The translations under genes were made by a program, and so were the position numbers. The notes under the pieces were generated by a model that made no database searches, had not been told where the DNA came from, and saw only the letters and a program-made list of their open reading frames with translations. This document shows positions 1 to 37,180 of a DNA stretch of 37,180 nucleotides, one piece after another. The stretch comes from Bacillota bacterium. GTDB lineage: Bacteria > Bacillota > Dethiobacteria > DTU022. Each line of letters starts with the position of its first letter. Position 1 is the first letter of the stretch. The stretch spans positions 1 through 37,180 of the forward strand of contig JAGYMW010000017.1 in the NCBI GenBank assembly GCA_018400435.1, read 5' to 3'.

Positions 1-534
1 GTCAAGTACAGTATTTTACGCAGCCTGGCCAACCTTGGATGCCGGGTGACGGTGGTTCCCTGTCGGACCTCCGCTGCCGAAGCGCTGGCCCTGAAGCCGG
101 ACGGTATTCTGCTTTCCAATGGACCCGGTGATCCAGTGGCGTGCAGCGATGTTCTTCCTGCTATCAGGGATATTCTGGGACGAGTGCCCGTTTTCGGTAT
201 TTGCCTCGGTCACCAGCTTCTCGGTATGGCCCTCGGGTTTTCAACCTTTAAACTGGTCTTTGGTCATCGAGGAGGAAACCATCCTGTCAGGGAACTGTCA
301 ACCGGAAAAGTCTTAATAACTTCCCAGAACCATGGTTACTGCCTGCAGCTCGGGGAGGAAAGCGGGGATACCGTTCCGACTCACATTAATCTGAATGATG
401 GAACCCTGGAAGGTCTGGAGAACAGGGGACTGAGGTGTTTTTCCGTTCAGTATCACCCTGAAGCGGCACCCGGTCCCCAGGATTCAACCAATCTTTATGA
501 AATTTTTGTGGATATGATGCAAAATAAAGCTTGA
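1..534 (+). CDS. carA: Carbamoyl-phosphate synthase small subunit, C-terminal part (5' end outside window)
   Basis: Frame 1 is open from base 1; glutamine amidotransferase motifs [18 protein letters not shown] and [10 protein letters not shown]; directly followed by carB. Confidence 0.95.
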
Positions 535-550
535 AAAGAGGCTGGTAAAA

Positions 551-3500
551 TTGCCAAGGCGGAGCGACCTGCAGAAAATTATGTTAATCGGTTCGGGGCC
601 AATTGTCATTGGCCAGGCCTGTGAATTTGACTATTCAGGAACCCAGGCCTGCCGGGCTCTTAAGGAAGAAGGTTACGAGGTTGTGCTGATTAACAGCAAT
701 CCGGCTACCATTATGACAGATCCGGCTATGGCCGACCGTACTTATATAGAACCGCTGACCGTGGAAACGGCTGCCCGGATAATAGAAAAAGAACGGCCCG
801 ATGCCTTGCTGCCTACCCTGGGCGGACAGACCGCCCTTAATATTGCGGTGGAACTTGCCGACAGCGGGCAGCTGGAACGGTACGGCACAGAGCTCATCGG
901 CGCCAGTGCCGATGTGATCAAAAAAGCTGAGAACAGGGAACTCTTCAAGGAAGCGATGAGCCGGATCGGCCTGGCTACAGCCAAAAGTGTGCATTTAAGA
1001 AGCATGGAGGAAGCGCTGGCTTTTGCCGACCGCCACGGTTATCCGCTGGTTATCCGACCTTCCTTTACCCTGGGGGGCGCCGGAGGCGGCATTGCTTATA
1101 ACGAGGAACAGCTGGTGGAAATGGTCGAAGCCGGATTAGGCAGCAGCCCTATAAAGCAGGTCCTTGTAGAGGAAGCGCTGACCGGCTGGAAGGAGTTCGA
1201 ACTGGAGCTGATGCGCGACCATAATGATAATGTGGTGGTAATTTGTTCCATTGAAAATATCGATCCCATGGGTATCCATACCGGGGAGAGCTTAACCGTA
1301 GCTCCTGCTCAGACCCTCAGCGATCTCGAGTACCAGGTAATGCGCAGCGCTTCTATTGCTGCGATGCGGGAAATAGGGGTAGAGACCGGCGGCTGCAATA
1401 TCCAGTTTGCTGTCGAACCGGAAAGCGGCCGCCTGGTAGTAGTGGAAATGAATCCGCGCGTATCGCGATCGTCAGCCCTTGCTTCCAAGGCTACCGGGTT
1501 CCCCATTGCCAAAATTGCTGCCAGGCTGGCTGTCGGCTATACCCTTGATGAACTGACCAACGATATTACCAGGGAAACCCCCGCTTCCTTCGAACCGGCT
1601 ATTGATTACTGCGTGGTCAAAATTCCGCGCTGGGATTTTGCCAAATTCCCGGGGGCGGACCAGACCCTGACCACCCGTATGAAATCGGTTGGCGAAGTGA
1701 TGAGTATTGGGCGTACCTTTAAGGAAGCGCTCCAGAAAGCTCTCCGTTCTCTGGAACAGGGTTATGATGGGTTAATGAATGTTAAAGACAGGGAGGAGAC
1801 CGATAGTTCTCTCTTCAGCCTTGAGCAGTTGAAAGAGATTCTGCCGCTGCCCCGGGCTGCCCGTATTTTTACCATAGCTGAAGCTCTTCGCAAAGGACTG
1901 TCAGCTGATGAAGTTTCTTGTCTTACCGGTATCGACGGCTGGTTTATTGACCAGATTTTTCACCTGGTGGAATTCGAAGATAAACTGCGCCGCGCCGGCG
2001 AACTGGACGAAGAGCTTCTCTGGCAGGCTAAGTCCCGGGGATTTTCCGACAGCAGGATTGCTTTTCTGCGGGGAACAGAAGAAAAGGTGATTCGCGAACT
2101 GCGCCATAAATATTCCATTTATCCAGTTTTTCGGCGGGTTGACACCTGCGCTGGAGAATTTGAAGCTTATACCCCTTACCTTTATTCGACTTATGAACGC
2201 GGTGCTGAGGAGACAGCTGTGCCACTTAATGGAACTGAGGAAAACAGGGGGAAAGTAATTATCCTGGGTGGCGGTCCCAACCGCATTGGCCAGGGTTTGG
2301 AATTTGATTACTGCTGTGTTCAGGCTGCCCTTACACTCAGGGAAGAGGGTTACCGGGTAATAATGGTTAACTGCAACCCGGAAACTGTAAGCACCGACTA
2401 TGACATTTCAGACTGCCTCTATTTCGAGCCGCTTACCCTGGAGGATGTTCTGAATATCTGTCATGAGGATAATCCCGACGGCCTGATTCTGCAGTTTGGC
2501 GGGCAGACTCCGCTTAAACTGGCCCTGCCTTTGCTGGAGGAAGGTATCCCCATCTGGGGCACCTCGCCGCAGGATATCGACCGGGCTGAAAATCGGCGCG
2601 AATTTGCCTTGGTGGTGGATAAGCTGGATCTCTGGGAGCCGGCTTACGGCATTGCTACCCGGCCGCAGGAAGCTCGGAAGATAGCCGAAAAACTGGGCTT
2701 CCCCATTCTTGTTAGGCCTTCTTATGTTCTGGGGGGGCTGGCCATGCGTCTGGTTTACACCCTGGAAGAACTTGACATTTACCTCCAATCAGGGCCGCCG
2801 ATTAGCTCCGCCAACCCGCTGCTGATTGACAAGTACCTGGAGGGAGCAGTGGAGCTTGATGTTGACGCTCTCAGTGATGGGGAGAAAGTGGTGATCGGCG
2901 GGGTTATGGAGCATGTAGAGCAGGCCGGAGTGCATTCAGGTGACAGCTGCTGTGTGCTGCCCCCTTACAGCATAGGGAACCAGCAGTTAAAAGAGATTCA
3001 TCGTCAGACCGAGCAACTGGCCCGCGAACTGAATATCCGGGGTCTGTTAAATATTCAGTTCGCCGTGCGAGGGCGCGAAGTTTATATCCTGGAAGCCAAC
3101 CCGCGTGCTTCGCGGACGGTTCCCTTTACCGGCAAGGCGACCGGCGTGCCTCTGGCAGGTTTGGCGGCCCGGGTAATTGCCGGTGCTTCCCTCTCTGATC
3201 TTGGTTTTACCTTTGGAATGATACCGAATTATTATTCTGTCAAGGAAGCGGTATTTTCTTTCAGCCGCTTTGACAATGCTGATATTGTCCTCGGCCCGGA
3301 GATGCGTTCCACCGGCGAAGTGATGGGCACAGACAGTAACCTCGGCCTGGCCATGGCCAAGGCCCTGCTGGCGGCGGGAACACCCCTTCCGGTGAAGGGG
3401 ACAATCTTTATTACTGTTGCCGATCGGGATAAACCACAGGCTGTAGAGATGGCTCGATCATTATGGCGACTTGGCTATAACCTGCTGGCAACCCGGGGGA

Positions 3501-3793
3501 CGGCGGCAGCACTTCGCGATGCCGCCGTGGCGGTAGAAGAAGTTAAAAGGATCGGCGAAGGTTCACCGCACATGCTTGATTATATCAATGAGGGGAAAGT
3601 AGACTTAATAATAAATACGCCAGCCGGTTCAGGCGCTTTCTCGGACGGCAAGTGTATGCGCCAGCAGGCAGTGCAGCGGGGAGTATCTCTGATTACCACC
3701 ATGCAGGGAGCCATGGCCGCCCTTGATGGAATGCGGGCGCTCCAGCAGTCTGGTATGGATGTGCAGTGCCTGCAGGAATATTATAGTTGCTGA
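551..3793 (+). CDS. carB: Carbamoyl-phosphate synthase large subunit (TTG start)
   Basis: 1080 aa with duplicated ATP-grasp halves ([20 protein letters not shown] / [20 protein letters not shown]) and a C-terminal MGS-like domain. Confidence 0.97.
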
Positions 3794-4405
3794 GAATCCA
3801 TCATGCAGATGCTTACTCCCGGCTCGCTCGAGTTTTGTTCTTCGGCTACTGTGGCATTGTCGACGGTGACCATTTCGGCCACATTCTTCTGAAGTACTGT
3901 TGATGCTCCCATTCCTACTTCTTCGGCGATTGTAAAGAGCAGTTTGCAGGTTACCGGCAGGGAAACTTTATTTTCCCGGGTTGCCCTGGTTGTTACCAGG
4001 ACCAGCGCAACCCCTGCTTTGTTATCAAGGTGACGGGCGTTGATGTATCCGCTTTCGCTGATTTCCGGGAGGGCATTTACCGCTATGTAATCGCCTACGT
4101 GCAGGCCCATTTTCCCAAGAGTATTTTTGGTGTTGCAGTGCTCATCGACACGTGCTTCAAAATTATCCCAGCTGACCGGCTGGCGATCCACTTCCCGGCC
4201 GTAAGTATGGCCGGATGTTTTGAGGGAAATGATGGTGCCCCTGAAGGTGCGGTCGTCGGTAATGATCGCCACCCTGGCTCCTTCAGCAAAGCGGCTTGAC
4301 CATGTCCCGATGGGGGCAATGCCCAGGCGGCTGTTTTCTTTCAGCCTTCCGAACATTGCCCCAGTGTGTCGAGATGAGTAACAATTGCCCGGATCGGTTC
4401 TTCCC
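3781..4405 (-). pseudogene. M42 family metallopeptidase remnant, truncated at both ends and frameshifted
   Basis: M42-like text HLDNKAGVALVL, TIAEEVGMGAS and [15 protein letters not shown], ending abruptly next to the carB stop. Upstream on the minus strand EEPIRAIVTHLDTLG is in a different frame from AMFGRLKEN (apparent 1-nt loss in the G-run at about 4359-4362). The N-terminal region is absent beyond about 4405. Confidence 0.8.
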
Positions 4406-5697
4406 GCTGTCTAACCTGCGGTACACCCTTTTGTCATGGTTACGCCTGTCCCCTGGGTAACATAGTCCCGGAAATTCACGAACTGGTTGTAGAAGAACGC
4501 TGGGAAGAAGCCCTGGAAATTCTTCTCAGCACTCACCCCCTCCCTGAATTTACAGCCAGGATTTGTCCTGCTCTTTGTGAAGGCTCCTGTGTCTGCGGTA
4601 TCAATGAAGAGCCGGTAGCCATCCGCCAGATCGAGAAGCTGCTCATAGAAAAAGGATTTGCCGAAGGATGGATCAAGCCCCGCCCGCCCCGCCGGCGCCG
4701 CGGAGAAAGTGTGGCCGTGATCGGTTCCGGCCCCGCCGGTCTTGCTGCTGCTGATCGTCTAAACAGGATGGGTTTCCACGTTACCGTCTACGAAAAAGAT
4801 CTTCATCCCGGCGGTATCCTCCGTTACGGTATTCCCAATTTTAAACTGGATAATAGAATAGTCGATCGGCGTATCGATCTAATGAAAGAGGAAGGAATTG
4901 TATTTGAATGCGGGATAGTTGTCGGCAGAGATATCTCTTATAACTACCTGAAGCGGCACTTTGCTTCTATCCTACTGACCGGCGGCTCTTGCCAGCCCCG
5001 TGATCTTGACATTCCGGGGCGTGAACTGTCAGGTATTTACCCGGCCATGGCTTATCTCAGCGCCCAGAATAAAAGGATTATCGGCGAGCCGCTCTTTGTG
5101 GAAGAAGATATTACTGCCAGGGATAAAAACGTGGTGATCATCGGCGGTGGAGACACCGGTTCGGACTGTCTCGGGACTGCTTAGCGCCAGTGTGCTGCCA
5201 GTGTTTACCAGATCGAAATAATGCCCCGGGCTCCGGAAATTCGGCCTCCAGAAAACCCCTGGCCTCTTTGGCTGCGTGTCGACCGGGTTTCCAGCAGCCA
5301 CCGGGAGGGTGGCATCCGCCGCTGGTGTGTCAGTACGAAAAGCTTTGAAGGAAATGATAAGGGTACTGTTAAGCGCCTGCACTGCCTGGAGGTAGAATGG
5401 GTTAAAAAAGACGGCCGTTTCATCCCATTAGAGAAAGTAAACAGTGATTTTGCCCTGGACGCCGACCTCGTCCTGCTGGCGCTCGGTTTTATCGGACCCG
5501 GTAAAGATCCTCTGGCCGAAGCCCTCAGACTGGAGCGAGATGCAAGAAGCAACATTGCTGTTGACGGATATCATATGACCAGTACCACCGGTATTTTCTC
5601 TGCCGGGGACATGGCCAGAGGCCAGTCACTGGTCGTCAGGGCTGCCGCCGACGGCGTTCAGGCGGCAGATGATATCAATGCCTACCTCCGTCCCTAG
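4405..5697 (+). pseudogene. GltD-like NAD(P)H-dependent glutamate synthase small subunit/oxidoreductase, 5'-truncated with internal TAG
   Basis: Frame 1 reads RCLTCGTPFCHGYACPLGNIVPEIHELV...ICPALCEGSCVCGINEEPVAIRQIEK...VAVIGSGPAGLAAADRL...[40 protein letters not shown]...FSAGDMARGQSLVVRAAADG. In-frame TAG at 5182-5184; no ATG/GTG/TTG start upstream of the CxxC region. Confidence 0.85.
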
Positions 5698-5918
5698 GCT
5701 CACGCTTTTATACTTTTTATTTTTTCTCTATCCATTTAATTCATAACAGGAGAATTATATCTGCCTTGTTAATTTAGCATAAGCCTTTTTATCTCCCGCA
5801 TTCATGGATCATGCTTCCTTTTACTGCCCAGGTGCTGCTGCCATTACCAGGGCAGTCGGCAAAAATGCACGGGTGGCACAGTGCGACCCATGTGGTGTTA
5901 ATCAAGAGAATAAATATG

Positions 5919-5955
5919 AATATAGCCCTGCAGTACGAGGGCTATATTTTTTTAC
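5919..5955 (+). terminator. Rho-independent terminator-like hairpin
   Basis: 11-bp perfect stem AATATAGCCCT / AGGGCTATATT, 8-nt loop, followed by a T-run. Confidence 0.8.
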
Positions 5956-6004
5956 ATGGTCAAATAAGGGTGTTAAATAATTTACTCCAATATTAATTTT
6001 GTAC

Positions 6005-6062
6005 TTGACAAAAGCATAAACATATTTATAATTAAAAGTAGTTTATAATATAAACTACTTTT
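6005..6062 (+). promoter_or_regulatory. Sigma-A-type promoter (TTGACA-16 bp-TATAAT) with 29-bp palindrome (putative operator) over the predicted +1
   Basis: TTGACA 6005-6010; TATAAT 6027-6032; AAAAGTAGTTTAT-AAT-ATAAACTACTTTT at 6034-6062; RBS AGGAGG follows. Confidence 0.8.
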
Positions 6063-6077
6063 ACAGGAGGAATAACC

Positions 6078-6758
6078 ATGGTTAGAGAAAAGAACGAAGC
6101 AGATCAAGACCTGGACAGGCTGCTGGATGATCTTGAATATATTAAGAAAGCAGTTTCCAAACGGAACAACATTTTTAACTTCATGGAAGTTGCCAAGGCT
6201 ATCCGGCTTGCAGCCCTGCTTTCGGGGTTGTTGATCATTTTTATATCGACAGTGCTTTATTTACTTATCAGGCAGTACGGCTCTTATCACCTTATGCCCG
6301 GTCAAACGAGGCTGTATCTCTATTTATATATTGCCCTGGCCATTATCTTTATTGCCGTTTTAAAACTGCGCAGTTTTCTGCGCAAGGCCAGGGAAATCGA
6401 TTCCACTATTACCCTCAGGGATCTCGTTGCTGCTATTTATACCAGTCACTTTATTGAAATTATGATTCCCTTTCTAATTGTCCTGGTCGGGGTGCCCCTT
6501 TATCTGAGCACTGCCAGTCTTGACCGACTAATTCTTCCGTTCACTGCTATTATCTTTGGACTACTGTGTTTTGCCATATCCGGTCTGCTTTATTTCAGGT
6601 CCCTGCTTTTCCTGGGAGGGTGGCTGTTGCTGGCAGGTTTTACTTTCCTTTTCTGGTTGCCCGGACTTCATGAACTGTTCCAGATCATTATCAGTTTTGG
6701 CCTCGGGTTTTTGATCATGGGCGCCGCAGGTTATGTCCGTTCCTCCCGGGAGGAGTAA
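6078..6758 (+). CDS. Multi-pass membrane protein of unknown function
   Basis: 226 aa, several hydrophobic segments, RBS AGGAGG upstream, first gene after a strong promoter. Confidence 0.85.
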   Translation: MVREKNEADQDLDRLLDDLEYIKKAVSKRNNIFNFMEVAKAIRLAALLSGLLIIFISTVLYLLIRQYGSYHLMPGQTRLYLYLYIALAIIFIAVLKLRSFLRKAREIDSTITLRDLVAAIYTSHFIEIMIPFLIVLVGVPLYLSTASLDRLILPFTAIIFGLLCFAISGLLYFRSLLFLGGWLLLAGFTFLFWLPGLHELFQIIISFGLGFLIMGAAGYVRSSREE

Positions 6759-6763
6759 TCAGA

Positions 6764-7101
6764 TGGCTGAGAAGAGTAATAAACAACCGGAAATAGATAA
6801 GATTATTCACGAGCGAACCCGGCTGTTAATCTTAAGCTATCTGGCTGCCGGCGAGGTGCGCAGGGTTCCCTTCACCGAGCTAAAGGAAACCCTTGAATTG
6901 ACGGCAGGCAATCTCTCCGTTCATCTGCGCAACCTTGAGGATGCCGGCTATATAAAAATAAGCAAACGTATCGTCGGCCGCAAACCTGCCACCGATATTA
7001 TTATCGCAACGGAGGGGATGACTGCTTTAAACAGATATCTTGCTGAAATGGAAAGCCTGATCAACCGGGTGAAGAGTTCTGGTGACACGGGAGGGAGGTG
7101 A
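6764..7101 (+). CDS. Winged-helix (ArsR/MarR-like) transcriptional regulator
   Basis: MAEKSNKQPEIDKIIHERTRLLILSYLAAG...LTAGNLSVHLRNLEDAGYIKISKRIVGRKPATDIIIATEGMTAL; RBS GGAGGAGTAATCAG; start 6764 preferred over the ORF-track start 6733. Confidence 0.85.
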
Positions 7102-7108
7102 ACAATCA

Positions 7109-7234
7109 ATGGCGTGGTACTGGTGGGTCCTTATTGTCATTGCAGCAGCGGTTATCGGCTATTTCAAACTTAAAATCCTGAGCTCCATCCTGGCGAAAAG
7201 GAAGCAAGCCGAACTGGAAGAAATGGAAGACTGA
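7109..7234 (+). CDS. 41-aa single-TM mini-protein
   Basis: MAWYWWVLIVIAAAVIGYFKLKILSSILAKRKQAELEEMED; RBS GGGAGGTG; 7 nt after the regulator. Confidence 0.65.
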   Translation: MAWYWWVLIVIAAAVIGYFKLKILSSILAKRKQAELEEMED

Positions 7235-7258
7235 ACTGAATGAAGAGACGGAAGAACA

Positions 7259-7305
7259 AAGGCAGGGCGGAAGCAAACATTTTTCCCTCTGCCCTTTTTC
7301 TCCTC
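7259..7305 (+). terminator. Probable intrinsic terminator
   Basis: GGCAG...CTGCC stem with bulge, followed by CTTTTTCT, just after the mini-operon. Confidence 0.5.
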
Positions 7306-7382
7306 TGGTTTTACCTGTTTGTGTGAACCATCATTTCAGATAAGCAGTTTTGCTTATTATTACAAGAGCAGGGCTCTATATT

Positions 7383-8132
7383 TTATTTAATTACCTGGAA
7401 TATCCGTTTATATTGATAGGGCAGATCATTAATCTTGGCGAGGTAGATTTCATCTTTAAAGAAACCCTTTTCTTTAAGAAAAGTGTACTCATAGCTGTAT
7501 TTTTCGGATTCACCCACTTTGTTAAAACCAAGTTTCTTATGGAATCTTATAGAAGCCTTATTTTTTATATTCATGGGTTTGTCTCTACTGTAAACGCGGG
7601 TTACTATCTCAGAGAAGACATACCTTTTTTCTTTTTCCAGCAGCAGCTTGGCGAAGAGCTTGATTAAATTATAGGCGACTCTTTTTTTGCCCAGGGTTTT
7701 ATCAACGGCGACCTTGTCTATTACCCCGAAATGATGAAAATTTTCCAGGCTGGTTATTCCCAGCTTTCTTAAAGTTTCCTCGCTCCAGTCTATCCTGGCG
7801 CCGTTTACCCCGCACATGTTTGGCCTTTGTTTTAACCATTGTTCGCTCTCATGTCCCTGCAGAAAACCGAGAATTCCTTTTCTGTTTTCGCATACCAGAA
7901 ATATTGAATTAAAAATGCTGTCTGCAAATTCTTCTTTTTTATGGGGCTGGGAAGTATAGTGATCTATCAAAAAGCCTCGTGTGGACATTAAAGCTGGTTT
8001 GTTTACAAGCTGTGTTTTCGAGGCAATCCTGTAGATATCGTCGATATCTTTAAGGCCTGCTCTTCGGTAAAGTTCCTTTTTAGTCGCAATGGCATCGGTT
8101 GCTTCTGTCTCTTTTATTTTATCTGCCTGCAT
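7383..8132 (-). CDS. GNAT-like N-acetyltransferase
   Basis: 249 aa; FGVIDKVAVDKTLGKKRVAYNLIKLF and NKASIRFHKKLGFNKVGE are GNAT-like. Confidence 0.65.
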   Translation of the reverse strand: MQADKIKETEATDAIATKKELYRRAGLKDIDDIYRIASKTQLVNKPALMSTRGFLIDHYTSQPHKKEEFADSIFNSIFLVCENRKGILGFLQGHESEQWLKQRPNMCGVNGARIDWSEETLRKLGITSLENFHHFGVIDKVAVDKTLGKKRVAYNLIKLFAKLLLEKEKRYVFSEIVTRVYSRDKPMNIKNKASIRFHKKLGFNKVGESEKYSYEYTFLKEKGFFKDEIYLAKINDLPYQYKRIFQVIK

Positions 8133-8351
8133 AAAAAGTGTACCCCTTCTGTTTTAAAATTTAAGCTGTTACTTCTATTTAAGGTTATTTATTAGTTTTA
8201 TTTTAGCACATTACCCATTCGGCAGCTAATGTAAGATCCTACTATATGATTTTTAAGAGACAGGTATTATCAGATCGAATTGATTGATAATGATCTCATA
8301 GTCCTTCATCGTCTCGGTAGTATCAGGTTTTATAATATGGGCATAGATACC

Positions 8352-8708
8352 TTAATGTTTCATCATTTTGAGTTCGGCCAAAGTCTTTTCGGCAATAATT
8401 TTTTCTTTATTGAAATGCCTGATCATTCTGGCAAGACATTTTTCCTTTTCTCTTTCGTCGTGAAAATACCTGGCACAATCTTCCATGAACTTTTTTGTTT
8501 TGGCAACATTGGATTTAATATCATCCGGGATTTTTTCACTGTCGTGCCTGACAGCTTCTTCCGGACATATTTCATGGCAAACACCGCAGTGAATGCAGTT
8601 ATTCATGTCAATTACCGCATGATTGTCAACCATGTAAATGGTATTTGCGGGACACTCCTCAATACATGTTTCACAACCTGAACATTTACTTTCATCTATC
8701 CATGGCAT
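8352..8708 (-). CDS. 4Fe-4S ferredoxin-type protein
   Basis: Two CxxCxxCxxxCP clusters: CSGCETCIEECP and CIHCGVCHEICP; RBS AAAGGAG. Confidence 0.85.
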   Translation of the reverse strand: MPWIDESKCSGCETCIEECPANTIYMVDNHAVIDMNNCIHCGVCHEICPEEAVRHDSEKIPDDIKSNVAKTKKFMEDCARYFHDEREKEKCLARMIRHFNKEKIIAEKTLAELKMMKH

Positions 8709-8760
8709 AACAACATCTCCTTTTTTAATTAATGTTCATAATCTTATTATACTATAGAAT

Positions 8761-8776
8761 GTTAGTATACACTAAC
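8761..8776. promoter_or_regulatory. Short palindrome GTTAGTATACACTAAC upstream of the ferredoxin gene (putative operator)
   Basis: 6-bp inverted arms GTTAGT/ACTAAC; on the minus strand it sits just upstream of TATAGTATAATA, around the -35 position. Confidence 0.4.
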
Positions 8777-9127
8777 TGTGAGGTTGTGGTAGTATGGTTC
8801 TGTGAACCGGGTATGGCAGAATACTTAAAATCTTTTTCCCAGTGCATACTGATAACGGAGTTGGGTAAGATTTTACGTGAGTGATCGCGGGTTATATTTA
8901 AATGGATAGACTAATGTTATACTATAAATTTGTTGTATTAATAATTTCAATTTACTTATGCCGGCAAGTAATAAATAATATATAAAGTTCCCGATTTTCT
9001 GCAAGGGCAGAAAAATAATCCCTCCAGAATATTCCCCGGAGAAGAATTTGTATGCACAGAAATAATGAAAATGCCTGGCCGGGATCGGAAGCATAAGCAC
9101 AACTTATCATGAAAGAGGTTATTAATT

Positions 9128-10186
9128 GTGAGCGACCTTGAAATGAAACCGCAGCTGGCTGAAAAGGCACGCGCTGCCGGCTGAGCATCCAAAATAAGTC
9201 CGTTGGACTTAGCCGAAGCACTGAAAGGGTTAAAACTGGTTAAAGATCCCAACCTGCTGGTGGGCATTGAAGGATCTGATGATGCCGGTGTGTACAAACT
9301 TACCGATGATTTGGCCCTTGTCCAGACCGTTGATTTTTTTACTCCCATTGTCAATGATCCATATGACTTTGGCCGGATTGCGGCAACAAATGCTCTTAGC
9401 GATGTATATGCCATGGGCGGCAAGCCCTTGACGGCGATGAATATTGTCTGTTATCCAATCAAGGATAAAGCGATGGACAGTTCTGTTCTGCGTGCCATTC
9501 TTGAAGGAGGGCTTGACACTATCCATAAAGCGGAAGCCGTTTTGGTTGGCGGGCACAGTGTGGAAGATCCGGAATTGAAGTACGGGCTTTCAGTAACAGG
9601 TGTGGTTCACCCCAAAAAATTTCTGGCCAATTCAGGATCCCGGGAAGGAGACATTCTGGTTTTAACAAAACCGCTGGGAACTGGCATTCTGGCCACGGCT
9701 TTGAAAGCCAAATTTTTAGATAAACCGGTCATCAGTCGGATCACGGATCTAATGGCTGCTTTGAACAAAGATGCTGCCGAGGCGATGGCCGAGGTGGGAG
9801 TTAATGCCTGCACCGATGTAACCGGCTTCGGGCTGCTGGGGCATGCTTTGGAAATGGCCAGGGCCAGCAATGTTTCCATGCGGATCTATGCTGACAAGGT
9901 GCCGCTGATTCCTGAAGCCCAAAAATATGCCGACATGGGTTTGATCCCGGCGGGCAGCTATGCCAATCAAAATTTCTGCTCCCAGGATCTTGATGTTGAG
10001 TCCGAAATAGACCCTGTGGTTCTGGCTCTTTTGACCGATGCTCAAACCTCCGGGGGGTTGCTTATTTCAGTTCCGGCAGAGAGGGCTCCCCGGCTTGTGC
10101 AGAAACTTGAGGATCGCAACACTCCTGCAGCAAGCATTATCGGAGAAGTCTTGGGTAAAGGGCCCGGGCTAATTAAGCTTTGTTGA
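9128..10186 (+). CDS. selD: Selenide, water dikinase (selenophosphate synthetase) with in-frame TGA read as selenocysteine
   Basis: GTG start 9128 after GAAAGAGG; VSDLEMKPQLAEKARAAG-U-ASKISPLDLAEALKGLKLVKDPNLLVGIEGSDDAGVYKL...; TGA 9182-9184 occupies the active-site Cys/Sec position of SelD; the ORF track starts late at 9203. Confidence 0.9.
9195..9211 (+). promoter_or_regulatory. Bacterial SECIS-like hairpin in selD
   Basis: TAAGTCC-GTT-GGACTTA, 7-bp perfect stem, loop begins with G, 17 nt between the TGA and the loop. Confidence 0.7.
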
Positions 10187-10294
10187 GAATTGAAGCAATA
10201 ATGATTAATCAGCGAAATAAATTATCGTGGGTTTTCTGTGTACCCTAGACATTCCAAATTATCCTTGATTGTAACCAGTTCCCAAAAAAGACAG

Positions 10295-10364
10295 AGCATT
10301 TCTGCACTTTTGCGGCAATAATTTTTCTTGATCTGCAGTTTGCCCTGCCGACCGCAGAAATGCT
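10295..10364. repeat. 70-nt inverted-repeat element upstream of the ferritin-like/VIT gene
   Basis: AGCATTTCTGC ... GCAGAAATGCT perfect 11-bp arms with inner CGGCA/TGCCG pairing. Confidence 0.6.
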
Positions 10365-10420
10365 ATTATGATATCGGTTGAGATTTGATCATAATCAATG
10401 CACTGATGCCGGAGGATGAT

Positions 10421-11296
10421 ATGACGACTGAATTGAGCAGTGAGATGCTTAACAATCTTTTAAAGGATCAGCAGGATGAGATAACCGCGCATTATTTGTA
10501 CACCAGGATTGCCTCTTTTGTGAAAGATGAAGAAAATAAGAAGATTATTGAAGCGGTGGCCGAGGATGAATTTAAACACTACAATACTTTGAAAGGGATT
10601 ACCGGCCGTGAACTAAAACCACAAAAGTTCAAAATGTTCATTTTCTACTGGATCACCAGAATTCTCGGAGTTACTTTCGGCATTAAATTTCTGGAAAACA
10701 GCGAGACCCAGGCTATAACCTCATATAATGATAAAACCGATTCAGTGGATGGGTTGGAAGAGATTATTAAAGACGAAGAGCGCCACGAAGCTGAACTGCT
10801 CGATATGATTAACGAAGAGAGGTTGAACTACATGGGATCTGTCGTGCTGGGTCTCAATGATGCTCTGGTGGAGCTGACGGGAGCCCTGGCAGGTTATACC
10901 TTTGCTTTTCAGAATACCAGGCTTATTGCCCTGACCGGCCTGATCACCGGAATCAGTGCCTCCTTTTCCATGGCTGCCAGTGAGTACCTGGCGAAGAAAC
11001 ATGAGCAGGAAGAAAATGCCCTGAAGTCATCGCTTTACACCGGCATTGCTTATGTAATAACCGTAGCTTTTCTGGTTTTGCCTTTTCTTCTGCTGAACAA
11101 TCCTTTCTACGGTATAATAACCACCCTGGTAATAGCCGTTTTGATCATCTTTGTCTTTAACTTTTATGTTTCAGTGGCCAATGACTATAACTTTAAAAAG
11201 AGATTTTTGGAAATGGCGGTTATATCACTCGGGGTGGCCGGCATATCCTTCCTAATTGGTGTTTTAATAAATAAATTCATCGGCATCGATATGTAA
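10421..11296 (+). CDS. Rubrerythrin/ferritin-like domain fused to VIT1/CCC1-type iron/manganese transporter
   Basis: N-terminal EITAHYLY...EDEFKHYNTLKG...DEERHEAELLDM ferritin-like motifs; C-terminal VVLGLNDALVELTGALAGYTFA and SMAASEYLA VIT motifs; RBS GGAGGATGAT; start 10421 preferred to 10385. Confidence 0.85.
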   Translation: MTTELSSEMLNNLLKDQQDEITAHYLYTRIASFVKDEENKKIIEAVAEDEFKHYNTLKGITGRELKPQKFKMFIFYWITRILGVTFGIKFLENSETQAITSYNDKTDSVDGLEEIIKDEERHEAELLDMINEERLNYMGSVVLGLNDALVELTGALAGYTFAFQNTRLIALTGLITGISASFSMAASEYLAKKHEQEENALKSSLYTGIAYVITVAFLVLPFLLLNNPFYGIITTLVIAVLIIFVFNFYVSVANDYNFKKRFLEMAVISLGVAGISFLIGVLINKFIGIDM

Positions 11297-11318
11297 AGAG
11301 AAAGCAGGTTGAAAAACA

Positions 11319-12239
11319 GTGCCCGAAAATCGCCATAATCATTTAATCAGTGGGCATATTCATGATCAGGCCGGCGTTTCCGGGAAGAGAATATTCTGGG
11401 TAGTCCTGCTCAATGCTACCATTACTGTAGCAGAGCTTGTCGGCGGATTGCTGTCAGGCAGCCTGGCTTTGCTCTCCGATGCAACTCATAATTTAAGTGA
11501 TACCGTAGCTATTGCCTTATCTTATTTTGCCAACAGGATCTCCCGGAAACCGAAAGATGCCCGGAAGACCTTCGGCTACAAGAGGGCGGAGATACTGGCG
11601 GCATTCGTTAACTCATCAGTTTTGCTCGTCATATCCCTGTTTTTAATCGTTGAGGCGGTCAAGAGGTTCAGAAATCCGGAAACCGTTGATGGAGTTTTGA
11701 TGATCACGGTAGCTGTAATCGGGCTGCTGGCCAATCTGATGTCGGTTTTTCTTTTACACCGGGATTCCCATGATAATTTAAATATCAGGGCGAGTTATTT
11801 GCACCTGATCAGTGATACCGTATCGTCTATAGGAGTTATAGCCGGCGGTATCATAATTAATGTATGGGGGATATTCTGGGTTGATCCCCTGGTTACGATC
11901 TTGATTGCCCTTTACATTATCAGCAAGGCCTGGGTAGTTGTTAGCAAAACCGTCGATATTTTAATGCAATCAGCAGCCGACCTTGACTATGAAGTTATTA
12001 AAAAGGATATAGAAAAAATGACCGGGGTTAAGAATATCCACCACGTCCATTCCTGGATGAGCAACGAAAACACGATCTATTTTGAGGCCCATATTGATAT
12101 GGTAGATATGCAGCTGTGTGAGGCGGAAAATATCTATGATCAGATCGAGCATTACCTGAAAGAAGAGCATGGAATCAGTCATGTAACCCTGCAGGCTGAA
12201 GTAAATAAATGCCAGGATAAAGCGATATTTAAGCTCTAA
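11319..12239 (+). CDS. Cation diffusion facilitator (CDF) family transporter
   Basis: SGSLALLSDATHNLSDTVAIALSYFANRIS, KTFGYKRAEILAAFVN and HHVHSW; GTG start. Confidence 0.9.
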   Translation: MPENRHNHLISGHIHDQAGVSGKRIFWVVLLNATITVAELVGGLLSGSLALLSDATHNLSDTVAIALSYFANRISRKPKDARKTFGYKRAEILAAFVNSSVLLVISLFLIVEAVKRFRNPETVDGVLMITVAVIGLLANLMSVFLLHRDSHDNLNIRASYLHLISDTVSSIGVIAGGIIINVWGIFWVDPLVTILIALYIISKAWVVVSKTVDILMQSAADLDYEVIKKDIEKMTGVKNIHHVHSWMSNENTIYFEAHIDMVDMQLCEAENIYDQIEHYLKEEHGISHVTLQAEVNKCQDKAIFKL

Positions 12240-12439
12240 AGATATAATCCTAAAGCATATTGTGGGCCGTCCGGCAGATCAAAAACAGCAATGGCTTCTT
12301 CATACATGTTGAACCGTTCAAGTATTGGTATAGAGCAACAGCCGGTCAATGTTAAGACCCAGTTCTCTAACACTACTTGTTTTTACTTGCTTTGAATATT
12401 TATTAGGCTTCAGCAAAAAATATCTATCCCAATTAGTGG

Positions 12440-12485
12440 AATTAGAAAAGAGCGGGGTTGTAACAACACCCGCTCTTTTCTAATT
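12440..12485. terminator. Bidirectional intrinsic terminator
   Basis: Perfect 17-bp arms AATTAGAAAAGAGCGGG / CCCGCTCTTTTCTAATT with 12-nt loop, between convergent genes. Confidence 0.85.
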
Positions 12486-12542
12486 ATCTCTTTGACTCCG
12501 GCTTGGTTCAGATCCGGGTTGCTTTTTCTGTTTAAAGCAATA

Positions 12543-12902
12543 TTATTCAGCCTGCCTGCAGATTCCTGAGCCGTTGCCATTCCCCTGGCCGTTCATCATC
12601 CCTTTACCTTCGCCGTTACCGTTACCTTTGCCGTAGGCAAAACCCATGTTGTATTTCTGGCCGAGACGCTCGCGGTCTTCATCTGGCCCGCTGCCGTCGC
12701 AGGTTCCGTCACATTCGGCCATTCTTTCCTGTACAGCCTGCAGGAATTCCCCTGCTTCCTCTGCCGACAGTTCGCCTGTTTGGACCTTTTCTTCTATGAG
12801 ATTTCTCTTTTCTTCAAGATTTGCATTGGAGGCAAAAGCGACCCCGCCAATGGCCAGGGCAATTAAAACCACAAGACTTACTGCAATAAGTTGTTTTTTC
12901 AT
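12543..12902 (-). CDS. Small secreted DUF2680-like protein with Gly/Asn-rich tail
   Basis: Signal peptide MKKQLIAVSLVVLIALAIGGVAFA; LIEEKVQTGELSAEEAGEFLQAVQERM; GKGNGNGEGKGMMNGQGNGNGSG tail; start 12902 after GGGAGGAT. Confidence 0.7.
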   Translation of the reverse strand: MKKQLIAVSLVVLIALAIGGVAFASNANLEEKRNLIEEKVQTGELSAEEAGEFLQAVQERMAECDGTCDGSGPDEDRERLGQKYNMGFAYGKGNGNGEGKGMMNGQGNGNGSGICRQAE

Positions 12903-13260
12903 TTCTGAATCCTCCCTAATTATTTTGAAAGAGAACAATCTTTTACGGAAGCCTTATCTCCATTTTTAAAACGTTCCGCTGTCTCTTTCTTTATCCAGTA
13001 TAGCAGGTAAATGTGGAAGATCTGCGGTAAAGATATTAATTTTTGTTATTATTTTATGGGCAAAACTTGACCAAAACATGTTAAAGGTCATTAGTAAAAC
13101 AGCGTTGTCCATATACCCATAGTCTCGACTACCAATATTGTTTTCTTTTTAAAAGAAAAGAGCATAAAAAACAGAGGTACCATAACACTATACATTTACC
13201 ATATATTTCAAGGCAGTTAATGTTGCACTTTCCGGTGTAAAATTAAAATTTAATTTCTTC

Positions 13261-13290
13261 TTGACATTGTTTCGATTGTTGTGGTATAAA
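13261..13290 (+). promoter_or_regulatory. Promoter for the T-box/trpB2 transcript
   Basis: TTGACA 13261-13266, 18-nt spacer, TATAAA 13285-13290. Confidence 0.6.
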
Positions 13291-13324
13291 AATAGACAAC
13301 CGAAAATTGTAAAATGTAATGAAC

Positions 13325-13630
13325 AGGAATAGTAAGTTTGCCTGAGGATGTTTCAGAGAGCCTGTGGCGGTGAAAAACAGGTACATGCCGGCAACTGAAT
13401 GGGCCTGGGAGCAGCGGACCGAAAGCTCATTATGAGAGCAAATAGGCTCCGACGGAAAGCCCGACCGTGAAAATGGGAAGATATCGGCTCCAGTTTTTCT
13501 TGAAGTCCGTATCTGCAAAGAGTGAGATTCTGACCGGCAGACAGCTTGTGCAAAGTCGGCAGGGTCCGAAACCGGGTGGCAACGCGGAAGCGAACCTTTC
13601 GTCCCAGAAGACGAAAGGTTTATTTTTTGT
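13325..13630 (+). ncRNA. T-box leader, Trp specificity (TGG specifier)
   Basis: AGAGAG 13355-13360; hairpin CCTGT-GGCGGTGAAAA-ACAGG; specifier context GAA-TGG (13400-13402); T-box GGGTGGCAACGCGG (about 13574-13587); terminator AACCTTTCGTC/GACGAAAGGTT + TATTTTTT (13593-13628). Confidence 0.85.
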
Positions 13631-13699
13631 CTTCAACAAGTGCCTTTCGCCATTGAACTTTCACCCCTTTCCGGGCTTTGTTTGAGGCCTACAGCAGGC

Positions 13700-13785
13700 G
13701 AATCGCAAACCGGCTGGATCTAATTAAGGTGGCACCGCGAAAAAACCTTTCGCCCTTAAGACGGGGCAAAAGGTTATTTTATTGT
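13700..13785 (+). ncRNA. Second T-box-like antiterminator/terminator module without recognisable Stem I
   Basis: AATTAAGGTGGCACCGCGA (13722-13740), then AACCTTTCGCCC...GGGGCAAAAGGTT-ATTTTATT. Confidence 0.75.
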
Positions 13786-13978
13786 TAAATACTGTTTTCA
13801 CTGTTGTTGACATTTATCAGCTTATCTGAAGTTAAGCGGACTGATATGAAATTATCATCGCAGGGGAATGAAATGTAAACAGGAAAAAATGGGGAAAGGC
13901 TGGTGATAATAAAGTCTTAAGAAAGGCAAAGCCGTCAGGATTATTCTGTTAGCAAATAAATATCAAGGAGGAGTTAAA

Positions 13979-15346
13979 ATGAGATCGAAAATTGCTTTTT
14001 TGAAACAAGAGGAAATGCCAAACCAGTGGTATAACATTCAAGCTGACCTTCCTAATCCGGTCCAGCCTTATTTGCATCCAGGAACGGGAAAACCCACAGT
14101 CCCTGATGACTGGACCCCTCTTTTCCCAATGAACCTGATTGAACAGGAATTCAGCACTGAGCGATTTTTAGATATTCCGGAGGAAGTGCTGGAGAAGCTG
14201 CTTATCTGGAGGCCGACTCCCCTGATCAGGGCATATGGTCTTGAAAAATATCTGAACACCCCGGCCAAAATTTACTACAAGAATGAAGCGGTCAGTCCTG
14301 CCGGTAGCCATAAGCCCAACACGGCGGTAGCCCAGGTTTACTACAATAAGGTCGCCGGGGTTGAAAGAATAACGACTGAAACAGGGGCCGGCCAGTGGGG
14401 TAGTGCTCTTAGCTTTGCCTGTTCCCTGTTCGACATGCCTTTGAAAGTTTATATGGTCAAAGTCAGTTTTGAACAAAAACCCTACCGCAAACTGTTAATG
14501 AATAGCTGGGGTGCGGAATGCGTGGCCAGTCCCAGCCCGGATACCAATTTTGGACGGCAGGTGCTGGCTGAAAATCCTGATACCCCGGGCAGCCTTGGTA
14601 TAGCGATTAGCGAAGCGGCTGAAGATGCAGTGACCTCAAAGGTGAAAACTAAATATTCTCTGGGCAGCGTTTTAAACCATGTCATGATGCATCAGACTGT
14701 TATCGGCCTGGAAACCCAGAAGCAGATGAAAATGTTTGGTGATTATCCTGATGTAGTAATCGGCTGTGTGGGCGGGGGCAGCAATTTTGCCGGTCTATCT
14801 TTCCCCTTCATCAGGGACAAGATTTATGGCAAAGAGGTGTCTATTATTGGAGTGGAACCTACTGCCTGCCCCACAATGACCAGGGCCCCTTTCCTTTATG
14901 ATTTTGGCGATTCGGCTGCTACGACACCGCTTGTGCCCATGTATACCCTGGGGCACACCTTCATCCCTGCGCCTCTGCATGCTGGTGGGCTTCGCTATCA
15001 CGGCCTGGCCCCGCTGGTCAGCCAGCTGATCAAGGACGAACTGATCGAAGCCAGAGCCTACGATCAGCTGAAAACCTACGAAGCCGGTCTGATCTTTGCC
15101 CGCAATGAAGGCATTGTCTGTGCTCCGGAGACCAACCATGCCATTGCCGTCGCGATCGACGAAGCCCTTAAAGCTAAAGAAGAAGGTCGTGAAAAAACTA
15201 TTCTTTTCAACCTGAGCGGTCACGGTTTGCTGGATCTAAGTGGTTATGACGCTTACATGAGCGGAAAACTTACCGATTATAGCCTCCCGCAGGAAGATAT
15301 AGATAAAAACCTGGAGGCCCTGAGCGCATATCCCAAACCAAAATAA
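13979..15346 (+). CDS. trpB2: TrpB-like pyridoxal-phosphate enzyme (tryptophan synthase beta, TrpB2 type)
   Basis: PLYRA-type start [31 protein letters not shown] (PLP Lys), [34 protein letters not shown]; Trp T-box upstream. Confidence 0.93.
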
Positions 15347-15409
15347 TTAGAGTTAAACCAGATATAAACAAATTGCACTCTGTTACAGATTAAAATCCTT
15401 AGTCTAAAA

Positions 15410-15456
15410 AAATCGGGGTGCCCTTTAGAAAAGGTTCTGAAAGGGTACCCCGATTT
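15410..15456. terminator. Bidirectional intrinsic terminator
   Basis: AAATCGGGGTGCCCTTT / AAAGGGTACCCCGATTT, 17 bp with one G-U, between convergent genes. Confidence 0.85.
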
Positions 15457-15574
15457 GATCTTATCTTTTTCCACCAAATTTATTGCTTTGGTAAGAAGGT
15501 ATAACATTTGGGGAGAAAGCAGATCATCTTTGTATTATTATGTTTTGTAATTACCAGGTTTTCTCAAGTGTTTG

Positions 15575-16624
15575 TCAGTCCAGGATCCGTTTCCTCAGCA
15601 GAACAGCGACAATCACCAGCACAATGATCATGGCCAGGGCAATGAGCAACTCGAACCAGACTGTGCCCAGAGGTTTTCCCATAATTGATACTTCCCAGAT
15701 CGGGCTGATCACCCAGTAAAGAGGAAAAATTTTGGCAATCCACTGAGGCCAGTCTGGGAACAGATAAAAAACAACGGGGATGAAAAGAAAAAACCCCAGG
15801 CCTTTGATCAGGGTAAAAAGCATTGTGGCGGTTTTTGAATATATGCCGATCAGAAGCCCGATCATCGAAGTGAGGGCGGCGGCGATTACTATGACAACCA
15901 TCACTTCAAGGGGCCGCGGTCCAAAAGCGCGATTTAAAAGAAGGGTAGCAGCTGCCAGAAATGTGGCAAAAAGAAAGCCCATTAGCCACTTGGCAACAAG
16001 CACTTCATTGATCATGGCCGAGGTTACCAGCATGGCGGTCAGGGTTCCCTTTTCTTTTTCTTCGACAAGACTGGAACTGGGCACCCACATGCCGGACATA
16101 GCCAGGGCATAGAAGACAATGATCGGCACCAGCCGGATCGAAATGGGCAGGCCTGGTTCACCAAAGAAGACCGTTTCCACCTCCACAGGAGGTTCTTTGT
16201 TTTCAAGACCGCGGATCATTTCAATAGCCGTCACTGAGATAATAATCCGGTTTGAAGCAAGGCTCTCTCCGCTTAAATAAAATTCCAGGGTCGGTTTTTC
16301 TCCTCCCTGAACCGCTTCGTCGAAACCGGGTTCAAGCACCAGGCCGGCATCGAAATCGTGTTTTTCCACCTGTTCGATCAGTTCATCGGGGTCTTCCAGT
16401 ATTATTACTTCAAAACCTTCCAGTTCCTGCACGGCGGAGGTAAGTGATGATTCTCCTAGATCAACTATCCCCAGCCTCGGTTTTGGCTCGAAAAGCGAGC
16501 CAAAAGCAAACTGGAAAAGGAGAGTCAGGGCAAAAGGCAGCAGCAGGGCCCAGATAAAAAATGGTTTCCGCGGTCCAACGGCGAAATCTTTGCCTAAAAT
16601 TTTTAAAATCCGGTTTATGCTCAT
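15575..16624 (-). CDS. ABC-2 type transporter permease
   Basis: MSINRILKILGKDFAVGPRKPFFIWALLLPFALTLLFQF...; PSSSLVEEKEKGTLTAMLVTSA; start 16624 overlaps the upstream stop (ATGA). Confidence 0.88.
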   Translation of the reverse strand: MSINRILKILGKDFAVGPRKPFFIWALLLPFALTLLFQFAFGSLFEPKPRLGIVDLGESSLTSAVQELEGFEVIILEDPDELIEQVEKHDFDAGLVLEPGFDEAVQGGEKPTLEFYLSGESLASNRIIISVTAIEMIRGLENKEPPVEVETVFFGEPGLPISIRLVPIIVFYALAMSGMWVPSSSLVEEKEKGTLTAMLVTSAMINEVLVAKWLMGFLFATFLAAATLLLNRAFGPRPLEVMVVIVIAAALTSMIGLLIGIYSKTATMLFTLIKGLGFFLFIPVVFYLFPDWPQWIAKIFPLYWVISPIWEVSIMGKPLGTVWFELLIALAMIIVLVIVAVLLRKRILD

Positions 16625-17865
16625 AATGTGGCCACCTTCCTTTTTAGGACAAACAGGCCGACGCTGTATATCACTACTGCCCACAACAGAGCATAGAGCA
16701 GCCATCCAAGGGAATCCGCCCAGAGGGCGTCATAAATAGTGACATCGTAAAGGAGTCTGACGATAGGATAGCTGGGCAGCACACTGACCCAGGAAGCTAC
16801 CGAACCGGGAAATAGCACGGCAAAGGAAGGAATGAGCAGGGGGATCAGGAACAGCAGGCTAAACATCAGCTGGCCGATAAAATCTTTCCCGGCGGCTCCG
16901 ACAAACATTGCTACTGCAGTGAACAGCAGAGAACCCAGCAGAATGATAGTCAGGAGCAGGTGCCAGTTATCGGTGGTGAATGACCCGACGAAGAGCAGAA
17001 CGATCACCGACTGGCTCATGGCCAGGGCTGTGCCGAAAATAGTTTTAGCCAGGAGGAAGTGCCATACTTTTAGCGGTGTGACCAGCAGGGCGGTTACCGT
17101 TCGCTGTAGGACTTCGTTGGAAATCAGCGAGGCCAGGGCGAAAGTCTCCATCATCATTATGAAGAAGGCCAGGAGCGGTCTCATTTTTCCTCGCAGCGAT
17201 ATTTGATCTCCCAGGCGGTCTTCACCGAGAATAATAGCTTCTTCATCGGGCAGTTCAACCGGCAGCTCATAACCGGCCACCTGGTAAGCCAGTTCGCTGA
17301 CAAAACCTTCCATGGCATTCCTGATTTCATCAGGTACTGCGGCATCGGCGTAAACAGTCACTTTCGGTTTTTCACCAAGCGCAGCGTCCCGCAGGAAAGT
17401 GGGCGGAAAAGACATGCCAATGTCCAGATTAACTTTTTCTGCTTTAGCCGGTTTTTTTTGATCCCCTGCCGGGTCATGGATAATAAATTGACCTTGATCA
17501 GTCCTGTAAACTTCCAGTTCCCCGCGAATCACCTTTTTGAGCTCTTCTTCATTTTCGAATTCAACCAGGCCAAGGCCCTCTTCTTCAAAACCCGCTTCAA
17601 TCTCTTTTGCCTGTTCAAGAACTGATTCCGGAACGCCCTGAGCAGACAGCGATTTCAGCCCATCGTTGACGAGAACTGAAATTGGAGGAGTAATGGCAAA
17701 GTTAATATCTTCATCGACCGTGTCCGGGACAATCCAGTAGATGACCACAAAAAAAACCAGGCTGATTACAGTAAGGAATATATAAATCATATTGCGACTG
17801 TAAAGCCGGAGATCTTTTTTCAGAACAGCCAAAAGCAAGCTGCTGTGGGATGTTTGATTTTTCAT
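16621..17865 (-). CDS. ABC-2 type transporter permease with large extracytoplasmic domain
   Basis: N-terminal TM, about 200-aa soluble insert, then ISNEVLQRTVTALLVTPLKVWHFLLAK and further TMs; start overlaps the ATPase stop (ATGA). Confidence 0.88.
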   Translation of the reverse strand: MKNQTSHSSLLLAVLKKDLRLYSRNMIYIFLTVISLVFFVVIYWIVPDTVDEDINFAITPPISVLVNDGLKSLSAQGVPESVLEQAKEIEAGFEEEGLGLVEFENEEELKKVIRGELEVYRTDQGQFIIHDPAGDQKKPAKAEKVNLDIGMSFPPTFLRDAALGEKPKVTVYADAAVPDEIRNAMEGFVSELAYQVAGYELPVELPDEEAIILGEDRLGDQISLRGKMRPLLAFFIMMMETFALASLISNEVLQRTVTALLVTPLKVWHFLLAKTIFGTALAMSQSVIVLLFVGSFTTDNWHLLLTIILLGSLLFTAVAMFVGAAGKDFIGQLMFSLLFLIPLLIPSFAVLFPGSVASWVSVLPSYPIVRLLYDVTIYDALWADSLGWLLYALLWAVVIYSVGLFVLKRKVATL

Positions 17866-19109
17866 CCTGCCAGCCCCCTGCCGGTTAGTTTAATAAATAT
17901 TGCTTCCAGGGTGGCTTCTTCGGTGTGAATGGTCAGCAGGTCAGGTGAGGCGGCCAGTTCACTGAGGCGGGTGGATGATCTTTCGCCGTCCAGGGGAAGC
18001 TTTTCTACTCGCACGCCATCTCCGTCCCGCAGGCGGACCCGTACTGACCTCTGGCCATATTTCTGTTTCAGGTTTTCCGCTGTGTCCAGGGCCACAATCT
18101 GGCCTTCATTGATGAAGGCCACTCGATCAGAAAGCTCATCGGCTTCAAGCATATTGTGAGTAGTAAGCAGAACTGCTGCACCCCGGTCAGCTTCTTCTTT
18201 TATGGTTTTTCGTATCTGGGCTGCGGTTACCGGATCAAGGCCGTCCGTCGGTTCATCCAGGAAGAGGATGTTCGGTTTGTTGATAAAAGCGCGGGCAACC
18301 ATCAAACGCTGCCTCATTCCCTTGGAATAATTGGCCACCCGATCTCTGGCCCTGTCAGCAAGCCCTACGCGGCGCAGGGCTTGCAGTGATTCGGGATTGT
18401 GAATGCCGAATAGAGAGGCAAAAAAATTGAGGTTTTCCAGAGCGGTCATCTCGAGATAGAGATTTTTTTCTTCAAAGGTTACCCCGATCTGTGCTTGTAT
18501 TTCCGGATCATCCCTGCCTGCTTCCCGGCCCAGGATACGCGCTGAACCGCTCTGCAGGTCCAGTTGTCCCGTCAGCACCTTGATGGTTGTTGATTTACCG
18601 GCCCCGTTCGGGCCGAGAAAACCGAGTATTTCACAGGGATAGACCTGGAAACTGATTTCTTTGACTGCCTGCAGGCTGCCGTACCGGTGGCTGAGATTTT
18701 TTACATCTATAGCCGGTGCGGTAGTTTTATCGGTTCCGACCCGGCTTTTCAACGCAGGTTGCGATTCGTTTTTTTCCTTTGTTTGCGGTTCCTCCACCGG
18801 CTCGACGAATTGGCCCTCTTTCCAGAGCCCCTTCAATTTTTTACCGTCCGGCCGGGCATAGATGCCGTATCCGTTACGTTGACCTTTAACAAAGTTTCCC
18901 CTGTAGGCAGCCCCGCTGTCAAATACCATTGTTCCCTTTCCGTGCGGTTTACCCTCGTTCCACTCGCCGTCATACCTGGTGCCGTCGGGCATGATAAGTC
19001 TACCCCGGCCGTGGGGAACGCCGTTTTTCAGCACTCCGGCGTATTTTCCTCCCATCCAGGGGATACTCTGCCGTTCGGGAGTCTTTTCATGCTCAGCCAA
19101 ATTTGCCAC
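17862..19109 (-). CDS. ABC transporter ATP-binding protein with N-terminal MORN repeats
   Basis: MORN repeats GGKYAGVLKNGVPHGRGRLIMPDG / TRYDGEWNEGKPHGKGTMVFDSG / AAYRGNFVKGQRNGYGIYARPDG / KKLKGLWKEGQFV; ATPase Walker A GPNGAGKST, signature YSKGMRQRL, Walker B ILFLDEPTDGLDP. Confidence 0.92.
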   Translation of the reverse strand: MANLAEHEKTPERQSIPWMGGKYAGVLKNGVPHGRGRLIMPDGTRYDGEWNEGKPHGKGTMVFDSGAAYRGNFVKGQRNGYGIYARPDGKKLKGLWKEGQFVEPVEEPQTKEKNESQPALKSRVGTDKTTAPAIDVKNLSHRYGSLQAVKEISFQVYPCEILGFLGPNGAGKSTTIKVLTGQLDLQSGSARILGREAGRDDPEIQAQIGVTFEEKNLYLEMTALENLNFFASLFGIHNPESLQALRRVGLADRARDRVANYSKGMRQRLMVARAFINKPNILFLDEPTDGLDPVTAAQIRKTIKEEADRGAAVLLTTHNMLEADELSDRVAFINEGQIVALDTAENLKQKYGQRSVRVRLRDGDGVRVEKLPLDGERSSTRLSELAASPDLLTIHTEEATLEAIFIKLTGRGLAG

Positions 19110-19327
19110 CCGCTTTTCTGTGCATATTATGGATACCTGTCACAGGGGGTCGATTCTTCCGTGACATTATCCAGCACTGCAGAAAGTGTTTTTCCATCTT
19201 CTTAAATTCCGAGATTCGCTGTGCTTATTGATGTTAGATATGATAATACATTAATATTTTTTATATATCCAATGGGTAATTCTGTCAATTCGATTATTGT
19301 GCATATTATAACATACATATGGTTAAA

Positions 19328-20152
19328 TCAGAAGAACCTTAACCCTGTGTCTTGCCGACCTACAATTGCCAGAAAATCACGATGAAATTTGTTGTTGGAA
19401 ACCGCGAGGCCGGTGCTGTTAAGATCGAGAGGCTCACCTTTCAAGTTAGTGCAGCATCCCCCGGCTTCTTCAATGATCAGTATACCGGCGGCAAAATCCC
19501 ATAATGACAGTTTATATTCAAAAAAAGCATCAAACCTTCCGCATGCTACCCAGCAAAGGTCGAGAGCGGCACTGCCAAAACGGCGGATGCCATGTATGTT
19601 CGCTTCAAAAAGTCTTTCAATGCTGTTGAGCGTTTTTCGCATAATTTTCCCGCGATCGTAGTAAAACCCGGTAGCGACGATTGCTTCCTGCAGGGAGGAG
19701 GCTTGGGAAACCCTGATGGGCGCATTGTTCAGAAATGCTCCTTTGCCCCGGCAGGCGGTGAACATTTCATCGCGCATCGGATCATAAACAGTAGCTACCA
19801 GGATTTGTCCAGAGCAGGCATAAGCTATGGAGATGCTGAAATGAGGAATATCATGGGCAAAATTATTGGTTCCGTCCAGGGGATCAATAATCCAGAGATT
19901 GTGAGAGCTGCTGTTTGCCCGGAAATCTTTTTCTTCCGCAATGATGCCATGTTCCGGAAATTGGCGGCCAATCATCTCAATAATCGCATCCTGGGCTGCG
20001 ATATCGGCATCCGTAACCAGGTTGCTTTCAGCTTTTTCGGAGATTGCAGCATTTCCCTTCTTCTCCAGGACAATTTGGCCGGCTTGGCGGGCTGCTTCTT
20101 CTGCGACTTGTATCTGTTTATCAAAATCTGCGCTCATTTTTGTCTCATCCAC
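19328..20152 (-). CDS. Inositol monophosphatase family protein
   Basis: NLVTDADIAAQDAI, IIDPLDGTNNFAHDIPHF and LSLWDFAAGILIIEEAGG. Confidence 0.9.
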   Translation of the reverse strand: MDETKMSADFDKQIQVAEEAARQAGQIVLEKKGNAAISEKAESNLVTDADIAAQDAIIEMIGRQFPEHGIIAEEKDFRANSSSHNLWIIDPLDGTNNFAHDIPHFSISIAYACSGQILVATVYDPMRDEMFTACRGKGAFLNNAPIRVSQASSLQEAIVATGFYYDRGKIMRKTLNSIERLFEANIHGIRRFGSAALDLCWVACGRFDAFFEYKLSLWDFAAGILIIEEAGGCCTNLKGEPLDLNSTGLAVSNNKFHRDFLAIVGRQDTGLRFF

Positions 20153-20229
20153 TTTAGAGAAAGATATTTCCGGGTATGATGTCCCAATTACAATACATAA
20201 GCTTCAAAAAGAAGGCTTTCAAAATCCTC

Positions 20230-21432
20230 TTACTGGTTATCCAGGATGACATTGCCAAAATTTTTGCCGAAAACTTCACCCTTTTTGAAGTCTTCCATGG
20301 TCGGCCCTCCGGCAAAATCGAATGAATCGACCAGTTCCCATTTCAGTGTTTCAAGTATTTTGTCCAGCTCCCGCCGGGCACCTCCCGACCATCCATAGCT
20401 TCCGAAATAAGCGAGCTTCTTGTTTTTCATGCCCTTTCTTCCGGCCAGATCAAGGAAGTGGGCGGCTGGTGGAAATAGGCGACCTTCATAGGTCGGCACG
20501 CCGAGAACAACTCCCTGTTTTGCCCAGAGCGATGGCAGGATATAGCTGCCGTGGGTTCTGCTGACATCAAAAAGATCGACAGAGATGCCAGTGCTTGTGA
20601 GCCCCTGCGTCACGGCGTCCATCATTGCCCCGGTGTTTCCGTACATGGATCCGTAAAGCACGGTTACAGCTGGTTTCCCGCCTGTTTTGGCATATTCTGC
20701 CCATTGCTTATACAGATTAATTATTCTGGTGGGGTTATTGCGCCAGATTAAGCCGTGAGATGGAGCGATAACTGAGACGGGTAATTCTTTTAGTTTTTCA
20801 ATCGCCCTGAGGGTCTGGGTGCTGAATGAAGCGACGATGTTGGCGTAGTAACGGAGTGCTTCTTTTTCGTAGAAATCGAAATCAACATTTTTATCATCAA
20901 AAATGCCGCCCCCGAGAGCCCCGTAGCTGCCGAAAGCATCGCAGGAAAACAGGATCTGCGATCCCGTTTCATAGGTCATCATTGTTTCCGGCCAGTGGAC
21001 AAAGGGAGTCATGAAAAATTTTAGTTTTTTCCCGCCCAGGTCGAGCTCTTCTCCATTTTCCACAGCCCGCACTCTATCGGTGATGCCGTAGAAGTTTTCA
21101 ACCATAGGGACGGCTTTAGCCGAACAGAGAATTTCTGCTCGGGAGGCCAGTTCCCTGATCAGTTTCAGAATACCGGTGTGATCGGGTTCCATGTGGTTGA
21201 GGATAATGTAATCGATGTCCGAAACTTTGGCAATTTCATTAAGCCGGTCGATGTATTCATCTACCTTGATTGATTTGGCCAGATCAATGATCGCAGTCTT
21301 TTCCGCTTTGACTATGTAGGAATTATAGGATACTCCCTCCCTGCTGATAGGCCACAGCCCTTCAAATAAATCGGTGGTATGGTCATTTACTCCAATCCAG
21401 TGTATTCCGGGTTTTATAGTAACTGCCGGCAT
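20230..21432 (-). CDS. Flavodiiron protein (A-type flavoprotein, O2/NO reductase family)
   Basis: MBL-type core NHMEPDHTG, HWPETMMTYE, flavodoxin domain VLYGSMYGNTGAMMDAV; start 21432 after GGGAGGTTCAGCT. Confidence 0.92.
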   Translation of the reverse strand: MPAVTIKPGIHWIGVNDHTTDLFEGLWPISREGVSYNSYIVKAEKTAIIDLAKSIKVDEYIDRLNEIAKVSDIDYIILNHMEPDHTGILKLIRELASRAEILCSAKAVPMVENFYGITDRVRAVENGEELDLGGKKLKFFMTPFVHWPETMMTYETGSQILFSCDAFGSYGALGGGIFDDKNVDFDFYEKEALRYYANIVASFSTQTLRAIEKLKELPVSVIAPSHGLIWRNNPTRIINLYKQWAEYAKTGGKPAVTVLYGSMYGNTGAMMDAVTQGLTSTGISVDLFDVSRTHGSYILPSLWAKQGVVLGVPTYEGRLFPPAAHFLDLAGRKGMKNKKLAYFGSYGWSGGARRELDKILETLKWELVDSFDFAGGPTMEDFKKGEVFGKNFGNVILDNQ

Positions 21433-21529
21433 AGCTGAACCTCCCTTAGAAGTAAAATTGCCAGATGTAAAGTGCTCTGGTTTTTTATTATTATAACAGA
21501 GGGCTGGTATCCTCTGATATAGCTGATTT

Positions 21530-23191
21530 TTATTGGCGCGGGTCCGTAAAAGCTCCGATAAAGAGAATACATTCAGCATGATCATCCCTGATAACAAAGA
21601 AAAATGGCCGGTCGGCGATTACTTCGAATGGTTCAGGAGGTTCGCCCAAACCGAAAGCCCCGGTAATAGCAGCCGCTTCGGTGCCCTTTTCATTTACCTC
21701 GATAACTGCTTTATGCTTGATTTGATCCAGGAAAATTTGATTTCCCAGAGACGACATGGCCGAAAAATCAGCCCTGCTGTCGAAGGCTTTCTCCATCCCC
21801 AGATCTTTTAAAATAGCGGTCAAATCTTTTTCGTATTCCATCTCGAAGCGGGGCATCCCCACTTTCCCGTCGAGGTAAAAGAATTCAGTCATCCAGGATT
21901 CCCAGTTTTCCACATTAAGGCTATTGTAAAAATCATCAAGATCAGTGTCCGGGACAAAGATATACATAGCTGTGCGGGTATCCTCAAAAGGATTTTCTTT
22001 TTCTCCGTAAGGTATGCGCACAGCTTCAAACCCTTCACCGTCAAGATATTTGTACTCACCCATTTCTTTGCTTTCTCTCAACATCATTGATACTTCGGTG
22101 GCCGAACCGTCAGGCAGTGTAAAACTCCATGGTTCGGTATTAGCGGGGTCAAACTCTTCGGTCCAGTTCCCCATGAAATAAATAGCATTTAAAAGGATGA
22201 AATACTCTGCCGGAACCGGCTGATTTTCAGGTATTAATCCCTCGAGCATTCCCTCAGTATGGTCGGAAATCCAGCTATTAATGATAGAAGATGATCCGGG
22301 ATCGGCAAAATCTATTTCCCTGGCTTCTGCTCCGTGGTAGCGATTTATGGTTTCCAGGAAGTGATCGTCAATGGGAAAGCCTTTATCAAGCCAGATAGAA
22401 TCGGCAAGGGCAACTTCAATACCTGCTCTCTTGCTTTCCAGAGAATCTCGGAAAGCCTGACATCGCTTGTTGAACTGATCCAGATCCAGTTCTTCTGTCT
22501 GTAGCAGCTCTCCTATTTCTTCCCTCGTTTCTCCTTCTGCGCTGTTATAAACCAGGGCCAGGGCCAGGTAGATACTGAGCGGCGAAATAAAAGTATTTTC
22601 ATCGGCTGCTGAAAGCCGGTTATAAATCTTAAAGGCAAAGTTGTCAGGCATGATCCTGCTAACGCCGAAAACGGCAGTTAATTCAAGATTTTCTTTCACC
22701 ACGACCTCATATTTTTCCCCGGTATGGCCGGTCATCATCCCGTTTTCCAACCAGTATCTGAATGAGTAACCTTCCGCGGGAGAAGCTGTTAAGTTAACCC
22801 TTTCCCCTGCCTGGTAAGTGCCTGTGCCAAGAACTTCGCCCATTTTTTCATCGTTTATTTTCAATTTGATCTCGTGTTTGTTTATACCAGTTTCCACGAA
22901 AACTGCGGTCAGCTTCCGGTCTTCTGTGTGGGCAAAACGGTAGGCGGGTTCACTGTTAACTGTTTCTCCGTTATCCAGCCATGCATCGAAAGCATACCCT
23001 TCGTTGGGAATGGCTTCAAGTGTAACTTCATTTGACAGGGAATCTGATGAGACAGTTATCGTACCTGCTTCTTCAGGTTCGGATTTAAGACACAGTTCAA
23101 ACTCCGGATCTTCGACTTCGACCCTGCAGGAAGATAAAATAACGGCAAGGAGCAGGGCAAGGACAACCAGCAGGCAAATTTTTTTAATCAT
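21530..23191 (-). CDS. Serpin-family lipoprotein with two N-terminal InlB-type repeats
   Basis: Lipobox LSSC; two repeats (EAGTITV...GYAFDAWLDNGETV...LTAVF; MGEVLGTGTYQAGERVNLTASPAEGYSFRYWLENG...LTAVF); serpin core NTFISPLSIYLALALVYNSAEGET, ILLNAIYFMGNW, hinge EVNEKGTEAAAITG, ADRPFFFVIRD. Confidence 0.9.
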   Translation of the reverse strand: MIKKICLLVVLALLLAVILSSCRVEVEDPEFELCLKSEPEEAGTITVSSDSLSNEVTLEAIPNEGYAFDAWLDNGETVNSEPAYRFAHTEDRKLTAVFVETGINKHEIKLKINDEKMGEVLGTGTYQAGERVNLTASPAEGYSFRYWLENGMMTGHTGEKYEVVVKENLELTAVFGVSRIMPDNFAFKIYNRLSAADENTFISPLSIYLALALVYNSAEGETREEIGELLQTEELDLDQFNKRCQAFRDSLESKRAGIEVALADSIWLDKGFPIDDHFLETINRYHGAEAREIDFADPGSSSIINSWISDHTEGMLEGLIPENQPVPAEYFILLNAIYFMGNWTEEFDPANTEPWSFTLPDGSATEVSMMLRESKEMGEYKYLDGEGFEAVRIPYGEKENPFEDTRTAMYIFVPDTDLDDFYNSLNVENWESWMTEFFYLDGKVGMPRFEMEYEKDLTAILKDLGMEKAFDSRADFSAMSSLGNQIFLDQIKHKAVIEVNEKGTEAAAITGAFGLGEPPEPFEVIADRPFFFVIRDDHAECILFIGAFTDPRQ

Positions 23192-23348
23192 CCCTCAAGC
23201 CTCCAGCATAACATAACTTATATGTAGAACTAATTCTGTGATTATGATAAATTCCCTCCCTGAAGAGAGATTATCAACCATAGAAATAACTGTAATTATT
23301 AGGATATCGGCCGATTGGTTTTTTAACACAGAGGCGTCTGCCCGGGTG

Positions 23349-23921
23349 TTATTGAAACAATCTAAGATATTCTTCGTAGCTTTCTTCTTCGAACTTTTCT
23401 ATGGGAATGAAGCGCAGGGCAGCTGAATTAATGCAGTAACGCAACCCGGTAGGCGGTGGTCCGTCTTCGAAAAGATGGCCAAGATGTGAATCGGCTTTCC
23501 GGCTACGTACTTCAACACGCACCATCCCGAAACCTGTATCTTCCTTTTTGACAATGCTTTCCTCATTGATGGGACGGGTAAAGCTGGGCCATCCCGAGCC
23601 GGAATCAAATTTATCCAGCGAACTGAACAACGGTTCTCCCGAGACAATATCGACATAGATACCCGCTTCCTTGTTGTCCCAGTATTCATTGTTGAAAGGC
23701 GGCTCGGTGGCATTTTCCTGGGTTACTGAATACTGCAGGTCGGTCAGGCGTTCGCGAAGCTCGTCCATGTTTACTTCCTCCTCCATTGTAGGACATTCAT
23801 CTTTAACAAGATTTTCTTCTATTGTAGAATTTTCACAACCGGTTAAAAATATTAGAACTGTAAAGAAAAGTCCCAACAACGCATGAGCAAATCTTGTTTT
23901 TGTGTTTTTTGTCTTAATCAA
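23349..23921 (-). CDS. msrB: Peptide methionine sulfoxide reductase MsrB, lipoprotein form
   Basis: Lipobox [49 protein letters not shown]. Confidence 0.92.
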
Positions 23922-24134
23922 TTAGGATCCCTTCTCTCTATTGCAAATTTATCTTAACCATTATTTTTTGCCAGCCATTGCAACGTAAACATAAAATATT
24001 AGTAATCCTATTATATTATAATATTACGGTATATACAAGGGTGATCAAGGTACAGGGTTCTTTTCACTGCCATGCCTCTGATGTATGATATAATCCAACG
24101 GAGAATATTTTCAGCGTAAGCGGAGGTTCATCTT

Positions 24135-25934
24135 TTGAAACCTGAAAAGATCAGGAATTTTTGTATTGTTGCTCATATCGATCATGGTAAATCAACCCTG
24201 GCCGATCGGTTGCTTGAAACAACAGGGACCCTTACAGCACGCCAGATGAAAGAACAGGTTCTTGATCAGATGGACCTGGAGAGGGAGAGGGGTATTACAA
24301 TTAAATTGCAGGCGGTTCGCCTGCAATACCGGGCTGCCGACGGCGAGGAGTATATTCTAAATCTAATTGATACTCCGGGACATGTTGATTTTAGCTATGA
24401 AGTATCGAGGAGCCTGGCCGCCTGTGAAGGGGCGATCCTGGTTGTTGATGCTGTGCAGGGAATTGAAGCGCAAACCCTGGCTAATGCCTACCTTGCCCTG
24501 GAGCATGATCTGACTATCGTTCCGGTTATCAATAAAATTGATCTTGACAGTGCCGATCCGGAAAGAGTGAAAAAAGAGTTAGTTGGCTTAATCGGTGATG
24601 AAGCAGGGGAGGCCATTCCCATTTCGGCAAAATACGGAACAGGTGTAGTGGAGGTCCTCGAAGCTGTGGTCAAAAAAGTCCCCCCTCCGCCTGCCGGCGA
24701 TCCCGTTGCGTCTTTGAAGGCCCTGGTTTTCGATTCGCATTATGACAAATACCGGGGAGTAATTGCTTATATTCGAGTGATGGAAGGCCAGATCCAGAAA
24801 GGTAACCGCATCAAGTTTATGAACACGGGTAAAGTTTTTGAAGTTACCGAGACAGGTGTGTTCCGTCCAGGAATGGAGCCAAAAGAAGGTTTATTGACAG
24901 GCGAAGTTGGTTACTTCATGGCATCGATAAAAAATGTAGGTGATGCCCCTGTTGGTGATACAGTTACCGGGGCAGACAACCCAGCCGCAAGAGCCCTGCC
25001 TGGATACCGCAGGGTTTTACCCATGGTTTTCTGCGGCCTTTTCCCCAGGGACGGTGGTGACTTTGAACTTCTTCGGGAAGCCATCGAACGGTTAAAGTTG
25101 AATGATTCTGCGCTAACTTATGAGCCGGAAAAATCTGCTGCCCTGGGCCTTGGTTTCCGCTGTGGGTTTCTCGGGCTGCTGCATATGGATATCGTCAGGG
25201 AAAGGCTCGAAAGGGAATATGATCTTGCCCTGATCATTTCGGCGCCAAGTGTAATTTACCGGGTCCATTTGAAAAACGGCGACCTAATTGAAATTGATAA
25301 CCCTGCTCTAATGCCGGCCACTGACGAGCGGGAAATGATTGAAGAACCCTATGTTGAAGCGGACATTTTAATTCCTGCAGAGTATATTGGGGCGGTCATG
25401 GAACTCTGCCAGGAGAAAAGGGGAGAATATCGCACTACAGATTACCTTGAATCCGGGAGGGTAAGGCTTTCCTATTATTTGCCGCTGGCTGAAATTATCT
25501 ACGACTATTTTGATCAGCTCAAATCGCGCACCCGTGGTTACGCTTCCCTTGACTATATCATGCACGGTTTCAGGGTATCCAATCTTGTCCTGATGGATAT
25601 CCTGGTCAATGAAGAAAAGGTAGATGCTCTCTCCTTCATTGTCCACCGTGACAGCGCTTACCAGCGAGGGCGGGAAATGGTCGAAAAACTGAAAGAAATT
25701 ATCCCCAGGCAGATGTTTGATGTTCCCATCCAGGCAGCTGTGGACAACAAGGTTATTGCCAGGGAAACAATCAAAGCCCTGCGTAAGAATGTCACCGAAA
25801 AGTTATACGGGGGAGATGTTACGCGCAAACGTAAGCTGCTGGACAAACAAAAAGAAGGGAAAAAGAGAATGAAAAAGATCGGTCGGGTCGAAATCCCGCA
25901 GGAAGCATTTACTGCGGTGTTGAAAATTAAATAA
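24135..25934 (+). CDS. lepA: Elongation factor 4 (LepA), TTG start
   Basis: [52 protein letters not shown]-terminal [35 protein letters not shown]. Confidence 0.97.
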
Positions 25935-25935
25935 A

Positions 25936-25970
25936 GTGTCAGGTGTGTCAAATCCTCTAGCCCCTGACAC
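25936..25970. repeat. Inverted repeat GTGTCAGG...CCTGACAC with nested direct GTGTCA copies
   Basis: 8-bp arms, 19-nt loop; no T-run. Confidence 0.55.
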
Positions 25971-26015
25971 ACTAAGGTGAAATGATATAATCATTTAAAA
26001 AGGTTGAAGTGACTG

Positions 26016-27110
26016 ATGAATAAAGCTGCGGATAAGTTTCTTGAGGCGGTCAAAAAATATAAGACCATTGTTATCTATATCCCCGGATCTCCGGACCCGG
26101 ATGCTATTGCCTCGGCTTATGCCATCAAGCACATCCTCAGGCAGCTTGGTATTGATTCGGACATCATAGCCGAAAAACGCCTTTCACTGACCCAGAATCA
26201 AGCTTTTATAGATCGCCTGAAGATACCGGTTTTTTTCGGCAGGGAAATCAATTTAAATAAATATGAGGCTTACATTGTCCCCGACTTTCAGAACAACAGG
26301 ATTGACAGTATAGGGGACAGTATACCCTGTGCAGTGCATATAGATCATCATGGCAGGGCAGAAAAGGCAGGCAAAGCCGACTTTTCGCTGGTCAGGAATG
26401 ATGTGGGCTCAACGAGCACCCTGGTAGCCCTGATTATAAAAAATCTCAATTTTGATATACCAGAAAAAAAGATTGTTTCCATATCCACCGCCCTGATATT
26501 TGGCCTCCAGACAGACACCGACCAGTATAAAAATATTTCCGCCCTGGATATTGAAGCATTAACTTTTCTATCCGCATTTGCAGACCGCGCTATTTTGGAA
26601 GAGATAAACAGCATCCCCCTCTCATTGCAAACTCTCCAGTTATTCAATCAGGCCAGAGAAAATGAAACGATTTACAAAGACTGGGCTTTTTACGCTCTTG
26701 GTTATGTAGATGCCCGACACAGGGATTCCATTGCTATTACCGCCGATATGATCATGAAAAATTCTTCCTCTAAAGTAATCGCGGTATTTGCCATAATTGA
26801 AAACCACAGTAAGAAGGAAACATACCTCGACGTCTCTTTGAGATCAAACAGCGGTGACATAGATCTCAACCGGATCATCAAAAGAATAACACCAAATGGG
26901 GGAGGCCGAAAATATAAGGGGGCATACCAGGTCAAACTTAATTACCTGCAGAATGCTCCTGATAAAGAGATGCTGTGGAAAGTCGTGGAGGCTGCTACAA
27001 TCGAAACGCTGCGCAAAAGCAGGGATTCTTATTACATGACGGAGATAGAGAAAGTATATACAGGTATCAGGGACAAGATCAGTTCATTATTTAAAAAGGA
27101 AGAGTTCTAA
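26016..27110 (+). CDS. DHH-family phosphoesterase (NrnA/RecJ-like)
   Basis: SPDPDAIASAYAIK, VPDFQ, HIDHHGRA motifs; C-terminal TPNGGGRKYKGAYQV. Confidence 0.85.
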   Translation: MNKAADKFLEAVKKYKTIVIYIPGSPDPDAIASAYAIKHILRQLGIDSDIIAEKRLSLTQNQAFIDRLKIPVFFGREINLNKYEAYIVPDFQNNRIDSIGDSIPCAVHIDHHGRAEKAGKADFSLVRNDVGSTSTLVALIIKNLNFDIPEKKIVSISTALIFGLQTDTDQYKNISALDIEALTFLSAFADRAILEEINSIPLSLQTLQLFNQARENETIYKDWAFYALGYVDARHRDSIAITADMIMKNSSSKVIAVFAIIENHSKKETYLDVSLRSNSGDIDLNRIIKRITPNGGGRKYKGAYQVKLNYLQNAPDKEMLWKVVEAATIETLRKSRDSYYMTEIEKVYTGIRDKISSLFKKEEF

Positions 27111-27281
27111 AATCATTGCGAGGAGCCGCTCTGTTCTATTTATAGTTTTCTAGGCTGCAACTGCAGGTATCTCCGCAGCATTTTCCTTTCAGGTTGAACA
27201 TATCCATTAATACGGCATAAGCGCAGCCGACGCCGGGGCGGACGCTGATGGTGTCCTGCGGGCAGTTTGCCAGGGTGGCTT

Positions 27282-29036
27282 TTACCGGTGAAGATCCATG
27301 AAGCGTTCCATGTAATAAAGGAAGATCTGGCTGTAATAGCCGCTGAAGAGGTAATCGGCGGCATGGGCGGCATAAGGCATGTAAATAACCACGCAGCAAT
27401 CATTGTTGGCTTTGGCATAACTTTCCTTGAAATACCTTGCTGTTTCCATGGTGACAAGGCCGTCGTTGGTCCCCTGGAAGATCAAACAGGGAGGGCTGTC
27501 CGGGCGGATCAGGTTTTCTACGTCAATCCACTCGTCAGCGCCGCCGATCATTTTCAGAAACAGTGTAGCCCGGTTCGCCGGATAATAGGGGATATATCCT
27601 TTGACTTGAATCTTTGGATTGAAGAGGTCCTCATATTCACCGCTGCTCATGGCTAAAGCCAGGGCGGTAGACAGATGTCCTCCGGCTGAACCACCGCTTA
27701 TAAAAACAGACTCAGTTGAAGCTCCCAACTCGTCGGCATTTTCTACCAGGTAATCTGTAAATATGCCCAGGTGATTCATCATATCGTCAAGAGTAAAAGA
27801 CCCTTTCAGATGATCCGGGGCGCCGATAGATAAATTGACTGACCTGTTGGGTAATATACCGGTTGCACGGTCGACAATGTTATATAAGACGGCCAGCTGG
27901 GGAAAATCCACACTATCCGTTAAACCGTACTGAATGTCGAAGACCGTGTACCCAAGCGAAGCAAGATGTTTATTCATCTGCAGCATATTTGAAGCGCCCT
28001 TGTCTCCCACAACCCATGCTCCGCCGTGGATGCGGATAATTGTTGAACCCTCTCCTGGAAGGTTTTGAGCGCCGGGAAGAGGTCTAAAGAGATCATAATA
28101 TAGTTTTAATCCCTCACCTGTGCCATCTGAGCCCTCATAATAAAGGATATTTTTCCGGTATTCATAATTGCCCGGGAAATAGCCTAAGAAGTAACCGGGC
28201 AAAGAAAACCTGGTTGTTCGCAGTCGGGAAACAGTTTCAGGATCGATCCTCTCCCGCCAGTTATCACCAAAGGTGGTTTTGAAATCGGTTTCAATATCCT
28301 GGAGCGTTGAGGGGGTGGCAAACAGGGGCAGCATAAAAATGATCATCAGGATAAGGCCGACGGTGGTTACAGCCAGGCTAAAGGGGCGGCTGATGCTGCC
28401 ATATGACTTGAGAACGAGAATCGCCAGGGCCGGAGAGACGAAGGCGAGGAAGAGGGCGCAGGGGGAAACCGCAACCTGAAGCAGTCCTGGATAGCGGCTA
28501 AGCAGAATATAAGCGGGAAAGAAACCCAGGAGAAGAAAAACAGTCAATATCACAGTCAGTGTTTTTCTTTTTCCAGCTGAAGCAGGCTTAGCCTGGTCGT
28601 TTTTCCCTGCCTCGGAGACATTTACTGTACCTGCAGGGGCAGCTTGCCAGGTCAGGGCGGAATGGGCAGTCCCGATCAGCAGGACTGCCAGAAAGGGAAC
28701 ATACACGGCAGCAAGCATAATTACAATGGTTATATTGTGTTCGTAAACCGATGAGGCGGCGAAACCGGCTGCGGGTAGTAAAATCATTGCTGCAATTGAA
28801 ATTATCAGGTAGGTCGTTCCCCACTTCTTCAAAGCTCTGTTTATATCCCGATGGCAGTTGATATAGACAAGGTAAATGTTCAGCAGCAGTGCGGCCGGGA
28901 TCAGCAGCCCCAATACAGTCTGAAAAGGAGTCCCGTCCTGTAGAAAGGCAAAAAATATTATGTAGCAGGCGGAAATGATGTTGAACAGGAAAGCGATGCC
29001 AGCCGGGATTTTTCTCTTTAAAAATTCCTTCTTCAT
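27282..29036 (-). CDS. Membrane-anchored alpha/beta hydrolase (esterase/lipase-like)
   Basis: N-terminal multi-TM region; IRIHGGAWVVGDKG oxyanion motif; ISGGSAGGHLS nucleophile elbow; start 29036 after GAGGAG. Confidence 0.85.
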   Translation of the reverse strand: MKKEFLKRKIPAGIAFLFNIISACYIIFFAFLQDGTPFQTVLGLLIPAALLLNIYLVYINCHRDINRALKKWGTTYLIISIAAMILLPAAGFAASSVYEHNITIVIMLAAVYVPFLAVLLIGTAHSALTWQAAPAGTVNVSEAGKNDQAKPASAGKRKTLTVILTVFLLLGFFPAYILLSRYPGLLQVAVSPCALFLAFVSPALAILVLKSYGSISRPFSLAVTTVGLILMIIFMLPLFATPSTLQDIETDFKTTFGDNWRERIDPETVSRLRTTRFSLPGYFLGYFPGNYEYRKNILYYEGSDGTGEGLKLYYDLFRPLPGAQNLPGEGSTIIRIHGGAWVVGDKGASNMLQMNKHLASLGYTVFDIQYGLTDSVDFPQLAVLYNIVDRATGILPNRSVNLSIGAPDHLKGSFTLDDMMNHLGIFTDYLVENADELGASTESVFISGGSAGGHLSTALALAMSSGEYEDLFNPKIQVKGYIPYYPANRATLFLKMIGGADEWIDVENLIRPDSPPCLIFQGTNDGLVTMETARYFKESYAKANNDCCVVIYMPYAAHAADYLFSGYYSQIFLYYMERFMDLHR

Positions 29037-29233
29037 ACTTGCTCCTCTATGGCCAGTTAGGTTTTCCTTCAACAACTCTTTAGCTGTATTTATATTGCGA
29101 GAACGGTTTCTGTTGCTGCCCGGATTGACAATACTCGCTGCCTTTTAAAATTCTCTGAATATCAGTAGTTTCCCTTACAGTTAATTATTCTACTTAAACC
29201 TGTTTTAACTCTGAGCGAAGAAAATTCTATTGT

Positions 29234-29833
29234 TTACAACTCTCCCCGCAGATCGAGTTCATCGGCGGCTGCCTGCATGCCCTTGATTGTTTCCTCGATA
29301 ACTTCGCTTAAATCCATTCCCAGCATGGCGGCGCCTTCTTCGATGAGACCACGATCCACCCCGGCGGCAAAGTTTTTATTTTTAAATTTTTTCTTGACCG
29401 AGCTTACCTTCAGGTCCAGGACACTTTTGCTGGGCCTCATCAGGACGGTGGCCACGATCAGCCCGGTTAACTCGTCGATGGTATAGAGGACTTTTTCCAT
29501 CCTTTCTTTTGGTTCCACGTCGGTGCATATTTTCCAGCCGTGGCTCATTATCGCCCTGATATAATCTTCAGGCCAGCCTTCTTCCGTCAGGATCTCCTTA
29601 GTTTTGACGCAATGCTGTTCCGGATATTTTTCGTAATCCAGATCGTGTGCCAGGCCGATAACCCGCCATTTTTCGATGTCGTCTTCACCAAGTTTTTCAG
29701 CGAAGTGGACCATAACCGCTTCCACGGCCAGGGCATGTTTGATCAGGGAATCATTCTGATTGTACTTTTTTAAAAGGGTCATTGCAGTTTCCCGGGTCGG
29801 TTTTTCTGCCATTTCAGGTATCACTTCTTTCAT
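29234..29833 (-). CDS. HD-domain (HDIG-type) hydrolase-like protein
   Basis: KHALAVEAVMVHFAEKLGEDDIEKWRVIGLAHDLDYEKYPEQH; IMSHGW. Confidence 0.8.
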   Translation of the reverse strand: MKEVIPEMAEKPTRETAMTLLKKYNQNDSLIKHALAVEAVMVHFAEKLGEDDIEKWRVIGLAHDLDYEKYPEQHCVKTKEILTEEGWPEDYIRAIMSHGWKICTDVEPKERMEKVLYTIDELTGLIVATVLMRPSKSVLDLKVSSVKKKFKNKNFAAGVDRGLIEEGAAMLGMDLSEVIEETIKGMQAAADELDLRGEL

Positions 29834-30316
29834 TCAATTATTTATCAAAGCCTGTTCTAAAAAGTATCTCCGGGCAATACAGGCTGGTTTCTTATCTTCT
29901 ATTACACTGCTTTGAAATCCTGCAATAAAAATGACCGCTTACGCATAAGAAGTGAGAAACATCCGAATGATTCAATGGCGGTGGCGGCATCTGTCCCTTG
30001 TAGGTTCAAAGATAAGCTGTTGTAAAAGAAATATAATTCCCCTGAGATATTTAAACCATGCAGGCATGCTGTGTAGTTATCGCGGAAATTAGCAGGGAAA
30101 GGGGAGAAAAGCGAAAAAGGAATCTCATGTTCGGTTAAAACAAACTTTCATATAAGGAGTAAGGTTCCTCTCTGATTTAGTTCGATCAGTAAAGGACAAA
30201 GACCTGTTAGTAACGATGAAGGTAGAAGAAATATTCTAAATTATATTTGTTATAATATATGTTGATAAAGGGCATTAAGAAAGGTTGATCCTGTTTTAGG
30301 CAAAAGGGGTAATATT

Positions 30317-30859
30317 ATGGAAATAAGAGAATCAACTGAAGCGGATTTCAAAGGACTGTTGGCAGTGGGACGACAGGCTTTTGGAGATGAGGAGGGACCG
30401 GAAATAGTGGAACTTGTTCAGTGGCTGATGGTAGACACTACTGCGGAGCCGCGTCTTTCCATGGTGGCGGTGAAGGGACGCCGGATAGTCGGTCATATTC
30501 TTTTTACGAGGGCAAAGATTAAGGCAAATGAACAGATAAAGACGGCATGCCTGGCTCCGCTTGCAGTGGCCGTTGACTATCAGAACCGCGGTATTGGCAG
30601 AAGGCTTGTCGAGGAGGGCTTAAGGTTATTAAAGGAAAGAGGCGTTGAACTGGTTTTTGTCCTCGGGCATCCCACTTATTACCCTCGCTGCGGGTTCAAA
30701 CCGGCAGGCCCTTTCGGTTTTGCTACTCCCTATCCCATCGCGGAGAAAGATGCCGATGCCTGGATGGTCTGCGAACTGCAACCGGGTCTCCTGGGTGTGG
30801 TAAAGGGACGGGTGCTTTTTGCCGATACTTTGCACAACCCCAAATACTGGAGCAATTGA
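30317..30859 (+). CDS. GNAT family N-acetyltransferase
   Basis: LAPLAVAVDYQNRGIGRRLVEEGL, FVLGHPTYYPRCGFKPA. Confidence 0.88.
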   Translation: MEIRESTEADFKGLLAVGRQAFGDEEGPEIVELVQWLMVDTTAEPRLSMVAVKGRRIVGHILFTRAKIKANEQIKTACLAPLAVAVDYQNRGIGRRLVEEGLRLLKERGVELVFVLGHPTYYPRCGFKPAGPFGFATPYPIAEKDADAWMVCELQPGLLGVVKGRVLFADTLHNPKYWSN

Positions 30860-30992
30860 TTATCCATCAGACTGTAATCTTGTCGTGATAACGGCAGTAA
30901 CCTGGTAAGGGCTAATATTTTTGGCTGATAAAGGTTTTGCGGTTTTGAACCTGATATGGATTGATTGATTCTCAAAAAAAGGAGCAAAATGG

Positions 30993-31949
30993 ATGAGCGG
31001 TATGGACATCGACAAAAAGTTGGCTGTCCGGACGGAAGGTTTGACCAAACAATTCGGGAAAAACCGGCTTGCAGTGGACAACCTTGACCTGGATATTAAA
31101 AAAGGTGAAATTTTTTCCTTGCTTGGTCCAAACGGTGCCGGCAAAACGACCACTATTAAGATGCTCTGCTGCCTGCTTAAGCCGACCGGTGGCACGGCCC
31201 GGATAATGGGTTTGGATATTCTTAAGAATCCGGCTAAGATCAAGCAGATCATAAATGTTTCACCCCAGGAGACGGCTGTCGCTCCCCACCTGAGTGTTCT
31301 GGAGAACCTTGTTCTGGTTGGTCAAATCTACGGGCTGAGCGGCAGGGAGGCGAAACGACGGGCATATCGGCTTATCGAATTGATGAGCCTGAATGAAAGG
31401 CTTCGGGACCCGGCTAACAAACTGTCAGGAGGGCTCCTCCGTCGCCTCAGCATTGCCATGGCCCTTATCTCGGATCCGAAAGTACTTTTTCTTGATGAGC
31501 CGACCCTGGGGCTGGATCCGAAATCGAGAAAAACCCTCTGGTCCCTGATTCGCTACCTGCGGGGTAAGAAAACAGTCCTCCTGACAACTCACTATCTTGA
31601 AGAAGCAGATGCCCTTGCTGATAGGATTGCCATCATTGATCAGGGCAGGCTGGTAGCTCTTGGCACCTCTGAAGAGCTTAAAAGGCAGCTGGGTGGTATG
31701 CAGGTAATGACAGTTAAGGCTGATAGCCTGTCGCCTGCTGCCATGAAGAACCTGAAAAAGATCTATCCGCAAACAGCGATTGCCGATAGTCATCTAATAA
31801 TTAAGGCTGAAAAGCTTGATTTCAACAAAGTAGTTGATCTTTTGCGGGGTGAGGGAGTAAAGATTAACTGGTTATCGATGAAGGAGCCAACCCTGGATGA
31901 AATTTATCTGAAGATCACCGGGAGGAGCAGGGACAATGAGATTATTTAG
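30993..31949 (+). CDS. ABC transporter ATP-binding protein
   Basis: GPNGAGKTT Walker A, NKLSGGLLRRLS signature, KVLFLDEPTLGLDP Walker B. Confidence 0.93.
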   Translation: MSGMDIDKKLAVRTEGLTKQFGKNRLAVDNLDLDIKKGEIFSLLGPNGAGKTTTIKMLCCLLKPTGGTARIMGLDILKNPAKIKQIINVSPQETAVAPHLSVLENLVLVGQIYGLSGREAKRRAYRLIELMSLNERLRDPANKLSGGLLRRLSIAMALISDPKVLFLDEPTLGLDPKSRKTLWSLIRYLRGKKTVLLTTHYLEEADALADRIAIIDQGRLVALGTSEELKRQLGGMQVMTVKADSLSPAAMKNLKKIYPQTAIADSHLIIKAEKLDFNKVVDLLRGEGVKINWLSMKEPTLDEIYLKITGRSRDNEII

Positions 31950-32664
31950 CCTGGCCGGCCGCAACATGAAGGAAATTTACAGGGATCCCATCTCGTTGAT
32001 CCTGGGAATCGGAATGCCGGTTTTACTAATTTTGCTCTTTACCTCTATCGGGAAAGGTGCTCCCGTGGATATTTTCATGGTGGACATGCTCGTCCCGGCG
32101 GTGGCCATTTTCAGTTTTGGGTTTCTAATCATGTTTTCTGCAACCCTGCTGGTTAAGGATCGGCAGAGTGCCTTTCTGACCAGGCTGCTGGCAGCTCCTT
32201 TAACTTCTTCTGATTTTATTCTGGCTTACATATTACCCTTTATACCCTTTGCCCTGCTGCAGATAGCAGCAAGCATGGTTGCCGGTGTGGCGCTCGGAAT
32301 GTCTTTTACCAGCGGTACTTTTTACAGCCTTGCTATTTTAATTCCAGTTGCTGTAATCTGCATTGGTATTGGCATGGTCCTGGGTTCACTTTTTACGGAA
32401 AACCAGGTTGCCGCGGCCGGATCAATCATTATTGTTGTCATATCACTGTTCAGCGGAGCGTGGATGGATCTGGAAATGGTCGGCGGGATATTCGAAAAAA
32501 TTGGTTATATACTGCCCTTTGCTCACGCGGTGGATGCCTCCAGGGCAGTTATAAACGGGGCGCAGCTGTCCGCGGTAAGCGATAAGCTTTACTGGATTGT
32601 TTCCTACCTGGTAGTTTTTATTTGCGCCGGCATTTTATCCTTCTGGTGGAAGACAAAACGATAA
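31936..32664 (+). CDS. ABC-2 type transporter permease
   Basis: Overlaps the ATPase gene; 6-TM ABC-2 pattern; VKDRQSAFLTRLLAAPLTSSDFILAY. Confidence 0.88.
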   Translation: MRLFSLAGRNMKEIYRDPISLILGIGMPVLLILLFTSIGKGAPVDIFMVDMLVPAVAIFSFGFLIMFSATLLVKDRQSAFLTRLLAAPLTSSDFILAYILPFIPFALLQIAASMVAGVALGMSFTSGTFYSLAILIPVAVICIGIGMVLGSLFTENQVAAAGSIIIVVISLFSGAWMDLEMVGGIFEKIGYILPFAHAVDASRAVINGAQLSAVSDKLYWIVSYLVVFICAGILSFWWKTKR

Positions 32665-32790
32665 ACCATTAAAACAGGCCGGGCCTTGATCGGGAAAATA
32701 AAATGGAGTCCGGCCTGGAAGCTTCCCGGCAGTGAGATAAAAGAAATTTGACAGAAAGATGACTGGCAGGTGTTTTTTGCTTGCTTCCGT

Positions 32791-32991
32791 TTATTTTTTC
32801 GGTGCCTGCGGAATAATAATCGCGCAGACAATGTAGGCGATAAGCCCCGGGAAGAAAGCGCTGAAAATGGTGATCAGGGCCCAGATCAGGCGGACCAGGG
32901 TCACGTCGATCTCAAAATATTCGGCTATGCCGCCGCAGACACCGGACAGCATAACCTGAGTATTGGAGCGGTAAAGACGTTTCGGTTCCAT
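32791..32991 (-). CDS. PspC domain protein
   Basis: KRLYRSNTQVMLSGVCGGIAEYFEIDVTLVRLIWAL. Confidence 0.9.
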   Translation of the reverse strand: MEPKRLYRSNTQVMLSGVCGGIAEYFEIDVTLVRLIWALITIFSAFFPGLIAYIVCAIIIPQAPKK

Positions 32992-33081
32992 TGTTCATCC
33001 TCCTCATTTCAACTTATTAAGTTTAGGGCACCATCATTGCCCGTGGTGGCCTGAAGAATTGTTTTCGAAAAATGATTGTCC

Positions 33082-33825
33082 TTATTTCAGTGTATATTCT
33101 GCTGTAACCGTTCCCCTGACAATTATATCACCGGGAGTGATGGGAGTTTCCGCTGAGCCCATGGCCATCTCTTCCTGGACCATTTCATCCCGGAGCCTGA
33201 AGGGGACATAATCGCTTCTTTCCTCTTTGATACTGTGCAGGCCACCGAGTTTTTGACCGGCACTTTCAGCAATCGCCTCGGCTTTGCGGAAAGCCTGTTC
33301 TGTTGCTGCTCCCAGGGCTTCCATCAATAATTCCTGTGGATCCTTGAGTTCAAAAGAGATGTAATTGATATTGTTCGCCCCTGCTTTAACCGTTAGATCG
33401 ACGATTTCTCCCACGGCATCGAGCTTATCAGTAGTGGCGATAATCTCATTGGTTGCCTGGTAGTAAGTCGTTTCTTCTTCCATGGCCGGTTGTTCCCTGA
33501 CCCGGTCCCGATAAGTGTAAAGGGTATATGAACTAGTTTTCAGTTCTTCATCAGTTAATCCGTAATCTTTTAGAGCGTCCAGAACCGCATTGGCCAACCT
33601 GGCATTTTCTTTAACTGCATCTTCTGCCGAGGTGTCGCGGGTCATGATGGCAATACTGATTTTGGCCTGATCCGGTTCGGCGGTTATTTCCGCTTCCCCG
33701 TAAGTCTGAATAATGCTCGGGGAATCGGCAGAACCTGCAGCAGGCTGGTCTCCGCCACAGCCGGTAAGCAGCATAGCCACGACCAGCATAGCTGCAAGAA
33801 CAATAAATATGGTTTTGCCATGCAT
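33082..33825 (-). CDS. SIMPL-domain (DUF541) lipoprotein
   Basis: Lipobox LTGC; YGEAEITAEPDQAKISIAIMTRDTSAEDAVKENARLANAVLDALKDYGL; LMEALGAATEQAFRKAEAIAESAGQKLG. Confidence 0.85.
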   Translation of the reverse strand: MHGKTIFIVLAAMLVVAMLLTGCGGDQPAAGSADSPSIIQTYGEAEITAEPDQAKISIAIMTRDTSAEDAVKENARLANAVLDALKDYGLTDEELKTSSYTLYTYRDRVREQPAMEEETTYYQATNEIIATTDKLDAVGEIVDLTVKAGANNINYISFELKDPQELLMEALGAATEQAFRKAEAIAESAGQKLGGLHSIKEERSDYVPFRLRDEMVQEEMAMGSAETPITPGDIIVRGTVTAEYTLK

Positions 33826-34019
33826 AGTTCAAAGCCCCCTTTTTATTGGTATTGCTGATTTAAAAGTTAACCATGGTAATCTTAATAAATACTATTCATC
33901 CTGTTTCATTTATATCATAAACGTTTTTATCGGGGAAGAGGTAGAATGCTGAGTAATTTAAATTAACCCCGGTATAGACATAGATGGGGAAGAAATACTT
34001 GAATTGTAATATTGGCAAA

Positions 34020-35024
34020 TTAAATGATTATCTTTTCACCTACTTTGAGCGGCAGATAGCTGTCCTGAAAAGCATTTTGAAAGCGCTCCAGGCTCCAATC
34101 GGAACTATCATGGGCGGATAAAGATATTACCTTAATCCCTTTGTTTTTAATAGTGATTATAGCCTGATCTACACTTTTTTCATCAAGCCCTTTCCATGGG
34201 GGATTATCGGAAGCCACAATGTGCTGGAGATTAAGGGGACCGATGTTCATCCTTCCACCTTTAACTGGAAAGTGCAGCCCACCGATCAAACCGTAGATTG
34301 GTTCATCAAATAAAGAGCTTGCTCTTTCCAGAATTTTTTCTACGCTCTGATGTCCGCAGCCAACTATGATCACTATACCTTTACCTGCCACATTGATAGC
34401 CAGACTGTGTTCCAGAGTTTCTCCCAGCAAGAAAAGGTGGCGGGGGATAATACCTATACTGGCTATTCCCCTGTCAAGCCGGGTGGGTTCTTCAATTACA
34501 TTTACTTCCGGACCGGGATTCCATACCGACGGCTTTAGGGGAACGGGAGCGTAAACCGGGATTTTAGGCAGATCAACAGGTCCCTGTGAGATACTGAATG
34601 AATCATCCTTTTCGTCTTTTTTCCCTCCAACATGATCGAGATGAAGATGGCTAATAAAGATCAAGTCAATATCTTTTTCACTGTAACCAAGGGCGTGAAG
34701 ATTATGGAGAAGCGGTGAGGGATGTTCTTGATTCTTGTTTAAACCTGTATCCATGAGAATCTTTTTATCATCCACTTCTATAAGATATGAAACCCCGGCC
34801 TCAGTGCGCAGTTCTTTGTTATCTGTGTAGTAATCTACCAATGGAATGACAGTTAATTTATCAACAGTTCCCAGCGAAGAAATTTTTTTTACCGGAATGC
34901 TATCCAGTTTTTCTGCAGCCCTTTTCTTGCCCGACTTAAGCTGCAGCAGCTTTACAAGCAAAAAGATTATGACCAGAAGAATCATGACCAGTATAATGTA
35001 GAATAAAACCTGTAAAATCAACAT
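34020..35024 (-). CDS. Membrane-anchored MBL-fold metallohydrolase (COG1237-like)
   Basis: N-terminal TM; ISHLHLDHVGG; EHSLAINVAGKGIVIIVGCGHQSVEKIL; start 35024 after GGAGGG. Confidence 0.85.
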   Translation of the reverse strand: MLILQVLFYIILVMILLVIIFLLVKLLQLKSGKKRAAEKLDSIPVKKISSLGTVDKLTVIPLVDYYTDNKELRTEAGVSYLIEVDDKKILMDTGLNKNQEHPSPLLHNLHALGYSEKDIDLIFISHLHLDHVGGKKDEKDDSFSISQGPVDLPKIPVYAPVPLKPSVWNPGPEVNVIEEPTRLDRGIASIGIIPRHLFLLGETLEHSLAINVAGKGIVIIVGCGHQSVEKILERASSLFDEPIYGLIGGLHFPVKGGRMNIGPLNLQHIVASDNPPWKGLDEKSVDQAIITIKNKGIKVISLSAHDSSDWSLERFQNAFQDSYLPLKVGEKIII

Positions 35025-35260
35025 TTGAATCCCTCCAGAAAAGAAATTTTTATACCTCATGAGACAGTGTCGAAATGGACTATAGGCCTGCTTGCCAGGT
35101 ACCGGGCAAAATATTTTTCGGAGATTTATACTATATATTCATTATTGCAGTTTAAATATTGTTTGTAAACTAATAATTAGTTCAACCGTCTAATATTGAA
35201 AAGGATTTAGGTTTGTAATTAAGTACATATTTACAAGCTTTATTCCTTTGTTAAAATGAA

Positions 35261-35446
35261 GTGGACGGCTACGGTTTATTCATCCAGAGCATTATCGATT
35301 TCCTGGTCATTGTTCTGGTAATCTTCTTTTTGATCAGGGCCATCAACTCGTTTAAGAAGAAGGAAAAGGAAGCAACTGCAACATCGGTTCCTTCCAGTGA
35401 AGAAATTTTGCTTGCTGAGATAAGGGATATACTGAAAGAAAAGTGA
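35261..35446 (+). pseudogene. MscL C-terminal half (TM2 + C-terminal helix), N-terminal half absent
   Basis: DGYGLFIQSIIDFLVIVLVIFFLIRAINSFKKKEK...EEILLAEIRDILKEK resembles the MscL C-terminus; no TM1/FRGNV-like sequence upstream. Confidence 0.75.
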
Positions 35447-35515
35447 GTTTGGAGCGAAGGTTTTAGGAAATTGGTTTTGGCTGGAATAATTAAGTGCGAT
35501 ATTTGAAGATCATGA

Positions 35516-35541
35516 GGGGAGCGTGGCAGCGCTCCTTTTTA
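35516..35541 (+). terminator. Intrinsic terminator
   Basis: GGAGCG-TGGCAG-CGCTCC-TTTTT. Confidence 0.75.
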
Positions 35542-35787
35542 AACATGATTCATTTAAAGAGTTTTGTATCGTGCTTTCCTGATGCTTAATCTCCCTGAAA
35601 AAGTGCTCATATAACATGATAATGTCGGTGACCGGAGCAGGCGGTACTGATCAGCAAAATGGAGCCGGATTGATTCCTCAATTTTCCCATAAAAAGTGTT
35701 ATAATGCCTGTGTGATCAAAGATTGTGACCAGGAGCAATTTCTGATGTGCCGGAAATTATTTTTAGGATGGAAGGAGGTTTGGCAGC

Positions 35788-36855
35788 GTGTTCAAGAAAG
35801 CCATCGGGCAATCATATAAAGCGGGTTTACCCCCCGGTTCTTTAGTTCACGTTGGAGAATTAAAGAGCGATACGACTGAAGTTACGGTGTGCGAATATGA
35901 TAAAGATTTTTACCGGGAGAATAAAACATCTGAACCCGAAGAATGCCTCTCCCTGCTTGAAAAGGAAGCTGTTGTAGTATGGGTCAACCTTGACGGCCTG
36001 GCTGATATTGAAATGCTGCAGAGAATAGGTGATTTTTTTAACCTGCATCGTCTAACCCTGGAAGATATTTTAAACAACGAGCAGCGGCCGAGGCAGGAAG
36101 CCTATGAAAATTATACCTATGTTGTATTAAAGGCACTGGTTTACAACGATGATCAAAACCGGATTGACACTGAACAGGTCAGCATCGTAATAGGCGGCAA
36201 TTACGTGTTCTCTGCATGTGAGCGGAAAACGGAATTATTTGATACTTTACGTAAACGCCTTGCTTCGGATAAGAGCGGTATTCGTAAAAAGGGTGCTGAT
36301 TACCTGGCCTATGCAATTATGGATATAGTGGTGGATGGCTATTTCCCCGTACTGGAAAAAGTGAGTGGTCACCTGGAAAACCTTGAAGAATTACTGCTGG
36401 AAAAACCGGAAGAAAAAAATCTTCATGCAGTACACCGCCTGAAAAGGGAAATGCTTGGCATGCGTCAGGCAGTATGGCCTTTAAGAGAGGCCTTAATTGG
36501 CCTGGAAAAATCTGATTCAATATTTATCCAAACTGATAATGCTTTTCACCTGCGTGATGTTTATTCCCACACTGTCCAGATTATTGAGACGGCCGAAATC
36601 TACCGGGAAATTCTGTCCGGCCTGCTCGAAATCTATCTTTCCAGTGTTAACAACCGGCTGAATGAAGTAATGAAAATCCTGACCATTTTTGCAGCCATTT
36701 TTATCCCTTTGACCCTGATTTCCGGTATTTACGGGATGAACTTTGCATATATGCCGGAACTGAACTGGCGTTATGGTTATCCCTTTTCCCTTGGCCTGAT
36801 GGCAGCGGTGGCTATCTTCATGCTTCTTTATTTCAGGCGAAAGAAATGGTTTTAA
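35788..36855 (+). CDS. corA: Magnesium/cobalt transporter CorA
   Basis: C-terminal YGMNFAYMPELNWRYGYPFSLGLM (GMN motif); N-terminal WVNLDGLADIEMLQRIGDFFNLHRLTLEDILN. Confidence 0.95.
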   Translation: MFKKAIGQSYKAGLPPGSLVHVGELKSDTTEVTVCEYDKDFYRENKTSEPEECLSLLEKEAVVVWVNLDGLADIEMLQRIGDFFNLHRLTLEDILNNEQRPRQEAYENYTYVVLKALVYNDDQNRIDTEQVSIVIGGNYVFSACERKTELFDTLRKRLASDKSGIRKKGADYLAYAIMDIVVDGYFPVLEKVSGHLENLEELLLEKPEEKNLHAVHRLKREMLGMRQAVWPLREALIGLEKSDSIFIQTDNAFHLRDVYSHTVQIIETAEIYREILSGLLEIYLSSVNNRLNEVMKILTIFAAIFIPLTLISGIYGMNFAYMPELNWRYGYPFSLGLMAAVAIFMLLYFRRKKWF

Positions 36856-37007
36856 TGGGCCGGGTGTTTGTGTTATCCCTGCTGATTAAAATTCCATATA
36901 TCGGGTGGATCATCAATCTGGCTTCGGTACTCTTTGCCGCCGGTGCATTTATCCTTTATATGGTCGACAAAAAGACTAAAACGGACATTACAGTGGAAGA
37001 GCAATAA
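36846..37007 (+). CDS. Short hydrophobic protein (53 aa) overlapping the corA 3' end; possible fragment
   Basis: MVLMGRVFVLSLLIKIPYIGWIINLASVLFAAGAFILYMVDKKTKTDITVEEQ; alternative start ATG 36855. Confidence 0.45.
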   Translation: MVLMGRVFVLSLLIKIPYIGWIINLASVLFAAGAFILYMVDKKTKTDITVEEQ

Positions 37008-37056
37008 GGTAACGAAATTTATTAGTCGCAAATTAATCTCAAGGAGAACAGCAAGA

Positions 37057-37180
37057 ATGGATACCAATCTGATCAATCTCGGTTTTAACGAAAAATACAA
37101 ACAGGAAGCCTCCTGCTATGAAGACCTTTTCCCTGCCAGGATCACTGCCCAGTATAAAAATCTTTACAGGGCCGCAACCA
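37057..37180 (+). CDS. rsgA: Ribosome small subunit-dependent GTPase A, N-terminus (truncated by window end)
   Basis: MDTNLINLGFNEKYKQEASCYEDLFPARITAQYKNLYRAAT resembles the RsgA N-terminus; RBS AAGGAG. Confidence 0.7.
   Translation, partial: MDTNLINLGFNEKYKQEASCYEDLFPARITAQYKNLYRAAT

What the first reader, a model, noticed from the sequence alone, without database searches (positions are those of the whole stretch)
15575..19109. MORN-repeat domain fused to an ABC ATPase in a translationally coupled exporter operon
The ATPase begins with three clear MORN repeats plus a partial fourth (YxGxxxxGxxHGxGxxxxxxG pattern), then a linker and a complete ABC ATPase domain. Two ABC-2 permeases follow, each start overlapping the previous stop (ATGA at 17862-17865 and 16621-16624). 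MORN repeats are usually linked to membrane/lipid association or scaffolding; I do not recall them as a standard module on exporter ATPases. One inference is that the MORN array senses or binds membrane lipid or a partner protein and regulates transport. The second ABC exporter here (30993-32664) lacks the domain and gives an internal comparison.
Basis: partly seen in the sequence, partly recalled or inferred. Interest (0 to 1): 0.72.

Follow-up and report, generated by a model that had tools for sequence, protein, structure and literature searches.

The report
MORN cap shared by ABC exporters
In one family of uncultured bacteria, many from soda-lake sediments, a small folded repeat module (MORN) is fused to, or encoded beside, three different kinds of ABC export pump, and once to a light-sensing membrane protein, which suggests an interchangeable docking tag added to otherwise ordinary pumps.

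Summary
The ATPase at 17862-19100 (-) starts with three MORN repeats plus a degenerate fourth (Pfam E 1.5e-17), then a disordered linker, then a complete ABC domain. Two ABC-2 permeases follow with 4-bp overlaps. The start is more likely TTG 19100 than GTG 19109. The fusion is real and selected: 16 sequences keep it, with dN/dS about 0.06-0.18 in the MORN part. Seven MORN-less orthologs with the same two permeases show that the MORN part is an accessory, not pump core.

The wider finding is that this particular module recurs. In 43 genomes of the family it occurs 29 times: 17 on the window-type ATPase, 8 on a distant ABC-2 ATPase, 3 as a small separate gene beside a third ABC-2 exporter (one in the window's own genome), and 1 on a heliorhodopsin. 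That last copy is 82% identical DNA, ribosome-binding site included, to an ATPase copy.

Best reading: a modular cytoplasmic protein-docking cap. Lipid sensing is not supported. MORN-heliorhodopsins of this clade are published, and MORN fusions there were noted in general; I found no description of exporter fusions. Partner and substrate are unknown. Novelty: new variant of a known kind.

The parts
17862..19100 (-). MORN-ABC fusion ATPase, 412 aa, likely start TTG at 19100
   Evidence: Pfam MORN and ABC_tran; start from ortholog alignment
18840..19052 (-). Three MORN repeats (18978-19052, 18909-18977, 18840-18908)
   Evidence: Pfam matches; positions; confident beta-sheet in the model
18804..18839 (-). 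Degenerate fourth MORN repeat, KLKGLWKEGQFV
   Evidence: Sequence; paired strands in the model at residues 88-101
18723..18794 (-). Disordered linker, residues 103-126
   Evidence: pLDDT below 50; variable in length and sequence between orthologs
17862..18722 (-). ABC ATPase domain and its C-terminal part, with Walker A 18588-18614, signature 18309-18326, Walker B 18249-18269, H-loop 18153-18164
16621..17865 (-). ABC-2 permease 1 (ABC2_membrane_3), start overlaps the ATPase stop
   Evidence: conserved in orthologs
15575..16624 (-). ABC-2 permease 2 (ABC2_membrane_3), start overlaps the permease 1 stop
   Evidence: conserved in orthologs

Best explanation
The window encodes an ordinary ABC-2 exporter (presumably an ATPase homodimer on a heterodimer of two permeases) whose ATPase carries a detachable cytoplasmic cap of about 3.5 MORN repeats on a flexible tether. 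The cap is most likely a protein-docking adaptor. It recruits the exporter to a cytoplasmic partner or scaffold that also serves other membrane proteins bearing the same module (a second ABC-2 exporter family, a third exporter through a separate small subunit, and in one lineage a heliorhodopsin). Shown by computation: the fusion, its conservation and selection, the MORN-less orthologs with the same operon, recurrence on other exporters, and sharing of the module with a heliorhodopsin. Inferred: that the cap binds a protein, that the partner is shared, and that binding affects location or activity of the pump. Not known: partner and transported substrate.
For: Fusion in 16 sequences, with the same ATPase-P1-P2 order wherever the contig reaches. 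MORN-less orthologs keep the operon, so the cap is an accessory. MORN dN/dS 0.06-0.18 versus linker 0.2-0.6 and ABC 0.04-0.07. Confident beta-sheet module (pLDDT 84-92) on a disordered tether. The same module sits on a second ABC ATPase only 31-39% identical to this one (8 genomes), and as a 103-aa gene directly behind a third ABC-2 exporter in G000, G005 and G020. In all, 28 of 29 copies in 43 genomes are fused or adjacent to ABC exporter genes. Exporter-type modules form one branch with 100/99 support, apart from the usual MORN-heliorhodopsin modules. One heliorhodopsin has an exporter-type module, 82% DNA identity over 349 bp including the ribosome-binding site, while an 89% identical heliorhodopsin in G017 has no MORN. 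Precedent for MORN proteins as adaptors: MORN4/retinophilin with class III myosins (PMC4379085).
Against: No partner has been identified. The most obvious candidate, a conserved ~510-aa all-MORN protein, co-occurs (18 of 20 module genomes against 12 of 23 others; Fisher p 0.009, not corrected for phylogeny) but was not found in G028, 95% complete, which has the fusion. One lineage (G017) does without the cap. MORN arrays can also self-associate. About 50% identity between modules leaves room for different partners.
Confidence: 0.5

Rival explanations
No outside partner is needed.
For: MORN repeat proteins form dimers and oligomers (PMC7725318); a presumed ATPase dimer carries two caps; the tether is flexible.
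Against: The stand-alone module gene beside a third exporter and the single cap on a heliorhodopsin need more than ATPase dimerisation; the cap has only about 3.5 repeats.
Confidence: 0.2
2. Cis regulation: the cap folds back on the ABC domains or permeases of its own pump and changes ATPase activity, for instance in response to salt or pH.
For: The cap lies N-terminal to the ABC domain in both ATPase families and is tethered; the stand-alone gene could be a regulatory subunit.
Against: The same module type works with different ABC domains and once with a rhodopsin, so a pump-specific contact surface is unlikely; the linker varies in length and sequence; MORN-less pumps exist.
Confidence: 0.15
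3. Membrane lipid binding or sensing by the MORN cap.
For: The historical name and older reports on MORN motifs in plant PIP kinases (cited in PMC8612252); the carriers found here are membrane systems.
Against: Vesicle binding by a MORN protein failed in several assays (PMC7725318); an exporter ATPase is already held at the membrane by its permeases.
Confidence: 0.1

Closest known systems
MORN-heliorhodopsins of Dethiobacteria (PMC8612252)
   Same: Same kind of bacteria (MAGs called Syntrophomonadaceae from haloalkaline sediments), same position (typically three MORN repeats at the cytoplasmic N-terminus of a membrane system); that paper states that multiple MORN fusions co-occur in these genomes.
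   Different: The carrier is an ABC exporter ATPase. The usual heliorhodopsin module belongs to a separate branch. The main text names no ABC transporter; its supplementary table of MORN fusions could not be read here.
ABC-2 exporters with one ATPase and two permeases, NatA/DrrA-like ATPase
   Same: Complete ABC domain, ABC2_membrane_3 permeases; ATPase closest in PDB to ABCA-type domains, TM_1403 (4yer) and NosF; permease 1 model weakly resembles ABCH/ABCA/ABCG folds.
   Different: MORN cap at the N-terminus; none of the solved ABC relatives listed matches over the MORN part.
MORN adaptor and scaffold proteins such as MORN4/retinophilin and MORN1
   Same: MORN arrays acting as protein-binding or dimerising modules; the profile of this module finds Morn1, radial spoke head 1 and MORN4 chains in PDB.
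   Different: Eukaryotic and not fused to transporters; no partner known here.

Membership tests
MORN repeat (PF02493) | Tandem 23-residue repeats above the Pfam cut-off | tested here: met
   62.8 bits against 22.5; three repeats singly over the cut-off
MORN repeat (PF02493) | Continuous sheet of beta-hairpins | tested here: met
   AlphaFold model residues 13-101, successive paired strands, pLDDT 84-92; a prediction, not a solved structure
ABC transporter ATPase (PF00005) | Walker A, signature, Walker B, H-loop in order | tested here: met
ABC-2 exporter | ABC-2 type permease genes in an operon with the ATPase | tested here: met
   ABC2_membrane_3 for both permeases; order conserved in orthologs
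ABC-2 exporter | Export of a defined substrate | not testable with these tools
   No substrate could be assigned; permease 1 has no solved relative by sequence
DrrA, GldA or RbbA (named ABC-2 subfamilies) | Score above the NCBIfam cut-off | tested here: not met
   drrA 243.7 bits against 312.45; GldA 188.4 against 402.6; RbbA 179.7 against 1050
MORN-heliorhodopsin type of MORN module | Module groups with those of the published type of MORN-heliorhodopsin | tested here: not met
   Separate branch, 100/99 support; the only heliorhodopsin on the exporter side is L089

The most novel reading that the evidence does not exclude
A mobile 5' gene cassette (ribosome-binding site plus a 3.5-repeat MORN cap) serves in these bacteria as a general docking tag: it is copied onto different exporters and light sensors and plugs them into a common MORN-based scaffold under the membrane.
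Probability: 0.15. Interest if true: 0.8.

Novelty: new variant of a known kind. Interest (0 to 1): 0.55.

Why it matters
Accessory domains on exporter ATPases are one of the ways in which ABC pumps gain regulation or location. A MORN cap recurring on two ATPase families, and as a separate gene beside a third exporter, would be a new type of such accessory and a prokaryotic use of MORN repeats that can be tested. Nature supplies the control: closely related pumps with and without the cap. The heliorhodopsin swap links it to an open question, what heliorhodopsins talk to, because whatever binds the exporter cap may bind that rhodopsin as well.

Tried and rejected
(1) Using the second exporter at 30993-32664 as internal control: too distant (DrrA-like); replaced by MORN-less orthologs. 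(2) A shared all-MORN scaffold (the ~510-aa protein between tatC-like and ybaK-like genes) as the partner: association present, but G028 (95% complete) has the fusion and no match to it, so not established. (3) 'Co-loss' of caps in G017: its ABC and its heliorhodopsin both lack MORN, but another capless member of that rhodopsin branch (G025) suggests that the rhodopsin never had one there, so I do not use it as evidence for a shared partner. (5) Substrate: sequence search of permease 1 found no solved relative and the fold match is weak (model pLDDT 67.7), so no substrate is claimed. (6) Literature for MORN plus ABC: nothing relevant.

Full report
Observation. The window gene at 17862-19109 (-) carries MORN repeats and a complete ABC domain in one frame (Pfam E 1.5e-17 and 3.8e-31; three repeats over the cut-off; motifs). 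Two ABC2_membrane_3 permeases follow with ATGA overlaps. Alignment with orthologs puts the start at TTG 19100 rather than GTG 19109: many relatives begin M-A-E-Y-E-K-T-P-E behind a leader that resembles AAAGGC(T/A)GGT. The AlphaFold model (23-sequence alignment) has the MORN part as a confident beta-sheet (residues 13-101, pLDDT 84-92), residues 103-126 disordered, then the ABC fold. Mean pLDDT is 75.9 and pTM 0.56, so the relative placement of the two domains is not informative.

Orthologs. A scan of GTDB representatives found 22 close relatives (L011-L032). L032 is cut by its contig end. Of the other 21, 14 have the MORN part and 7 do not. The window gene and L045 bring the compared set to 16 with MORN and 7 without. 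The operon order ATPase-P1-P2 is the same in both sets wherever the contig reaches. MORN-less proteins start directly at the ABC domain. In the tree of ABC+P1+P2, all MORN forms plus the MORN-less L023 (G017) form one 100/100 branch, with the other MORN-less forms outside. This fits one gain and one later loss in G017. A position of L023 beside all MORN forms is not rejected (AU p 0.157). Pairwise dN/dS of close pairs is 0.06-0.18 for MORN, 0.2-0.6 for the linker and 0.04-0.07 for ABC (dS values are high, so these are rough).

The module elsewhere. In the window's own genome a 103-aa gene made only of this module (G000:C137, L071) lies directly behind an ABC-2 ATPase-permease pair. G005 and G020 have the same arrangement, and the hydrolase gene that follows in G000 does not follow in them. 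Eight genomes have a second kind of fusion: the same module on an ABC ATPase 31-39% identical to the window's, with a single ABC-2 permease gene of another Pfam family behind it (ABC2_membrane_2) in those examined. No MORN-less version of that second family was seen at the threshold used. In the 43 genomes of the family the module profile finds 29 copies in 20 genomes. By my classification of the fetched loci these are 17 window-type ATPases (one cut by a contig end), 8 second-type ATPases, 3 stand-alone genes and 1 heliorhodopsin. Across 399 genomes of the phylum, matches at E < 1e-40 occur only in this family, and the other MORN proteins inspected have no Walker A motif.

Exchange. The exporter-type modules (both ATPase kinds, stand-alone, and the odd heliorhodopsin) form one branch with 100/99 support, apart from the usual heliorhodopsin modules. 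Mean identity within and between the two ATPase kinds is the same (49-51%), although their ABC domains are far apart. That fits exchange, or fast drift to a common floor. The heliorhodopsin L089 (G063) has a module 81% identical in protein to that of the ATPase L012, and 82% identical DNA over 349 bp starting 38 nt before the start codon. Its rhodopsin body is only 50-53% identical to the other MORN-heliorhodopsins examined, and an 89% identical body in G017 has no MORN. The direction ATPase to rhodopsin is therefore likelier. A misassembled contig cannot be excluded. L013 and L015 show an identity step inside the linker (about 0.7 before, about 0.89 after), which also fits modular recombination.

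Mechanism. The cap is dispensable for the pump core, is under purifying selection, sits on a flexible tether, is present at two copies per pump if the ATPase is a dimer, and occurs on different membrane proteins. That set of features fits a docking adaptor best (0.5). Self-association (0.2), cis regulation (0.15) and lipid binding (0.1) remain. Lipid binding is the weakest of these: the main test in the literature that I could read is negative for vesicles (PMC7725318).

Known and new. MORN-heliorhodopsins in the same clade were published in 2021, with a remark that several MORN fusions co-occur there (PMC8612252). Its main text does not mention ABC transporters and its supplement could not be read, so priority for the bare fusion is uncertain. 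I found no account of the two ATPase families, the stand-alone gene or the exporter-rhodopsin exchange.

Noticed in passing
G000:C102:3852-5381 (L069), L080, L085, L075: A conserved all-MORN protein of about 510 aa without an evident signal peptide, encoded between a tatC-like and a ybaK-like gene; matched, whole or in part, in 30 of 43 family genomes.
   Followed up: partly
L068, L070, L079, L083: MORN proteins with lipoprotein-like N-termini, two of them (L070, L083) with repeated, Ig-like-looking C-terminal parts: MORN arrays seem to be exported as well in these bacteria.
   Followed up: no
L067:5332-6636 (G000:C127): A 434-aa protein with three N-terminal MORN repeats, an acidic linker and one apparent transmembrane helix: another N-terminal MORN cap on a membrane protein in the window's genome.
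   Followed up: partly
window 6078-7101; L016, L020, L027, L028, L031, L045: A gene for an HTH_34 winged-helix regulator, often with a membrane-like protein before it, lies directly upstream of the exporter operon in relatives with and without MORN; the window homologs are about 9 kb away on the other strand.
   Followed up: partly
L013 and L015, about L013:6340: DNA identity jumps from about 0.70 to about 0.89 inside the linker between MORN and ABC, as if the two parts had different recombination histories.
   Followed up: partly
L134 (G017:C92) and L139 (G025:C114): Heliorhodopsins without a MORN cap in the same family as MORN-heliorhodopsins.
   Followed up: partly
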